From Armatimonadota bacterium (lineage in GTDB: Bacteria; Armatimonadota; Zipacnadia; Zipacnadales; JABUFB01): a stretch of 64,000 nt of DNA. Shown one piece after another: positions 1-64,000 of the stretch (position 1 is its first letter; every line of letters starts with the position of its first letter). Under the pieces are notes generated by a model that ran no database searches, had not been told where the DNA came from, and was given only the letters and a program-made list of their open reading frames with translations. The stretch covers positions 851,036 through 915,035 of the forward strand of contig JABUFB010000008.1 of assembly GCA_013314775.1 (NCBI GenBank), written 5' to 3'. Made by a program: the position numbers and the translations under genes.

Positions 1-2
1 AG

Positions 3-260
3 GGCCAGTCGGTCGCCGAACTGTACAAGGGCGAGGATGTGCCGCCTGAGCGGGTCCCGGTGGTGACAGGTCTCGCAGACTTCGAATGGACCGAGATTGT
101 CTCGGGCCTGAAGGAAGGAGACCAACTGGTCCTTGAGTCGACGGGCGGAATGGGTGGCCCCGGCGGCAGGCCAGGCGACAACTCGCGCCCCGGCGGCTCA
201 CAGGAAAACATGCGGCGCATGATGCGCATGGGCGGCGGTCCGGGAGGCGGACGGCGCTAA
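3..260 (+). CDS. C-terminal end of an RND/MacA-type efflux periplasmic adaptor (partial)
   Basis: The reading frame is open from the window edge, so the gene begins upstream and only the last 85 or so codons are visible. The readable part (ending in a segment like ERVPVVTGLADFEWTEIVSG, then LKEGDQLV) matches the membrane-proximal end of HlyD/MacA periplasmic adaptor proteins, where one reads the effective gain of a coupled pump. It lies 4 bp before an ABC ATPase and FtsX-type permease, the standard MacA-MacB order. The last 38 residues are unusual: very rich in Gly, Arg and Met (MRRMMRM), and probably disordered. The family call rests on a short stretch plus context. Confidence 0.75.
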   Translation, partial: GQSVAELYKGEDVPPERVPVVTGLADFEWTEIVSGLKEGDQLVLESTGGMGGPGGRPGDNSRPGGSQENMRRMMRMGGGPGGGRR

Positions 261-264
261 CGCT

Positions 265-990
265 ATGCCTGTGATCGAACTGCAGGGAGTTGAGAAGACT
301 TACCGCACCGGTGAAGTACTGGTGACCGTCCTGCGCGGCATCAACCTCGTGGTGGAAGAAGGCGAGTACGTCAGCATCATGGGGCCCTCAGGCTCCGGCA
401 AGTCCACGCTGATGAACACTCTCGGATGCCTTGACAAGCCTACGGCCGGCACCTACCTGCTCGACGGTAAGGATGTCTCTCGCCTGGATGATGACGAACT
501 GGCGGCGGTACGCAACCGCAAGTTGGGCTTCGTGTTTCAGTCCTACAACCTGCTTCCCCGCACCCCGGCCATCGCCAACGTTGAGTTGCCGCTCCTGTAC
601 TCGCGCAATGGCCGCAACCGCCACGAGCGCGCCCGAGCGGCACTGGAGCGTGTGGGGCTGGGTGACCGCATCTACCACTTGCCGTCACAGCTTTCCGGCG
701 GCGAACAGCAGCGCGTCGGCATTGCCAGGGCGCTCATCAATGAGCCCCGCATCCTACTCGCCGACGAGCCCACTGGAAACCTGGATTCCCGCACCGGCGC
801 GGGTATCCTGGAACTGCTGCATGAACTCAATGAGCAAGGGATGACCATCGTAATGGTCACCCATGATGACAACGTCGCACACTGCACCAAACGGATCGTG
901 CATATCCTGGACGGTGTCGTCGAGAGGGACGAACTGACAGACACCGGAAAGTGCGCCGTCACTGCCGATCCGAATGAGGAGCCCTCATGA
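265..990 (+). CDS. ABC transporter ATP-binding protein, MacB/LolD type
   Basis: This 241-residue ATPase energises the FtsX-type permease encoded next. It has Walker A (GPSGSGKST, about residues 40-48), the signature LSGGEQQRV, Walker B ILLADEPTGNLD and the switch His in VTHD, so it should be catalytically competent. Length and motifs fit the MacB/LolD subgroup that exports macrolides, peptides or lipoproteins from the inner membrane. It has an extra acidic tail of about 20 residues after the core. Its stop codon overlaps the permease start (ATGA), so the two are translationally coupled. The substrate cannot be read from the sequence. Confidence 0.95.
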   Translation: MPVIELQGVEKTYRTGEVLVTVLRGINLVVEEGEYVSIMGPSGSGKSTLMNTLGCLDKPTAGTYLLDGKDVSRLDDDELAAVRNRKLGFVFQSYNLLPRTPAIANVELPLLYSRNGRNRHERARAALERVGLGDRIYHLPSQLSGGEQQRVGIARALINEPRILLADEPTGNLDSRTGAGILELLHELNEQGMTIVMVTHDDNVAHCTKRIVHILDGVVERDELTDTGKCAVTADPNEEPS

Positions 991-2204
991 GCCCGATTGA
1001 GGCCCTGCGCGTGGCGCTGGTTGCCATCCGCGCCAACAAGATGCGCTCCATCCTCACCATGCTCGGCGTCATCATCGGCGTGGGCTCGGTCATCGCCATG
1101 CTTGCCATTGGAAGGGGCGCCAGCGCGGACGTGACCGAGCGCATCGCCGCCATGGGCACCAACATCCTCATCGTCTGGCCCGGCGCGGCGCGCGAAGGCC
1201 GGCTATTCGGGGGTGCCGGGCGCCGGGATACCCTCAAGATGGGAGATGTCCAGGCGATCCGCGAGGACTGCCCCTCCGTGAAGGATGTCGCGCCCCAGGT
1301 CAGCAGCAATGAGCAGGTGAAGTGGCGCAACAAGAGTGCCGAAGCCCAGATCCTCGCTGTCCCGCCCCAGTATGAGACGGTCAACAACCATCCCGCTGAG
1401 CGCGGCAGGTACTTCACCGAGGCTGAGAATCGCGGCCGCCAGATGGTCTGTCTAGTGGGCAGCACTGTGGTCCGCAATATCTTCGGCCGCAGCGACCCCG
1501 TCGGTGAGAAGCTGAAGATCAAGAACATCCCTTTCGAGGTGATCGGGGTTCTGACCGAGAAAGGTGGCGCGGGAGGCTTCCGGGATCCCGACGAGATCGT
1601 CGTCATCCCCCTGAATGTGGGCATGACGCGCCTGTGGGGACGGAACTACGTGGACCGCATCTTTGTGACCACTGAGACCCCGGCACAGCTTGAACCCGCA
1701 ACAAACGAGATCAACAAGCTCCTGCGCCGGCGGCACCGAATTCGCGAAGGCCGCGAAGACGATTTCAACGTGCGTGGTCAGACCGAGATCCTGCAGACCT
1801 TCGGCGAGACAGCGAAGACTTTCACCATGCTCCTGGGCGGCATCGCGGCCATGTCCCTGCTGGTGGGCGGCATTGGCGTCATGAATATCATGCTGGTGTC
1901 CGTGACTGAACGCACGCGGGAGATTGGTATTCGGAAAGCAGTGGGTGCGCGAAGCCATGACATCATGATGCAGTTCGCTATTGAGTCCGTTACCCTCTGC
2001 CTTGTGGGCGGGGTTATTGGCATTGCCGTGGGTGTCGGCGGAGCCGTGATTATCGCCAAACTCGCCGGATGGCGCACCATCGTAAGCCCTGGCTCAATTC
2101 TCCTCGCGTTCACCTTCTCGCTCGCAGTCGGAGTTATCTTCGGTGCCTACCCGGCCCACAAGGCTTCCAGCCTTCGCCCAATCGAAGCCCTACGATACGA
2201 GTGA
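987..2204 (+). CDS. ABC transporter permease, MacB/FtsX family
   Basis: A 405-residue inner-membrane permease with the MacB layout: a cytoplasmic start (SPIEALRVALVAIRANKMRS), TM1 near residues 20-42, a large periplasmic MacB_PCD domain (about 50-270), then three C-terminal TM helices in the FtsX domain. The GIGVMNIMLVSVTERTREIG motif that typifies this family is present. It ends with the usual ASSLRPIEALRYE tail. Unlike E. coli MacB, the ATPase is a separate polypeptide, encoded just upstream with an overlapping start. Together with the upstream adaptor it forms a tripartite efflux operon; no outer-membrane TolC-like gene is visible in the window. Confidence 0.95.
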   Translation: MSPIEALRVALVAIRANKMRSILTMLGVIIGVGSVIAMLAIGRGASADVTERIAAMGTNILIVWPGAAREGRLFGGAGRRDTLKMGDVQAIREDCPSVKDVAPQVSSNEQVKWRNKSAEAQILAVPPQYETVNNHPAERGRYFTEAENRGRQMVCLVGSTVVRNIFGRSDPVGEKLKIKNIPFEVIGVLTEKGGAGGFRDPDEIVVIPLNVGMTRLWGRNYVDRIFVTTETPAQLEPATNEINKLLRRRHRIREGREDDFNVRGQTEILQTFGETAKTFTMLLGGIAAMSLLVGGIGVMNIMLVSVTERTREIGIRKAVGARSHDIMMQFAIESVTLCLVGGVIGIAVGVGGAVIIAKLAGWRTIVSPGSILLAFTFSLAVGVIFGAYPAHKASSLRPIEALRYE

Positions 2205-2483
2205 GGCTTTAGCGTCGCCATCGCTCCTTTCCGTCTTGCCGGAGACTGGATGCCGTCTCAGTGCCGGCCTGAGCCTTTCCGGGCCTGTGCCCCTGGGGTC
2301 TACTGTCACAGCCCCATGGCCGACTACAATCGATAGCCACGGGTGGCGCGGAGCAGGGCGAAACGGACCGCGTGGTCAGCGACGATGTTGCGCCTGGTAT
2401 GCCCCGAACGGGGGCGGCGCACACCTGGACTTCCCGGTGTAACCCGTGTATGTTACTTGCTCAAGATTTGCGTGCGTGCGGTG
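2205..2483. other. Intergenic stretch without a recognisable gene
   Basis: About 280 bases between the end of the permease gene and the rpoZ promoter. Short open frames here have no ribosome binding site and no recognisable protein family. There are weak dyads (for example GGCC...GGGCC near 2266-2284) but no convincing T-run, so I do not call a terminator. Confidence 0.4.
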
Positions 2484-2512
2484 TTGACACGTGCCGCGTG
2501 GGTCTGTATACT
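2484..2512 (+). promoter_or_regulatory. Sigma70-type promoter of rpoZ
   Basis: A perfect -35 box TTGACA (2484-2489), a 17-bp spacer and a -10 box TATACT (2507-2512). Transcription would start near 2519, giving a leader of about 130 nt before the GTG of rpoZ. The leader contains a possible stem between GGCCTGAG and CTCAGCC. This is one of the best promoter matches in the window. Confidence 0.8.
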
Positions 2513-2650
2513 TTCATATCCTACGAAAGTGAGGGCGTCTCGAGCCCGGCCTGAGACAGACCACGCCCAGGGCTCAGCCGAGGCGTCCTTTTGTTGTGCA
2601 TGTACGTCGACGAACTCTTTGACGTCGTATGCAGCCCAGGAGGCAGATAC

Positions 2651-3064
2651 GTGGACCAGTTCCCTCTCGAAGAAGTCGTGGCAAAGGTTGGGAGTCGTTT
2701 CGCGGTGGTGGTTGCAGCGGCCAACCGTGCCAAGCAGATCAAGGACGGGTCGCCCCCCCTGGTGGAGATCGAATCCAACAACCCCCTGACCATAGCGCTC
2801 ACCGAAATCGCCATGGGCAAGGTGATCATCGAGGCGCCGGGACAGGAGGAAGAGGACATCCGCGTAGCCACCCTTGACCAGTACTTCGCCGGGCGTGAGG
2901 GGGCGGGCGACGATGCTTTCAGCTTCCGGCGAGCCGATGAGAGCCGGGTGGCCATCGGTCTTGACAGCGAAGAGGACGAGGACGACCTGGACCTGGAAGA
3001 CGATGATCTGGACCTCGACGATGACCTGGATCTCGACGACGATTTGGAAGACGACGAGGAGTAG
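2651..3064 (+). CDS. rpoZ: RNA polymerase omega subunit with long acidic C-terminal tail
   Basis: The omega subunit binds beta-prime and helps RNA polymerase assemble. Residues 1-60 carry the family core: SRFAVVVAAANRAKQI (about 15-30) and NPLTIALTEIAMGKV (44-58). The GTG start at 2651 is chosen because AGGAGG lies at 2638-2643, 7 nt upstream; a frame extending further upstream lacks a site like this. The protein is 137 residues, longer than the usual 70-110. The extra length is mainly a tail from residue 105 to 137 made almost only of Asp, Glu and Leu in DLD-type repeats. dnaJ follows 176 bp downstream. Confidence 0.9.
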   Translation: MDQFPLEEVVAKVGSRFAVVVAAANRAKQIKDGSPPLVEIESNNPLTIALTEIAMGKVIIEAPGQEEEDIRVATLDQYFAGREGAGDDAFSFRRADESRVAIGLDSEEDEDDLDLEDDDLDLDDDLDLDDDLEDDEE

Positions 3065-3240
3065 ATATCGGACGTCTGCTGACCGCGCGTGCTCGATTGC
3101 GCGCCCCGGAGTCGGTGCGTAGCAATTCGGGCGACAAGTTCCGTTCGCGGACCTCTCACAGTTGCACAGCCCGCGGGGGACATGGAAACTGTTCCCTTGG
3201 GCTCACTTGTTCATCACCAGTTTCGCAATACCCGGTTACG

Positions 3241-4371
3241 ATGAGCACCACTGGCAAGCGCGATTACTATGAAGTGTTGGGCGTTGAGCGCGACGCGAGC
3301 GATGCTGAGATCAAGCGCGCCTACCGAAAGCTGGGCCGGCAGTACCACCCCGATGTAAACCCTGACAACCCCGAGGTCGAAGAGCGCTTCAAGGAGATCA
3401 GCGAAGCGTACGCGGTCCTCTCGAACCCGGAGCGCCGGGCGCGATATGACCGTTATGGCCACGATGGTCGCGGCGAGTTCGGTTACGGGCCCGCCACGGT
3501 GGACATCTTCGACATGTTCGCCAGCGTATTCGGTGGCGACCCATTCGGCTTCGGCTCGCGAACCGGCAGGCAGGTCCAGGTTGGTCGCGATCTGCGCTAT
3601 GATCTCGAAATCGACCTGGAGGAAGTGTTGACTGGCGCGGAGCACGAGATCCGCTTCACCCGGCAGGCAGCCTGCGAAACCTGCGACGGTACAGGCGCAA
3701 AGCCTGGTACCTCACCGAAGAGCTGCCCAACCTGCGGTGGGATGGGGCAGGTTCGCAGCGCGCGGAACACATTTATCGGCACCATTTCCACCGTCCAGAC
3801 GTGCCCCCACTGCTCGGGCGCGGGGCAGGTGATCGAGGAACCTTGCGAGGCCTGTCACGGGCGGGCGGTTGCGAGGCGCGAGGAGACCTTGACCATCCGC
3901 GTTCCGCAGGGGGTCGTGACCGGCAATGAGCTCCTGCTGCGGGGGTTCGGCGAAGCTCCTGTGGGCGGAGGTCAGGCGGGCGACCTGCATGTGCGGTTCA
4001 TTGTCAGGGATCACGAGCGGTTCGTGCGCAATGGCGATGACCTCCTTGCCGAGTTGCCCATTTCCATGGTCCAGGCGGCTCTAGGCGATACAGTCGTGTT
4101 CGAGGGGCTCGACGGAGAAGTGCAGGTCGAGGTGCCGCCGGGCACCCAGCCGGGGCGCGAGTTCGTTCTTCACGGCCGGGGCCTCCCCCATCTCAACTCC
4201 ACGGCGCGGGGCAACTTGCGCTTGCGCACAAACGTCCAGATCCCCCGCAACCTCACTCCCCACCAGCGCGAACTGCTTCTCGCTTTCGCGTCGGAATGCG
4301 GCGAGGACGTTACCCCCGCGGATCCCGGCCTGTTCCAGCGGATCCTGAACGCAATCAGCGGCCAGCATTAG
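3241..4371 (+). CDS. dnaJ: Chaperone protein DnaJ
   Basis: Hsp40 co-chaperone that delivers unfolded clients to DnaK and stimulates its ATPase. The 376-residue protein has an N-terminal J domain (DYYEVLGVERDASDAEIKRA with the HPD motif in YHPDVN), a short Gly/Phe linker, the cysteine-rich zinc domain with four repeats (CETCDGTG, CPTCGGMG, CPHCSGAG, CEACHGRA) and C-terminal substrate-binding domains. The fourth zinc repeat lacks the final Gly but keeps both Cys. I chose ATG 3241 because homology begins immediately after it; a longer frame upstream is non-homologous and no strong ribosome site is visible. No CIRCE element is seen upstream, and no dnaK or grpE lies in the window. Confidence 0.95.
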   Translation: MSTTGKRDYYEVLGVERDASDAEIKRAYRKLGRQYHPDVNPDNPEVEERFKEISEAYAVLSNPERRARYDRYGHDGRGEFGYGPATVDIFDMFASVFGGDPFGFGSRTGRQVQVGRDLRYDLEIDLEEVLTGAEHEIRFTRQAACETCDGTGAKPGTSPKSCPTCGGMGQVRSARNTFIGTISTVQTCPHCSGAGQVIEEPCEACHGRAVARREETLTIRVPQGVVTGNELLLRGFGEAPVGGGQAGDLHVRFIVRDHERFVRNGDDLLAELPISMVQAALGDTVVFEGLDGEVQVEVPPGTQPGREFVLHGRGLPHLNSTARGNLRLRTNVQIPRNLTPHQRELLLAFASECGEDVTPADPGLFQRILNAISGQH

Positions 4372-4466
4372 CCGTAAGGACGGCCTGCCACTCCCTCCTG
4401 CCTACTCCCCGTCGCGTGGATCTTGGGCGGTCGCTCCACCCTGGATGAGGGGAAAGGCAGCGCGGG

Positions 4467-4488
4467 AGGCTGTGGCATGCAACAGCCT
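4467..4488 (-). terminator. Hairpin at the end of the GH109-like gene
   Basis: A 7-bp perfect inverted repeat AGGCTGT/ACAGCCT with an 8-nt loop, overlapping the stop codon of the minus-strand gene. No T-run follows, so it is at best a weak or Rho-assisted terminator. Confidence 0.3.
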
Positions 4489-5683
4489 ATATCCAGTCCG
4501 CACTCGCGTACTTCTGGCCGGGCGGGTCCTCCTCGGGCAGACCGACTACGTCCCAGAAACCGGTGGTTGTATAGGGGGTCGGGCGGTAATCCTGTATCGG
4601 CAGCGGAATCCCGCCCATCTCCGCGGAACGATTGGCGACGATGCCCGGCAGACAATACTCGATGCAGCGGTAGACATCGATAGGTGACGGGCGGCCATTG
4701 AGCACGGCATCCACGAAGGCCCGGGCTACTTTGGAGTCGGCGCCGCCGTGTCCCGTGGATGTGTCATCATCCCGGGCTGCGAGGCCGATCTTGAGGACTT
4801 CCCACCCGTCGCTCTCCTCTCTGTCGCGGTCCATGCGCCGGCACATGTCCTCATACAGGAAATACTCGCACCCACCCATTGTGCCAAAGATGCGGTAGCG
4901 ATGTTCGCTCGGGCGGCGTGTGTTGAGCGTCACCATGATCTTGATCAACGTGCCCTTCGCGGTTTCGAAGAGTGCGATCTGCCCATCCGAGCGCAGAGGG
5001 CACTCGGGGTTTCGCCACGGCGCGCTTCGGCAAGTGACCGAGACCACGCGGTCGTCCAGGACTTCCAGCAGCGGACCGATGTCGTGGGTCAGGTACTGAA
5101 TAGGCGGCTGGTCCGCGCGCCAGGTAGGCTTGCAGTCGGTGCGGCCTTCGGCCCTGGCCTGCGAGGGGGTCATTCGCACGCCTTCAGGCGTCCAAAGGGT
5201 ATTCGGCAGGTAGTGCAGATACTCCCCTTCGGCGATGGATACTGGTCCGAACCGGTCTTCGATGATCCACCGGCGCCAGTAGCGGAAGAAGTCCCAGAAG
5301 CAGGTGTTCTCGGCAAGCATATAGGTGCGCCCGGTGCGCTCTACAGCATCCTTGAGGCGTATCAGTTCGTGCTCCGTGAATGCTCCGGGGACTTCGGAAA
5401 GCACATGGCAACCGGCCTCCATCGCCTGAATAGCATGGTCAACCTGCAGACGGCCATTGGTAGCCACAACGACAGCGTCGGGCTGCATGGCCAGCAGGTC
5501 ATCGAACTCCCAGACCAGGCGGGTCTGCGCGCCCGCCGCAGCAATGCGTTCACTCGCCCGCTCATGCAAGCGCGGAAAGCGGTCCGCGGCGCCGATGACT
5601 TCGGCGGTCTCCAGATTCAGAAAGTTGATCAGATGGGTCATTCCCCGCCCCAGGCCCAGGATTCCCACTCTCAGCCTGTCCAT
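4487..5683 (-). CDS. Gfo/Idh/MocA-family protein, GH109-like
   Basis: 398 residues with an N-terminal Rossmann domain (VGILGLGRGM at about residues 6-15) and the Gfo/Idh/MocA C-terminal alpha/beta domain. The usual EKP motif is replaced by SEVPGAF, and the downstream AENTCFWDF and YLTHDIGPLL segments resemble GH109 NAD-dependent glycosidases rather than plain dehydrogenases. The likely role is NAD-assisted cleavage of a glycoside or amino-sugar glycoside, but the substrate is unknown. No signal peptide is visible. ATG 5683 is chosen because GGGAG precedes it and homology starts there. It is divergent from another Gfo/Idh/MocA gene, with 137 bp between them. Confidence 0.85.
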   Translation of the reverse strand: MDRLRVGILGLGRGMTHLINFLNLETAEVIGAADRFPRLHERASERIAAAGAQTRLVWEFDDLLAMQPDAVVVATNGRLQVDHAIQAMEAGCHVLSEVPGAFTEHELIRLKDAVERTGRTYMLAENTCFWDFFRYWRRWIIEDRFGPVSIAEGEYLHYLPNTLWTPEGVRMTPSQARAEGRTDCKPTWRADQPPIQYLTHDIGPLLEVLDDRVVSVTCRSAPWRNPECPLRSDGQIALFETAKGTLIKIMVTLNTRRPSEHRYRIFGTMGGCEYFLYEDMCRRMDRDREESDGWEVLKIGLAARDDDTSTGHGGADSKVARAFVDAVLNGRPSPIDVYRCIEYCLPGIVANRSAEMGGIPLPIQDYRPTPYTTTGFWDVVGLPEEDPPGQKYASADWI

Positions 5684-5735
5684 CGTGACTCTCCCATTCG
5701 ACAGCAGTCTGTGGTACTCTATTTCACCGTAACGG

Positions 5736-5772
5736 CCCGCTCCGGTGTGAGCGGGAAAGCGATCACGATCGC
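5736..5772. promoter_or_regulatory. Two dyads in the divergent Gfo/Idh/MocA intergenic region
   Basis: CCCGCTC/GAGCGGG (5736-5742 and 5749-5755, 6-nt spacer) is followed by GCGATC-AC-GATCGC (5759-5772). Both are perfect and sit between two divergent sugar-oxidoreductase genes, a place where a shared operator would be expected. No clear -35/-10 pair could be assigned to either direction. Confidence 0.4.
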
Positions 5773-5820
5773 GGAATGGCCGGCCCCGCATCGGTCGTTC
5801 CCGCAGGAGGCACACACAAT

Positions 5821-6924
5821 ATGCGCAAGATGAAGATCGGCGTCGTCGGCTGCGGCAATATCAGCGGCGTCTACCTGCAGGCGCCGCAGAAGTTCCCCAT
5901 TCTCGATATCGTTGCCTGCGCCGATATTGATATGAATGCCGCGCGGGTCCAGGCTGAGAAATACGGGATCCCGAGAGCTTGCACGGTGGACGAACTCCTG
6001 GCCGACCCGGCAATCGAGATTGTCGTGAACCTGACGCCGCCGCATTTCCATTCCACCATCGACCTGGCCGCTCTGCAGGCCGGGAAACACGCCTACGCTG
6101 AAAAGCCGCTGGCCGTTTCGCGTGCGGACGGGAAGCGAATCATGGAGCTGGCGGCCGCGAAGGGACTACGGGTAGGCTCCGCGCCGGACACATTCCTCGG
6201 CGGCGGCATCCAGACCTGCCGCAAGCTGATCGATGACGGCTGGATCGGCCAGCCCATCGGCGCGGCAGCATTCATGCTGGGGCACGGACCGGAAGCCTGG
6301 CACCCCAACCCGTTCTTCTTCTACCAGCCGGGAGCGGGCCCGCTGTTTGACATGGGCCCGTACTACCTCACTGCCCTGGTGAATCTTCTGGGACCGGTCA
6401 AGAGCGTGGCCGCATCCGCCACCATCAGCTTTTCTGAACGCATCGCCACCTGCAAGGAGCATTTCGGCAAGGCCATCCAGGTGACCACGCCGACCCACGT
6501 GAACGGGATACTGGAGTTCGAGACGGGCGCAGTGGGGACCATCACCACCAGCTTCGACGTCTGGGCCTGCGAACTGCCGCGCATCGAGGTGTACGGATCG
6601 GAGGGCACCTTGAGCGTTCCTGACCCAAACACTTTCGGCGGTCCGGTGCGGCTGAAGAGAGCGGGCGCGGAGGGCTGGACGGAAATGCCCTTGAGCCATG
6701 GCTACGCGGACCAGAGCCGGGGCATTGGCGCTGCGGATATGGCCTATGCTCTCCAGTCCGGCCGCGATCATCGTGCCAGCGGGGCACTGGCTTTCCACGT
6801 GCTAGACATTATGGAGTCTCTCTACGAGGCTGCCAGGGCGCGGGCGTACGTGGACCTGGGCAGCCGTGTTGATCGCCCGGCGCCGCTGCCCATGGGGCTG
6901 CTCCCGGGGATGCTTGACGAGTAG
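5821..6924 (+). CDS. Gfo/Idh/MocA-family NAD(P)-dependent oxidoreductase
   Basis: A 367-residue cytoplasmic dehydrogenase probably acting on a sugar or sugar derivative. It has the nucleotide-binding GVVGCGNISG near the N terminus, the catalytic EKP motif in HAYAEKPLAVS and a FDMGPYYLTALVNLLG segment where the family carries its D-x-G-x-H/Y active-site motif; here the position is Tyr, as in one recognised subgroup. Start ATG 5821 has AGGAGG at 5805-5810. It is divergent from the GH109-like gene, so the two may act on the same sugar. The substrate cannot be predicted. Confidence 0.92.
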   Translation: MRKMKIGVVGCGNISGVYLQAPQKFPILDIVACADIDMNAARVQAEKYGIPRACTVDELLADPAIEIVVNLTPPHFHSTIDLAALQAGKHAYAEKPLAVSRADGKRIMELAAAKGLRVGSAPDTFLGGGIQTCRKLIDDGWIGQPIGAAAFMLGHGPEAWHPNPFFFYQPGAGPLFDMGPYYLTALVNLLGPVKSVAASATISFSERIATCKEHFGKAIQVTTPTHVNGILEFETGAVGTITTSFDVWACELPRIEVYGSEGTLSVPDPNTFGGPVRLKRAGAEGWTEMPLSHGYADQSRGIGAADMAYALQSGRDHRASGALAFHVLDIMESLYEAARARAYVDLGSRVDRPAPLPMGLLPGMLDE

Positions 6925-6952
6925 ACTTCGGGCACGTCAGCGCGGAAAACAG

Positions 6953-6980
6953 GAGCGGGGACCGGAGCAGGTCCCCGCTC
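6953..6980. terminator. Bidirectional rho-independent terminator
   Basis: A perfect 11-bp stem GAGCGGGGACC/GGTCCCCGCTC with a 6-nt loop lies between two convergent genes. On the minus strand the stem is followed by a TTTT run (6946-6949), so it best serves the 6997-7497 gene, but it can also stop transcripts of the oxidoreductase. Confidence 0.8.
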
Positions 6981-6996
6981 TCTTCGTGATCTGGGG

Positions 6997-7497
6997 TCAG
7001 CGTCGCCCAAAGACCATTTCGCACTTCCCCGCCCCGTCGCACATCATGCAGGTCATCTCAAAAGCATACCTTTCCCCGAACTCCCTGCACCAGGCCTCGC
7101 CTTCCGCCGGGCAGATACGCTTCGACACCAGCGACGCGAGATGCTGGCGGTCGCTCTTGTTCAGGAGGTCCTGCCACGGGCATCGGGCGATGCGAAAGGT
7201 GACGTGATCTTCGTCAATTTGCGCATCGAACTGGTGTCCATCCGCGGTGAGCTTCAGGCTGAAACAGCGCAGCAAGTCTTCGGGTTCATTCCCGGCGCAC
7301 TGGAGAAGCTCCCGGGCCTTGCGGGCCTGGATCTTCGCGAGCACCCGCCAGACCCGCTCATCGAGATCAAGCGCGCGGTCGAAATCGAATTCCTCTTCGA
7401 CCATCATGAACCAGAGGCCGTCCACCGCATGGTAGGAACGGCGCAGGTATTCGGACAGGGCTTCGGGACTGATCAGCGACACCTCCTGGACACCCAC
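6997..7497 (-). CDS. Cysteine-rich cytosolic protein, DUF6125/ATC-hydrolase-like
   Basis: 166 residues of unknown function. The opening (EYLRRSYHAVDGLWFMMVEE, then an acidic FDFDRALDLDERVW) and the Cys-rich second half (CPW, ICPAEGEAWC, CMMC) recall DUF6125 or the L-2-amino-thiazoline-4-carboxylate hydrolase-like proteins; I am only moderately sure. The spaced cysteines could bind a metal or Fe-S cluster. The start is ambiguous: GTG 7497 is conventional, but a strong AGGAGG at 7487-7482 lies inside that frame and points to CTG 7476 (spacing 5). It precedes the secreted glycosidase-like gene on the same strand when read from upstream to downstream. Confidence 0.7.
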   Translation of the reverse strand: MGVQEVSLISPEALSEYLRRSYHAVDGLWFMMVEEEFDFDRALDLDERVWRVLAKIQARKARELLQCAGNEPEDLLRCFSLKLTADGHQFDAQIDEDHVTFRIARCPWQDLLNKSDRQHLASLVSKRICPAEGEAWCREFGERYAFEMTCMMCDGAGKCEMVFGRR

Positions 7498-7546
7498 TTA
7501 ATGGTGGTGCGGCCGGCTCCTGGGGGCTGTCATGCCCCCGCCTGAG

Positions 7547-10500
7547 TTACCAGACTACCACGGCGAAATCGTGGTTCGTGTCGCCCAGATCAATGGTCAG
7601 GTCGGGTGCGCATGAGCCTTCGAACACAATGCTCCGCTGGTCGACATCGTACACCCGGCAACGGCTGCCAGGTTTCAGGCCGCGCAGGCTCAGAGCGAGC
7701 GGGGACCGCCTCACCCGCTGGCGGTGAAGCTCATTTACTGCGGTCCCGTACCCCGGCCCAAGCTTGTACTCAGCGGTGTTCTTCACGAAAGCCACCAGAG
7801 CGCTGCGCTCGGAGTTCATCAGGTAACTAACCGAGTACTCGCCGGTGGTCAGTAGCGGGCGCGAAGCAAGAATCTCGGCTGGGACTGAATCCGGGGCGAA
7901 GTCGGCCTGCGGATCAAGCACCAGGGCATAGTCGGAAGGGGCAGCAACATCTTCGTGGCCTTCCCAGATGTAGTCGCAGTCCAGACCAAACGCGGCCAGG
8001 CGGCTCTCCAGGTCAGTCAGACGTGACAGAAGGTCGGGGGTGAGCTTCTGAAGCTTCACGGCGATGTCCGGCTTCGCGCGGACGAACCGGGTCCAGTCGA
8101 TGAGGTCCGCACAGGCCTGGGGTATGGTGCGCTCCTCTTGGGTCCACGGCGCAGACCAGGAGATACACATGGTTTGCTGGCACAGGAGCGAAGCCCAGCA
8201 GTTATCCCGGACCTTTGTGATGAAGTCGGGGTGAGTCCAGGTAGCCGCGAAACCCGGGTACCAGCCCGGTCCGCTGGCGAACTCGGCGCAGAAGACCGGT
8301 GGATTCGCGCGGTATGCCCGGGCGCAGGCCATAAAGTAGGCGTCGGATCTTGCGCCCGCCGTGTAGTAGGTGCGGTATCCGAGACCCGCGGAATGGGTAG
8401 GTTTGTACTCGTCGGCGCCCCACGGGTTGCCGCCGCTCATGCTCTGTGCCCCGCCGCCCTGTTCCTGGGTCACCATCTGCGCAGGCGCGTACGCTTTCAC
8501 GTGATCGAAAAGATCGTTGATGAACTCCGGTCCGTATGTCTGGTCGTTCTCTCCCGTGAGGGAATACGCCATCATCGCGGGGTCATCGCGCAAGACGGTC
8601 AGAAGCTCCGACAGGTAACTCTTCAGCATCGGGCGCAGCACCGGGTCGGTGAAGGATGCCGTGGACTTGTAGCCCGCGTCCACGTACTGCTGCCAGGGCG
8701 GGTAACGTCCCGTGCTTGGGCTGCCATACGGGTAGTGAAAGACATTGAGGACCGCCTTCATGCCCAGTGCGCGGCATTCCGACAGAATAATCTGGAGGGT
8801 CTCGAGGCCCTGCATGGACACGTGCCCGCCAGCGTCAAGGTAGGCCTCATGCGGGGTCACATTCATCGCCAGCCGGATTACCCGCATCCCCGCCGCGTGA
8901 TGAGCAGCGAGTTGGGAGTGGATCTCCTTACGCGAGAGAGTGCGCAGTTTCAGCAAGCGTACCCGGCTCTGCTCTTCGGTTGACAATGCGCGCCAGTCGT
9001 CTGCGGACACGACAACTCGGCGGCCAACCTCGGTGGGGCCCAATACGGGTGTCCAGGCGTAGAGATCGCCCAACAGACAGGGCGATACGCGACCGTCACC
9101 CGTCTGGTAGGTGCTGAACGGCGGCGCCCAGCGCAGGAAGTCATCAGGGTTCGTGAGGGTAACGATCAGTGATGACGCGTACTCATTGCCTGCGTCGCCG
9201 TTAGCGGACAGGGAGACCGGCGTGTCCCCCATCGGTAGCCCTTGCAGGCGACAGGTGAAGACGCCGGTGTCCGCCAGCTCATGCATGGCGATCCGCTTAT
9301 CGCCGACCTGCGCGCGTAAGCTTGCATCCGGCGCGTGGCGGAGTTGTCCGTCCGGCCCAGCGAGAACGGCGTAAATGTCCACCCCATCAGCCGCGCGGTC
9401 GGATGTGCGCACGATCTGGGGGGAAGTCACGAGCGCGCCGGGCCCGGTGAGGCTGATCGATAGCTTCGCGCGACCTTCCGGCATACCTGCGGGCGGTCGA
9501 TCTTGATAGATGAAGACCCCAATTTCCGCGAACTGTCGGTCACCCAGACCCCGCTCGGCGAAGAGTTTGTCCAGGTCCACGGAGCCATTGATTGAGTCGG
9601 TGGTCGGCTCGGTGCGGAAGAGCTCGATCCCGTTGCCGAGATATGGGCAGACCTGGGTGATGGACAGGTAGCAGCGGCCCGCTTCAGGGGTCATCCGGTA
9701 CTCCAGCGTGGGCCGCTGGCGGATGCACCACTGGAAAGTGCGCACGGCGGCAACGTCATAGCCGTCGAGATCATTGGGGCGGGTGAAGATGCTCTCGGTA
9801 TCGGAGACGGGTTCCACCTTACAGAGCCGGTTGGGATGCCACGACCCGGCCTGCCTGGTTCCGGTGAGAGTGAGCAGCGGGCCGCCGTCATAGGCGAGCA
9901 CCGTCCCGCGCAGGCCATCCCCTTCGCCCAGCCAGCGCGTGGCGCGGTTGAAGGTCATGGGCGCGCGGGGGTCAAAGCCCCGCAGTTCGGCATCCCGGTA
10001 GTCTTCCATGCGCCCCGCAATGATGGCGTCCGCGGTGAGGCTGATGTTGTCGAAGCGGCTTGCGCCGCGGTTCTGCGGATACTCGTCGGGACCAACCGCG
10101 CGCTCCTGGTTGTGGTAGAAGCCCAGCCTGCACAGGCGTCCCACGAGACCTCCGATGCGGCGCGTGAACTCGGCGACCTGTTCCCCGGTCGCACGATCGA
10201 TGGCCTTCAGGTGCGCGTTCCAGTCGGCGCCCACCTGAAGCTCCAGGCGGTACCAGCGGCCTGGCTCCAGCGCCCTATCCCCCCTGGCCCCGGCGCAGTG
10301 GGCGACATTGCCCAGCGGCTGCCCCGAAAGCCCCGCGACAGCGAGGAACATCTCCGGCACCCCGAACCAGACACCAGCCAAGTACAGGTGGGGCGAGTTG
10401 GTGGCGATCTGCTGATCCCATCGAAGTGTGAGCGGAAGCTTTACCGTGCGATCCAGTTCCACCCAGGCGTGCTTTCCGACGCGCGGAGCGGTCATGTCCA

Positions 10501-10660
10501 TGAGCAGTGAGCCATGGTCGATGGAAACAACGCCGTCGCCCTCCTGATGGAGAATCCACGGCTCCGTCGACTCGGGCTTCTCGAAGTCGGTGGCCAGTTC
10601 CGCCCCATGCAGGGCGCACACAGCGGCGAGAGAAAGGGCGAGACCAAGAAGGAAATGCAA
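7547..10660 (-). CDS. Large secreted glycoside hydrolase-like protein
   Basis: 1037 residues starting with a signal peptide (FLLGLALSLAAVCALHGAEL). The N-terminal half looks like beta-sandwich, carbohydrate-binding-type sequence. From about residue 550 there is a clan-A-like TIM barrel with candidate acid/base Glu in SLTGENDQTYG (about 703) and candidate nucleophile in VFCAEFASGPG (about 790). A C-terminal beta-domain follows. The start is TTG 10660, with AAAGGA about 11 nt upstream. The substrate is unknown but an extracellular beta-glycosidase or mannanase-like role is likely. It lies 136 bp downstream of the ADP-ribosylglycohydrolase-like gene on the same strand. Confidence 0.8.
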   Translation of the reverse strand: MHFLLGLALSLAAVCALHGAELATDFEKPESTEPWILHQEGDGVVSIDHGSLLMDMTAPRVGKHAWVELDRTVKLPLTLRWDQQIATNSPHLYLAGVWFGVPEMFLAVAGLSGQPLGNVAHCAGARGDRALEPGRWYRLELQVGADWNAHLKAIDRATGEQVAEFTRRIGGLVGRLCRLGFYHNQERAVGPDEYPQNRGASRFDNISLTADAIIAGRMEDYRDAELRGFDPRAPMTFNRATRWLGEGDGLRGTVLAYDGGPLLTLTGTRQAGSWHPNRLCKVEPVSDTESIFTRPNDLDGYDVAAVRTFQWCIRQRPTLEYRMTPEAGRCYLSITQVCPYLGNGIELFRTEPTTDSINGSVDLDKLFAERGLGDRQFAEIGVFIYQDRPPAGMPEGRAKLSISLTGPGALVTSPQIVRTSDRAADGVDIYAVLAGPDGQLRHAPDASLRAQVGDKRIAMHELADTGVFTCRLQGLPMGDTPVSLSANGDAGNEYASSLIVTLTNPDDFLRWAPPFSTYQTGDGRVSPCLLGDLYAWTPVLGPTEVGRRVVVSADDWRALSTEEQSRVRLLKLRTLSRKEIHSQLAAHHAAGMRVIRLAMNVTPHEAYLDAGGHVSMQGLETLQIILSECRALGMKAVLNVFHYPYGSPSTGRYPPWQQYVDAGYKSTASFTDPVLRPMLKSYLSELLTVLRDDPAMMAYSLTGENDQTYGPEFINDLFDHVKAYAPAQMVTQEQGGGAQSMSGGNPWGADEYKPTHSAGLGYRTYYTAGARSDAYFMACARAYRANPPVFCAEFASGPGWYPGFAATWTHPDFITKVRDNCWASLLCQQTMCISWSAPWTQEERTIPQACADLIDWTRFVRAKPDIAVKLQKLTPDLLSRLTDLESRLAAFGLDCDYIWEGHEDVAAPSDYALVLDPQADFAPDSVPAEILASRPLLTTGEYSVSYLMNSERSALVAFVKNTAEYKLGPGYGTAVNELHRQRVRRSPLALSLRGLKPGSRCRVYDVDQRSIVFEGSCAPDLTIDLGDTNHDFAVVVW

Positions 10661-10796
10661 GGTCGATCACGTCCTTTGACTGGTTGGGCAGGTGCTACGC
10701 AGACAGTTGCGAGCCATCCGGACAGCTTCCGCGGCGAGGACTGCTTCGGGAAGCAATGGCCCTCAATCACCGTGTAGGCGGACGGCTGAAGTCCAC

Positions 10797-12668
10797 TCAC
10801 CCGTCCGTGCCCACCACGCCCACAACCGGACAGTTACGGTTGATGTGCTGCGGATCATTGCGCTCGGTCAGGAAGCAGTGCAGTTCCGCCCGGGCCCCCG
10901 CGTTTACGGCGAGGGTCACGGTCAGCGGAATCCGCGCAGGTAGTTCGGGCATCTCGAAAACCGTGCCCGGACCCGACCGATGCGGAGCGGGAACGAAGCG
11001 GGTCGGCTCCCTCTTGCGGATGATCTCTTCGCCCTCGAGGAGCACTCGCTGCAACTGCGGTGTGGCGCAAACGATCCGGCCCGGTTCGCGTAGATTATTG
11101 TGCAGTACTGTCTGGACGAAGTAGATGCGGTCGTGATCCAGGCCGGGGTCCAACACCAGCGCGTGACCGTCCGTGCGCACCGTGCGCCAGCCGTCTTCGG
11201 GCAGGGCCATGTCCAGCGCGTCCGCAAGATCCCCCTCCACCACAACAGGTCCGACAATGCGCCACGAGCGCTTACCCGCAATGGCCACCCGGTCCTTCAG
11301 ATTGCAGTCCTTCCCGGTGAGCGCAACATCTACGAAGTATACGGCCTGTGGGACGGCCCCGGCGGGCTGTTTCAGGGTGAAGCAGCGGCGCATGAGGCCG
11401 TGCTCGCGGTGGCTCGCGCCGGGCTCGATCGCCCAACCGTCTGGGGCGTTCAGGCTGAATGCGGCGTCTTCAGGCAGTTTCCCCGTCGCGGTGAGGGTCA
11501 GCGTAATGCTCACCCCCGGCGCGATGGTGCAGTCGCCGCCGTAGTCGGTGACAAGGCGCAGGCCCTGATCTTCCACAACCAACTTCCAGTCCAGGTTCTT
11601 CAGTTTGGCCTTCACCCGCCCCTGACCAGTGAGATGCTCGCACGCCAGACCGCTCAGGGCATCCACGTCGCCGATCCGCACCGGGCAGTCGTAGGCCTCC
11701 AGCATCTCTTCGGCGGCCTCGCAGGTCCAGTCTGTGAGTTCATCCAGGGTCGCCGGAATCTCGCAGCCGATGGTTCCGTACATGATCTTGATCTCGTTGC
11801 CCACAGGCGCGGTCCACTTATCGTCGAAGTACTCGGGCCCGTGGATGAGTCCGAGGATTGCCCCGAGGGTCGCGCCCGTGCAGTCCGTGTCCTGGCCGCA
11901 ATTGACGGCCTTGCACATGGCGTCCCCGGCGTCCTGGCCGTAGAGCCAGCCAAGTATGGTGAAAGCGATGTTCTGCGGGGCGTCGGTGAAGTTCTCGTGG
12001 CCGACGGCAGCCATGATCGCCTGGCGGCATTGGAGCCAGTCATCCCCGCGTGCGTGGCTTTCCCGGCAGGCCACGACGCCCTGATACACGCGGCAGTCAG
12101 GCGGCAGGAACTCAAGGCCCAGGTCCAGGAGCGCTTCTCGGTCGTCGATGACAAAGGCAGCGCTCTCCAGCGCTGCGAAGAAGATCTCGCCGAAGAGCCC
12201 CTGGCCGCCGTGATCCACGCATCCGTCCTGATAGGCAAGTGCGGCGGCAAGATCAGGGTTCCCGGGAGCCACGCAGGCCCAGATCTCGCTGCGGATCGGC
12301 GCCCCCATGCTGTCGGTGAACCAGTTGTTATGCTGGCCGCTAACGGGGGGCTCGATACCCAGGAAGAGGTTGGCCTTGCACAGACCGTACTCGTCCCAGG
12401 GGTAGGTGAGATGATCACGCCAGGCCTGCCCAAGGTCGCGCTCAGTGATCTTCGGGCCTACCTGTCGCAGTTTCGCCAGCCAGACCAATTGCAGGTCCAG
12501 GTCGTCATTGGCAATGGCGCCCTCGGGCACCGGATCGTAGAAGGTCAGTGATAGCGGTCCCGGTTTGCCCTCATGGGGCTGGCCGAGAGTGCCGCCTACG
12601 TTCTTGCCCAGCCAGCAGCCCAGGACCTTGCGGCGGTATGTTTCGCGGCTGATCGTGTATGCAGGCAT
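10797..12668 (-). CDS. ADP-ribosylglycohydrolase-family protein with C-terminal extension
   Basis: 623 residues. The N-terminal 330 or so match the ADP-ribosylglycohydrolase (DraG/ARH) fold: GCWLGKNVGGTLG, an acidic NDDLDLQ metal site, and GQDTDCTGATLGAILG, which supplies the second metal-binding D-x-D-x-T set. The remaining 290 residues are a beta-rich extension with no motif I recognise. ATG 12668 is preceded by AGAGG. In saccharolytic genomes such proteins sit with sugar oxidoreductases and may hydrolyse N- or O-glycosidic bonds rather than protein ADP-ribose; that is inference from context. Divergent from the DUF6785-like membrane gene. Confidence 0.88.
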   Translation of the reverse strand: MPAYTISRETYRRKVLGCWLGKNVGGTLGQPHEGKPGPLSLTFYDPVPEGAIANDDLDLQLVWLAKLRQVGPKITERDLGQAWRDHLTYPWDEYGLCKANLFLGIEPPVSGQHNNWFTDSMGAPIRSEIWACVAPGNPDLAAALAYQDGCVDHGGQGLFGEIFFAALESAAFVIDDREALLDLGLEFLPPDCRVYQGVVACRESHARGDDWLQCRQAIMAAVGHENFTDAPQNIAFTILGWLYGQDAGDAMCKAVNCGQDTDCTGATLGAILGLIHGPEYFDDKWTAPVGNEIKIMYGTIGCEIPATLDELTDWTCEAAEEMLEAYDCPVRIGDVDALSGLACEHLTGQGRVKAKLKNLDWKLVVEDQGLRLVTDYGGDCTIAPGVSITLTLTATGKLPEDAAFSLNAPDGWAIEPGASHREHGLMRRCFTLKQPAGAVPQAVYFVDVALTGKDCNLKDRVAIAGKRSWRIVGPVVVEGDLADALDMALPEDGWRTVRTDGHALVLDPGLDHDRIYFVQTVLHNNLREPGRIVCATPQLQRVLLEGEEIIRKREPTRFVPAPHRSGPGTVFEMPELPARIPLTVTLAVNAGARAELHCFLTERNDPQHINRNCPVVGVVGTDG

Positions 12669-12789
12669 GTCGGTGCCTCTTTGTGTGAGAAGTAGGTCAG
12701 TGTGCACGGGAGTCGTTCCGCGGGGACAGGCAAAGGACCTGCCGCCGACAGCATGTGGCGCAGGCGCTACTGGGTTTGATGAATGGGCG

Positions 12790-12818
12790 GTCACGGGGAA
12801 GGTCACAGCGCCCGTGAC
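12790..12818. promoter_or_regulatory. Inverted repeat in divergent promoter region
   Basis: GTCACGGG (12790-12797) and CCCGTGAC (12811-12818) form a perfect 8-bp dyad with a 13-nt spacer that itself contains GGTCAC. It lies about 42 bp before the membrane protein start and may be an operator or leader hairpin. Confidence 0.35.
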
Positions 12819-12860
12819 AGCGAAACATGCCGCCGCCAAAGTAACCAACGGAGACGCTAC

Positions 12861-14804
12861 ATGTCCGCCAACCCCGATCACAGTGTTCGTGATTCGCGCC
12901 TGCCGTCGGGGCGCGCGTTGCTTCTCGGCCTCGTTTTCGTCGTTCTTACGGGCCTCGCGGTGCAGCAAATCGCGCTCGTGTACAATGCGGGCGAGATCGA
13001 AAGCAGCGTGCCGCCGGTACCAGCGGTGATGGTCCTGTTGCTGCTCGCGGCCCTGAATCCCCTGCTCGGGTGCATCCACCACCGTTTGAAGCTGGGCCGT
13101 GGCGAGATGCTCACGATCTACGCCATGCTCGTTCTGGCTGTTGCCATGAGCGGCCGGCGGATGGTCCGGATTCTTCTGGGTTTTCTGGCGTGCCCGCGGT
13201 ATTACGAGAACCTGGAAGACGTTGCCGGGGCGATGCAGGAGTGGTATGCGCCTTCGGACCCTGAAGTGATCCGCCTGTTCTTCGAGTCCTCGCGAGATGG
13301 CCTCGTCCCCTGGAGTGCCTGGACGGGCCCCCTGACCGCCTGGACGCTCTTCCTCGTGGTCTCGTGGATCGGCATCTTCTGTCTGCTGGACCTGTTCCGC
13401 ACCCGCTGGGCCGACCAGGAGCACCTGCGGTTCCCGCTGCTGTACCTGCCCCTGGAGCTGTCCGTGGACAGCGGCGAGGCACGGCGGACATTCCTACGCA
13501 GTGCACTCATGTGGGTCGGGTTCGCCATCGGGTTTCTGTACGCCCTGCCTGTAGTGGTGAGTCCATTCTGGCCGAACTTCCCCGACTGGAAGGTGACCTA
13601 TTACCCCTTCCAGGCCATGAACGCGACGCCGTGGAATGAATTGCGTCGCATCTACATGCGGCCTCTTCCCCACCTGATTGGGTTCGGCTATTTGATGAGC
13701 ACCGACAACCTGCTCACCATCTGGGTGACGTATCTCGCCCAGCAGTTCATGTGGGTGCTGTTCACCGCATATGGTTTCCGCCGGCCGGGTTGGCACATCG
13801 GGCAGGAACACCAGCAATCGATGGGCGCGATCATAGCCCTGGCTATGGTTCTCATCTGGTCCAATCGCAGTGCCATCGTCGGCGCCGCGAGTTCGCCGTC
13901 CTGGGGACAACGCCTGAGGCTCATCGGCGCGTGTGTGGGGCTGATCGCATCGGTCTGGTTCACGACAAACATGGGGGCGCCATGGTGGATGGCCGCCTGC
14001 CTCATGATCATCCTCTATGCCGAGGCGCTGGTATACGCGAGGATCCGGGCGGAGACGGGCCTGCCAAGCTATTGGGCATTGCCCTTCCTGTTTCAGGAAC
14101 GGGACATGATTGTGGACATCACCGGCTCGCGGCCATTCACAACCCCCAAGGGGTTCGCGGGGCTGGCGAACTTCAGCGTTCTTGGCTGGATGACCACGGG
14201 CCAGTTCCCGCAGACCGGCGCCTACCACGTGGAAAACGTGCGCCTAGGGCGCGAGACGGGCATCAACCCGTCAGCGATGCTCTGGGTGAACGTGCTGGCG
14301 ATCATCGCGGGGCTTGTGATTGCCTACTGGACCCATCTGCGCACCTTCCACGACATGGGTGCACTGTCAGCCATCGGCGCTGAGGGTGACGGTTACTATG
14401 AGGTCAAGTGGGCCCGGGGGAGCTACGCAAAGGCTATCTCCATCGGCCAGTCGCGTACCGGGTTCGACATCATCCCCAACCTGTTTCGGCTGGGTGGCGC
14501 GGGTATGGTCCTGCTGCTTGCGAACTTGCGCGCCCGATATGGTGGTTTCCCCTTCACACCCTGGGGCTACCTGATCGCTTCGACCTACGGGACAACCTAC
14601 TGGACGAGCTTCATGATCACCTGGGCAGCACAGAAGATCATCCTGCGTTACTGGGGGGCGAAATCTCACGCCCGCGCAATCCCCTTCTTCCTGGGCATCA
14701 GCTTCGGGTACATGTTCGCGACCGTGGCGGCGGTGATCGTGGGTTTCGTGACCGGCAAAGCATTCAGTTTCGCAGCCGGGAAGCGGCTGTACTTTGACGT
14801 GTAG
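12861..14804 (+). CDS. Polytopic membrane protein, DUF6785/DUF6784-like
   Basis: 647 residues with about 14 hydrophobic segments, beginning with LLLGLVFVVLTGLAVQQIAL near residue 20. Internal features such as YLPLELS, AYHVENVRLGRETG, LSAIGAEGDGYYEVKW and AGKRLYFDV fit the DUF6785/DUF6784 family, which resembles oligopeptide (OPT) transporters and is common in Armatimonadota and Planctomycetota. ATG 12861 is chosen because GGAG lies 7 nt upstream. It is followed by an amidohydrolase with a short gap, so it may import the substrate of the cytosolic enzymes. A transport function is inferred. Confidence 0.75.
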   Translation: MSANPDHSVRDSRLPSGRALLLGLVFVVLTGLAVQQIALVYNAGEIESSVPPVPAVMVLLLLAALNPLLGCIHHRLKLGRGEMLTIYAMLVLAVAMSGRRMVRILLGFLACPRYYENLEDVAGAMQEWYAPSDPEVIRLFFESSRDGLVPWSAWTGPLTAWTLFLVVSWIGIFCLLDLFRTRWADQEHLRFPLLYLPLELSVDSGEARRTFLRSALMWVGFAIGFLYALPVVVSPFWPNFPDWKVTYYPFQAMNATPWNELRRIYMRPLPHLIGFGYLMSTDNLLTIWVTYLAQQFMWVLFTAYGFRRPGWHIGQEHQQSMGAIIALAMVLIWSNRSAIVGAASSPSWGQRLRLIGACVGLIASVWFTTNMGAPWWMAACLMIILYAEALVYARIRAETGLPSYWALPFLFQERDMIVDITGSRPFTTPKGFAGLANFSVLGWMTTGQFPQTGAYHVENVRLGRETGINPSAMLWVNVLAIIAGLVIAYWTHLRTFHDMGALSAIGAEGDGYYEVKWARGSYAKAISIGQSRTGFDIIPNLFRLGGAGMVLLLANLRARYGGFPFTPWGYLIASTYGTTYWTSFMITWAAQKIILRYWGAKSHARAIPFFLGISFGYMFATVAAVIVGFVTGKAFSFAAGKRLYFDV

Positions 14805-14865
14805 AATACGGGGCGTGGGCTTTCGCCCAAAACTTTCCTCCACCAATTTGCGAGGGACGACAGCG

Positions 14866-16509
14866 ATGGACCTATTCGACGCGAATGCCTATATCGGACG
14901 TTACCGCCAGATGGGCCCGGGAGCCGTCTGGTCGCGCGAAGAGCTGATCGCGGACATGAACCGTTTCGGTATTGCCGAGGCGCTGGTTTGCGACACGGCG
15001 TCGCGGGAAGTCCACTGCGAACCGGGGAACAGGCGGATCATCGAGCTCACCTCGGGGCAACCGCGCCTGCACCCCTGCTGGTCTCTGATTCCCCCGCGCG
15101 CCGGAGAGATCGGCCCACTGAATACGCTTCTGGACCGCATGCGCGAAGCCGGGGTGCGAGCGGCGAAACTCTTCCCGGGGCATTACACCTTCGGTCTGAA
15201 CGAGTGGTGTGTGGGCGACCTGCTGGAAACACTGGAAAAGGGGCGCATCCCCACTTTCATCGACTGCAACCGGGAGTTCGTAGGCGGCTGGCCACCCGAC
15301 AGCACCGACTGGGACGCCATCGTGACCCTCTGCAAGGCACTCCCGCGTCTGCCGGTGATCGTCAGCGAAGCTCGCTTCCGTTCCGCCAACCGCATGATCT
15401 ACCAGGCCCTGCAGGCCTGCCCGAATCTGCACATTGAGTTGTCGGGCTTCTGGGTGCACCACGGGATCGAGTTCGTCTGCCGGGAGTTCGGGGCCAACCG
15501 CCTGCTGTTCGGGAGCAAGTGGCCCGTGCGTGAGGTGGGTGGGCTGGTCGCCACCATCCGAATGGCGGACATCAGCGACCGGGAGAAGGCCCTCATCGGA
15601 GGCGACAATCTCCGGGAACTTCTGGCTGGTGCCCACAGGGGCAAGTTGCGGAAGACCGCGCTTCACCGCGTCAAACTGAGCGCGGCGACCGGAGACTCCC
15701 TGCGTTCGAAAGCCCTGCGTGGAGAGCCCCCGGCAGGCGAATTGGTCATCGACGCCCACGCCCACCTGGGCAGGGCAGCGATCTACCACCTCGCGGACAG
15801 CACCCCGGCGCTGGTTGAGAAGGAGATGCAGCGGCTGAACGTGCAATGCTCCATCGTCTTCGGGCTTTCCGGCGTCATTGGGGACTGGACTTGCGACAAT
15901 GACCTGGTCGCGAAAGCCATGAAGAGCCACCCGAATCGGTATTTCGGGCTGATCGTGGTGAACCCCAACAACCCCGAACAGATGATGGCGGAGCTTGAGC
16001 GCTGCGAAGACAAGGGGTTCATCGGGATCAAACTCATCCCCCAATACCAGGGGTACCCCGAAGAGGGTCCCAACATTGACCTGGCGCTGGAGTGGGCGAA
16101 CGAGCGAAAGATGATTGTGCTGAACCACGGCTGGGGGTCACTGGGAAGGCTCCGGGAAATTGCCGAGCGGTTCAGCGACACCACGCTCATCGTCGGTCAC
16201 TATTCCACCGCTTACGCGCCGGTGGTGAACAATTATCCAAACGTCTATCAGTGCACATGCGAGCCATTGATGTATGATTCAATGGAAACGCTGGTGAAAG
16301 CCATTGACCCGGCGAAGATCGTGTACGGCTCAGACGTGACCGACCTGCCGATTCCGCTGGGGATGGGCCCAATCCTCCACGCCCGCATCCCTGAGGAGGA
16401 CAAGAGGCGCATTCTGGGGCTCAATGCCCTCGACATGATGCGCCGGGCAGGTGTCGAACCGCTGCCCAATGGAGGCCATCCGGAACCGGTCCTGCGCCAA
16501 GGGCGTTAG
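14866..16509 (+). CDS. Tandem amidohydrolase-2 domain protein (N-domain degenerate)
   Basis: 547 residues with two amidohydrolase_2-type TIM barrels in one chain. The C-terminal copy (from about 290) has the metal site DAHAHLG (His298, His300), a later NHGW, GHYS and the catalytic Asp of YGSDV, so it should hydrolyse or decarboxylate a small acid or lactone. The N-terminal copy has DANAYIG where HxH should be and FGSKWP where the Asp should be, so it has lost its metal ligands. ATG 14866 has GAGGG about 10 nt upstream; a longer frame from 14794 overlaps the upstream gene and is less likely. Confidence 0.88.
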   Translation: MDLFDANAYIGRYRQMGPGAVWSREELIADMNRFGIAEALVCDTASREVHCEPGNRRIIELTSGQPRLHPCWSLIPPRAGEIGPLNTLLDRMREAGVRAAKLFPGHYTFGLNEWCVGDLLETLEKGRIPTFIDCNREFVGGWPPDSTDWDAIVTLCKALPRLPVIVSEARFRSANRMIYQALQACPNLHIELSGFWVHHGIEFVCREFGANRLLFGSKWPVREVGGLVATIRMADISDREKALIGGDNLRELLAGAHRGKLRKTALHRVKLSAATGDSLRSKALRGEPPAGELVIDAHAHLGRAAIYHLADSTPALVEKEMQRLNVQCSIVFGLSGVIGDWTCDNDLVAKAMKSHPNRYFGLIVVNPNNPEQMMAELERCEDKGFIGIKLIPQYQGYPEEGPNIDLALEWANERKMIVLNHGWGSLGRLREIAERFSDTTLIVGHYSTAYAPVVNNYPNVYQCTCEPLMYDSMETLVKAIDPAKIVYGSDVTDLPIPLGMGPILHARIPEEDKRRILGLNALDMMRRAGVEPLPNGGHPEPVLRQGR

Positions 16510-16587
16510 CCAAGAGAGCACTATCAGCCCAACGCCGGATGCCCCCGCGCCCGGCAATGACGCACGACCGAGGCATCAGCGCACCCA

Positions 16588-17274
16588 ATGACCGAGCTCA
16601 TACTGCTGACCATCATTCTCACCGCAATCCTGCGCACCATCCGGAAACTCCGGCCCGGTGCGCTGCCGGGGCTGGCAAACCTGGGCCTGCGCACCCCCTT
16701 GCGGAACCGATTTTTCGGCCCCGCGCGGGTGCTGCTCGAGGCCGGTATTCAGCCCGGCTGGTGCGTGCTTGAGCTTGGCCCGGGATGGGGGTTCCTTACC
16801 CACGAAGCGGCGCGGGAAGTGGGGCCCGAAGGGCAACTCGTGGGGCTGGATATGTGCCCGAAAATGCTGGAAAAATGCCAGGAGAAGGTACACGATCCCG
16901 CTCATGCCCTGCACCTGGTCTGCGGGAACGGTGAAATGCTGCCCTTCACAGACGCGGCCTTCGATGCCGCCCTGCTGGTGAGCGTGCTTGGTGAAGTGCA
17001 GGACCGTCCGGCGATGTTCCGAGAGATGCTGCGGTGCCTGAAGCCCGGGGCGGCACTGATTGTGAACGAACTGGTGCTCGACCCGGACTACGTGTTCCCA
17101 TGGACGGTGCGGAAAATGGGTGCAGACGCGGGCTTTGAGATCGGGGAGACCACCGGAAATATCCTTAGCCACACAACGCGGCTGGTGAGACCGCAGGTTG
17201 AGCTTGGCATTCCCGCCGCAAGCACGGACGAACTTGTGCAGGCCGCTGCCTCCGCTGGTGAAGGGCGCCTGTAG
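16588..17274 (+). CDS. Class I SAM-dependent methyltransferase with N-terminal membrane anchor
   Basis: 228 residues. A hydrophobic start (ELILLTIILTAIL) suggests a membrane anchor. A methyltransferase domain follows, with SAM-binding motif LELGPGWGFLT (about residues 53-63), an acidic GLDMCPKM and the DAALLVSVLGEV core strand. This is a UbiE/Methyltransf_11-like domain, acting on a lipid or small molecule. The last 40 residues are divergent. No ribosome site is obvious before ATG 16588. It sits between the amidohydrolase and a Gfo/Idh/MocA gene. Confidence 0.85.
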   Translation: MTELILLTIILTAILRTIRKLRPGALPGLANLGLRTPLRNRFFGPARVLLEAGIQPGWCVLELGPGWGFLTHEAAREVGPEGQLVGLDMCPKMLEKCQEKVHDPAHALHLVCGNGEMLPFTDAAFDAALLVSVLGEVQDRPAMFREMLRCLKPGAALIVNELVLDPDYVFPWTVRKMGADAGFEIGETTGNILSHTTRLVRPQVELGIPAASTDELVQAAASAGEGRL

Positions 17275-17342
17275 GCTGCGCCTGCCCATGGACAGGTCGG
17301 GCAGATCACATCGCGAGACACATCCGCTGGAGGTGCAGTGCA

Positions 17343-18386
17343 ATGACGGTACGCTGGGGAGTCATCGGTGCAGGGGGCATTGCCGACCGCAGGACCATTC
17401 CCGAGGGCATTATCCCGGCAGCGGGAGCCGAACTGGTTGCGGTGCAGGACGTGGACGAGGCCCGCGCGAAGCGTGTTGGCGAAAAGTACGGCGTTGACAA
17501 GGTGTTCACGTCTGAGGTTGATCTGCTGGAATTGGACGATGTTGATGCGGTGTACATTGCGACCCCGACCAATGTACATGCGGCTCAGGTCAAAGCCGCG
17601 GCAACGCGAGGCAAGCATGTGTTGTGCGAGAAGCCACTGGGCATGACGATCCAGGAAGTCGAAGAGGAGATCCAGGTCTGCAGGGATGCAGGTGTGAAAT
17701 TGGGCACCAATTTCATGATGCGGTTCCATGCGTGCCACGCGCGGCTCCGGGACATGATCCAGGCGGGGGAACTGGGCACACTGGTCTTCGGGCGTGCGGA
17801 GCTCACCTGCTGGTACCCACCAATTCCGGGGGCATTCCGTCAAGACCCCGCGCTTGGCGGCGGCGGCGCGCTCATTGACATGGGCAACCATTGCATCGAC
17901 CTGCTGGAGTTCTTCTTCGGGAAGACCACTGAGGTCAGCTGCTTCACGGGCAATCTCGTGCATGACTACAAGAGCGAGGACACCGGCGTAGCCATGCTGC
18001 GTTTTGAGAGCGGCGCAGTGGGCTTCGTGGACAATCTTTTCAACGTGCCTGACGCCGCAGCACGCAATGCTCTGGAAGTCTACGGCAGCAAGGGGAGCGT
18101 GGCCGCCTTCGGGACCATCGGGCAGGATTCCTCAGGCAGCCTCACCGCGGTTCTCGAAAAGGGCGACAAGGAATACGACGCCGGCCAGGTGCGAGATGTG
18201 GCAACGCCCAAGGAGACTATCACGCCCGACGTGGTGAATATGTACCAGGCTCACATTGAGGCCTTCTGCCAGGCCATTGTGAACGGGACCGAGCCGCCGA
18301 TTACCGGCGAGGACGGCCTCTGGAGCCACCGAGTCATCGATGCGTGCTACGAGTCGGCGCGGACCGGCAGGACCGTGAAGCCGTAA
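17343..18386 (+). CDS. Gfo/Idh/MocA-family NAD(P)-dependent oxidoreductase
   Basis: 347 residues. The Rossmann motif is GVIGAGGIADR; catalytic motifs are KHVLCEKPLGMT and LIDMGNHCIDLLE, the complete EKP plus D-x-G-x-H set, so it is probably an active sugar dehydrogenase. ATG 17343 has GGAGG 9 nt upstream. It is the last gene before the independent promoter of the glycyl-radical activase. Substrate unknown. Confidence 0.93.
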   Translation: MTVRWGVIGAGGIADRRTIPEGIIPAAGAELVAVQDVDEARAKRVGEKYGVDKVFTSEVDLLELDDVDAVYIATPTNVHAAQVKAAATRGKHVLCEKPLGMTIQEVEEEIQVCRDAGVKLGTNFMMRFHACHARLRDMIQAGELGTLVFGRAELTCWYPPIPGAFRQDPALGGGGALIDMGNHCIDLLEFFFGKTTEVSCFTGNLVHDYKSEDTGVAMLRFESGAVGFVDNLFNVPDAAARNALEVYGSKGSVAAFGTIGQDSSGSLTAVLEKGDKEYDAGQVRDVATPKETITPDVVNMYQAHIEAFCQAIVNGTEPPITGEDGLWSHRVIDACYESARTGRTVKP

Positions 18387-18425
18387 GGGCGGGCAGCAGA
18401 GGCGGCATACGCAGCCCCCAGGAAG

Positions 18426-18454
18426 TTGACTCCCCCGCGGGGCGCGGGTAGAAT
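18426..18454 (+). promoter_or_regulatory. Sigma70-type promoter of the glycyl-radical activase gene
   Basis: TTGACT (18426-18431), 17-bp spacer, TAGAAT (18449-18454). The expected start point near 18461 gives a short leader of about 22 nt that includes AGGGGG at 18469-18474, 8 nt before the TTG start. Confidence 0.75.
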
Positions 18455-18482
18455 AGCGCGAAATCCCCAGGGGGCTGTTGGC

Positions 18483-19391
18483 TTGTCGGTGACCGGCGTC
18501 ATATTCGATATCAAGAAGTTCGCGATCCATGACGGACCGGGGATTCGTACCACCGTGTTCCTGAAAGGGTGCCCTTTGCGGTGCCTGTGGTGCCACAATC
18601 CCGAATCCCAGGACCCGCGACCCGTTCTGGCCCAGTTCCCACGCAACTGCATCGCATGCTTCAAGTGCATCGAGGTGTGCCCCCAGCACGGGATTACGCG
18701 CGGCGAAGAGCAGATCCTGATCAACCGCGAGGCTTGCATCCGTTGCGGGACCTGTACGCGCACCTGCTATGCCGAAGCGCTGGTCCTGCACGGCCGTACG
18801 GTAACGGTTGAGGAAGTGCTAGCAGAAGTCGAAAAGGACCGGCCCTTCTACCAAAACTCGGGCGGCGGCATGACTTTGTCCGGCGGCGAACCGCTCTGCC
18901 AGATCGACTTCGCTGAAGAGCTCCTGCGGCAAGCGAAGGAGACCGGCCTGCATAATGTGGTGGACACCTGCGGTTACGTGCCGTGGTCCCACCTGGAGCG
19001 CGCGCTCCCCTTCACGGACCTGTTTCTGTACGATCTCAAGTCTACCGACCCGGCGGAACACCTGCGCGCGACGGGCGTGGACTGCGACCTGATCATCCAG
19101 AACCTGCACAAGTTATCCGCAGCGGGCGCAATGATCCAGATTCGAGTGCCGGTTGTTCCCGGACACAATGCCTCCGCGGAGGCGATGGATGGCATTGGCG
19201 CGCTGGTGGGCAGCCTGTCTCCGGTGCCGGACGTGGAGTTGCTGCGCTATCACCGGCTGGGCGAGGGAAAATACGAGAGTCTGGGCCTCGTCTGCCCGGA
19301 GCGGATCGAGCAGCCCCCCAGCGATGAACTGATGCAGGAATTGCGTGGGACGGTAGAGAAGTACGGGGTGAAGTGCAAAGTCGGAGGCTGA
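18483..19391 (+). CDS. Glycyl-radical enzyme activase (pyruvate formate-lyase-activating-enzyme family)
   Basis: A 302-residue radical SAM protein. It has the family start [20 protein letters not shown], the SAM-cleaving [4Fe-4S] motif C30-x3-C34-x2-C37, and two ferredoxin-type clusters ([12 protein letters not shown] and [11 protein letters not shown]). Enzymes like this use SAM to place a glycyl radical on a partner such as formate-lyase, diol dehydratase or benzylsuccinate-synthase-type enzymes. TTG 18483 is chosen for the AGGGGG 8 nt upstream; GTG 18489 is an alternative. It has its own promoter and terminator and no glycyl-radical enzyme is encoded in the window. Confidence 0.93.
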
Positions 19392-19419
19392 TCGAATTGA
19401 GCAGCCGTAACCAACAACC

Positions 19420-19449
19420 AACGGTGGCCGCTACCCAGCGGGCGCCGTT
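19420..19449 (+). terminator. Rho-independent terminator after the activase gene
   Basis: A 13-position stem AACGGTGGCCGCT/AGCGGGCGCCGTT (one mismatch, one G-T pair) with a 4-nt loop, followed by a short CTTT tract. It separates the activase from the next gene. Confidence 0.6.
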
Positions 19450-19476
19450 CTTTGTGTGAACGGAGGCCGAACGCCC

Positions 19477-20058
19477 ATGCGAGCAACACTGACCGCCGCC
19501 GTGCTCCTGTGCATCGCCGCATCCGCAGTGGCCCAGATCGCCAACATCGACGAGCGTCTCATCAATATCTCCTTCCTGGCCCCACCCGTGGAGATCAAGA
19601 ACCTGCATGCGGGTCCGGTCGCGCCCAGTTGGGCGTCGGATGCCCACAAAGCCGAAGTGCCTGATCCCGCCGTGCTTCCAATCTACCTGCAGGTTGACAA
19701 CATCAGCCCGAAGACGGTGTACGCCTATGAAATTCAGGTGGTCTGCTATGATCCCTTCGGGCAGTATATCGATACGCTGAGAGCTTGCTCGGTTACCGCG
19801 CTGGCGCCCCAACGCACTGACTACGGCCGTTGGTCGATGCCTTTGAGGTACCCAGATGCGGTGTGGACCACGGTCATGTACCCGTCAGCGGTACGGTTCT
19901 CCGACGGCACAACCTGGTACGCCGACCCCGTCGCCGTGTCCGCGTATTTCCCCAGCGCGGCGCCGGTGAAATTCCACAGCTGGCACATCGTACCGGACCC
20001 GCGCGAGGTCCTGCCCATCAAGATGAAGGACATAGCGCCGCCCGTGGCGCCACAGTAG
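19477..20058 (+). CDS. Secreted protein of unknown function
   Basis: 193 residues with a clear signal peptide (MRATLTAAVLLCIAASAVAQ) and no further membrane helix. The mature part is beta-rich, with LPIYLQVDNISPKTVYAYE and FSDGTTWYADPVAVS, resembling domains that compare or add small extracellular beta-sandwiches. I do not recognise the family. ATG 19477 is chosen because GGAGG lies 10 nt upstream; a GTG at 19456 overlaps the terminator region. It precedes carB by 38 bp, which is probably a coincidence of packing. Confidence 0.7.
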   Translation: MRATLTAAVLLCIAASAVAQIANIDERLINISFLAPPVEIKNLHAGPVAPSWASDAHKAEVPDPAVLPIYLQVDNISPKTVYAYEIQVVCYDPFGQYIDTLRACSVTALAPQRTDYGRWSMPLRYPDAVWTTVMYPSAVRFSDGTTWYADPVAVSAYFPSAAPVKFHSWHIVPDPREVLPIKMKDIAPPVAPQ

Positions 20059-20096
20059 TGCCCTTTCGCCCACATCCAGCCTGCCAGGACAACTAA

Positions 20097-23000
20097 ATGC
20101 CCAAGCGCACAGATATCCAGAAAATCCTCATCATCGGCTCCGGTCCCATCGTGATCGGTCAGGCGTGCGAGTTTGATTACTCCGGCACCCAGGCCTGCAA
20201 AGCGCTGCGCGAGGAGGGGTATGAGGTCATTCTCATCAACTCCAACCCCGCGACGATCATGACCGACCCGGAGACCGCCGACCGCACCTACATTGAGCCG
20301 ATCAACTCGGAGACGATCGCGAAGATCATCGCCCGCGAACGGCCGGACGCGCTGCTGCCTACTCTCGGCGGCCAGACGGGGCTCAACGCGGCCCTGCAGC
20401 TTTCCGAGAGCGGCGTCCTGTCGCGGCACAATGTTGAGCTCATCGGTGCGAGCCGGAAGGCCATCAAGAAGGCGGAAGACCGGGAGCTTTTCAAAGACGC
20501 CATGCTCGCCGCGGGCCTCGACCTGCCGCTGAGTGATTTCGCCCACAGCGTCCGCGATGCCCGAAACATCGCCGAGAAGATAGGCTTCCCGCTGATTATC
20601 CGGCCTTCGAGCACCCTCGGCGGCACCGGAGGCGGCATCGCCTATACTATGGAGGAGCTCGAGGTCGCGGTTGCCAAGGGCATCGACGCCAGCCCGATGA
20701 ACGAGGTGTTGGTGGAGCAGTCCGTCATCGGCTGGAAAGAGTACGAGCTTGAGGTGATGCGGGACTCCAAGGACAACGTGGTGATTGTCTGCTCCATCGA
20801 GAACTTTGACCCGATGGGGGTTCATACCGGAGACTCCATCACCGTCGCGCCGGCCCAGACTTTGACCGATCACGAGTACCAGCACATGCGTGACCTGGCG
20901 ATCCGGGTCATGCGCGAGATTGGTGTGGATACCGGCGGCAGCAATATCCAGTTCGCGGTCAATCCGGCCGACGGACGCATGGTCATCATCGAGATGAATC
21001 CGCGCGTCAGCCGGTCTTCGGCGCTGGCATCGAAGGCCACCGGATTCCCCATTGCGAAGATCGCGGCGAAACTGGCGGTTGGGTACACGCTTGACGAGAT
21101 CCCCAATGACATCACCCGTGAGACCCCGGCCTGCTTCGAGCCAACGATTGACTATGTCGTGACCAAGATCCCCCGGTTCGCCTTCGAAAAGTTCCCCGGT
21201 GCCGATCCCACGCTGATGACCCAGATGAAGTCAGTCGGCGAAGCCATGGCCATCGGGCGTACCTTCAAGGAATCGCTGCAGAAGGCGATCCGCGCCCTGG
21301 AAATCGGCCGCTTCGGTCTCGGTGCTGACGGCAAGGGCAGCCACTACGATGAAATGCCTCTGGACGAGCTTGAGGCCAAGCTCCGCATCCCCCACCCCGA
21401 CCGCCTGTTCCAGTTGCGCAGTGCCATGCGGCTTGGGATGAGCGCCGATGACCTGCACGCTGTGACCGGGATCGATCCGTGGTTCCTACGGCACCTCAAG
21501 CAGCTGGTGGAGATGCAGGACGAACTTGCGAGCCTGCGGGATGCCTGCACGACGGTGGAAGAGTTCCCCCCCATCGGACCGGAAGCGATGAAGCGGCTGA
21601 AGCAGGCGGGGTTCTCCGACCGCCAGATCGGAGTGCTCACGCAGACTTCCGAAGACCAGGTACGCGCCCTCCGCAAGGAGATGGGTGTTGAGCCTGTTGT
21701 CAAGCTGGTGGACACTTGCGCCGCGGAGTTCGAGGCCTACACCCCGTATTACTACCTGACTTACGAGCGCGACGACGAATCACGCGAGCCGCACGAGAAG
21801 AACATCGTGATTCTCGGTGGCGGCCCCAACCGCATCGGGCAGGGCATCGAGTTCGACTATTGCTGCGTCCATGCCGCCTTCGCGCTGAGCGAGGCCGGTT
21901 TCGAGACCGTCATGGTCAACTGCAATCCGGAAACGGTGAGCACCGATTATGACACCTCGGACAAGCTGTATTTCGAGCCTCTCACCCTTGAGGATGTGCT
22001 GAACATCTGCGACAAGGAGCGGCCCAGCGGGGTGATCGTGCAGTTCGGAGGCCAGACACCGCTAAACCTCGCGCAGGCCCTTGAGGAGCGCGGGGTGAAA
22101 ATCATCGGCACCAGTCCGAGCAGTATCGCCAGGGCCGAGGACCGCGAGCAGTTCAAGGCGGTGCTGGATCGACTCGGTTTGCACCAGCCTGCGAACGACA
22201 CGGCGTTCTCCACGGCGGAAGCGGTGGCGAAAGCTGAGCACATCGGCTACCCAGTTGTGGTTCGTCCGTCCTTCGTTCTCGGCGGCCGGGCCATGGAGAT
22301 CGTCTACAGCCGCGAGATGCTCGAACGCTACATGGACCTGGCGGTGGAGGCATCCCCGGACCACCCGATCCTCATCGATAAGTTCCTGCAGGATGCTATC
22401 GAAATCGACGTGGACGCCATCGCCGACGGTCACCGCTGCGTCATCGGCGGTATCATGGAGCACATTGAGGAAGCCGGTATTCACTCGGGCGACTCGGCCT
22501 GCGTGCTGCCAGCGTTCAGCCTCGCGGAGGATGAACTGGCGCTCATTACCGAGCAGACCAGGGCTCTTGCAGCGGAACTCGGCGTGGTCGGGCTTATCAA
22601 TGTGCAGTATGCGATCAAGGACGAGCACCTGCATGTGCTCGAGGTCAATCCGCGAGCGTCGCGTACCGTGCCCTTTGTGAGCAAGGCCATCGGCGTTCCG
22701 CTGGCGAAACTGGGCGCCCGGGTGATGGCGGGACAGACGCTGGAGGAGCTCGGTTTCACCGAGGAAATCATCCCTCAACACACCGCCGTAAAGTGCCCGG
22801 TGTTTCCGTTCTCTCGGTTCGCAGGAATCGATACGCTCCTCGGCCCGGAGATGAAGTCCACGGGCGAGGTTATGGGAATCGACGAGAATTTCGGTGCGGC
22901 CTTCGCAAAGGCGTACATCGCCGCTGGTCACAACCTGCCCACGCGCGGCACAATATTCCTGAGCGTCCGCAATCGCGACAAGCGCGATGTGATCTTCCTC

Positions 23001-23384
23001 GCCCGTCGCCTGCAAGAACTGGGCTTCGACATCGTGGCGACGGAAGGAACCGCGGGTGTTTTGTCCCGTGTGGGTGTGAAGGCTGAAGTGGTGGACCGCG
23101 TGAGTGATCCCAGCGGTCGCCGGCGCAATGTCATCGACCTGATCCGCGAGAATCGCATTCAGCTCATTATCAACACTCCGGTCGCGGGCGAAGAGCCCCG
23201 AGTGGACCAGCGGGCGATCCGCGCTGAAGCGGTCATGTACAACATCCCGGTGATCACAACGATCTCGGGGGCGATGGTGGCGGTCATGGGTCTCGAAGCG
23301 GTCATCAAGGGACACATCGACGTTCGAACCTTGCAGGAGTATCACGAGTCAGTGCGCGAGCAACTGGCGGCGGAGAGCCGATAG
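20097..23384 (+). CDS. carB: Carbamoyl-phosphate synthase large subunit
   Basis: 1095 residues, full length. It makes carbamoyl phosphate from bicarbonate, ATP and ammonia supplied by CarA, for pyrimidine and arginine synthesis. Two homologous ATP-grasp halves are visible: the first starts at [23 protein letters not shown]-like sequence and has [14 protein letters not shown]; the second starts at [22 protein letters not shown] and has [16 protein letters not shown]-terminal MGS-like allosteric domain (from about 940) contains [19 protein letters not shown] and the IINTP motif. carA is not adjacent. SD AGGA precedes ATG 20097. Confidence 0.98.
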
Positions 23385-23408
23385 AGGCTCACACGTCAGG
23401 CTCCAGAG

Positions 23409-23430
23409 CGGTGTGGCAAGCTGCCCACCG
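23409..23430 (+). terminator. Hairpin after carB
   Basis: A bulged stem CGGTG-(T)-GGCA with TGCC-CACCG and a 3-nt loop, followed by TTTC. It lies 25 nt after the carB stop and is a probable weak terminator before the next Gfo/Idh/MocA gene. Confidence 0.5.
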
Positions 23431-23460
23431 TTTCATACAAAGGGAAGGGAAAACCCGGTC

Positions 23461-24516
23461 ATGGCCAAGAAGCTCAAGGTCGGCATCATCGGCGTAGGCG
23501 GTATCGCGGGAAGCCATTTCCCCGGCTGGGAGGCCAGCCCGCACACGGAGGTTGTGGCGCTGGCGGACGTGAGCGAGGAGATCGTGCAGCGCGTGGGCAA
23601 GGAGAGAGGCATCAGCAGCCTCTACACCGACCCAATGCAGCTCATCAAACGCGACGACATCGACATCGTCGACGTGTGCACCCCTAACATGTATCACACG
23701 TCTTTGACCTGCGCCGCGCTGGACGCGGGCAAGCACGTGATCTGCGAGAAACCTCTGGCCCCAACCACCGCAGATATCAAGAAGATGATCGCCAGCCGCG
23801 ACAAGAGCGGCAAGTTGCTCATGACCGCGCAGCACTTCCGGTTCCAGGCAACCGCCAAGGCCCTCAAGGCGCATATAGACAAGGGCGTTCTCGGCGAGGT
23901 CTACCACGCGCGCAGCTGGATGCTGCGCCGCAGTGCCGCTCCCGTGCGGCCCGGGTTCATTCTCAAGAAGAACAGCGGTGGAGGGCCCTGCATCGATATC
24001 GGGGTGCACATTCTGGACTTGACTCTCTGGATGCTTGGCAACCCGCGGCCTGTCTCCGTGAGCGGCGTAACCAAGGACATTCTCGCCCACAAGCCCGGCG
24101 CATTCAGCAAGTGGGGAGGGGCCATCCCCAAGGAGTTCGACGTCGAGGACTTCGCCGCCGCGTTCGTACGCTTCGAGAACGGCGCCACGCTTGTTCTTGA
24201 GGTTAGCTGGCTCCTGCACCACAAGACCGAGGGCGAGGACATGCAGATGTGGCTGTACGGCGACGAAGCCGGCGCCCATTGGCCCAGTAACGAGATCCTC
24301 TACTCCGACAACAAGCTCCAGCAGCTCATGAACCTGCAGCTTGGCAAGGTGGACGGCCGCGAGCCCCACGCGCAGGAGTGCATAGAGTTCGCCGAGGCTA
24401 TCGTAAACGGCGCGCCGTCCCCAGTTCCCGCGGAGCAGTCGATGGATGTCATCGCGATCCTCGATGGACTGTACCGCAGCAGCGCTGCCGGCAAGGAGAT
24501 CAAGCTGAAGTACTGA
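23461..24516 (+). CDS. Gfo/Idh/MocA-family NAD(P)-dependent oxidoreductase
   Basis: 351 residues. VGIIGVGGIAGSHFPGW binds NAD(P), KHVICEKPLAPT carries the EKP lysine, and CIDIGVHILDLTLWML carries D-x-G-x-H. All catalytic motifs are present, so it is likely an active sugar or cyclitol dehydrogenase. ATG 23461 follows the purine-rich AGGGAAGGG; a longer frame lacks homology. A strong terminator follows, so it is the last gene of its transcript. Confidence 0.93.
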   Translation: MAKKLKVGIIGVGGIAGSHFPGWEASPHTEVVALADVSEEIVQRVGKERGISSLYTDPMQLIKRDDIDIVDVCTPNMYHTSLTCAALDAGKHVICEKPLAPTTADIKKMIASRDKSGKLLMTAQHFRFQATAKALKAHIDKGVLGEVYHARSWMLRRSAAPVRPGFILKKNSGGGPCIDIGVHILDLTLWMLGNPRPVSVSGVTKDILAHKPGAFSKWGGAIPKEFDVEDFAAAFVRFENGATLVLEVSWLLHHKTEGEDMQMWLYGDEAGAHWPSNEILYSDNKLQQLMNLQLGKVDGREPHAQECIEFAEAIVNGAPSPVPAEQSMDVIAILDGLYRSSAAGKEIKLKY

Positions 24517-24541
24517 GCCGACGTGACCGCTTCACGGACTG

Positions 24542-24568
24542 CAGGGCCCTCGGACAACGAGGGCCCTG
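24542..24568 (+). terminator. Strong hairpin terminator
   Basis: A perfect 11-bp stem CAGGGCCCTCG/CGAGGGCCCTG with a 5-nt loop, 25 nt after the oxidoreductase stop, followed by TCTGTGTGTG. The tail is not U-rich but the stem is very stable. Confidence 0.7.
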
Positions 24569-24662
24569 TCTGTGTGTGCCGGAGGCTACTGGTCGGCAGG
24601 AATCACCGCGCGGATGGCGAATGGCTCCGGGCATCCGCCATCTTCGCGAGAGGCCTGAGGCT

Positions 24663-25781
24663 ATGACCGCGCGCGAGCGTTTCCTCAACTGCAACAAGTT
24701 CCAGCCTGTTGATCGCGTGCCGAATCATGAGCTCGGCATCTGGGGCCAGACCCATGACCGTTGGATCAGCGAGGGCATGCCGGCCCATGCGATCCGCGAA
24801 AGCTGGTTCGACGGGAACGAGTACTTCGGGCTGGACCGGCGCGAGTTCATCCACGTCAACCTTTGGATGATTCCCGGCTTCGACTATGAGGTGCTGGAGG
24901 AGACGGACAGGTACGTCGTCGCGCGCAACGGAGAGGGGGTCATCACCAAGGCGCTCAAGGAAGGCACTGCCCACGGAACGCGGATGTCCATGGACCAGTA
25001 CCTGAAGTTCCCTGTGGAGACGCCTGAAGACTTTCAAGCGATGAAGCGGCGCTATGAGCCCTCACACCCGCTGCGATACCCGACATACTGGGAGAGCCGC
25101 TGCGTGGGCTGGGCCTGCCGGGATCACCCGATCTGCCTGTGCGTGAACTGCGCCATGGGGCTTTACTCCAACCTGCGTCGCTGGATGGGCACCGAGAACC
25201 TGTCTCTCGCCTTCTACGACCAGCCGGGACTGGTGCACGAAATGGTGGAGTTCGTCGCCGACTTCACCATGGAGACTCTGCACCGGGCGCTGCACGATGT
25301 GGACATCGACTACTTCAACTACTTCGAGGATTTCGCGTGCAAGGGCGGGCCGCTGTTCTCCCCTGAAATCTTCCGCAAGTTTTTCGCGCCCCATTACCGG
25401 CGCCTCAATGAGTTCCTGCGCGAGCACGGCGTGAGCATCATCTCCCTGGATTCTGACGGCAATACAGAGGTCCTCATCCCGCAGCTCATCGAGGTCGGGA
25501 TCAATGTCCACTGGCCGCTTGAGGCCGCATCCGGCATGGACCCGGTGAAGCTCAGGGCGCAGTACGGCAAGGACATGGCCTTCTGGGGCGGGATCGACAA
25601 GCGCGAGATCGCCAAGGGGCCTGATGCGATAAGGCAGGAGATCATGAAGAAGATCCCGCCTCTGGTAGAAGAAGGCGGGTATATCCCGACGCTGGATCAC
25701 ACATTCCCACCGGATATCTCGTACGACGACTTCCAGTACTACATGGAACTCAAGACCAAATGCCTCGCGGGAGAGGCGTAG
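24663..25781 (+). CDS. Uroporphyrinogen decarboxylase (URO-D)-like protein
   Basis: 372 residues with the URO-D/MtaA/CmuA TIM-barrel fold: TARERFLNCNKFQPVDRVPNHE at the start, a central YFNYFEDFACKGGPLFSPEIFRKFF, and the HVNWPLEAASGMDP-type and FWGGIDKREIAKG segments later. Members that are not true HemE usually act on methyl-cobamide or other corrinoid substrates. The ATG at 24663 is chosen because homology starts there. Its stop overlaps the start of the DNA methyltransferase. A true HemE role is unlikely because heme neighbours are absent. Confidence 0.85.
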   Translation: MTARERFLNCNKFQPVDRVPNHELGIWGQTHDRWISEGMPAHAIRESWFDGNEYFGLDRREFIHVNLWMIPGFDYEVLEETDRYVVARNGEGVITKALKEGTAHGTRMSMDQYLKFPVETPEDFQAMKRRYEPSHPLRYPTYWESRCVGWACRDHPICLCVNCAMGLYSNLRRWMGTENLSLAFYDQPGLVHEMVEFVADFTMETLHRALHDVDIDYFNYFEDFACKGGPLFSPEIFRKFFAPHYRRLNEFLREHGVSIISLDSDGNTEVLIPQLIEVGINVHWPLEAASGMDPVKLRAQYGKDMAFWGGIDKREIAKGPDAIRQEIMKKIPPLVEEGGYIPTLDHTFPPDISYDDFQYYMELKTKCLAGEA

Positions 25782-27730
25782 TGGGCGACAGCGACGGACG
25801 CGAGCGGAAAAGGCGGCTGCGCGCTTTGTTGGCGGAGCAGGTTGAGGGGATGCGCGGCATCCAGGGATTCCCTGGCGGCGATGTGCAGCGTATTCTGGCC
25901 CTGTCCATCCCGCGTGAGTACACCGCCTGCCCCAACCCTTTCATCGCCGACTGGCTCGAAGCAGCCGGCACGGCGCGCGATGCACCCGTGACCTGTGAGC
26001 CACTGGCAGCGGACGTGAGCGAGGGCAAAGCGGATCCGATCTACCGCGGCCAGATCTACCACACGAAGGTACCGCCGGCGGCGGTTGCACGGTACATCGA
26101 ACACTATTGCCCCCCCGGAGGCGTGGTGTTCGATGGGTTCTGCGGCTCGGGAATGACGGGGGTTGCCGCGAGGCTCACCGGGCGACGGGCGATCCTCTGC
26201 GACCTGTCTCCGGCCGCGACGGCAATCGCGGCGTCTTTGTGCCTGCCCGTCCGCGCCGAAGAGTTCGCGGCACTCGCTGCCGAGCTCGTCAGACACTTGC
26301 GCGAGGTGTGCGGCCACCTGTACACGCCGCCTGACGGGCGCAGTGAGATGGAGTACGTGATCTGGTCCGAAGTGTACCGGTGCCCCCGATGTTCGGCGCA
26401 GTCGCCCTTCTCCGAGATGGGGTTCGATCTCTCAGCGCGCAAGCCTCGCAAGGCGATCCAATGTCCTGACTGTGGCGCTCAGCTTGGCCGCAGTGACCTG
26501 CGCCGCGTGCTGGACGAGGCCGGCAAGACGGTGGAGCGGCCCGTGCGCATCAAGTACGCGGGGCAGCCCGGGGAGCGGGACCTGTCGGACTCGGATCTTG
26601 ATCTGATTGCACGAGCCAGGGAGGACGCAATCCCGTTCGGATACCCCGAGGGGCCGATGATGGGGCGCGAACCCGGTCCTGACGGGTGGGGGCAGATGTG
26701 GCGGCGGGGATACCACTCGGGGGTTCATCGTGTGGCAGATTTCTACTACCCGCGCACTCTGTGGGTCCTGGCGGCGGCGCTGGACTGGATCGGAAGGGCC
26801 GGATGCTCGGATGAGGCGCGGCACGCGCTGCAGACCACGGTGATCAATACCTCGCTCAACCTGACCCGAATGCGCCGGGCCTACCAGGGCGTCATCCCGC
26901 TCGTTCTCTATTTCCCCCGACTGCGACGGGAATGCAACGCCATCCTGGTGCTTGAGCGCAAGCTCAGGGCAATCGGCAGGGCCATGGCCACCTTGCCCCA
27001 GGGAGACCAGCGCTCCGTGATGATCTCCACCCAGTCGGCAACAGACCTGCGGAACATCCCGGACGCGTCGGTGGACTACATTTTCACCGACCCGCCCTTC
27101 GGGGGCAATATCATCTATTCCGAGGTCAACTACCTGTGGGAGAGCTGGCTGGGCGTGACCACCAACCAGCACCCCGAGGCCATCGTCAGCCGTACCCAGC
27201 GCAAAGGGCAGGCTGAGTACGCCGCATTGATGACCGATTGCCTGCGCGAGTTCCACCGGGTGCTCAAGCCCGGAGGCTGGATTACCGTGGAGTTCCACAA
27301 CTCCGACGATTCCATCTGGGCCGCGATCCAGTCGGCCCTGCAGGAGTCGGGCTTCGAGGTCGCGGATGTGCGCATTCTCGATAAGCAGGCCGAGGCCTTC
27401 AAAGCTGCGGTTTCGCAGGTTGCGGTGCGCAAGGACCTGGTGATCTCGGCCCTCAGACCCGGCCCGGAAAAGCCGCCCCTCTGCAGATCCGCAAATTGCG
27501 GGAACTTGGATGTTTGGCAATTTGTGGCGGAGCACCTCGGGGCACTGCCCGAGGATGACGGCCGGTTGTCAGAGCGGACCCCGCACATGCTGTTCAACCG
27601 CATGGTTGCCTGGTGCCTGATGAACGGCCAGCGGGTCCCCATGAGTTCGGGCGCGTTCTACCAGGGCCTCCGCGAACGGTTCGTGGAAATCGGCGGGCGC
27701 TACTACCTGCGGGACAGAAACAGGAAGTAG
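25781..27730 (+). CDS. DNA methyltransferase (N6-adenine or N4-cytosine type)
   Basis: 649 residues. SAM-binding motif I is in VVFDGFCGSGMTGVAA (about residues 115-130) and the catalytic DPPF motif is in FTDPPFGGNIIYSE (about 435). A zinc-ribbon-like pair CPRC...CPDC lies between, near residues 200 and 229. This order, with a long insert between motif I and DPPF, fits the alpha-class arrangement in which the insert holds the target-recognition domain. Start GTG 25781 gives a TAGTG overlap with the URO-D-like gene and has GGGAGAGG upstream. No restriction endonuclease lies nearby. Confidence 0.85.
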   Translation: MGDSDGRERKRRLRALLAEQVEGMRGIQGFPGGDVQRILALSIPREYTACPNPFIADWLEAAGTARDAPVTCEPLAADVSEGKADPIYRGQIYHTKVPPAAVARYIEHYCPPGGVVFDGFCGSGMTGVAARLTGRRAILCDLSPAATAIAASLCLPVRAEEFAALAAELVRHLREVCGHLYTPPDGRSEMEYVIWSEVYRCPRCSAQSPFSEMGFDLSARKPRKAIQCPDCGAQLGRSDLRRVLDEAGKTVERPVRIKYAGQPGERDLSDSDLDLIARAREDAIPFGYPEGPMMGREPGPDGWGQMWRRGYHSGVHRVADFYYPRTLWVLAAALDWIGRAGCSDEARHALQTTVINTSLNLTRMRRAYQGVIPLVLYFPRLRRECNAILVLERKLRAIGRAMATLPQGDQRSVMISTQSATDLRNIPDASVDYIFTDPPFGGNIIYSEVNYLWESWLGVTTNQHPEAIVSRTQRKGQAEYAALMTDCLREFHRVLKPGGWITVEFHNSDDSIWAAIQSALQESGFEVADVRILDKQAEAFKAAVSQVAVRKDLVISALRPGPEKPPLCRSANCGNLDVWQFVAEHLGALPEDDGRLSERTPHMLFNRMVAWCLMNGQRVPMSSGAFYQGLRERFVEIGGRYYLRDRNRK

Positions 27731-27762
27731 CGCCCGGACACTGCGGACCTCGGCTCAATCCT

Positions 27763-29649
27763 CTACTCCGCCGCCTTTTCCTTCACCCGGAACACATGCT
27801 CCGGCGCGAGCGAAAGCACCCCCGGGAGCGGCGGCATCAGGCGTATCCGGGAATCTTCCAGCACACCTTCGTCAGCCTTCGCAACCTCCAATGCCCAGGT
27901 CTTGCCCGCATCCTCCCCTGCGGCGATTTTCAGTTCGGCCGTGTTCTGCTGGGGGGTGGTCTGCGCGGATGCCCGCAGGGAGCCATCCGGGGCATAGACG
28001 TTGATCCTCACGGTCTCGATGCCGCTGCCGCCGGAGGCGATCAGGCTGAACTCCTTCGTTTTCGGGGGAACATGGAAGTATAGACGGGGCACGGCCAGGA
28101 TAGGGGTCACGCCCTCACTCGCAGCCAGGCCGATGGGCGCGTTCGAACTCTCTATGGTCACCGCACAGGAGCCGGCGGAGATGCCCAGCAGGCCAATTCC
28201 ATCCGCCTGCGGTGTGAACTCGATGACGCCGGACTCGCCGGCTGGTATCGTCCCTTCCGCTTGCTTCGTGAGGTCCGGTGCGCGCAGATTCCAGACGATG
28301 GGCGCCTCGTACTTGCCCACCTGTCGGTGCCGGACGGCGATCCGCACCGGTTCCCCCTTCCGCCCGACCACGAAGAGCAAGTTGTCGCTGCGCAGTTGGA
28401 ACTCCGTGAACTTCACCGTCTCACCGGTGAACTCAGGCAGCACGAGGTCGCCGCCGGTGTTTTTCGCGAACACATTCAGGAACCACTCTTCGGGCTCTTC
28501 GCGGGGGATCTTCCACGAGTCCAGTCGCCCCGCCGCGATTTCGCGGTTCGCCCAAGAGAACCATTTGAAGTAGTCCTTGTGGGTGGTGTCGTAAGTAGGG
28601 CCCTCGTAGAAAATCCAGTAGCCGCCGGTGACCTGGGAGATCATCACCGCGTTCTTGCCGCAGAACTCGGGGTCAGCCCCGGTGACCACAGGATCGATTC
28701 CACCGGAGTAGATGAAAGGCACCCCGAGGGCCTCAACGGTCTTGATGCCGCTCTCCAGGCGCGCAAGGTTCGCTTCCAGGGCCTCTTTCTGGGGCATGTA
28801 GCGAGAAGGCCTGCCGTAAACCCACGGGTCGGCAGCGATCACCGGGGCCTTTTCGGTAGCCCATTCCGGGTAGCAGGCCTTGAGCATGAAGGGCGTGCCC
28901 GGCGCGGGGTAGATGCAGAACCGGAAGCGCGGATTGTGCTGATCGACGGCCTCGCGCAAGGTTCGGCAGCGCTCGCGCCAGTGGTTCACCTGGTACTCTT
29001 CGAACTGCTCGAAAAGCCCCTTGTCCCGAAGCCACTGGGCGCGTTTGGCCGGCTCGAGCTCGGGAATCTCCAGCCCCTTGTCCTTCCCGAAGCGCGCAAG
29101 GATGTCGGTGTCGAAGGACAGGGAGTACAGGTTCCCCATGCGCAGCCCGGGCGCGTAGTTCTCGTAGTCGAGGAACACGCCCATGATCGCGGGAAGCTCC
29201 ACGCTCATCTTGGCATACTCTACGATGTACCGTGTGGTCCACTCCCAGAAGGCGTCGGAGTTCGGGCTGTAAAGGGGCTGCTCCCCGCCGTTCTCCCAGA
29301 CCAAGCGCTTGCCGTCTGCCTCGGGGCCTTCGGGCGCGCTAAGACTGCCGCGCATCCAGGGCATGAAGTAGATGCCGGCCTTCTCGCACCACTGGGCGAC
29401 CTGGCGCACCTCGTCCAGGTTCTCATGGCCGCGCCGGGGAGAGAAGACATTGAACCCGGCTTCGGCAGATTCGGTGATCATCCACTCTTTGGTGACCCAG
29501 CCTTCTACCGGCTGCATCACCTTGTCCACGACAATGCGCAGCTTTTCCCTTGTACCCATGTCCTCCAGCGGGGGCAGCGGCGCCGCAAAGGACCCTGCCG
29601 CGAGTGTGAACAAAAAGACGCACAGCACCGGGTAGTATGTGTGGCCCAT
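27763..29649 (-). CDS. Secreted TIM-barrel-like protein, glycosidase-like
   Basis: 628 residues with a signal peptide (YYPVLCVFLFTLAAGSFA). Residues 30-400 look like a family-14/42-type TIM barrel (MITESAEAGFNVFSPRRG, IMGVFLDYENYAPG, PVIAADPWVYGR), and about residues 410-628 are beta-rich. I cannot assign catalytic residues with certainty. A glycoside hydrolase or carbohydrate-binding role is inferred from layout and neighbours. ATG 29649 is favoured over TTG 29655 because GAGAG lies at a suitable distance upstream. Confidence 0.65.
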   Translation of the reverse strand: MGHTYYPVLCVFLFTLAAGSFAAPLPPLEDMGTREKLRIVVDKVMQPVEGWVTKEWMITESAEAGFNVFSPRRGHENLDEVRQVAQWCEKAGIYFMPWMRGSLSAPEGPEADGKRLVWENGGEQPLYSPNSDAFWEWTTRYIVEYAKMSVELPAIMGVFLDYENYAPGLRMGNLYSLSFDTDILARFGKDKGLEIPELEPAKRAQWLRDKGLFEQFEEYQVNHWRERCRTLREAVDQHNPRFRFCIYPAPGTPFMLKACYPEWATEKAPVIAADPWVYGRPSRYMPQKEALEANLARLESGIKTVEALGVPFIYSGGIDPVVTGADPEFCGKNAVMISQVTGGYWIFYEGPTYDTTHKDYFKWFSWANREIAAGRLDSWKIPREEPEEWFLNVFAKNTGGDLVLPEFTGETVKFTEFQLRSDNLLFVVGRKGEPVRIAVRHRQVGKYEAPIVWNLRAPDLTKQAEGTIPAGESGVIEFTPQADGIGLLGISAGSCAVTIESSNAPIGLAASEGVTPILAVPRLYFHVPPKTKEFSLIASGGSGIETVRINVYAPDGSLRASAQTTPQQNTAELKIAAGEDAGKTWALEVAKADEGVLEDSRIRLMPPLPGVLSLAPEHVFRVKEKAAE

Positions 29650-29689
29650 TGGCAATCTCTCTTTCTTTATTGGTCAGCGCGTGACGTGA

Positions 29690-31114
29690 TCAGGCACTCA
29701 GTTTCCGCAGAATGTCCCAGTATGCCCCGCGCGCTCCGGCAGCAATGGCATTACTCAGGGCCGAGTTGTCGTCGTAATTGTAGTCCATCTGACTCTCATC
29801 CGGTCCGCCCACAAAGAAGCGCTGGTCGCCCGCTATGAGTCGCTTGATGTGGGGCATGATGTCGTCAGCGATGGCGGGTTCCAGGAAGAAGACGGGCTCG
29901 GACAGGTCGCGCCAGTCGCCGGAGCAGGTGACGCCGGGTGGGGCCGCTTCTTCCCCACTCCCCAGCACCTGGCGGCTGACTCTTGTCCCCGGGTACAGGC
30001 GCACTCCAACGGCCACGCCGACGCAATCGGGCTCAAGGGCGTGCATCAGAGCGATAGTCTCCGAGACAGACTCCAGCGTCTCACCGGGTACGCCGAGAAG
30101 CAGGTCGATCATCACCGGCAGGCCTGCTTCCCGGCAGGCACGCACCGCCACCCGGATGTCTTCCGGCGAATGTGCGCGGCCGAGAGACTTGAGGATTCGG
30201 GCGCTGCCGCTGTCGGTGCCGAAGTTGATCCCGGCACACCCCGCGCGGCGCATGGTCCTGGCGAGGTCCGCGTCGAAGGGCGTCGGTGACAGGTACGCAT
30301 ACCACCGCACGCGCTCTCCCAGGCCCTGAAGGATCATCTCGTCGCAGACCGCGCGCGCGTGATCACCGGGGATGTTGAACTCACTGTCGCAAAGGTGCAG
30401 GACGTCCACCCCCTGGGTCAGGAGATGACCAACCTCACCGACCACGGCTTTCGGCGGACGCAGGCGGAGACGGGCGCCTTTGCCCGCAGGATCGGCGCAG
30501 TAAATGCACTGCTGGTTGCAGCCGCGTTTGGTCTCCACATTGCCCTGCCCGCCCCCACGGAAGTAGCGCAGGTTGTCGATGGTCCGGCGGCGGAGGGGCT
30601 CTTGCCCAAAGGCCGGCCACGATGGCGGATTAGTCCTTATCTCGCCATCTTCCCGCCAGAGCAGCCCCGGGATATGGTCGAATGATGTGTGGTCTCGTAT
30701 CGACCGCGCGAGGGCGACGATGGCGGCTTCCCCGTCGCCCACGATTCCGTAATCCGCGCCAGTCTTCAGGAGCACTTCACGGGGCGCGACCGAGTAGCCC
30801 GCCCCGCCCAGAACAACCGGCACGTCGCTGTGCTGCCGGATGGTCTGTACCACAGAGGCATGGTCCGGCAGGAATGAGTGCCTGGTTGCCATATAGCAGT
30901 CGTCGGTATTGCGCAGCGTGACGGCCACCAGGGCCGGTGTGGTCTCGCCGAGGGACCGGGCCAGTTCGGCCGCGGCGTCATCGGCAAAGCAAAGGTCGCA
31001 GAAGCTCACGCACAGTCCCGCGTCCTCGGCGGCCTGCGCAAGATACTCCACCGCCAGAGGGCCGACGGCGGGCTTGATGCGGTTCGGATTGACGAGCAGC
31101 AGATCGGTGGGAAT
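29690..31114 (-). CDS. B12-binding-domain radical SAM protein
   Basis: 474 residues from an ATT at 31114. The N-terminal cobalamin-binding Rossmann domain starts (I)PTDLLLVNPNRIKPAVG and includes VVLGGAGYSV and DYGIVGDGE; the radical SAM domain has the cluster motif C-x3-C-x2-C in TKRGCNQQCIYC, and INFGTDSG, PVMIDLLLGVPGET. It likely catalyses a methylation or other radical rearrangement. The first ATG-type start (GTG 31051) would cut off the conserved opening; AGGAGG at 31128-31123 is 8 nt before ATT 31114, with a TGA just upstream, so an AUU start is likely. Same strand as the deoxyhypusine-synthase-like gene. Confidence 0.85.
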   Translation of the reverse strand: MPTDLLLVNPNRIKPAVGPLAVEYLAQAAEDAGLCVSFCDLCFADDAAAELARSLGETTPALVAVTLRNTDDCYMATRHSFLPDHASVVQTIRQHSDVPVVLGGAGYSVAPREVLLKTGADYGIVGDGEAAIVALARSIRDHTSFDHIPGLLWREDGEIRTNPPSWPAFGQEPLRRRTIDNLRYFRGGGQGNVETKRGCNQQCIYCADPAGKGARLRLRPPKAVVGEVGHLLTQGVDVLHLCDSEFNIPGDHARAVCDEMILQGLGERVRWYAYLSPTPFDADLARTMRRAGCAGINFGTDSGSARILKSLGRAHSPEDIRVAVRACREAGLPVMIDLLLGVPGETLESVSETIALMHALEPDCVGVAVGVRLYPGTRVSRQVLGSGEEAAPPGVTCSGDWRDLSEPVFFLEPAIADDIMPHIKRLIAGDQRFFVGGPDESQMDYNYDDNSALSNAIAAGARGAYWDILRKLSA

Positions 31115-31171
31115 GCGTCATTCCTCCTGCCTCGCACGGCCCGAAGTATGGGCGACAGACATGAATGGAGG

Positions 31172-32155
31172 TCAGCGCGTGAGCAGGTCATACAACGCCG
31201 GCATTGTGTCCAGGAAGTTCCCCTGCACCATGTACCCGTGGCCGCCGAAGGCTTGCGGAATACGCGTGACCACGCTCTTCATGTCCCGGTAGTAAAAGCC
31301 CGCCTGGGAGGGATGGATGGTGGCATCCCAGTTCGCGGCGCGAAGATCGAAGTTCGCGGTGATCAGCCCTGTGGGTGGGCACCCGATATTCGCGGCCATC
31401 GACACTGTTTTCAGGAGCACCTCGGGACCGGTGACCGCTGAGCCCACGTTGAGAACCACCCCGCCGCCCGCGAGCCGGGTGACATGCTGGGCGAAGATAC
31501 CGAAATCCCGGCCGCTGCAGCCACCCTTGGCCGCGCCATCGAAGTTCGGGTGCTGGTCGATGATGTCCGTGCCGATTGTGGCGTGAACTGTCGCCGGGAC
31601 CCCAAGCTCCCAGGCGTTACCCAGCAGGCTTATGTCCCGGTGCGGACAGTGCAGACCCAGGGGCTCGCCGGTGGCGATGAGTCGCCCGAGCGCTTCACCG
31701 TACCCGATGCGCTCTTCGTTGCCCGCGATCAGTGCCGCGTTCATGTTCAGGCCCGTCTCGTGAGCCATGCCGAAGCTGCCCTCGGGCAGGGCATTGGGCA
31801 CATTCTCACTGGTCTCACCGATGAGTGCGAGTTCGAAGTCGTGGATCGTCACCGCGCCATTGCAGGCCAGGAGAGTGATGATCCCGCGTTTCATCAGGTC
31901 AATCACGAGAGGCGAGAAACCGAGCTTCAGCTGGTGAGCGCCGGTGAAGAAGATCACCGGCAAGTCACGCTCGCGCGCGGCAAGCACGTGCTCGACCACC
32001 CGCCGCAGATCATCGTGCGGGAAATGGTCAGCGGCTCCGCCGGCAGATTCAGGGTGCTTCATGCGATCCAGTGTGAGTGTGTTGTTCCTCTCAGCCAGCG
32101 GAAACGTGGTGACGCGTGAGAAGTCGAACATCGGGTAGCGTCCGGCGTACTCCAT
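31172..32155 (-). CDS. Deoxyhypusine-synthase-like protein of unknown function
   Basis: 327 residues. The opening NNTLTLDRMKHPES, then VIFFTGAHQLKLGFSPLVID, NGAVTIHDFELALIGETSE and GGGVVLNVGSAV, recall the NAD-binding Rossmann core of deoxyhypusine synthase (DHS) relatives. The known DHS catalytic-lysine region is not recognisable, so substrate and reaction are unknown; bacterial DHS-like proteins often act on polyamine-type or other small substrates. ATG 32155 has AGGAGG 7 nt upstream. It lies 57 nt upstream of the radical SAM gene, on the same strand. Confidence 0.6.
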   Translation of the reverse strand: MEYAGRYPMFDFSRVTTFPLAERNNTLTLDRMKHPESAGGAADHFPHDDLRRVVEHVLAARERDLPVIFFTGAHQLKLGFSPLVIDLMKRGIITLLACNGAVTIHDFELALIGETSENVPNALPEGSFGMAHETGLNMNAALIAGNEERIGYGEALGRLIATGEPLGLHCPHRDISLLGNAWELGVPATVHATIGTDIIDQHPNFDGAAKGGCSGRDFGIFAQHVTRLAGGGVVLNVGSAVTGPEVLLKTVSMAANIGCPPTGLITANFDLRAANWDATIHPSQAGFYYRDMKSVVTRIPQAFGGHGYMVQGNFLDTMPALYDLLTR

Positions 32156-32252
32156 ATTGAGTCCTCCTGGTACAACGTGCCTCCGTGGGCATAGGGCAGG
32201 CGAGAGAGGCGAATAGTGGAGAGTTCGGCACCAGAACCGCGAACCTGCGCAA

Positions 32253-34019
32253 TCAGCCAGGCGATTCCGTGAGTTCCAGTTCGAGTAGTCTCCAGACACC
32301 GCCCGCGGCGGTCACCCTTTTTCTGAGTTCAAGCGGACGGGTGCTGTCGCGCTGCAACTCGTCGGCGGCAGTAAACCTCGCGCGTACCCGTTCGCGAAAA
32401 GCCAATTGCCAGCTCACCGGGAACAATGGCACGCGACGGCTCTCCGGCCAGTAGCGCTCGAAGACAATCGGGATTGGCGGGCCTTGAAGCACATGACGCA
32501 TGCCCGTTCTCGCTGCCAACTGCTCTACGTGGCCGGAGTCCACGGTCACACCGCTGTACGAAGGGGAGTCAATCCAGTAGAGCGTCTTCACCCGCGGAAT
32601 GTAGAGAGAGACCGTGAGAATGACCGACGCCGGCGCAATGTTGGGTCCCTCCGAGAGAAGCACGGGACGCCCCTGGAGGATGCTCTCGACCAGCGGCGCC
32701 ATCACGTCGGGCCTGCAGGCCCTGGTGAGCGCCCGCCCTCCAGGCTCCATGAGGCGCGATATGCCCAACTCCAGACCGCCCAGGGCGACGCATATTGAGA
32801 GCACGACAAGGACTGCCCGGCTGACTCTCTCACGCACTGCAGCAGGAAGAAGCACACAGAGCGTGCCTGTCAGCGGCGGCAACATGAACCGTCCCAGCGG
32901 ATTGTTGATGTGGAACCTCGCATTGGTGGAGATCAGCATGGCCAGCGAGACCGCGGTCATGAGTGCACCCACCGCAACCAGCCACCTCTGCGGCTTAGGG
33001 ATGTTGCGTTGCCTGGCTATCCACCGGATCGACACCAGCCAGGCGACTATCACGAGGAGAGCCGTGAACAGGCTGAGCCCGGTCCGATATGCAGGCCAGA
33101 GGGAAGCGTGCCAGGGAAGCGTCGCGAAGCCTTCCAGGAAGCCTCTGAGTGTCCTCACTGTCTCGAGGAAGAGGTCGCCCGTGCCCGGCGCATAGTAGCC
33201 ACCGATGACCTCGCCGGTAACCATCAGGTTCCGCACAGCCCAGGCTCCCCATATGGGCGCTCCCATAATACCAGGGATGAAGGCGCTCACCAGAACCGGA
33301 CGGAAGCCGCCCTTCCACTGGATGATGAGCGCCGCCAGACACGCGCAGGCAAGCAGCACCAGGGCATTGTGGCGCGTAAGCCCGGCAAGCCCCCACAGCA
33401 CTCCGGCCAACAGTGCCGGCCAGACCCGCCCGCAATGTATGGATCGGAGCTGGGCCAGCATAGCTCCCAGCAGCAGGGGCATGAACAGATGCTCGGAGAC
33501 CACACGGGGCGCCTCCCATATGCTGGGTGCGCTGAGAACATACACGCCCACCGCGACGAACCCGGCGGGAAGACTGCCTGTGGCCGAGACAATCAGCCAT
33601 CCAAGCAATGCGAGAGACGCCAGTTGCCCGGCAAGATTGAGTCCGAAGAATGCGCGCTCAGCGCCCTCCGCTGTGTTGATGCTGTCCCCCGCGATCAGGG
33701 AAATCACGAAGGGGTAAAGAGGTGGCCACCAGCCCCCGCGCACCGTGTCGGGAGGGTCAGCCAGTGTGTCCGGGTTCAGCTGTACCAGCCTGTATCCGAA
33801 AACACCCTCATTGTGGATGGTCCGGGCCGCCGACAAATAGCCACAAGAATCCGCCCAGATGATGGGAGCCGAGTGGCAGTAGACGATGACCAGCCACAGC
33901 GTTGCCGCCGTCGCGAATGCGGCAACAAGCACGAGACGCTGCCTGGATGTGAGACCGCGGCGCAGCGACATATCGCCCCTCACGTGTGGAATGTAGACTG
34001 GTGGATATTCGTCCCGCAT
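32253..34019 (-). CDS. GT39-like (ArnT/PMT-type) membrane protein
   Basis: 588 residues with about eleven hydrophobic helices and the family-39 glycosyltransferase-like layout: an N-terminal helix followed by ADSCGYLSAAR in the first large loop, where these enzymes carry their catalytic Asp, and a WWPPLYPFV motif. Such proteins move a sugar from a polyprenyl-phosphate carrier at the outer face of the membrane. ATG 34019 has GGAGGG upstream. It is upstream of the deoxyhypusine-synthase-like gene with a 97-nt gap; a functional link is uncertain. Confidence 0.75.
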   Translation of the reverse strand: MRDEYPPVYIPHVRGDMSLRRGLTSRQRLVLVAAFATAATLWLVIVYCHSAPIIWADSCGYLSAARTIHNEGVFGYRLVQLNPDTLADPPDTVRGGWWPPLYPFVISLIAGDSINTAEGAERAFFGLNLAGQLASLALLGWLIVSATGSLPAGFVAVGVYVLSAPSIWEAPRVVSEHLFMPLLLGAMLAQLRSIHCGRVWPALLAGVLWGLAGLTRHNALVLLACACLAALIIQWKGGFRPVLVSAFIPGIMGAPIWGAWAVRNLMVTGEVIGGYYAPGTGDLFLETVRTLRGFLEGFATLPWHASLWPAYRTGLSLFTALLVIVAWLVSIRWIARQRNIPKPQRWLVAVGALMTAVSLAMLISTNARFHINNPLGRFMLPPLTGTLCVLLPAAVRERVSRAVLVVLSICVALGGLELGISRLMEPGGRALTRACRPDVMAPLVESILQGRPVLLSEGPNIAPASVILTVSLYIPRVKTLYWIDSPSYSGVTVDSGHVEQLAARTGMRHVLQGPPIPIVFERYWPESRRVPLFPVSWQLAFRERVRARFTAADELQRDSTRPLELRKRVTAAGGVWRLLELELTESPG

Positions 34020-34107
34020 CCGTCAGCACCCTCCCCGACGGAGGAGGATGCCTTGTCGCAGTCGAATCAGGCGGGGTCGCGTGAACACGAGAGACGGAAG
34101 GCTCGCC

Positions 34108-34881
34108 ATGTCTTCGCCCCTGCCCAACGCCGAACGCCGGACTTTCACCTGCCCACCCGACGGCTCGCGCTGGCCCTACCTGGTGCAGACGCCGCCCACA
34201 CCAGTGCGTGCGGTTCTGATCTATCTGCATGGCCACTACAGCGACCAGTACCAGGGCATGACCACCGGCATCTACGAGGATGCTTTCGGGAGACTTCGCC
34301 GGGAACTTCTCCTGCGGTCGTGGGCCTACGTCTGCCCCTTCTACGGCGGCAATTCGTGGATGGGCCCACTTGCAGAAGCGGGGATGGTGGAGCTGATTGG
34401 GATCCTGCGCAGAGAGCACCCGGGAGTGCCGGTGCATCTCATGGGCGGCTCTATGGGCGGGTCGTCGGCAATGGTGTTCGCAGCGCGCAACGCGGCATTG
34501 CTGGATGGTGTTGCGGCGCGGTGCCCGGCATGTGACATCGAGGCCTATTACGCTTTCGCGAAAGCATCCAGCAACGGTACGCTGCGGAACATCGCCGAGG
34601 CCATACGCCACCACTACACCGCCGGCGAAAGGAACCTGGCCGACGAGCTCGCACAGCGCTCTGCGCTGGCCAATGCCGGCGGACTGACAATCCCCGTCCA
34701 CATTGTGCATGGCTCAGCGGACACGGTCATTCCCGTTGATTCAACCCGGGAACTGGTCAAGCGGCTGGAGGGGTTAGGCCGCAAGGTCCGCTATCACGAG
34801 ATCGACGGCGGCCACCATGACTCGCCCATCCTCGGAGTGGACTGGGCGGAGATGCTGGACTTCCTGGGGCCGGAAGGTTGA
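34108..34881 (+). CDS. Alpha/beta-hydrolase-fold esterase
   Basis: 257 residues. Predicted catalytic Ser is in GGSMGGS, Asp in GSADTVIPV and His in GGHHDSP, the usual triad order; IYLHGHYSDQYQG forms the oxyanion-hole strand. Probably a carbohydrate or acyl esterase acting in the cytosol since no signal peptide is visible. ATG 34108 is preferred because GGAAGG lies 6-8 nt upstream; the frame opens earlier (ATG 34048), where a GGAGGAGG abuts the codon. Convergent with the SDR gene. Confidence 0.85.
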   Translation: MSSPLPNAERRTFTCPPDGSRWPYLVQTPPTPVRAVLIYLHGHYSDQYQGMTTGIYEDAFGRLRRELLLRSWAYVCPFYGGNSWMGPLAEAGMVELIGILRREHPGVPVHLMGGSMGGSSAMVFAARNAALLDGVAARCPACDIEAYYAFAKASSNGTLRNIAEAIRHHYTAGERNLADELAQRSALANAGGLTIPVHIVHGSADTVIPVDSTRELVKRLEGLGRKVRYHEIDGGHHDSPILGVDWAEMLDFLGPEG

Positions 34882-34896
34882 GGGGGCGACTCGACA

Positions 34897-35640
34897 TCAG
34901 CCCGGCAGCGTGTCGGGGTCAGGCGTGCCTCCGGGCAGAAACCTCACTTTCGGGCGCCAGCCGTAAAGGCGCGCGCCGGTCTCCAGGTCCCAGCGGCGCG
35001 GGACGGCATCGCCCACAACGTGAATCACCGCGTAAGGCGGGAAGGGCGCGTTCAGCACCGCATCGAAAGCCCTGGCGACGTCCGACCCGTGTACGAGCAC
35101 ATGGTCTGCGACGGGCCCGCGTTTTCCACCGTGGGCCTCGATGTAGACATGCCCCAGCCGTAGGACAGCCACCGGCAGTTTGGTGTCGCGGTGAAAGATG
35201 CGGCAGAGCTCCTCGCCGAACCCCTTGGTAATCCCATACAGCCCGCCGCCGTCGGGCCTATGGTCCGAGGTTACCAGTTCGTGGGGCGGATAGTGGTTCA
35301 CAGAGGACACGCTGCCGGTGTACAGCACCCGCTTGCCACCCGCCTCATGTGCCGCGCGAAGGACGTTGTAGACGCCCTTGACGTGCACATCGAAGGCCCC
35401 GTCTGCGTACTCCGCGGTGCCATGCCCCAGGTCTTCGGAGCGCGCGATTGACAGATAGACAACGCAATCCACGTCGGCCACGGCCACCCGAACAGCGTCC
35501 AGGTCACGAACGTCCAGGCCCATGAATCGAGGATGGTCCATGGGCCGCACATCAGCGGGGACGACCTCGTGTGCGGCATCCCACAGAGGTACGAGAAGGC
35601 TCCCGACGCGTCCCGACGCCCCGACGACCAAGATTCGCAT
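34897..35640 (-). CDS. NAD-dependent epimerase/dehydratase (extended SDR)
   Basis: 247 residues. The nucleotide motif is VVGASGRVGS; the catalytic Tyr/Lys pair is in YGITKGFGE and a Ser is in TGSVSSVN. This set fits extended short-chain dehydrogenases that act on nucleotide sugars or sugar acids; the C terminus is shorter than that of GalE, so a uronate dehydrogenase-like role is possible. ATG 35640 is the conserved start. It is divergent from the DUF4091 gene, with 103 bp between. Confidence 0.9.
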   Translation of the reverse strand: MRILVVGASGRVGSLLVPLWDAAHEVVPADVRPMDHPRFMGLDVRDLDAVRVAVADVDCVVYLSIARSEDLGHGTAEYADGAFDVHVKGVYNVLRAAHEAGGKRVLYTGSVSSVNHYPPHELVTSDHRPDGGGLYGITKGFGEELCRIFHRDTKLPVAVLRLGHVYIEAHGGKRGPVADHVLVHGSDVARAFDAVLNAPFPPYAVIHVVGDAVPRRWDLETGARLYGWRPKVRFLPGGTPDPDTLPG

Positions 35641-35743
35641 GGTTGCTGGGTCACTTCCGCTGATACGATGTTGGAGGTCCGACGTGCACTTCGGCGAAGA
35701 ATACGCCAAGCTGGACAGGAATACAAGGCTCTGAGGTGAGACG

Positions 35744-38260
35744 ATGGCCCTTCGCATCTACCCCCTTGTGATCTGCGCCCTGACCTGCTGCGTATGTCTT
35801 GCGCAGGACCCTCTCGTCCTCCAGCCCTTCAGCTACCACGAGAGCTTCGAGGAAGATGCGCCAACTCTGGGGCTGTGGGCGAAGAACGGTCCGTCCACCA
35901 TCAACTTCAGTGGTCCCACCGACGAGATGGCCTTTGATGGGAAGCGCTCGCTGAAGCTGGATGTGACTCTGGAGGGCGGGTCTTACCACTACTTTGGCGT
36001 GCCCGTACGCGTTCCAGCGGCGGGGAAGCTGAAGCTAACGGCCCGGGTGCTGGTGGCACCAGGAACCACGGCGAGTGTGGGCTTCGGCACCAACATGACC
36101 TATCCGCCCACACACCATTCGGGTTGCGGCCCGGACCGGAGCTGGGACAAGCCGACCGACGGTTGGCAGCTTGTGGAGATCGACCTCGTGGACAAAGGTA
36201 TCTCCGGCAAGAATAGCGTCATTGCCAGACACACAGCCACCACAAGCGGCGAAGACGTGGGCGCATATCTTGACCGCTGGTCCCTGTTCATCCTCGGGGG
36301 CGAGGGTAAGCGTGCGGTCGTCTACGTGGACGACGTTCGCATCGAGGGGGAAGTGCCCTCGGAGGCAGACTACAACCGCTACATTGGGCAGCGCTGGGAG
36401 CAAGCAAAGGAACGCTTCTCGGCACTGATTGCAGACTGGCGGGCGCGCCTCGCCGAAGCCGAGAAGGCCTTGGCAGCACTCCCGGCGGTACCGGAAGAGT
36501 TGGCGCCGAAGGTGCAAGCAATCCGCGATGAAGTGGCCCGTGGCAGCAAGCTCATCGACGACGTTGCGGCTCGTGGTTACTGCTCCCGCGAAGAAGTGGA
36601 CAGCATAGAGGCGGCTATCCGGGTGCTTCGCCACGGCCCCGAGACCGTCGCTGCCATGATCCGCGGGATCGAGTCAAACCAGCCGTACTTGCTGTACGCC
36701 CCAAAACCTATCACCAATGAGCGCCTCATCTCCCAGGTCTTTCCCATCCCCGCGCGGCCCGCGACGGACCTGGCCTGCGCAGGCTGTCCGGGTGAGTTTG
36801 AATCCTTGTCGATCGCGGTCCAGGCGCTCAAGCCGGTGGCAGGACTGACGATAGCGGTGTCCGACCTCATCGGCCCGGCGGGGACAATCCCAGCGTCTGT
36901 CGTGGACGTGTACGCGGTGAAAGTCTGGTACCAGGCCGGGCGCGGGATTGGAGACCTGAAGAACAAGACCCTCGCGCCCGAACTGCTGCTGAAGGACAGT
37001 GACCTCGTGCGCGTGGACCGCGAAGCCGAGACGAACCTCCTGCGCAGCACCCATGAAGATGGAACCGAAGAGTACCTGCTGTGCAGCGACGTTGCGAACC
37101 CCGACCTTGATCGAGCGCGACCGGTGGATGCTACCACCCTCCAGCCCGTGGACCTCGACGCCGACGATCTGCAGCAGTTCTGGCTGCGCATCCAGATCCC
37201 GGCAGACGCGGCGGCGGGAGTGTACACCGGGCAGGTCAGCGTCAAGAGCGGCGACGGTGAGCAGGCGATCCCGCTCAGCATCACCGTTCACCCCTTCGTG
37301 CTTGCGCCATCGCGGCTGATCTACTCCATCTATTATCGGGGGCGATTGTCTCCCGACGGTGAGCCTACCATCGGTTCGGAACTCAAGTCAGAGGAGCAAT
37401 ACCTGGCCGAGATCGAGGACATGCGAGACCACGGGGTGCTTTACCCCACCAACTATCAGGGATGGGACGACCAACTGCTGCCACGCGTGCTCGAACTGCG
37501 CCAGAAGGCCGGTCTACCCACCGAGCATTTCTTCAACCTCGGCCTCGGTACGGGCAATTCGGTTGAACCAGCCAGGCTGGCGGCGCTCGCGAAGGACGTG
37601 CAGAAATGGCTCGATCAGTGCCGGCGGTTCGGCTACCGCGACATTTACTTCTACGGGATTGATGAGGCAACCGGTGAGCGTCTCACATCACAGCGAGCCG
37701 CCTGGAAGACAGTGCAGGACGCAGGCGGCAAGACCTTCGTGGCAGGCTACAAGAAGACCTTCGAAGCCATGGGCGCGCTGCTCAACTGCGCGGTCCTCGC
37801 GGGGAAGCCGGACATCGAAGAGCGCGACAAGTGGCACAGCGTCGGCTCGCTGGTATTCACCTACGCCTTTCCGCAGGTAGGCAATGAAGAGCCGGAGACG
37901 TACCGCCGCAACTTCGGCCTCGCTCTCTGGAAGGCCGGGTTCGACGGGGCCATGGACTACGCCTACCAGCACGGATTCGGCCACGTCTGGAACGACTTTG
38001 ACAGCCCCCACTACCGGGACCACAACTTCACCTACCCCACGGTGAACGGCGTTATCGGCACCGTACAGTGGGAAGGGTTTCGGGAAGGCGTGGATGACGT
38101 TCGCTACGCTACCACGCTGGAACTGGCCATCCAGAATGCGCCCGCAGACAAGGCGGACCTTGCTCGGCAGGCGCGCGAGTGGCTGGATGCGGTGGACCCT
38201 TCGGGCGATCTGGATGCAATCCGCGCCGGGATGGTGGAGTGGATCGGAAAACTGAAGTGA
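35744..38260 (+). CDS. Secreted DUF4091-domain protein
   Basis: 838 residues with a signal peptide (YPLVICALTCCVCLAQ; a Cys-rich signal that could also be a lipobox, LTCC). Residues 25-215 are a beta-sandwich carbohydrate-binding-like region, followed by a helical section and a second beta-domain. The C-terminal part has the DUF4091 signature GFREGVDDVRYATTLE (about 775-790). The family is thought to be glycosidase-related and found in polysaccharide-utilising genomes. ATG 35744 has GAGGTGA a few bases upstream. It ends 5 bp before the convergent aldolase gene. Confidence 0.85.
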   Translation: MALRIYPLVICALTCCVCLAQDPLVLQPFSYHESFEEDAPTLGLWAKNGPSTINFSGPTDEMAFDGKRSLKLDVTLEGGSYHYFGVPVRVPAAGKLKLTARVLVAPGTTASVGFGTNMTYPPTHHSGCGPDRSWDKPTDGWQLVEIDLVDKGISGKNSVIARHTATTSGEDVGAYLDRWSLFILGGEGKRAVVYVDDVRIEGEVPSEADYNRYIGQRWEQAKERFSALIADWRARLAEAEKALAALPAVPEELAPKVQAIRDEVARGSKLIDDVAARGYCSREEVDSIEAAIRVLRHGPETVAAMIRGIESNQPYLLYAPKPITNERLISQVFPIPARPATDLACAGCPGEFESLSIAVQALKPVAGLTIAVSDLIGPAGTIPASVVDVYAVKVWYQAGRGIGDLKNKTLAPELLLKDSDLVRVDREAETNLLRSTHEDGTEEYLLCSDVANPDLDRARPVDATTLQPVDLDADDLQQFWLRIQIPADAAAGVYTGQVSVKSGDGEQAIPLSITVHPFVLAPSRLIYSIYYRGRLSPDGEPTIGSELKSEEQYLAEIEDMRDHGVLYPTNYQGWDDQLLPRVLELRQKAGLPTEHFFNLGLGTGNSVEPARLAALAKDVQKWLDQCRRFGYRDIYFYGIDEATGERLTSQRAAWKTVQDAGGKTFVAGYKKTFEAMGALLNCAVLAGKPDIEERDKWHSVGSLVFTYAFPQVGNEEPETYRRNFGLALWKAGFDGAMDYAYQHGFGHVWNDFDSPHYRDHNFTYPTVNGVIGTVQWEGFREGVDDVRYATTLELAIQNAPADKADLARQAREWLDAVDPSGDLDAIRAGMVEWIGKLK

Positions 38261-38264
38261 GCGG

Positions 38265-39050
38265 CTACCCCAGGTCCAGCAGGTCCGTGAAGGTCTCGCG
38301 GAACCGGGTGAAGCCCTGGTACGCGAAGCCCCACATGGAGCCACAGACGAAGAACGTGGCGCCTTGGTCCATGCGCCTGCGGGCCGCATCTGCGTCAGCG
38401 ACCGGGATGCCCCACCACTTGCCATGCTTTTCGGCAGCACGGGCGGTCTTCTCGACCGCAGCCTCGGTGAGGGGCCTGTCTGCGCTCCACTCGTCATAGC
38501 GCAGGCTCAGGTCGCCTGGTCCGACGAAAAGCAGGTCCACGCCGGGCACTGCTGCGAGGGCATCCACGCTGTCCACTGCTGCGGGTTCCTCGATCTGGAT
38601 GCTGAGGACGATGTCACGGTTCACCTGCTCGGCGTAGTCTTTGAGGGGCATCCATCCGAAGCGTGCCGGGGGCTCGACGCCATCGGCGCTGCGATTGCCC
38701 TCGGGCGGGAACTTCACCTCTCGCACGAAGGCGGCAGCCTCCTCCGGGGTATTGCAGTGGGGGAGCATGAGCGAAGTCGCTCCCATCTCCAGCCCGCGGC
38801 AGTGGCTCTCGGCGTAGCATTTTCGCACGCGGACCATGGGGTCGATTCCCCCGGCGCGACAGGCGAGGCACAGTCCGGCGATCACCGTGTCCGTGTAGTT
38901 CTGATGCTCCTGGTCGATCCAGATTCCGTGGTAGCCGGCCATCGCCGCCATCTCGACGAACCGGGGTTCGACAGCTGGGGTCGGAGCGAACAGTACCACG
39001 GGCAGGTTCTCGGAAAGCCGCCGGCGGATGATGCTGGGGACGATATGCAT
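38265..39050 (-). CDS. HpcH/HpaI-family aldolase
   Basis: 261 residues with the HpcH/HpaI class II aldolase motifs: WIDQEHQNYT (catalytic His and nearby metal site), SIQIEEPAAV with the metal-binding Glu, and LLFVGPGDLS. The family cleaves 4-hydroxy-2-oxo acids, giving pyruvate plus an aldehyde, and is typical of sugar-acid catabolism, fitting the oxidoreductase and epimerase neighbours. Start ATG 39050; GGAGGA is about 12 nt upstream. Confidence 0.93.
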   Translation of the reverse strand: MHIVPSIIRRRLSENLPVVLFAPTPAVEPRFVEMAAMAGYHGIWIDQEHQNYTDTVIAGLCLACRAGGIDPMVRVRKCYAESHCRGLEMGATSLMLPHCNTPEEAAAFVREVKFPPEGNRSADGVEPPARFGWMPLKDYAEQVNRDIVLSIQIEEPAAVDSVDALAAVPGVDLLFVGPGDLSLRYDEWSADRPLTEAAVEKTARAAEKHGKWWGIPVADADAARRRMDQGATFFVCGSMWGFAYQGFTRFRETFTDLLDLG

Positions 39051-39286
39051 GGTCGCGAGTGTCCTCCGTAGCGTGGGTTAGTGGGTAGTTTCGACGCCCT
39101 TGTCGGAGTGCCCTCTTCCCTCCGGAACCCGGCGGATACAATTGAGCATTCCCCAAGTTTGGACGACGCAGTTTCACAGAAAATTCCCTTGGAACATGGG
39201 TGAAACTGTGTTTGTTCTTACTACGATCCCAAAGGGGAGACGGAATCATAGCTTAGCGATAGCCAAATCAGAGTGTAGTTTCATTC
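39051..39286. other. Intergenic region with a 9-bp inverted repeat
   Basis: CAGTTTCAC (39169-39177) and GTGAAACTG (39200-39208) form a perfect 9-bp dyad whose 22-nt loop holds a second small stem TTCC-ctt-GGAA. On the plus strand it is followed by TTTGTTCTTA, resembling a terminator, but no plus-strand gene ends upstream. It sits between the divergent aldolase and ssb genes, in sequence that is locally richer in A and T than the coding DNA around it. It may be an operator or a leader structure. Confidence 0.4.
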
Positions 39287-39314
39287 TTGACTTTTCGAAG
39301 GTCTATGCTGTAAT
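39287..39314 (+). promoter_or_regulatory. Extended -10 promoter of ssb
   Basis: TTGACT (39287-39292), 16-bp spacer and TGTAAT (39309-39314), with a TG-C extended -10 element just before. The start point would be near 39321, giving a leader of about 114 nt before the ssb start. Confidence 0.65.
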
Positions 39315-39326
39315 CTGCCCGAGTAC

Positions 39327-39381
39327 CGGGGCGATTGGCTTGGCCGTCGCCCCGCTGTGTTGCAGACAGGTACTGCAGTAC
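39327..39381 (+). promoter_or_regulatory. ssb leader hairpin and 12-bp palindrome
   Basis: Just after the predicted start point a perfect 8-bp dyad CGGGGCGA/TCGCCCCG (39327-39334, 39347-39354) is followed by a perfect 12-bp palindrome GTACTGCAGTAC (39370-39381). Either could be a repressor operator or leader structure for ssb. Confidence 0.4.
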
Positions 39382-39434
39382 TCCATTCGCCACAGTCGTT
39401 GCACTGGGGCCAAACCGAAGCGGAGGTGGCTGTT

Positions 39435-39908
39435 GTGGCAGACCTGAACCTCGTTGCTCTCACCGGTTTCGCGACGCGGGATGCCACACTGAGACAGAAG
39501 TCGTCCGGCCAAGTCAAGGCGGAGTTCAGCTTTGAGGTGGATCGGCCTTTCTACCGCTCCACCGGCGAACCCGTGTCCGATCTGTTCCTCGTGGACGTGT
39601 GGGAGGAGTTGGGGCGTTGGGCAGTGGACAACATCCGTGAGGGCACTCGTCTCCTGGTGCTTGGCACTCTGAACAAGGAAAGCTACACCACGCGAGGCGG
39701 CCGCGAGCACCTGACCATCGTCAAGGCCAAGTACATCCGCCCTCTGGGCGAGAGCCTTCTGGATGGCCAGGTGGACGCAGAGGAGCTCAAGCAGGACTGC
39801 TGGGATCGCGACATGCTGGTGACCACGGTGCAACTGCTCGAAGGGGCGCTGCTCGGCGCCAATGGGTCCTCCGCCGACGCAGACTACGAAGACAGCGAAG
39901 AGTACTGA
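39435..39908 (+). CDS. ssb: Single-stranded DNA-binding protein
   Basis: 157 residues with an OB-fold core (LVALTGFATRDATLR, VKAEFSFEVDRPF, FLVDVWEELGRWAVDNIREGT, KESYTTRGGREHLTIVKAKYIRPL). GTG 39435 is preferred because GGAGGT lies 7 nt upstream and the SSB-type start begins there. The C-terminal tail is acidic (ADADYEDSEEY) but lacks the DDIPF tip through which SSB binds partner enzymes in most bacteria. A second, standard SSB elsewhere is possible. Confidence 0.88.
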   Translation: MADLNLVALTGFATRDATLRQKSSGQVKAEFSFEVDRPFYRSTGEPVSDLFLVDVWEELGRWAVDNIREGTRLLVLGTLNKESYTTRGGREHLTIVKAKYIRPLGESLLDGQVDAEELKQDCWDRDMLVTTVQLLEGALLGANGSSADADYEDSEEY

Positions 39909-39928
39909 TCGATCCACGCTTTGACCCT

Positions 39929-39968
39929 GGCGGCCGCCTGCGATACAGTAGGCGGCCGCTTCGTTTTG
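39929..39968 (+). terminator. Strong rho-independent terminator after ssb
   Basis: A perfect 10-bp GC stem GCGGCCGCCT/AGGCGGCCGC (39930-39939 and 39950-39959) with a 10-nt loop, followed by TTCGTTTTGG. It lies about 20 nt after the ssb stop and separates ssb from the helicase. Confidence 0.85.
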
Positions 39969-40045
39969 GTGTAGACTAAGGGCGGTCGCACGTGCGGCCG
40001 GCCGGAAGCGGCGGCATCTCTCCAGATCCACCCCGACTGCCCACC

Positions 40046-42781
40046 ATGACTGACACGGCACCCGAAATCTGCGTTGCCGCGCTGGAGTCCGAGCCGCGAC
40101 GGGTGATTCTGCACCTGCGCGACGTGGGCGGTGATCTGCACGCCTGGTCCCTTCCCAACCGGGGCAGCGACGGCGAGAAGGACCGTGCCCTGCGCGACTT
40201 CATTCTGGCATGCGGCGAGGCGCGGCTGGCCTGTTTCCACGCGGAAGAGCTGTCGAAGCACCTGTCGCGGCCAGAAGTGCTGCCCCTGGCCCGGAGGCTT
40301 CTGGGCCGTCTGGAAGACCTTCGCGAACAGGCGATGATCTGGCTGCCGCTGGAGCCCGAGTACAGCCTGGAAGCCCTCGTGCCGCGGATCACCGAGACCA
40401 GTCTGCCCGAGGTGCTGGCGCGCACAGTGGAAGTGCTGGCTCTGGTGGAGCGAGCGGTCAGCGCCGCTGACCCGTACCTGCTGGAGGCGATGGCGCCGGT
40501 ACTCGCGACAGAGTCAGCCTTCGCGCGGGTGCCCTGGCCACGGGGCGCCGCGACCTCGGCCAGCGTACTGCAGCTCGCGAAGGCGCTCCCGGACGTTCCG
40601 GAGCGGCGTAAGCGCGAGGGTCGCAATGACGACATTCCTGGCGACATCCGGGACATCACCATCCAGATGCTGTCTCCGGGGGGCATGCTGGAGCAAGTTC
40701 ACCCCGCGTACGAACATCGGCAGGGACAGGTGGACATGGCGGCGGAAGTGGCCGACGCCATGCGCGACAGCCGGTTCCTGGTGGTGGAGGCGGGCACCGG
40801 TGTGGGTAAGTCGCTAGCGTACCTGATCCCCGCGATACTGTGCGCCCGACGCGAAGATCAGCCAGTGGTTATCTCGACCAACACCCGTAACCTTCAGGAA
40901 CAGCTCATCGACAAGGACATCCCGTTACTTCATCAGGCCCTGCCCATCGATTTCGAAGCGGCGTTGCTCAAGGGCCGGGGCAATTACCCCTGTCTGCGGG
41001 CGCTGATGGCCTTCGCGAGCGACGCAGCGAACTCGCTCATGCGCGGGGAACGGCTGGCCGCAGCGTATGTCATGTCCTGGCTGGTTGCGTCTGAGGGCGG
41101 GGACGTGGCGGAGCTCAGCCCTCATGCCCTGGAACTATTGCCGGAGATCAACCGGGCAGTGGATCGAGTGCGGTCGCAGGCAGACGCGTGCATCGGCCGG
41201 AACTGCTCGCATTTCAATTGTTGCCCGGTTCAGGTGGCGCGAGCATGGGCACGTCGCGCAGACATCATCGTCTCAAATCACGCGCTGACTCTCGAGGACA
41301 CCAAGGCGCCGATCCTGCCCAAGTACACGCGCCTGGTGATCGACGAGGCACAGAACCTTGAGAATGTGGCCACCGAGAACCTGAGTCTGGAGTTTTCCAG
41401 CTACGGTGCGAACCGCCTGGTGCGGTCCTTGGTGGAAGAGCCCGGCGGGTTTGTCCCCGCTTCCCGACGCAGGCTTGAGGAACAGCATGACAGCCCCCGT
41501 AGACAGGCCGCTCTCGACGCGCTGGAGCTGGTCAAGCCCGCGGTCAGCCTCTTTGAAGACGCAGTGGGGCAGTTCGGGGAGATGCTCTTCGAGTTCTGCT
41601 TCATCGCCGGCACCGATCAGCAAGCGCGCGACCGGGCGACGGTGCGGCTGGTGGATGAGATCCTCGCGGCAGATGAGTGGCTGGAAGTGCTGGAGCTGGG
41701 CGACGCCGCCATCGAGGCCGGGGCTCAACTTGCGGCGCGGCTGGACGCATTCTCGGTGGCGCTCGCAGATCTCGACGTGTCCGCCACACTGGGAAGCGAG
41801 GGCTTGAAGACCGACGCCGAAGCCGTCCGAATGCGGGTTGCCGAGGCCATACGGGCGTTGCACACGGTCCTGCACTCCCCGGGCGACCATGTGCAATATG
41901 TGGTCTGGGCGGAGGCCTGGACGGGACGTCGAGGCGATTCCTGGGCGCTGCAGGCGGCGCCGGTGGATGTGGGCCCGGTGCTGGAAGAGACCCTCTACTC
42001 CACCAAGGAGACCATCGTCTTCACTTCCGCGACTATGACCGTTGACGGTGCCTTCAGTTACTTCCGCCAGCGCCTTGGCCTCGACGAGCACCACGAGAAG
42101 CTGGTCGAAGTGAGCGTACCTTCGCCCTTTGATCTGACCGAGCAACTGCTCCTGTGCATCCCGCAGGATATTCCGGAGCCATCCGACCCGGCCTACAACC
42201 AGGCGATTATCGACGCCCTGGGCCAGATCTGCCAGGTGACAGAGGGCGGCACGCTCGCGCTGTTCACCGCTCGGAACCGCATGATCCAGGCATTCGAGGC
42301 GCTGGAAGAAGACCTGCGCTCGTTGGACATGACGCCACTGTGCCAGGATGTGTCCGGCCCGCGCTCTGCGCTTCTGGAGCGTCTGAAAGCCGATCCACGA
42401 GCGGTTTTGTTCGGCCTGAAGAGCTTCTGGGAGGGCGTTGATGTGCCGGGGCGTGCGTTGCGGTGCGTGGTCATCACCAAGCTGCCCTTCGCGGTGCCGA
42501 ACGACCCGATTATCCAGGCGCGTCAAGAAGATGCCGCGCGGCGTGGGTTGGACCCCATGAACGAGTACTACATCCCCGAGGCGGTGGTGGGGTTCAAGCA
42601 GGGCTTCGGACGACTGATCCGCACCCGAACGGATACGGGCGTGGTCTTCGTGCTGGATCGGCGCGTCCTGACCAAGGGGTACGGGCGCCGATTCTTTCAG
42701 TCTATTCAGCGGTGCGAACTGACCCGCGAGCCCCTGGAAGACTGTCTTGCACGCGCCGCGGGCTGGCTGGGTAAACGGTAG
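40046..42781 (+). CDS. dinG: DinG-like ATP-dependent DNA helicase
   Basis: A 911-residue superfamily-2 helicase of the DinG/XPD group: Walker A EAGTGVGKS (about 249-257), motif II IDEAQ, four candidate Fe-S Cys (one in NYPCLR, others in DACIGRNCSHFNCC), SATMT, and the C-terminal EGVDVPG and GFGRLIRTRTDTG motifs. It should unwind forked or D-loop DNA 5' to 3'. The first 240 residues are an extra region that could be a decayed exonuclease domain as in Gram-positive DinG, but the catalytic acids are not visible. The start is uncertain; ATG 40046 lacks a clear ribosome site. Confidence 0.88.
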   Translation: MTDTAPEICVAALESEPRRVILHLRDVGGDLHAWSLPNRGSDGEKDRALRDFILACGEARLACFHAEELSKHLSRPEVLPLARRLLGRLEDLREQAMIWLPLEPEYSLEALVPRITETSLPEVLARTVEVLALVERAVSAADPYLLEAMAPVLATESAFARVPWPRGAATSASVLQLAKALPDVPERRKREGRNDDIPGDIRDITIQMLSPGGMLEQVHPAYEHRQGQVDMAAEVADAMRDSRFLVVEAGTGVGKSLAYLIPAILCARREDQPVVISTNTRNLQEQLIDKDIPLLHQALPIDFEAALLKGRGNYPCLRALMAFASDAANSLMRGERLAAAYVMSWLVASEGGDVAELSPHALELLPEINRAVDRVRSQADACIGRNCSHFNCCPVQVARAWARRADIIVSNHALTLEDTKAPILPKYTRLVIDEAQNLENVATENLSLEFSSYGANRLVRSLVEEPGGFVPASRRRLEEQHDSPRRQAALDALELVKPAVSLFEDAVGQFGEMLFEFCFIAGTDQQARDRATVRLVDEILAADEWLEVLELGDAAIEAGAQLAARLDAFSVALADLDVSATLGSEGLKTDAEAVRMRVAEAIRALHTVLHSPGDHVQYVVWAEAWTGRRGDSWALQAAPVDVGPVLEETLYSTKETIVFTSATMTVDGAFSYFRQRLGLDEHHEKLVEVSVPSPFDLTEQLLLCIPQDIPEPSDPAYNQAIIDALGQICQVTEGGTLALFTARNRMIQAFEALEEDLRSLDMTPLCQDVSGPRSALLERLKADPRAVLFGLKSFWEGVDVPGRALRCVVITKLPFAVPNDPIIQARQEDAARRGLDPMNEYYIPEAVVGFKQGFGRLIRTRTDTGVVFVLDRRVLTKGYGRRFFQSIQRCELTREPLEDCLARAAGWLGKR

Positions 42782-42792
42782 CGTACAAGTGG

Positions 42793-42812
42793 CACTGCTT
42801 CGGAGAGCAGTG
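42793..42812 (+). terminator. Hairpin after the helicase gene
   Basis: A perfect 7-bp stem CACTGCT/AGCAGTG with a 6-nt loop, 11 nt after the helicase stop. The U-rich tail is poor, so it is a weak or attenuating terminator. Confidence 0.4.
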
Positions 42813-42844
42813 TGTGATGATCGGCAAATCTGGTGAGGCGAGCC

Positions 42845-43984
42845 ATGGAACTGCTTCTCAAGGACGACCGGTGGTGTTTCGCTTGTGGGCATCACAATCC
42901 CCACGGCCTGCACCTGCAGGACATCCACCTCGAAGACGACTCCTGCGTCTGCACCTTCACACCCGAGAAGTGGCACCAGGGCTGGGCGGATATCCTTCAC
43001 GGCGGCATCACCTCAACGCTGCTGGACGAAGTGATGACCCACCTCATCTATCGGCGCGGGTTCGACGCGGTCACGGCGGAGATGACCGTGCGGCTGAAAG
43101 CACGCATCCCCATTGGCGAGCCCCTTCGGGTGGAAGCCCGGTTCTCCCGGGTGCGCGGGAAGTTCGCAGAAACCGAAGGTCTGCTGATGCTCGCGGACGG
43201 GACGACGGCGGCGACCTCAACGGCCAAGTTCTTCATCAGCCCGCGGGAACTGGACGGCCCGACGGTGCCGATCCTCACCCTTGCGGGCCGGCGCGCGGTT
43301 ATCTTCGACCTGTTCGGCACGCTGGTGCCAGTGTTCGACCGCGCCAGCTACTTCGCGGTACTCGACGACTGCGCGGATGCCTTGGGCATTGAGCGCGAGA
43401 TTTTTCGGGACACGTTCCGGGCCGATGCCGCGATGCGCACCAAAGGACAGTGGACAAACCTGGAACAGAATCTCGCGGACATAGCACGGCGGCTCGGGCA
43501 CGAGGTAAGCGCAGATACGGTTCGGCAGGCAGCGGACATCCGTGCGGCGTATACCCGGGAGCATCTGATGAACCCGCACCCGGACGCACTCAAGGCGCTG
43601 GCACGTCTGCGCGAAGCCGAGGTGCCGGTGCAGGTGATTAGCGACTGCTCCCCCGAGACCCCACCGCTGTGGCTGGAATCACCGCTGGCCGAGTTCGTGC
43701 CCGACCCGGTGCTGTCGTGCGTCGTTGGCATGCGCAAGCCGGACCCGGCGATCTACGCTCTGGCCTGCGAGCGTCTCGGAGCAGACCCGCGCGAAGTGGT
43801 CTACGTGGGCGACGGTGACAGCGAAGAGCTCCCGGGCGCGCAACGGCAGGGCATCTTCGCGGTTTGGGTTGATCGCGGGGAGACCAGCGCATTCCGTACC
43901 GCGCAGCACACCGAATGCCAGGCGGTCGTGCATAGCCTCGACTTCATCCCTGTGCTCTTGGGCATCGAAAAGGTGCCGGGCTGA
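42845..43984 (+). CDS. Fusion of a PaaI/4HBT thioesterase and a HAD hydrolase
   Basis: 379 residues. Residues 1-135 are a hotdog-fold thioesterase of the PaaI/4HBT group (CFACGHHNPHGLHL, WADILHGGITSTLLDEVM). Residues 140-379 are a HAD-superfamily hydrolase with motif I VIFDLFGTL (first Asp nucleophile, but Leu where the second Asp usually is), VISDCS as motif II, and GDGDSEELPGA as motif IV. A hydrolase with both activities is unusual. ATG 42845 has GGTGAGG upstream. The next gene (rqcH) begins 5 nt after the stop. Confidence 0.9.
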   Translation: MELLLKDDRWCFACGHHNPHGLHLQDIHLEDDSCVCTFTPEKWHQGWADILHGGITSTLLDEVMTHLIYRRGFDAVTAEMTVRLKARIPIGEPLRVEARFSRVRGKFAETEGLLMLADGTTAATSTAKFFISPRELDGPTVPILTLAGRRAVIFDLFGTLVPVFDRASYFAVLDDCADALGIEREIFRDTFRADAAMRTKGQWTNLEQNLADIARRLGHEVSADTVRQAADIRAAYTREHLMNPHPDALKALARLREAEVPVQVISDCSPETPPLWLESPLAEFVPDPVLSCVVGMRKPDPAIYALACERLGADPREVVYVGDGDSEELPGAQRQGIFAVWVDRGETSAFRTAQHTECQAVVHSLDFIPVLLGIEKVPG

Positions 43985-43989
43985 GCGCA

Positions 43990-45750
43990 ATGGCATTCGA
44001 CTCCCTGACACTGAAGCGAATCGCGGCAGACATCCGGCGCCTGGCAACGGGCACCCGGGTACAGCGTGTGTTTGCAGTGTCCGGCAGCGAGGTTGCCTTG
44101 GAACTGCGGCGCCGGCTGCCCAGGCCGCTCCTGCTGCTGTCTTGGTCGCCCGAGTTCGGCCGCGTCCATTTGTGCAGGGATGCGGAGCCATCGCCGGTGA
44201 TCCAACTCCCCTTCAACGAGCTGTTGCGCAAACACATCCGCGGCGCAACGATCACTGATTGCCGGCAGGTGGGGTTCGACAGAGTCCTGGAAATCGACTT
44301 CGCCAACTGCGCGGGCCTGGGACCGCACTCGCGAGCCACCCTGGTGGCCGAGATCATGGGGCGTCGTTCGAACCTGATCCTGCTTGATGGGGACCGTGAG
44401 GTCACCGGGTGCGCGAGGCACGTTGCCGCGCGGACGAACCGCTATCGCGAGACGCTGCCGGGGCTGGAGTACGTGCCGCCGCCGACCTTCGACCGCATCG
44501 ACCCGCATGTGGTTACCCCGGACCGGCTAATCTGCGCGACCGGCTCGGGCGAAACGGTCTGGGACATGCTGCGGGCCACGCTGATGGGCGCCAGCGAGAT
44601 CTTCCTGGACGAGACCTGCGCGCGCAGCGGGCTGGACCCGAAGGCTCGGCCCGCGGATCTGCCGCCGGCGTGGGCAGAAGCAGTCTGCCGGGCAATGCAG
44701 GAGCTCCTCGGGGTGGCAGAGGCCGAGGGACCGGGATACGTATACATCCGTGAAGATCGGCCGGAGCTCCCGGAATTCGCGTGGCCAATCCGGCTGATCA
44801 GCCACCCCGAACTGGTGCCTGTGGAGACGGATGACCTGTCCGAAGCGCTGGAAGAACTGGTGCACCTGCGGCAGGTCGCCCGGACGGTCGGGGACCGCAG
44901 GGAGCGTCTCAGGAGCCTGGCCGGCAAGGCGCTCAAGAAGGCCCAGGCACGGGAAAACGAGCGCCTGCGAGCGCTGAGCGAAGCCGGGGATGCGGGGAAG
45001 CTCCGGCGGCACGGCGAGCTGATTCTCGCGAATATACATGCAATCCCGGCGGGGGCGGCGGAAGTGACGGTGAACGACTATTACGAGCCGAACGCTCCGG
45101 AGGTGACCCTCAGTCTCGATCCACACTACTCAGCCCAGCAGAATGCACAAGCGCTGTTCGCGCGGTACAAGCGGGCCCAGCGCATCCTGGAGCGCGTCCC
45201 GCCGTTGCTGGAGCAAGCAAGGATGGAGCGCGGCTACCTGGAAGGCGTGTTGGAGCAGATCGCCCTGGCGCGGACGTCTGAGGAACTGGATCAGATCGAG
45301 CACGAACTGTTGCGAGAGGGTTACGTGGGCGACCAGGCCCGAAAGCGAAGCAGGCCGCCGCGGGTGGGGGCGGTGGAGCCGGCACGCACCCAATCGAGTG
45401 ACGGCTTTGCAATCCTGTACGGGCGAACCGGGCCGCAGAATGACGCCGTCATGCGGGCGGCGAACCCGGATGACCTTTGGTTCCACGTCAAGGAGGGCCC
45501 TGGCGCTCACGTGGTGGTGCGCACGAACGGACGGCCAGAGAGCGTCCCGGAGAACACTATTCGAGAGGCGGCGGAACTCGCGGCGGGCCTGAGCAAGTGG
45601 CGCACCGACAGCCGGGCTGATGTCAACTACACCCAGGCCCGGCACCTGCGCAAACCTCCCGGAGCCCCGCCGGGATTCGTGACCTATACCGATTTCCGGA
45701 CGGTCACAGTTCGGCCGAAGGGACCGAAATCGGGATCGGGTGCGTGCTGA
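43990..45750 (+). CDS. rqcH: Rqc2-like NFACT family protein RqcH
   Basis: 586 residues. RqcH binds the stalled 50S subunit after splitting and recruits Ala-tRNA to add C-terminal alanine tails. The NFACT-N domain (FDSLTLKRIAADI to about 180) contains Asp97 and Arg98 in VGFDRV, the residues B. subtilis RqcH needs for Ala-tRNA. A middle helical/coiled-coil region and the NFACT-R domain (DGFAILYGRTGPQND, DLWFHVKEGPGAHVVVR) follow. The start codon lies 5 nt after the thioesterase-HAD gene. Confidence 0.93.
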   Translation: MAFDSLTLKRIAADIRRLATGTRVQRVFAVSGSEVALELRRRLPRPLLLLSWSPEFGRVHLCRDAEPSPVIQLPFNELLRKHIRGATITDCRQVGFDRVLEIDFANCAGLGPHSRATLVAEIMGRRSNLILLDGDREVTGCARHVAARTNRYRETLPGLEYVPPPTFDRIDPHVVTPDRLICATGSGETVWDMLRATLMGASEIFLDETCARSGLDPKARPADLPPAWAEAVCRAMQELLGVAEAEGPGYVYIREDRPELPEFAWPIRLISHPELVPVETDDLSEALEELVHLRQVARTVGDRRERLRSLAGKALKKAQARENERLRALSEAGDAGKLRRHGELILANIHAIPAGAAEVTVNDYYEPNAPEVTLSLDPHYSAQQNAQALFARYKRAQRILERVPPLLEQARMERGYLEGVLEQIALARTSEELDQIEHELLREGYVGDQARKRSRPPRVGAVEPARTQSSDGFAILYGRTGPQNDAVMRAANPDDLWFHVKEGPGAHVVVRTNGRPESVPENTIREAAELAAGLSKWRTDSRADVNYTQARHLRKPPGAPPGFVTYTDFRTVTVRPKGPKSGSGAC

Positions 45751-45834
45751 TGGCGCCCCGCTAGCAGTGGTGCCGCTGCTGATGGCAAAGGTGCCCGTCG
45801 TCCAGCGGGGCCCTGGCCGATCCCCCGGGGTTCC

Positions 45835-46842
45835 TTAGCGCCGCCACGGGGGAGGATCGCCCGCCGCCATGAAGGCTCTGCACGCCACCGCCTGCATCTC
45901 CGGGTCCACGCCGATGGCTTCGTTGGAACCGTAGTAGCCGGCGATGAACCCGCCTCCTTTCGCCGCCAGCTTGTCCACGTACTCCCAGGCTGCGGCCTCG
46001 ATGATCGCTGCATCCCCGGTCTGAAGGGTCGTCTGAATATCCACGGGGCACCAGAAATGCATCTTCCCGCCGAAGTTTTCGGCCAGGAAGTCGATCCCGT
46101 GCAGTTCTGGCTGATCAAACTGGCAAACGTCGATCCCGACCTCCAACCAGTCGGCGATCACGTCTTTCACGTAGCCGCAGGAGTGGAACCAGACTGCAAG
46201 GCCGCGGGAGTGGGCCACATCGCACAGGCGCTTGAACACGGGCTTGAAAATCTCACGGAATGACCGTGGCGATACGAGAAGCCGGTCCTGGGTGCCCCAG
46301 TCTTCCCCCGTCATGATCCCGTCCACGCCGGCATCTGCCAGACCGATGATCTCGGCCTCTACCACATCCGCAACCCGATCGAGCAGGCGGCGCACCCGCT
46401 CCGGCTCTCCGGCAACGTCGGCCAGGAAGTTCTCCATGCGCCGCATGTACCGGGCCACATTGAAGGGCCAGTTCGTCCCACCGAGAACATAGTAGCCTTC
46501 ATCGTGGAAGGCTGCTGCCCGCTCTTTCGCGGCCTGGTAGAGCGCGGGATCATCGACGCGTGGAAAGTCGTAGTCATCCAGCTGCGACCAGTCATCCTGG
46601 ATCACCCCGCGGGTGACCTCGCCTTTGGTGATATTCTCCAAGCGACCCCAGGTGTTGCCCCACTCGTCGATCATCTCCCAGGTTCCATCGGGCTTTTGCT
46701 CCCAGCCGCGGGCCCGGGAGTTTGGGGCCCCGGCACGACCGACATGGCGGACGTCGCTGGGGAAACCGCCGCCCATGGCGTAGGGGATGCGGTCTGGGGA
46801 CGCGAATTCCAGGCTCTTGCGCACAATCTCGCGGGATGTCAC
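45835..46842 (-). CDS. Uroporphyrinogen decarboxylase (URO-D)-like protein
   Basis: 335 residues with the URO-D-like barrel: SREIVRKSLEFASPDRIPY, WFHSCGYVKDVIADWLEVGID and VCQFDQPELHGID. Non-HemE URO-D homologues usually work with corrinoid-bound methyl groups or have unknown substrates. GTG 46842 is favoured because the family start (T/S-R-E-x-V) follows directly; GGAGGT is about 12 nt upstream. Divergent from the giant secreted protein gene, with a perfect small dyad between. Confidence 0.82.
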   Translation of the reverse strand: MTSREIVRKSLEFASPDRIPYAMGGGFPSDVRHVGRAGAPNSRARGWEQKPDGTWEMIDEWGNTWGRLENITKGEVTRGVIQDDWSQLDDYDFPRVDDPALYQAAKERAAAFHDEGYYVLGGTNWPFNVARYMRRMENFLADVAGEPERVRRLLDRVADVVEAEIIGLADAGVDGIMTGEDWGTQDRLLVSPRSFREIFKPVFKRLCDVAHSRGLAVWFHSCGYVKDVIADWLEVGIDVCQFDQPELHGIDFLAENFGGKMHFWCPVDIQTTLQTGDAAIIEAAAWEYVDKLAAKGGGFIAGYYGSNEAIGVDPEMQAVACRAFMAAGDPPPWRR

Positions 46843-46862
46843 CTTTGGCTCAGACCTCCAAG

Positions 46863-46876
46863 CGCCCGTTCGGGCG
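46863..46876. promoter_or_regulatory. Perfect dyad in divergent intergenic region
   Basis: CGCCCG-TT-CGGGCG lies between the divergent URO-D-like and giant secreted-protein genes. It could be an operator for either gene; there is no further evidence. Confidence 0.3.
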
Positions 46877-46984
46877 GAATGAGTGTCCCTTTCCCCGTGA
46901 GTGGGCCGCGAACCTCTGCCCAGACTGAGGAGGGCGACCGACGACCTGGCGGGAATTGCTCTTCTACCACGAGGGAGGCAAGCA

Positions 46985-49900
46985 ATGAAAGCGACTACGC
47001 TCTGGGCGGCAATGGTATCGGTGGTGCTCATGTGCTCAGCGGCCGGCTCGGCAGTGACCCGGACGGCCGAGGGGGCGGCGCTTACAGGCGAGGGCTACTC
47101 GGTGGTTTTCGGTGCGCGCGATGGGGCCATCTTGCGGGTGTGCATCGGATCGCGCCCGGCCATCGCGGGAAGCGGCGAGTTCGGCCTGTGGCAGGCGAAG
47201 TTTCAGGACGGGACGGTGATCAGTGCCGCGGATTTCGCCCAGCCGGCCGCGAGCAAGAGCTTCCGGATGACCCCGGATGGCGACGGTCTGCGGCTGGCCT
47301 ATCGGTGCCCGGAGATCGATGTGGAGGTCCGGGCGAGGGCCACCGCGGACGGTGTGTCTCTGAGCGCCCGCATGATGCCCCACACAGCCGTGCTCATGGA
47401 CTTCGCCATCCCTGCGCGCATGCGGTTTGACCCGAAGACCACGAAGCGGCTTATCAGCCCGGCCAATGGTAACAGCTCCGTAGGAATGGCGCTGAATGGA
47501 CGTTTCTTCAGCGAGCAGCCCACGGACCGACCCTCGGGATGGAGTCCCAAGGCATCCGGTCCGAAGGGGTACATCGCGCTGCTCGGAGGCCCCCTGGACC
47601 AGCGACCGGACAGGGACCCTCCCACGACCCTGAAGGTCACGGATGAGGGCCGAGAGTGGCTCGGGGCATCGGTGGCCGATCGCGCCGAAGGCACACAGGC
47701 GCGCGTGAATCGGCCCCCCACCCGGGAGCAGGTTGACCTGGTGCTGGTAGATTCTCCCAACGGCCCCTACCTATCGGCGGCGCATCTCGGCGGAGAGGGC
47801 TTTCTGTGGCGTATCGGCGGCGGTGTGGGCCGCGATGAGGCGAACCTGTCCCGGGCCATGATCCGCCGGGTAGTGGAGCGCCTGGCTGCTTCAGCTCCCG
47901 GCGGCAGGACGAAGCTCGGCCTGCTGGCGCTGGTGAACTCCCCCATGCGCGGCGGATGGTCGGATGTGTCGCTAGACGACTGGCGCGACGAACTGCGGCA
48001 GGTCGGCGCGGTGAAGGCCGGCAAGATCGAGTTCGTGGAACTCGACAGCGCGGCTGCGATGATCCAGGCAGTCCAATCCGGCGACTTCCTGGCGATTCTG
48101 AACCCGTATGGCGAGTGGGCTCCGGTGCCCGAGGAGGGCGGGATGGACGCCACCGTCAGGGCTGTGGGCGAGTACGTGAAAGCCGGCGGGAACTGGTTTG
48201 AAGTGGGCGGCTACCCGTTCTTCTACGAGATGCGGCCCATGCGGTACATGAGCACCGAGAGCACCTACCCGGCAGCTTTCGCGGACTTCTTCCATCTGGA
48301 GACCGAAGGCGGCCAGCTCGCGGTTTACCGGGCGCAACCCTTACTGGATGAGCCTTGGCAGGCCGAAAGGGGCACACCATCCTGGTTCACCCCGGGGCGG
48401 TTAGCCTGTGGCGGCGACCAGAGCGGCGGGTACTTTGACCGGCCATTCGCGACCTATGTGCTACCGGAGCAGGCCTGGAGCGCACCGACCGTGATCCTCC
48501 AGGTCGGCGCGGATCCCGGGGCTGCACTTGCGGCGTACTGCCAAGCAAACGGAATCTCGCGCCGTCTCGACGAAAAGATGAGCCCGGAAGTGCTGGAGAA
48601 GTTCCGCAACGCCGTCCTCTTGTATTACGCGGGGAACTGCGTGGACAAGACCGAATACCTGGACCGACTCCCCGTCCCCACGCTGCTGCATTTCGCGGAG
48701 TATCTGAAGGGCGGTTTCGACAAGCAATACCCGGATCATCTCCCGCCGAACCCCAACTTCGGGACGGGTGCGGACTTCCGGGCGTTCTTCGACCGGGCCC
48801 ACCAACTGGGGCACCTCATCATGCCCTACACCAACCCCACCTGGTGGTGCTACGACCCCAAGGGCCCGACTTTCCAACGAGAAGGTGAAGAACCGCTCCT
48901 CAAGCGGCTGGATGGGAGCTTGTCTCACGAGCAGTACGGGAACAACCCGGGATACACCGTTTGCCACTGGCACCCGGCGGTGCAGGCGGCCAATCGCGAA
49001 GTGGTCCGGCAGTTCAGTGAAGACTACCCCGTGGACATTCTCTTCCAGGACCAGTGCGGAGCGCGGGGCTGGCAGTATGATACCAACCCCGCATCCCCCT
49101 CGGTGGACGCGTACACCGCCGGGCTAATCTCCATGATCCAGGAAGACTGCGAGCGAAAGCCGCTGTCTACCGAAAGCGGCTGGGACCGGGTGGTGAACCA
49201 CGAGGCCCAGTTGTGCGGCATGAGCTGGGGTCTGGTCCCCACCGAAGGCGGCCCCACCTGGCGGCAACTCACCAAATACGTCTACCATCCATCGACGTGG
49301 TCGGTCTTCCCGGTGGCCCAATACATCGCTCATGACAAGTGCTCCATGGTCCACCACGACCTGGGGCAGTTCGTCACCAACCGCGAGACGCTCTCCTGGA
49401 CCCTGGGATTGGGTTTCGGGCTCAGCTACCGAGTCAGCGCGGCCTCGCTGGACCGCGATCAGATTCGGGGCTGGCTGGAGTGGCTGGATCGCATCCAGAA
49501 GTCGGTCTGCTCGAAATACGTGGGCGAGCCGCTGGTGTCTTTCGAACATGACCGCGGACCGGACCCCACGACCGCGGATGACGGAATCATCCGTGCGCAG
49601 TACGGGCCGGTGAAGATCACTGCGAACCTGGGGCCGGCAGCACGGGTCGAGAACGGCGTACGCATCGCTCCGTACGGATTTGTGGCGAGCGCGCCCGGAG
49701 TTCTCGCCGGATGCGTTGAAAAGGAAGATGGCGGCGAGCCGGTGGAGTTCGTGTCGCAACAAGATGGGCAGCGCACCCGGGTGTGGGTGTACTCGCGGGA
49801 GGCGCGGGAAGTCACCGTGCCTCTCCCAGATGGTGCAACCCGGACGGTGAGCATCCCCTTGCGGCCGCGAGCGGAGCGTATCTTGCCGCCGGATGAATTG

Positions 49901-50689
49901 GCCAAACTGGCTCCGGTGAACTGGCCCGGAGAAAAGCCCTACATCGGCGTGTTGGATTTTTCGGGCGTACGTCCGAGCTGGACGTCCATTCAGCCGGTAG
50001 ACTGGTTGCGTGCACTGGAGAGGTCGCGGCTTGCCGAGGAGTTCGGACTGTCGGTGGTCCGTATCACCGGCAGCGAAGCGCTGTATGAGGCACTGAAGGC
50101 CGAGCCGCGCAAGTGGTTGGCCATTGTGAACCCGTACGGGGAGACTTTCCCTTCGCCCGGACCGGGACGGTGGAAGGACGGGCTCAGCGCGATCCGGGAT
50201 TACGTGAACAGCGGTGGGATCTGGTGCGAAACCGCCGGGTACAGCTTCTACAATGCGATCTGGCAGGACGGAAACGTTTGGAAATCCGAGTCCGTCGGCC
50301 CCCAGGGCATGGGCATCATGGGCCTGCCCATTGGCGGCGGAGAAGTAGATGCCCCGGGCGAGCCGCTGACCGTGCCGGACGGGGCGCAGCGGTGGCTGGG
50401 TGCTGATCTTGCCGGCGCCGTCGCGCGCCTCACGAGCCCCGTGAACCGCGCTCTTCCGCGGGGCCCCGAGGATCCCGGCCATGTCGCCCTGGTTGCCGGG
50501 CGAAGTGAGGACTTCATCGGCGGCTACCGGCTGGACGGTTGGGGCTGGCTGTGGCGCGTGGGCGGGTTCAACCCCAACCCGGATGTGGCAGTGCCGGTGA
50601 TGGTGAAGGCATTGGAGTTCATCGCGACGAACCCGGTACAGCCCATTCCAGCCGCGTACATCAAGACGCTCTGGTCTTTCGATTTCTGA
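46985..50689 (+). CDS. Giant secreted protein, DUF6259/alpha-galactosidase-like, with duplicated module
   Basis: 1234 residues with a signal peptide (TTLWAAMVSVVLMCSAAGSA). The middle (about 590-760) is a TIM-barrel-like region with GHLIMPYTNPTWW and VDILFQDQCGARGW, similar to DUF6259 and alpha-galactosidase-type domains. The N- and C-terminal parts carry two copies of one module: LAILNPYGEW...GGNWFEVGGYPFFYE (about 340-415) and LAIVNPYGET...GGIWCETAGYSFYNA (about 1030-1100), each with a partner LWRIGGG/LWRVGGF segment. Start ATG 46985 has GGGAGG 6-8 nt upstream. An exported glycan-binding or -cleaving role is likely. Confidence 0.75.
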   Translation: MKATTLWAAMVSVVLMCSAAGSAVTRTAEGAALTGEGYSVVFGARDGAILRVCIGSRPAIAGSGEFGLWQAKFQDGTVISAADFAQPAASKSFRMTPDGDGLRLAYRCPEIDVEVRARATADGVSLSARMMPHTAVLMDFAIPARMRFDPKTTKRLISPANGNSSVGMALNGRFFSEQPTDRPSGWSPKASGPKGYIALLGGPLDQRPDRDPPTTLKVTDEGREWLGASVADRAEGTQARVNRPPTREQVDLVLVDSPNGPYLSAAHLGGEGFLWRIGGGVGRDEANLSRAMIRRVVERLAASAPGGRTKLGLLALVNSPMRGGWSDVSLDDWRDELRQVGAVKAGKIEFVELDSAAAMIQAVQSGDFLAILNPYGEWAPVPEEGGMDATVRAVGEYVKAGGNWFEVGGYPFFYEMRPMRYMSTESTYPAAFADFFHLETEGGQLAVYRAQPLLDEPWQAERGTPSWFTPGRLACGGDQSGGYFDRPFATYVLPEQAWSAPTVILQVGADPGAALAAYCQANGISRRLDEKMSPEVLEKFRNAVLLYYAGNCVDKTEYLDRLPVPTLLHFAEYLKGGFDKQYPDHLPPNPNFGTGADFRAFFDRAHQLGHLIMPYTNPTWWCYDPKGPTFQREGEEPLLKRLDGSLSHEQYGNNPGYTVCHWHPAVQAANREVVRQFSEDYPVDILFQDQCGARGWQYDTNPASPSVDAYTAGLISMIQEDCERKPLSTESGWDRVVNHEAQLCGMSWGLVPTEGGPTWRQLTKYVYHPSTWSVFPVAQYIAHDKCSMVHHDLGQFVTNRETLSWTLGLGFGLSYRVSAASLDRDQIRGWLEWLDRIQKSVCSKYVGEPLVSFEHDRGPDPTTADDGIIRAQYGPVKITANLGPAARVENGVRIAPYGFVASAPGVLAGCVEKEDGGEPVEFVSQQDGQRTRVWVYSREAREVTVPLPDGATRTVSIPLRPRAERILPPDELAKLAPVNWPGEKPYIGVLDFSGVRPSWTSIQPVDWLRALERSRLAEEFGLSVVRITGSEALYEALKAEPRKWLAIVNPYGETFPSPGPGRWKDGLSAIRDYVNSGGIWCETAGYSFYNAIWQDGNVWKSESVGPQGMGIMGLPIGGGEVDAPGEPLTVPDGAQRWLGADLAGAVARLTSPVNRALPRGPEDPGHVALVAGRSEDFIGGYRLDGWGWLWRVGGFNPNPDVAVPVMVKALEFIATNPVQPIPAAYIKTLWSFDF

Positions 50690-50711
50690 GCATGACAGCC
50701 GGGAGGACATG

Positions 50712-53654
50712 ATGCTGAGATTCATCGCTGCAATCGGGGTGGTTCTGGTGACGGCGGCCTGGGGAGACCTCACCTGGGACTTCGACTCTCCGGACGAGTT
50801 GATGAGCGTGAATCACGTGGAAGGCGGCGGGGTTAGCAAGGGGCTGGTCTTCGGCCAGACCAGCTGGGACCCGTACATATACATGCGTATGCCCGAACTG
50901 GGGCACAATGTGAGCGAACTGCCGTATCTCACAGTCCGCATGTACTCTTCCGAAGACGCCGACTCGCTGGCGGTGTACTACAAATGCACCGATGGTCTGT
51001 GGGGCCTGGGGAATACGCTCCCGGTGAAGAAGGGCTGGGCCATCTACCGTGCCGATTTGCGCGAGGCGCTGTGGACCGAGTCCGGCATGGCCGCCGAGGC
51101 CCGACAGTGGGGTGGGCGCAACAAGCAGGTCATCATGCTGCGCATCGACCCCGGCAACCAGGACGGGCGCTGGGTGGTGGTCGACCGGGTGACGCTGTCC
51201 ACCGAGCCCGGCGGCGAACTGGGCATCGAACTTGAGCCCCGGGGGACCGCGCAAGGGGCGACTGTCCAGGTCCCGGCGGAAGTCCAGGCGGGAGAGGGGA
51301 TTCCGGCCGAGTTCTCGTGCGCTGTCAGCGGCGAGGGCAGGCCAGAGAGAGGCAACCTTCTACTGGCCATCACCGGGCCGAAGCGGGTCCTGCAGGTTCA
51401 CGTTCTGCCGGTTGACCTGGCGCGGGATGAACTGCGATTGCGGGATCTGTTCCCGACCTCAAAGTACTCCTTCGGCGGAGACATGACCGTCACCGCGCGG
51501 GTCCTGGAACTGGATGGCGAAGCGCAAGCGAATGCTCCGGTGAGGGTCGTGAACCCAATGGTCGGCAAGCAGACGCCGCCGGTCACCGAAGTGCGTGACT
51601 TCAACGGCGACCCCTGCCTCTACGTAAACGGCAAGGCGGAGCCGCTCATCACTTACCTGCACCATGGTGGCGAGGCCGGCAAGCTGCACGGTGAGATGCG
51701 CCAGACGGGCATCCACGTCTTCTCGGACTGGTTCGGCGCCTCTGTGGCAGGCGATCTTGGACGCAGCGAAGACGGCGAGTATGACTATGCGCGGTTCGAT
51801 GACTACTTCACGACCGTCCTCGAAGCGGTGCCCGAGGCCCGGTTCCTGCCCCACATCGGCGTGGTGGCGCCGCTCTGGTGGCAGAAGCAGCACCCGGATG
51901 AGTGCTGTGTACTCGCGAACGGCGACCGGTGGCCCAGTTCCATGGCATCGAAGCTCTGGATGCAGGAGATGTCCGCCGACCTGCGCAAGCTCATCGAGCA
52001 CCTGCGCAAGGCGCCTTACGCGGACCGAATCCTGGGGTATATCTTCTACGCCGGGTACACCGCGGAGTGGCAGAGCTGGGGCACCTGGCAGGCATCTGTG
52101 TGCGACTACAGCCCGCCGGCGGTCAACGGTTTCCGCGCCTGGCTGCGTGAGCGGTACGGCACGGAAGAAGCGCTCCGCAAGGCCTGGGGAAACGCCGAAG
52201 TGACTTTCGCGACCGCCGCTGTGCCGCCCGCGGAACGCCGCCTGGAAGCCGGGGATTTCCTCCTGGACCCCGCGAAAGATCGGCAGGTCATCGATTACAA
52301 CCTCTACAGCAGCGACTTCATTGCCGATGCCATTTGCCACTTCGCCCGGGCGACCAAGGAAGCGGTGGATGGGTCGCAGATTGTGGGCACCTACTACGGT
52401 TACATGGCGGCCCACGGCGCGAGGCAGCAGGTATGCGGGCACAATGCTCTGGCCCGGGTTCTGGCATCCCCGGACATCGACTTCCTCATGAGCCCGCCGA
52501 TGTACGCACACCGGAACATCGGCGAGACCAGCACCTTCATGTCCGCAACGGAGTCGGTAAAACTCCACGGCAAACTGTGGTTGGACGAGTCGGACCTGCG
52601 GTCGTACCTGTCTGACCCGGGGGCTGGCTATGGCCGTACGAAAACGCCGGAGCATTCGGTGGCCACCACCTGGCGAGAGTTCGCAAACGTGGTCACCCGC
52701 AAGGCCGGGGTGTCATGGTTCGACATGTCCGGTGGGTGGTTCTCCGGGCAGCCCATGCTCGACGCTTACCGGCGGCAGATGGAAATCATCGGCCGCATCT
52801 TCACCCACCGCCGCCCGTACACGGCGGACGTGGCGCTGTTCGTGGATGAGCGCAGCTATGCCCACTATCGGCGCTCGAATCTCACCAATGTAATGGTCCA
52901 GGAGACCGTCTCCAGGATGCCCGAGATGGGCGCGACGTGGGACATGTACCTCAAGTCGGACCTGGGCAACCCTGCACTGCCTGCGTACAGGCTCTATGCG
53001 GTGCTGAATGCGACCTGCATGGACCCTGACACGGCCCGGAAGCTGTTAGAGAAGGCACGGGCGGAGGGGGCCACCGTCCTGTGGGTGTACGCGCCCGGCT
53101 ACAGCACCGATTCCGGCTTCGATCACTCGCGGCTGGAGCGGGTGACCGGGATGCAGGTTCAGGTGCAGGCGGAGGGCTCCGGCGGTGCATACCGCATAGA
53201 ACCGGGAACGCGCTTTGCGGCCGGCATTGAGGCCAGTGCGCTGCTGGGCCCGGAGACCACCGTGTCACCGCGATTCGCCATTATCGACGCCGAAGCAGAG
53301 CCCATCGCGCGCTACTCCGACAGCGGACAGGTGGCCATTGGGCGGAAGATCGTTGACGGTGTTCCGGTGATCTACTGCGCGCCGGTGGCTATGCCGATCC
53401 CCTTGTGGCGCAATATCGCCCGGGAATGCGGCGCGCATATCTGGCTAGATACCGGCGACGGTCTCTACACCGACGGGCAGTATCTCGCTGTTCACGCGGC
53501 TGCGGACGGGACGAAAACCGTGCGCATCCCCGGGCCTCCCCGAAACGTGGAGAATCTGGTGACCGGCGCGAAGCTAGCCGAGAGCACCAATGAGATCACC
53601 CTCGAGATGAGAATGGGCGAGACGGTGAGCCTTTACCTCACGCCGGCTAAGTGA
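50712..53654 (+). CDS. Secreted GH42-like glycoside hydrolase
   Basis: 980 residues with a signal peptide (LRFIAAIGVVLVTAAWGDL). After a carbohydrate-binding-type beta domain, a GH42/GHA-type TIM barrel begins at about residue 300 (CLYVNGKAEPLITYLHHGG). Candidate acid/base Glu is in GYTAEWQSWG (about 451) and nucleophile in LWLDESDLRS (about 627). A trimer-like domain and a C-terminal beta domain follow, the usual GH42 order. ATG 50712 is favoured over 50709 because GGGAGG lies 5 nt upstream of it. Probably an extracellular beta-galactosidase or beta-glucosidase. Confidence 0.85.
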   Translation: MLRFIAAIGVVLVTAAWGDLTWDFDSPDELMSVNHVEGGGVSKGLVFGQTSWDPYIYMRMPELGHNVSELPYLTVRMYSSEDADSLAVYYKCTDGLWGLGNTLPVKKGWAIYRADLREALWTESGMAAEARQWGGRNKQVIMLRIDPGNQDGRWVVVDRVTLSTEPGGELGIELEPRGTAQGATVQVPAEVQAGEGIPAEFSCAVSGEGRPERGNLLLAITGPKRVLQVHVLPVDLARDELRLRDLFPTSKYSFGGDMTVTARVLELDGEAQANAPVRVVNPMVGKQTPPVTEVRDFNGDPCLYVNGKAEPLITYLHHGGEAGKLHGEMRQTGIHVFSDWFGASVAGDLGRSEDGEYDYARFDDYFTTVLEAVPEARFLPHIGVVAPLWWQKQHPDECCVLANGDRWPSSMASKLWMQEMSADLRKLIEHLRKAPYADRILGYIFYAGYTAEWQSWGTWQASVCDYSPPAVNGFRAWLRERYGTEEALRKAWGNAEVTFATAAVPPAERRLEAGDFLLDPAKDRQVIDYNLYSSDFIADAICHFARATKEAVDGSQIVGTYYGYMAAHGARQQVCGHNALARVLASPDIDFLMSPPMYAHRNIGETSTFMSATESVKLHGKLWLDESDLRSYLSDPGAGYGRTKTPEHSVATTWREFANVVTRKAGVSWFDMSGGWFSGQPMLDAYRRQMEIIGRIFTHRRPYTADVALFVDERSYAHYRRSNLTNVMVQETVSRMPEMGATWDMYLKSDLGNPALPAYRLYAVLNATCMDPDTARKLLEKARAEGATVLWVYAPGYSTDSGFDHSRLERVTGMQVQVQAEGSGGAYRIEPGTRFAAGIEASALLGPETTVSPRFAIIDAEAEPIARYSDSGQVAIGRKIVDGVPVIYCAPVAMPIPLWRNIARECGAHIWLDTGDGLYTDGQYLAVHAAADGTKTVRIPGPPRNVENLVTGAKLAESTNEITLEMRMGETVSLYLTPAK

Positions 53655-53676
53655 ACCTGAGACGGAGGAACCGCGC

Positions 53677-55239
53677 ATGGAGTTGTACTGGGGCGATATG
53701 CACGCCCAGTTCAAACCGCAATGGCAGCCCGAGGGCGACTGGGAGCAGGTACTGCGCCGGGCTTTCGAAAGCGCCCGTGGGCACATCGACATTTTCCCGC
53801 CGGTCTACTACCCGGCCTTTTTCTACAACACGCCCGAGGGGCTCCATGTGGAGACGGTGGGCATGCGGCCGGAGTTCGCCGAAGAGTGGGAACTAGTCAA
53901 GCGCCTGGTGCGCGAGTACAACGCCCCCGGCGAATTAATCTCATACCCCGCGTATGAGTGGACCGGCGACCGCACCCGCTGGGGTGACTGCAACGTTTTC
54001 TACAACGAGGACGACCCGCCGCTGGACCTGTCAATGGAGATTGAGCACTTGTTCGCGAACCTCAACAGGCACCAGGCCATCGCCATCCCGCATCACACCG
54101 GATACCTCGTGGGACAGCGCGGCAAGGACTGGAGCCACCACAACGAGCGGCTCTGCCCGGTGACCGAGATCTTCTCATGCCACGGGTCGTCGGAGGGCTG
54201 TAACACGCCCTTCGGAATGGTCAGCAACGCCCAGATGGCTCCGAGGGTGTCAGGCGGAACGGTCCAGGACGCCCTGGCCCAGGGTATCAGGACCGGCATC
54301 ATAGCTTCCGGGGACAACGGGAGCGGTTTCCCGGGGCGCTGGGGAACCGGGCTGATGGGCCTGTGGGCTCCAGAACTCACTCGCGATGCCGTGTGGGAGG
54401 CCCTGAAAGCGCGGCGCACATACGGGGTGACGGGCGACCGCATCCAACTCATGTTCGCAATCAACAATACGTTCATGGGCGACGTTCTTCGCGAGCCGCG
54501 CCACTGCCTGGTGCGGGCGAAGCTCGACTGCACTCAGGCGCTGGACCGCATCGAAGTCATCCGGGACAACCGGGTAGTACACACTCACTGCCACAATGGC
54601 ACCTGGACACCGCCGACCCATGGGACGATCCGCGCGAAGATCCCGGTGGAATTCGGCTGGGGACCGGCGGGCTTCCACGGGTTCAAGACCGGGCGCGCTG
54701 AATGGAGGGGCAGCTTGCGCGTAACGTGCGGGTCGGTTGTCGGTGCCGAAGGATGCTTCACCACCCACGGCAACCGTATCGACCGGGTGAGCGACGGTGA
54801 GATGAAGTTCACGATCACCACCCAGGACCGGCAGGGGCCGGCGGTCACCGCCACCAGCCAGCAGACGATCGTTTTCGAAGTGCGCAGCCCCGTGGCCGAG
54901 CCGATAATCCTGGAGGTTGATGGGAAGGTAATGAACTTCCGCCTCCTGGAAGCCCTGAAGCGGTCGGCGCTTATCGTCTTCCTCGAGGAATCGCGGGAGC
55001 GAGTGCGGGAGCAGTTCCGAATCGATCCGGACACGGTGGAGAACCCGGATGTCTTCTACCACAACGCACACATCGTCAAGCGGCATACGGCGATCCCCGA
55101 GGCGGGTTATCGGTTCGAGATGGAATGGGATGACCCGGAAGGACCGCGGGGCAAGCATTTCTATTATCTGCGGGTAAGCCAGCTCAATGGCCAGATGGCA
55201 TGGTCGAGCCCGATCTGGGTGGAGGGCAGTCAGAGCTGA
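53677..55239 (+). CDS. DUF3604-domain protein, PHP-like phosphoesterase
   Basis: 520 residues. The opening ELYWGDMHAQF and the metal-binding SYPAYEWTGD, AIPHHTGYL and IIASGDNGSG segments fit DUF3604, which has a PHP-type metal-dependent phosphoesterase fold and is common in marine and saccharolytic bacteria. No signal peptide is visible. ATG 53677 follows GGAGG. Its stop overlaps the next gene in TGATG, so the two are coupled. Confidence 0.85.
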   Translation: MELYWGDMHAQFKPQWQPEGDWEQVLRRAFESARGHIDIFPPVYYPAFFYNTPEGLHVETVGMRPEFAEEWELVKRLVREYNAPGELISYPAYEWTGDRTRWGDCNVFYNEDDPPLDLSMEIEHLFANLNRHQAIAIPHHTGYLVGQRGKDWSHHNERLCPVTEIFSCHGSSEGCNTPFGMVSNAQMAPRVSGGTVQDALAQGIRTGIIASGDNGSGFPGRWGTGLMGLWAPELTRDAVWEALKARRTYGVTGDRIQLMFAINNTFMGDVLREPRHCLVRAKLDCTQALDRIEVIRDNRVVHTHCHNGTWTPPTHGTIRAKIPVEFGWGPAGFHGFKTGRAEWRGSLRVTCGSVVGAEGCFTTHGNRIDRVSDGEMKFTITTQDRQGPAVTATSQQTIVFEVRSPVAEPIILEVDGKVMNFRLLEALKRSALIVFLEESRERVREQFRIDPDTVENPDVFYHNAHIVKRHTAIPEAGYRFEMEWDDPEGPRGKHFYYLRVSQLNGQMAWSSPIWVEGSQS

Positions 55240-56027
55240 TGACCGAGATCGTGGTCACCACTTCGGTAGGCGCCACCGGAGAGAGCCTGGCACGAGCACA
55301 GGAAGCCGGGGAGTTCCTGGGCGCGCGGGTCGTACCCCGCAATCGCCGCGGCCTGGCGAAGCTCTGCGAACAGGAAGGCGCCGAGGGAGTGCTGGTTGTT
55401 GGCTCCAGAGATGTGTATCACGAGCCTGCCAGTGGCTTGGAATTCTTCTTCCACCCGAATCTCGCGAAGATGCGCATCGGCAATATGAAAGGCGGCAAGC
55501 CCGACCACCTCGTGTCCGCCATGGGGCTGCGAGAGGGGGATCACGTGCTGGACTGCACCCTGGGTTTTGCAGCGGAAGCCATCGTCTGCGCGTGGGTGGT
55601 GGGGGAGTCCGGTCGCGTCGTGGGACTTGAGAAGTCGCCGATCATCGCGTTCCTCGCGATCCAGGGTCTGCAGCGCATGGAGACGGTCAGCAAGGCCTTC
55701 ACTGCGCTCATGCGGCGCATCGAAGCGATCCACGTCGACCACAGGGAGTACCTGCCCAAGTGTGCTGATAGATCCTTCGATCTGGTCTATTTCGATCCGA
55801 TTTTCGACGAGCCCATCAGGAAGTCCCAGAGCATGGCGCCGCTGCGAGCCGTGGCGGAGCGCGAGCCACTGAGCGGAGAGGCGGTACGCGAGGCGGTGCG
55901 TGTCGCCCGGCGGCGAGTGGTGATCAAACAACGCCGGAACACCGAACTCTGGAGCCGGATTCCAGTCACCCGCATTGCGGCGGGTCCCGGGAGCCGGGTA
56001 GAGTACGGGGTCATTGAGTTAGGGTAA
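55239..56027 (+). CDS. RsmJ-like class I SAM methyltransferase
   Basis: 262 residues. The N-terminal 65 or so are an unusual extension (EIVVTTSVGATGESLARAQE). A methyltransferase core follows: GDHVLDCTLGFAAEA, DHREYLP and the catalytic-loop signature YFDPIFDEPIRKS, which resembles the 16S rRNA G1516 methyltransferase RsmJ. A known ribosomal role is likely, though the substrate is not certain. The ATG overlaps the DUF3604 stop (TGATG), and GGAGGG lies 12 nt upstream. Confidence 0.85.
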   Translation: MTEIVVTTSVGATGESLARAQEAGEFLGARVVPRNRRGLAKLCEQEGAEGVLVVGSRDVYHEPASGLEFFFHPNLAKMRIGNMKGGKPDHLVSAMGLREGDHVLDCTLGFAAEAIVCAWVVGESGRVVGLEKSPIIAFLAIQGLQRMETVSKAFTALMRRIEAIHVDHREYLPKCADRSFDLVYFDPIFDEPIRKSQSMAPLRAVAEREPLSGEAVREAVRVARRRVVIKQRRNTELWSRIPVTRIAAGPGSRVEYGVIELG

Positions 56028-56035
56028 TGCGCGAC

Positions 56036-56959
56036 TCAGTACCTGCCGTTTGCAGGGAGGAGTGGTCCGCCCAACCCGCCACTGGCCAGGTAGAAGATGA
56101 CCGCGACGACTACCACATAGAGAGCTACGGTTGCCAGCAATGGGGCATCGGTGAGCAGGACGCGGTCTGGAGCCTCGCCCTGACCGTGTCGGTGTACGAG
56201 GTACAAGTATCGGAATATGCCGTAGATGACGAAGGGGATCGTGAAAATGAGGTCCCGGCTGCCCACCTCATGCACGGTGCGATCGCTGATGGTGTACAAG
56301 CAGTAGCTCATGAGTGTCGAGGCGGTCACCACCGCGATCATCTGGTCCAAGAGCTCAGGCGTGTACTCTGACAGGATCTGCCGCGTTGCGAGGGCCTCTT
56401 CCTCCAGGGCCACCAGTTCCTGCCGGCGTTTCGTGAATGTCAGGAACAGCGCCAGCAGGAGCGTACACATGAGCAGCCAGGGCGAGATCTCCACCTGAAT
56501 CGCTTCCGCTCCCGCAACGGCGCGCAGCACGAACCCGCCCGAGACCGCGAGCGCATCCAGGATGACCACGTGCTTGAGCATGAAGTGATAGCTCAGTGTC
56601 AGCCCGAGGTATGCCAGGGCGACGAAGCCGGTGGGGGTTGAGACGAGGAAGCACCCCACCACACTGATAGGTGCCAGGATCGCAGCAGCTGCCAGCGCCG
56701 TTGCGGGTGACAGTGCTCCGGAAGCGATGGGCCGCAGGCGCTTGCGCGGATGCTTGCGGTCCTGCTCCAGGTCGGCGACGTCATTGACCAGGTAGACCGT
56801 TCCGGACAATATGCAGAAAAGGGCGAACGCCGCGACAACGCGCAAGACCGAGTCCGCGTGGGCGTACTCCTTGGCAAAAAGCAAGGCTGCGAAAAGGAGC
56901 AGGTTCTTGGTCCACTGCTTGGGCCGCATCGCCTTGAGCAGGTTCAGCGGAAGGCTCAT
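56036..56959 (-). CDS. UbiA-family prenyltransferase, decaprenyl-phosphate phosphoribosyltransferase-like
   Basis: 307 residues with about eight TM helices. The family opening RPKQWTKNLLLFAALLFA and the substrate-binding acidic motif NDVADLEQDRKHP (NDxxDxxxD) are intact; ISDRTVHEVG, TIPFVIYGIFRYLYLVH and LLTDAPLL complete the decaprenyl-phosphate 5-phosphoribosyltransferase-like pattern. That enzyme attaches ribose-5-phosphate to a polyprenyl phosphate for cell-wall sugar synthesis. ATG 56959 is favoured over GTG 56968. lysS lies upstream on the same strand. Confidence 0.88.
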   Translation of the reverse strand: MSLPLNLLKAMRPKQWTKNLLLFAALLFAKEYAHADSVLRVVAAFALFCILSGTVYLVNDVADLEQDRKHPRKRLRPIASGALSPATALAAAAILAPISVVGCFLVSTPTGFVALAYLGLTLSYHFMLKHVVILDALAVSGGFVLRAVAGAEAIQVEISPWLLMCTLLLALFLTFTKRRQELVALEEEALATRQILSEYTPELLDQMIAVVTASTLMSYCLYTISDRTVHEVGSRDLIFTIPFVIYGIFRYLYLVHRHGQGEAPDRVLLTDAPLLATVALYVVVVAVIFYLASGGLGGPLLPANGRY

Positions 56960-56989
56960 CGCACTCACCCCACAGCACGATGTGAACGG

Positions 56990-58468
56990 TCACGCCTCGT
57001 GCTCCCGGCGCTCGGGTCTAAGCACCGGGAAGAGCACGACCTCGCGGATGCTCGGGCGGTCGCACAGGAGCATCGCAAGGCGATCGACACCCAGCCCGAG
57101 GCCTCCTGTTGGCGGAAGACCGTACTCCAGCGCGGTCAGGAAGTCCTCGTCCAGTGGGTGGGCCTCCTCATCTCCCCCACGCCCCGCAGCCACCTGCTGC
57201 TCGAACCGCCGGCGCTGATCCAGCGGGTCATTCAACTCGCTGAAAGCGTTTCCGACCTCCTGCCCACCGATGAAGGGCTCGAACCGGGCGGTGAGACGGG
57301 GCTCGTCCTGCTTGCGTTTGGCCAGCGGCGAGATAATCACCGGGTAGTCGGTGATGAACGTGGGTTGGAGCAGCTGCGGTTGCACGTAATGGTCGAAGGC
57401 CTTATCGAGAAGCTCCGCGTATGTTGCATCGGACACGTCGCCAAGGCGCAGGTTTTCGCAAGCCGCGCGCGCTTCTTCGTCGGTCTCGAAAGTGGCGAAG
57501 TCCACACCGCTCATTTCGCGCACAGCGTCAAACAGTCTCCACCTGCGCCAGGGCGGAGTTAGATCGATTTCGATGCCCTGGTAGGTGAATTTGAGGGAGC
57601 CGTTCGCCGCCTCCGCCATGGCGCAGACAAGGCTTTCCACCAGCTCCATCATGCCCTCGTAGTCGGTGTACGCCTGGTATGCCTCGAGGATTGTGAACTC
57701 GGGATTGTGCCTCGTGTCGATGCCCTCATTGCGGAACACCCGGCCGATTTCGAAAACCCGCTCCATCCCGCCGACCACAAGCCGCTTCAGATACAGTTCC
57801 GGCGCGATGCGCATGTACAGGGTCATCTCAAGCGCGTTGTGGTAAGTGGTGAAGGGCCGGGCGTTCGCACCACCATACAGCGGCTGGAGGATCGGCGTCT
57901 CCACTTCCATGAAGTCGCGGCTGTAGAAGAGCTCCCGGGCGGCCTGGATCATGCGCGCGCGCTTTGTGAAAACCTCCCGGCTGTCCGGGTTCATGATCAG
58001 GTCGAGGTAGCGTTTGCGATAGCGCGTCTCGGTGTCGCTCAGACCGTGGAACTTCTCGGGCAATGGCTGGAGAGCCTTGGCAAGAAGCGTCCATTCGACG
58101 ATGCGCACCGATATCTCGCCGGCCTTCGTGCGGAAAACCTCGCCCTGCACGCCGATGATATCGCCGAGGTCCAGGTCCTGGAACGCGCGCAGACTTGCCT
58201 CGCCCAGACCGTCCAGGTTCGCGAAGAGCTGGATGCGTCCGGATGCGTCCACGAGGTCTGCGAAAGTGGCTTTTCCGTGCCCGCGCTTGGCCATGAGACG
58301 TCCGCAGACGGCGACCGGCTTCCCATCAAGCTCGGCGAAGTTCTCGATAATGGGCGCGGCAAGATGAGTGCGGTCAAAACGGTGAATAGCGAAAGGGTCA
58401 TTCCCGCTTTGCTGCAGTGCGCTGAGTTTCTGCAGGCGCAGTTGCACCTGGTCGAGCTCTTCCGACAC
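56990..58468 (-). CDS. lysS: Lysyl-tRNA synthetase (class II)
   Basis: 492 residues. It charges tRNA-Lys. The N-terminal OB-fold anticodon-binding domain (about 50-150) is followed by the class II catalytic core: VETPILQPLYGGANARPF, motif 2 FRNEGIDTRHNPEF, and motif 3 GLGLGVDRLAMLL. Start GTG 58468 has GGAAGGA about 10 nt upstream. The gene is the middle of a same-strand run of three, but lysS is probably independently useful. Confidence 0.98.
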   Translation of the reverse strand: MSEELDQVQLRLQKLSALQQSGNDPFAIHRFDRTHLAAPIIENFAELDGKPVAVCGRLMAKRGHGKATFADLVDASGRIQLFANLDGLGEASLRAFQDLDLGDIIGVQGEVFRTKAGEISVRIVEWTLLAKALQPLPEKFHGLSDTETRYRKRYLDLIMNPDSREVFTKRARMIQAARELFYSRDFMEVETPILQPLYGGANARPFTTYHNALEMTLYMRIAPELYLKRLVVGGMERVFEIGRVFRNEGIDTRHNPEFTILEAYQAYTDYEGMMELVESLVCAMAEAANGSLKFTYQGIEIDLTPPWRRWRLFDAVREMSGVDFATFETDEEARAACENLRLGDVSDATYAELLDKAFDHYVQPQLLQPTFITDYPVIISPLAKRKQDEPRLTARFEPFIGGQEVGNAFSELNDPLDQRRRFEQQVAAGRGGDEEAHPLDEDFLTALEYGLPPTGGLGLGVDRLAMLLCDRPSIREVVLFPVLRPERREHEA

Positions 58469-58525
58469 GTCGGTTCATTCCTTCCCAGGCCGGCGCCTTG
58501 CCGGTTGGTATGACAGGCAGACGGG

Positions 58526-59596
58526 TCAGCGATTGGCTTCGGCGGCCGCGCGCACCCGGTCGATGTATTCCTGGCTCACTTTGCGCTCGAACGAACGGAA
58601 CCCTGCGAGCTTGAAACCGTGCTTCACCGCAAGGCCGGAGATCTCCTGGACCTGCTCGATCCTGATATCGCGACCCAAGGAATAGTCCTCGCAGCGATCC
58701 TCAAGAGCCAGGATCATTGTCTCGGCCATGCAGGCGTACGAGAGGCCGGGCGGGAAGCCGAAGTTCAGGTTGAACTCCACATTACCGGGCACCGCCACCG
58801 CCCCTCCCTCAATCACCAGCACGTCCGGGCGTTTCTCCGCAACATGCCGCGAGACGTCCCGGGGTCGAGCAACGTCGCACACCACGGAGCCGGGCCGGAG
58901 CATTTCGGGCTGCACCACTGCTTCCACTGCCGATGTGACTGCGATCGTGATCTCGGCATCTCGAAGGGCGGCAGCCACATCTGTCTCGACCCGGGCATTC
59001 ACACCCCCCGCAGCAAGCTCCGCCGCGAGCTCTTCGAGGGGCTCCCGTGAGCGCGCATTGAGCACAATCTCGCGCACCCGAGGCCCCAGGATCTTCGCTG
59101 AGACTCGGCCGATGGAGCCGGTTGCGCCCAGGATCGCGGCGGTACATTGGCCGGGGTCATGCTCCAGGAGCGCCGCCGCCTCGATAGCTCCCTGCAGCGC
59201 CGTGGCCACCGTGTAGCTGTTGCCTGTGGTTACGCCAATGTCCAGTGCTTCGGCAACTGAGTAACCCGCGTCACCCACAACCGAAGTGAAAGCCCCTAAC
59301 CCGACTATCCCGGCGCCAAGGTCCTGGGCGACCTTTCCGGCTTCGATGATGCGCTTTGTGGCCTTGGCCGGATCGCCCGTTTTGAGCTGGTTTGCCGTCA
59401 TGTACAGTCCCACGAACCAGCCCTCGGTGCTTGCGCCGGTGAGTGACTGGATGCCCCTGATCTCACTAACAGCCCTCGGACGCATGAGCGTCAGCAGGCT
59501 CTCAGTAATACGCCCCGGAATCAGCGCCGCCGCCGGGTATTTCCTGGCGACGTCGGCGACGCTCAATGGATGCATGATGAACGCGAAACGAGCCAA
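58526..59596 (-). CDS. Acyl-ACP reductase-like protein (COG5322 family)
   Basis: 356 residues. TTG 59596 is the best start because AGGAG lies 8 nt upstream and the family opening ARFAFIMHPLSV follows. The pattern matches cyanobacterial acyl-[acyl-carrier-protein] reductase (AAR): DIGVTTGNSYT (119-129), Rossmann motif GATGSIG (157-163), a conserved GGAV segment and SYACMAETM, where Cys289 aligns with the catalytic Cys of AAR. AAR reduces acyl-ACP or acyl-CoA to fatty aldehyde. No aldehyde-deformylating oxygenase gene is adjacent, so the product and partner are unknown. Confidence 0.82.
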   Translation of the reverse strand: MARFAFIMHPLSVADVARKYPAAALIPGRITESLLTLMRPRAVSEIRGIQSLTGASTEGWFVGLYMTANQLKTGDPAKATKRIIEAGKVAQDLGAGIVGLGAFTSVVGDAGYSVAEALDIGVTTGNSYTVATALQGAIEAAALLEHDPGQCTAAILGATGSIGRVSAKILGPRVREIVLNARSREPLEELAAELAAGGVNARVETDVAAALRDAEITIAVTSAVEAVVQPEMLRPGSVVCDVARPRDVSRHVAEKRPDVLVIEGGAVAVPGNVEFNLNFGFPPGLSYACMAETMILALEDRCEDYSLGRDIRIEQVQEISGLAVKHGFKLAGFRSFERKVSQEYIDRVRAAAEANR

Positions 59597-59630
59597 TGGA
59601 TAGTCTCCTGACGACGCGGCGGGCGAATAT

Positions 59631-59648
59631 AGCCCGGATGCCCGGGCT
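59631..59648 (-). other. 5'-terminal hairpin of the acyl-ACP reductase-like transcript
   Basis: AGCCCGG/CCGGGCT, 7-bp perfect stem with a 4-nt loop (on the minus strand), starts at the expected transcription start point. A hairpin at the very 5' end of an mRNA can raise its stability. Confidence 0.4.
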
Positions 59649-59654
59649 TGGGCC

Positions 59655-59683
59655 AGTATACCAGCGAACAGCAGAAGGCGCAA
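59655..59683 (-). promoter_or_regulatory. Promoter of the acyl-ACP reductase-like gene
   Basis: On the minus strand TTGCGC (59683-59678), 17-bp spacer and TATACT (59660-59655) with an extended TGG element before the -10. The expected start point is near 59648. Confidence 0.65.
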
Positions 59684-59717
59684 CGATGCCACGCCTTCCC
59701 ATCAACGCCCCGTCGCC

Positions 59718-59746
59718 TTGCCAGCGCAAGCATGGGGTTCTATACT
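59718..59746 (+). promoter_or_regulatory. Promoter of hflX
   Basis: TTGCCA (59718-59723), 17-bp spacer, TATACT (59741-59746). The expected start is about 59753, only 35 nt before the hflX ATG. It is back-to-back with the acyl-ACP reductase-like promoter. Confidence 0.65.
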
Positions 59747-59787
59747 CCTGATGACGGCGAGATGCAGATGACGATGGAGTGTGGTGA

Positions 59788-61095
59788 ATGTCCGATATCT
59801 ATGTAGGGCTGGAACGCGAGCCGGGAATGGAGCGCGAGAAGGCGGTGCTCGTGGGCATCAGCCGAATGCGCGGAGAAGGCCGCCGGAGCATGCAGGAACT
59901 CATCGGCCTGGCGCGGGCCGCAGGCGCTGCGCCGGTGGATGTGGTGATTCAGAACCGTACCACACCTCACCTGCAGCATTTTATCGGCAAAGGGAAACTC
60001 GAGGAATTGCGGGCCGTCGTGGCATCCCACGGCGCCGAGATCATCCTCTTCGACGGCGAGCTTACCCCTGCGCAGATCCGGAACCTGGTGGACACCTTCG
60101 AGTGCAAGATTCTCGACCGCACCGAGCTAATTCTCGATATTTTCGCCCAGCATGCACGCACGCGCATCGGCAAGCTGCAGGTCGAATTGGCGCAACTATC
60201 ATACATGCTCCCGCGACTTACCGGCCGGGGCAAGATGATGGACCGGATTACCGCTCGCGGCGGGTCCGGCGGAGTTGGAGTGCGTGGGCCGGGTGAGACG
60301 AAGCTCGAAACCGACCGACGGCGTCTACGTCAGCGGATCATGACGATACGCGCGCGGCTGGCGGAACTGGCTGAGCACCGGGATGTGGAGCGCGAGAAGC
60401 GCCGGGAGAGCAACCTGCCGCTTGTCAGCCTGGTGGGGTACACCAACGCCGGCAAGTCATCGCTGCTCAATGCACTCTGTGGGTCCGAAGAAGTCCGCGC
60501 AAACGACCGGCTGTTCGAGACCCTTGATACCACCGTGCGCAATGTAGACCTGGGCGACAATCGCAGCGCCCTCGTTGCCGATACGGTTGGGTTCATCCGG
60601 AATCTGCCCGAGGAACTGATTGAGGCTTTCAGGGCGACCCTGGAGGAGACTCTGGAGGCCGACCTCCTGATCCAGGTCATCGATGCTGGCGACCCGTGGG
60701 CAGAGACCGAAAACCTCGCCACGCGCGAGGTGCTCTTCGAACTGGGCGCACACGAAAAGCCAATGCTTATCGCGCTGAACAAGTGGGACACGGTGACGGA
60801 TCCAGGCAGGCAGTCGGAGCTGCTGGGAAACTTCACGGAAGCGGTGCCGGTATCAGCCGTCACAGGCGAGGGGCTTGACCAGCTGCGCGAGCGTGTCCGG
60901 GTGATGCTGCCAACGAAGCTAATCCCGATCCGACTGCATCTTCCCTATTCGGAACTGCAACTGCTGGAACTCACGCGACGCAACGGGCGCCTGCTGGAGA
61001 CCCGATACAAGCCCGACTACGTTGCCGCCGACGCCGAGGTGGATGAGCCAACGCTGGCGCGCCTGCGGCAATACGTGGTCAGCACCGACCGGTAG
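59788..61095 (+). CDS. hflX: GTPase HflX
   Basis: 435 residues. HflX splits stalled or heat-damaged ribosomes. The N-terminal HflX domain (RTTPHLQHFIGKGKLEELR) and the Gly-rich linker GGSGGVGVRGPGETKLETDRR are followed by a G domain: G1 GYTNAGKSS (about 217-225), G3 DTVGF, G4 NKWD, and G5-region VSAVTGEG. Start ATG 59788. It is convergent with corA. Confidence 0.97.
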   Translation: MSDIYVGLEREPGMEREKAVLVGISRMRGEGRRSMQELIGLARAAGAAPVDVVIQNRTTPHLQHFIGKGKLEELRAVVASHGAEIILFDGELTPAQIRNLVDTFECKILDRTELILDIFAQHARTRIGKLQVELAQLSYMLPRLTGRGKMMDRITARGGSGGVGVRGPGETKLETDRRRLRQRIMTIRARLAELAEHRDVEREKRRESNLPLVSLVGYTNAGKSSLLNALCGSEEVRANDRLFETLDTTVRNVDLGDNRSALVADTVGFIRNLPEELIEAFRATLEETLEADLLIQVIDAGDPWAETENLATREVLFELGAHEKPMLIALNKWDTVTDPGRQSELLGNFTEAVPVSAVTGEGLDQLRERVRVMLPTKLIPIRLHLPYSELQLLELTRRNGRLLETRYKPDYVAADAEVDEPTLARLRQYVVSTDR

Positions 61096-61134
61096 CCGCG
61101 CCGGTTGCAAATGAGCTATCAGCATCAGCCCTCG

Positions 61135-62298
61135 CTATCCCCTCTTGCCATGCGAGGGCTGGTCTCGGTCTTCTTTGGCGTCTCCCTCTGCATCAGCCGT
61201 AGCATCCAGTCCCTCGGTCTTGTCCGTGAGCCACACTTGCGGTGTCGCTGTCGCGGATTGCGCAACGACGCGTTTGACCACGGATCCAAGCCTGGATCCG
61301 ACAGCACTCCACAGGGAAGTGCGAAGGCCCCTGGGGGCATGCCAAACCCACCTACCCGGGGCCTCCTCGATGCCAATGTTGCGGACAAACAGCCATGTAA
61401 CGTACCCCACTATCACCAGCCCCACCGAGAACAGGCTGTACGAGATGGTCCAGGGCACGTTCTGGGTGATCGCAGACCACTCCGACATTCCGAAGATGGA
61501 AGCGATGATGTTCAGCGGCATGAAGATGATGCTGAGGACGGTCAGCTTCTTCATGATGATATTGAGGTTATTGCTGATAATCGAGACGCGGGCGTCGGAC
61601 ATCCCGGTGAGAATGTCCGAGTACATCACCACCAGCTTCAGGCATTGTTCGTTCTCAACGATGATGTCATCGAGAAACTCCCGCTCACTTTCGTCGAGGC
61701 CAATGCGGTCCGCGTGGATGCGCAAACGTCCCAGAAGCGCCTGGTTCGACTGGAGAGCACTCCGGTAGTACACCAGACCCTTCTGCAAGTTGAACATCGC
61801 TGACAGCGCGCGGTTCTCGAGCGAATACTCGATACGTTGCTCGATTCGCTCGGAGACCCGCTGGATCTGCTTCACATCTGCGCTGAATTGCAGGATCGAA
61901 CGGTAGATGACCTCAAGCAGCACTCCGGCCAGGGAACCACACGTATTCCCGCGGCGGCGCGGAATCGAGAGGGAAGTCTCATCGCGCTGGAGTATGATGA
62001 GGCGTTCCGCGAAGAGGAACGCACCGATCGACGTGACCCGGAACTGGGTTTCGTCGCCATCGGAGAACGCGTGGGGCCGCTTCACGATCACCGCGACATG
62101 CGTCGGCTCGAACTCCAGGCGAGCGGTCTCATCGGGGTCCAGTGCGGACTGGAGAGTGTGTTCATCGATGAGGAACTCTTCGGTCAATTCGGCACACTCC
62201 TCGTCGGAGGGTGCGACCACCACAATGATCTCGGCTTCCGGATCATCGGGCGGGACAAGACGGTACTCACCGAGGCGGTAGCGGAACTGGGTGCGCAT
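61135..62298 (-). CDS. corA: CorA-family magnesium/cobalt transport protein with GMS motif
   Basis: 387 residues. CorA forms pentameric inner-membrane Mg2+/Co2+ channels. A long cytosolic domain with coiled-coil helices (TVLSIIFMPL begins TM1) is followed by TM1 (IIFMPLNIIASIFG), a short loop and TM2 (YSLFSVGLVIVGYVTWLF). The filter motif is Gly-Met-Ser (residues 270-272) instead of the invariant Gly-Met-Asn. The C-terminal tail after TM2 is about 90 residues longer than usual. ATG 62298 is chosen because family homology starts there; AGGAGG is 11 nt upstream within a structured leader. Confidence 0.9.
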   Translation of the reverse strand: MRTQFRYRLGEYRLVPPDDPEAEIIVVVAPSDEECAELTEEFLIDEHTLQSALDPDETARLEFEPTHVAVIVKRPHAFSDGDETQFRVTSIGAFLFAERLIILQRDETSLSIPRRRGNTCGSLAGVLLEVIYRSILQFSADVKQIQRVSERIEQRIEYSLENRALSAMFNLQKGLVYYRSALQSNQALLGRLRIHADRIGLDESEREFLDDIIVENEQCLKLVVMYSDILTGMSDARVSIISNNLNIIMKKLTVLSIIFMPLNIIASIFGMSEWSAITQNVPWTISYSLFSVGLVIVGYVTWLFVRNIGIEEAPGRWVWHAPRGLRTSLWSAVGSRLGSVVKRVVAQSATATPQVWLTDKTEGLDATADAEGDAKEDRDQPSHGKRG

Positions 62299-62604
62299 GG
62301 GGACAGAGGCCTCCTTTGTGTTACTGGACCGGCGGAGGCCTGCCCAAACCAAATGGTCCCGGCCATATCACCGGGACCTGGTCTACGCACGCGCGGCGCT
62401 GCGGCTACGCGGGGGAGACAAGAGTGGGATATGGCGAGCCCGAGGGAAGGCAGGCACCGGACAAGCCCGATCGCGTACTGTGATAATCACTCATTGTTCT
62501 GCTCAACACACCTTCACAGCAGAGCTATACCTGGCGCGATAGCGAGCCGCCGTCACACAACAGCGTACTCGGCCATCAGTGGCACAGCGGACGGTCGATG
62601 CGTC
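62299..62604 (-). promoter_or_regulatory. Structured leader of corA, possible cis-regulatory RNA
   Basis: The leader predicted from the promoter below is about 306 nt. It has a perfect 8-bp hairpin GGTCCCGG/CCGGGACC (62378-62371, 62362-62355) followed on the minus strand by ATTTGGTTT. A second dyad AGGCCTCC/GGAGGCCT (62341-62334, 62314-62307) traps the GGAGG ribosome site. The loop between holds GGTCC (62330-62326), which could pair with the GGACC of the first hairpin. A 29-codon open frame (62494-62405) in the leader has a weak site. No known riboswitch family is recognised. Confidence 0.55.
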
Positions 62605-62610
62605 TGGGGC

Positions 62611-62639
62611 ATAGTACTCTCTTCTTGGGACTCTGTCAA
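62611..62639 (-). promoter_or_regulatory. Sigma70-type promoter upstream of corA
   Basis: On the minus strand TTGACA (62639-62634), exactly 17 bp, TACTAT (62616-62611). The expected start is near 62604, more than 300 nt before the corA ATG. Confidence 0.7.
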
Positions 62640-62809
62640 TGAATCTCGGACACGGACAAGGCCCATGGGTCTTGCGGGATGCGATGAACCTGGACGGCGG
62701 GGCATCGGCCTAGGGGGCAAGGGCGTGTCATCACATCCTCGGGCAGGCAGATCGGGAACGCGCTACTGGCTGTCCCATAGACACCCCCGGGGCGCGGCCA
62801 CAGGAATCA
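62640..62809. other. Intergenic region without a recognisable gene
   Basis: About 170 bases between the corA promoter and the tRNA terminator. I see no gene, repeat or RNA here. Confidence 0.5.
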
Positions 62810-62839
62810 GAAAAGCGACGCCGCTCGGCGTCGCTTTTT
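62810..62839 (-). terminator. Terminator of tRNA-Leu
   Basis: An 8-bp perfect stem GCGACGCC/GGCGTCGC with a 4-nt loop (62815-62834). On the minus strand it is followed by TTTT (62814-62811) and preceded by AAAAA, so it is a typical rho-independent terminator and can work in both directions. It starts 9 nt after the tRNA 3' end. Confidence 0.85.
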
Positions 62840-62847
62840 CTCGTGGT

Positions 62848-62934
62848 TGGTGCCCAGGGCCGGACTCGAACCGGCACGAGCGTGCGCTCACTGCCTCCTG
62901 AGGACAGCGTGTCTACCAATTCCACCACCTGGGC
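62848..62934 (-). tRNA. tRNA-Leu (anticodon CAG)
   Basis: 87 nt on the minus strand, including an encoded 3' CCA (62850-62848). Acceptor stem GCCCAGG/CCTGGGC, D arm, anticodon stem CTGTC/GGCAG around loop CTCAGGA (anticodon CAG), a class II variable arm GAGC-GCAC-GCTC, and T arm GCCGG-TTCGAGT-CCGGC. It reads CTG leucine codons, the most used leucine codon in the high-GC genes here. Confidence 0.98.
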
Positions 62935-62953
62935 TATTGGGTTGTGGACGTGT

Positions 62954-62981
62954 ATTCTACACGCTACCACACGGTTGTCAA
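62954..62981 (-). promoter_or_regulatory. Promoter of tRNA-Leu
   Basis: On the minus strand TTGACA (62981-62976), 16-bp spacer, TAGAAT (62959-62954), with a TG just before the -10. It ends 19 bp before the tRNA 5' end. Confidence 0.8.
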
Positions 62982-63032
62982 GCGAAAAAGACGTTCGGAT
63001 TCCTGCAGCGGGAAGCCGACACACGGCCCGCG

Positions 63033-63770
63033 TTACCGAGCTCCTCGCATGATCTTCTCCGCACCACCCTCGAACCACGCGCCGATTCCCGAAGACATCC
63101 GCAGGAAATAGAACGCGCGGGGCTCGGAGCCGTCATCCAGCTGAACTGCAAGCCTCAGAGCGGCCGCAGGCATGAGCAACTGGTGGGCGGCCGGCCGGTA
63201 TTTGAAGCGCTTCATCTCTCCCGGTTTCAGGGTGATCGGCTCGGGCGGAGGCGGGTTCTCGTTCTCCACCAGCTTGATCGGCGGCATACCGGGCTGCAGC
63301 CCGAGGGTATTCTTGTCGTCCGTAACCAGCATTGGCTGATCGTCGGCGTTCATGCTCAGTGGGATCTTCGACTGTGTCAACCAGTGGCTGCCAAGCTGGC
63401 CTATCACGGTGCGTCCGATGGCCTGCACCGTCACGTCCTGTTTCGAGTCGTTACGGATCGCGAAGTCGCAGGCGAGACGGTCGCCTGCTACCACGAAGGT
63501 ATCAATGCGGGCCGCGATCGTCCCGTCACTCACCCACCGGCCGATATACCCCACGTTCTTAGGCAGAGGCTTGCCTTGATAGAGCCGGGAGTCCTTGTTG
63601 TCCCAGACGGTTGCTGCGATGATGCCCGCGACCGCCGCGATTACGAAAGCAATCATGCAGCCCGCGCAGGCGATAGTTGCGGTGCGCTTCCTCCTGTCGG
63701 TGGCAGTCTTGGCCTGTTCCTCCACTGCTTCTTTCTTCTCTACTTCGTTAGCGTTCTTGCCGGATGACAT
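63033..63770 (-). CDS. Single-pass membrane protein of unknown function
   Basis: 245 residues. A charged cytosolic N terminus rich in Lys and Glu (about 1-30), one TM helix (about 33-55, ACAGCMIAFVIAAVAGIIAA) and an exported beta-rich domain with VVAGDRLACDFAIRNDS and ITLKPGEMKRFKYRP. The exported part resembles domains that bind or add sugars or lipids, but I do not recognise the family. ATG 63770 is the likely start. It is upstream of tRNA-Leu on the same strand. Confidence 0.7.
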   Translation of the reverse strand: MSSGKNANEVEKKEAVEEQAKTATDRRKRTATIACAGCMIAFVIAAVAGIIAATVWDNKDSRLYQGKPLPKNVGYIGRWVSDGTIAARIDTFVVAGDRLACDFAIRNDSKQDVTVQAIGRTVIGQLGSHWLTQSKIPLSMNADDQPMLVTDDKNTLGLQPGMPPIKLVENENPPPPEPITLKPGEMKRFKYRPAAHQLLMPAAALRLAVQLDDGSEPRAFYFLRMSSGIGAWFEGGAEKIMRGAR

Positions 63771-64000
63771 TGCTGGTCAGTTCTCCCCATCGTGACTTCC
63801 GCATGCAGGGCAGCTTTGCCGCGCCCTGCACGCCCCACGAAAAGAACGCGATTGGGTGCAAGACGGTTCCTTTCCCCGTGGCCGGATTGCTGCCGCCGAT
63901 AATCTTGTGACAAGCCGGGGAAACCGCCACCGTGACGACCGCGGATACCTGCTCAATCGCCGACCGTCAGTTCATCAGTGGTTCTCGCCTCACTGGTTCA
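63771..64000. other. Window edge without a confident gene
   Basis: A short minus-strand open frame (63748-63930) has no recognised family and no good ribosome site. An 8-bp dyad TGCAGGGC/GCCCTGCA (63804-63811, 63823-63830) may be a terminator for a gene outside the window or part of the small membrane protein leader. Confidence 0.35.

Follow-up and report, generated by a model that had tools for sequence, protein, structure and literature searches.

Why should a protein keep, joined to an intact enzyme domain, a second domain of the same family that has lost its metal ligands? The question is raised by a gene on the forward strand of the 64,000-nucleotide stretch of Armatimonadota DNA analysed here (the window), which encodes two barrels of the Amidohydro_2 family in one chain, the first dead at the family metal site and the second complete. 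The reading favoured here, with moderate confidence, is that of an enzyme/pseudoenzyme pair in which the dead barrel is a maintained partner in an obligate heterodimer, covalently joined in this gene. If true, this would be a clean natural example of how a homodimer became a heterodimer whose subunits divide the work, and one phylum would still display the stages—separate adjacent genes, in-frame genes parted by a single stop codon, and full fusion—and it would turn the reason for which dead paralogues are retained into a general question that can be tested. Annotation of both halves as 'amidohydrolase family protein' hides the fact that one of them cannot be a metalloenzyme of the usual type.

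Translation of the gene gives 547 residues and then a stop (Table 1). An AGGGA motif stands immediately 5' of the ATG, and an alternative in-frame TTG start is possible at 14794, giving 571 residues. The first-pass annotation, made from the sequence, had described two amidohydrolase_2 barrels in this chain and called for structure prediction of both halves; Pfam finds PF04909 (Amidohydro_2) twice in the chain, with 111.2 bits against a gathering cut-off of 26.4 bits that the N-half by itself also exceeds (37.9 bits), and AlphaFold2, run on the full chain with 34 fused proteins, gives two confident barrels (pLDDT 91.3, pTM 0.91). As the pTM is high for a two-domain chain, the placement of the two barrels relative to each other is confidently predicted as well. 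Modelling of the N-half alone again yields a confident barrel (pLDDT 94.1), closest among solved folds to 3irs and then to ACMSD, both members of the family. The TIM-barrel fold of Amidohydro_2 is thus found in both predicted halves (pLDDT 91-94, best solved matches being family members), and on these models the N-half looks like a folded pseudoenzyme and not a decayed remnant. The linker (residues 257-285) shares 79, 38 and 31% identity with three relatives, compared with 60-95% for the halves.

Table 1. Features of the tandem amidohydrolase gene and its immediate neighbours; positions are those of the window.
Feature	Position	Strand	Evidence or conservation
DUF6785/DUF6784 membrane protein, start codon uncertain	12783..14804	+	Pfam, 285 bits; 61 bases 5' of the tandem gene
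Tandem amidohydrolase gene, 547 aa, dead N barrel and live C barrel	14866..16509	+	Translation, Pfam, AlphaFold2
N-half, residues 1-256, Amidohydro_2 barrel without metal ligands	14866..15633	+	Pfam, 37.9 bits; AlphaFold2 pLDDT 94.1 alone; nearest solved folds 3irs, ACMSD
DANAY (residues 5-9) where beta-1 DxHxH is expected, N-half	14878..14892	+	His at both positions in only 1/35 hold-out N halves
E168 (at the beta-6 His position) to R176 (near-invariant arginine, start of alpha-6)	15367..15393	+	R176 in 100/103 N halves; beta-6/alpha-6 placement by DSSP on models
GSKWP (residues 216-220) where beta-8 GSD is expected, N-half	15511..15525	+	Asp at 218 in 0/34 fused proteins of alignment A1, 0/35 hold-out, 7/22 further loci
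Inter-domain linker, residues 257-290, poorly conserved	15634..15735	+	pLDDT <50 at 261-265; low identity
C-half, residues 291-531, Amidohydro_2 barrel, complete metal site	15736..16458	+	Pfam, AlphaFold2
DAHAH (296-300), metal ligands H298 and H300, C-half	15751..15765	+	99/99 C halves
K389, invariant lysine, beta-4 of C-half	16030..16032	+	99/99 C halves
H421, beta-5 metal ligand of C-half	16126..16128	+	97/99 C halves
H445, beta-6 histidine of C-half	16198..16200	+	99/99 C halves
D490, beta-8 metal ligand of C-half	16333..16335	+	99/99 C halves
Class I methyltransferase	16588..17274	+	Pfam; 78 bases 3' of the tandem gene; kept downstream in L020 and L021

Five ligand positions were scored in each half: the two histidines of HxH, the beta-5 and beta-6 histidines and the beta-8 aspartate. 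The C-half carries the motifs DAHAH (296-300), NHG (420-422), GHYS (444-447) and GSD (488-490), all located where the first-pass annotation had seen a complete active site, and the full set of five is present in 97 of the 99 C halves, this protein included, the other two keeping four. The replacement of HxH and GSD by DANAY and GSKWP in the N-half, noted at the same time, is correct but understates the loss, as the beta-5 histidine (FIDCNRE) and the beta-6 histidine (VSEAR) are gone too; with N7 and Y9 in place of HxH, E168 in place of the beta-6 histidine and K218 in place of the beta-8 aspartate, this N-half keeps none of the five. Among 103 N halves, 85 retain no ligand, 17 retain one and a single one retains two; the beta-8 aspartate is kept by some N halves of the clade typified by the copy on contig C3 (7 of 22 in the further loci), but not with the histidines. 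A hold-out set repeats the pattern of the first set, which is therefore no effect of how that set was selected. Across the aligned 103 N and 99 C halves, the combination of dead N and live C is far beyond chance, deadness being judged from the metal ligands only. A metal site rebuilt in the N-half from other residues would have spoken against this reading; no conserved His/Cys/Asp set able to form one was found in the alignment of the 103 N halves.

The same order of domains recurs well beyond this gene. The closest public relatives of the window's genome (6.1 Mb) are Armatimonadota MAGs, with 91% (L020) and 65% (L021) identity. Two further copies in the window's genome, on contigs C10 and C3, are fused, and contig C18 has a split pair. 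The relatives searched in depth were those of Armatimonadota, the window's own phylum: matches at E 1e-20 or better occur in 46 of the 61 genomes searched, its own included, and matches at 1e-60 in 46 of 291 genomes of the phylum. Many relatives carry N and C as two adjacent genes, N before C. The hold-out comprised 40 further loci, fetched because an earlier list had only one half of each; 31 have both halves adjacent on the same strand with N first, six are cut by contig ends and three are orphans (L121, L134, L136), so that the arrangement holds in 31 of 34 resolvable loci, and the N gene is rarely seen without the C gene. A search for the two-domain order in other genomes, proposed at the outset, thus finds dead N and live C time and again as adjacent genes or fusions, and with the same architecture in dozens of genomes a chance fusion or assembly artefact was rejected. 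At two loci (L155 and L156) N and C lie in one frame with a single stop codon between them, an arrangement which, from the sequences, is likely an intermediate state. One split pair within a fused clade (L056) and a few other split cases may be frameshift artefacts in draft genomes.

Two other arrangements with domains lacking HxH occur in the window's genome. On contig C14 (L052, G000:C14:83000-98000, 6855-8472) the order of a pair is reversed, an intact-type domain coming first and a domain that lacks both HxH and R176 second; the latter falls outside the N clade on the tree, and the pair was excluded from the N and C counts. On contig C9 (L015, L018), a 335-residue protein (G000:C9:238921-239415) contains an HxH-less amidohydrolase-like domain with DCNCLFG and GTGLPF, and an intact-type homologue lies on the same contig (C9:236535-237293).

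In a joint tree, the N and C halves form two separate groups, and an N half shares 19.5% identity with its own C half and 19.3% with other C halves. Because N halves are equally distant from their own and from other C halves, the pair is old, older than the fusions, and a recent tandem duplication with decay of one copy was rejected. Of the first-pass reading, the part that stands is that a dead site and an intact site share one chain and that the dead half behaves as a maintained partner unit; the implied tandem with one decayed copy does not stand, since N and C are separate lineages and often separate adjacent genes. Fusion came later than the pair, and probably more than once: the N-half tree contains five changes of fused or split label, at least three forced by well-supported branches, a count which cannot tell fusions from splits.

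Substitution rates clearly show purifying selection on the dead half. In the comparison with the nearest relative the N-half has a dN/dS of 0.060, the C-half 0.096 and the linker 0.23, whereas in comparisons with two more distant relatives (L023 and L024) N is somewhat higher, with 0.22 and 0.30 compared with 0.14 and 0.16 for C. Mean identity among fused relatives is alike for the two halves (49.5% and 49.8%). In 16 split pairs the N and C distance matrices correlate with r = 0.87, a value reached by none of 2000 permutations, though co-inheritance of adjacent genes can also stem from co-transcription. The aligned sequences themselves show that in about 100 pairs N lost the ligands and C kept them, that N precedes C, that fused and split states recur, that N is under purifying selection and that R176 is near-invariant; from fusion and co-inheritance we infer a physical heterodimer, and with it a dependence of C on N for activity.

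Because the dead-then-live pair is conserved across much of the phylum, adjacent or repeatedly fused, the live enzyme probably needs its dead partner, which would then not be debris. In the mechanism proposed, the C barrel would be a mononuclear metal-dependent enzyme of the hydrolase, lactonase or decarboxylase type, and the N barrel, unable to bind metal at the family site, would serve as its obligate partner, replacing the second subunit of an ancestral homodimer, with covalent joining in this gene fixing the 1:1 stoichiometry of the two. Among the closest parallels are AdoMetDC with its prozyme and deoxyhypusine synthase of trypanosomatids (PMC5201418, PMC3663545), where a live enzyme is likewise obligately paired with a dead paralogue. 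The enzymes and organisms differ, activation is experimental there and inferred here, and fusion is recurrent here; the mark of such pairs, a dead paralogue kept with its live partner, is nonetheless found in these sequences, with deadness again taken from the metal ligands only.

How the N barrel might act on its partner is suggested by ACMSD, the best solved fold match of the full chain (PDB 2hbv, 4ifk). In ACMSD the substrate is bound by Arg239, an essential residue contributed by the neighbouring subunit, which is why the monomer has no activity (PMC11650718, PMC9021598). ACMSD shares the barrel fold and, with the C-half, the HxH, the beta-5 and beta-6 histidines and the beta-8 aspartate, and its activity needs an arginine of the second subunit from the stretch after beta-6, where R176 sits here. 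It is, however, a homodimer of identical live subunits, whereas all members of the present group have one dead subunit, frequently fused to the live one, and identity over the fold alignments is about 12-16%. By DSSP on the models, R176 lies at the start of alpha-6, right after beta-6, and in the predicted structure on the barrel side that holds the active site in such folds; a conserved arginine at the start of the beta-6/alpha-6 segment is absent from the C halves in the alignments, hold-out included. R176 follows E168, the equivalent of the beta-6 histidine, by 8 residues and Arg239 follows the beta-6 histidine of the ACMSD sequence by 11, so that with offsets differing by three the correspondence, as far as the sequences tell, is one of segment and inexact as a residue match. 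By analogy with Arg239 of the ACMSD homodimer it is plausible, and can be put forward tentatively, that R176 would act in trans by reaching into the active site of C. The fuller scenario, in which an Armatimonadota amidohydrolase lineage turned asymmetric, with a metal-less subunit giving the trans arginine, a metal subunit and one composite site per heterodimer locked by several independent fusions, is more doubtful still.

A further hint comes from the only two C halves short of a ligand, in which H421 is replaced by Cys: each is paired with an N half that lacks R176, of which there are three in all. Their loci (L139, G022:C53:12000-16000; L141, G019:C196:1100-5100) each contain a tandem of two fused dead/live genes, in which one copy lacks R176 in the N-half and has the beta-5 histidine changed to cysteine in the C-half. 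The coincidence comes from tandem duplicates in one genus and may perhaps be a single event.

R176 could instead bridge E202 or E81 inside the N barrel, and the strongest rival to the favoured reading takes the N barrel as a purely structural scaffold or stability partner in which R176 forms only an internal or interface salt bridge, for example with E202, and no N residue is catalytic. Fusion and co-inheritance show association only, and E202 is nearly invariant in N halves and stands at the start of alpha-7, adjoining alpha-6. A precedent is the P. aeruginosa ATCase, in which pseudo-dihydroorotase (pDHO), an inactive dihydroorotase-like chain of the amidohydrolase superfamily, is required for activity (PMC7053772) and is kept because its partner needs it, though that partner is an unrelated transcarbamoylase, whereas in the present case the dead barrel and its live partner belong to one family. 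R176 is, however, kept where E202 has changed (35/35 against 28/35 hold-out N halves), and the scaffold appears unlikely, if a serious contender.

The residues retained by the N barrel would also suit a regulatory domain, in which another metabolite, bound in the former active-site pocket, would tune the C enzyme allosterically. Its loops or strands retain conserved charged residues (R176, E81 in 94% and D5 in 103/103 N halves), and activation of a live enzyme by its dead paralogue has precedents in the trypanosome AdoMetDC prozyme and deoxyhypusine synthase cited above. The lining of the former metal site at the barrel centre (positions 7, 9, 101, 135, 168 and 218) nevertheless varies freely across relatives, as expected where no ligand is shared, and regulation by a bound metabolite seems quite unlikely.

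The same variation bears on the idea of a bifunctional protein, whose N barrel would have an activity of its own at a different active site, either metal-free or rebuilt. Purifying selection on the N-half would agree with this, and E81, R176 and D5 could be catalytic; but the pocket residues differ from clade to clade, the N halves have no conserved His/Cys/Asp set for a rebuilt metal site, and the N gene seldom stands without the C gene, all of which makes a second activity improbable. A decaying duplicate, with an N half that recently lost function and is kept only through fusion, would account for the lost metal ligands but is scarcely credible, as N and C are old separate lineages, N also exists as a separate conserved gene and dN/dS against the nearest relative is 0.06.

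For the favoured enzyme/pseudoenzyme pair, the nearest solved relatives by profile are BB4693 of Bordetella bronchiseptica (PDB 3irs), also the nearest by fold for the N-half, and CAC3332 (PDB 3cjp), both of them, unlike the present protein, uncharacterised and with a single barrel. Assignment to a named enzyme was rejected as no NCBIfam equivalog reached its cut-off; L-fucono-1,5-lactonase (NF052480) scored 15.5 bits against an equivalog cut-off of 400. No description of a tandem or fused dead/live amidohydrolase was found in the open literature.

The DUF6785/DUF6784 gene upstream is a possible operon partner of the tandem amidohydrolase; a gene of this family also occupies that adjacent position in L020, and one precedes the fused copy on contig C3. 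The family has, however, 30 copies in the window's genome (12783-14804 and 29 other places), with no match in 14 control genomes and no paper found in the open literature. Downstream on the same strand, Pfam identifies the methyltransferase, a Gfo/Idh oxidoreductase and a radical-SAM protein. Of 42 loci, 6 have a DegT-type aminotransferase directly beside the pair and 2 have one at a distance of one more gene (Pfam checked on two cluster members), the window's genome having 19 DegT genes; sulfatases, glycosidases, an FGGY kinase and Gfo/Idh proteins are neighbours at some loci. These neighbours loosely suggest a link to sugar-related catabolism, with no substrate named, and as they differ between clades the operon context was rejected as a substrate clue beyond that.

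Two further genes of the window have features of their own. The radical-SAM protein (18426-19391) carries ferredoxin-type clusters, like the activating enzymes of glycyl-radical enzymes. On the reverse strand, an ORF of the ADP-ribosylglycohydrolase family (10797-13424) has a long N-terminal extension overlapping the DUF6785 gene on the opposite strand, and its true start probably lies well downstream.
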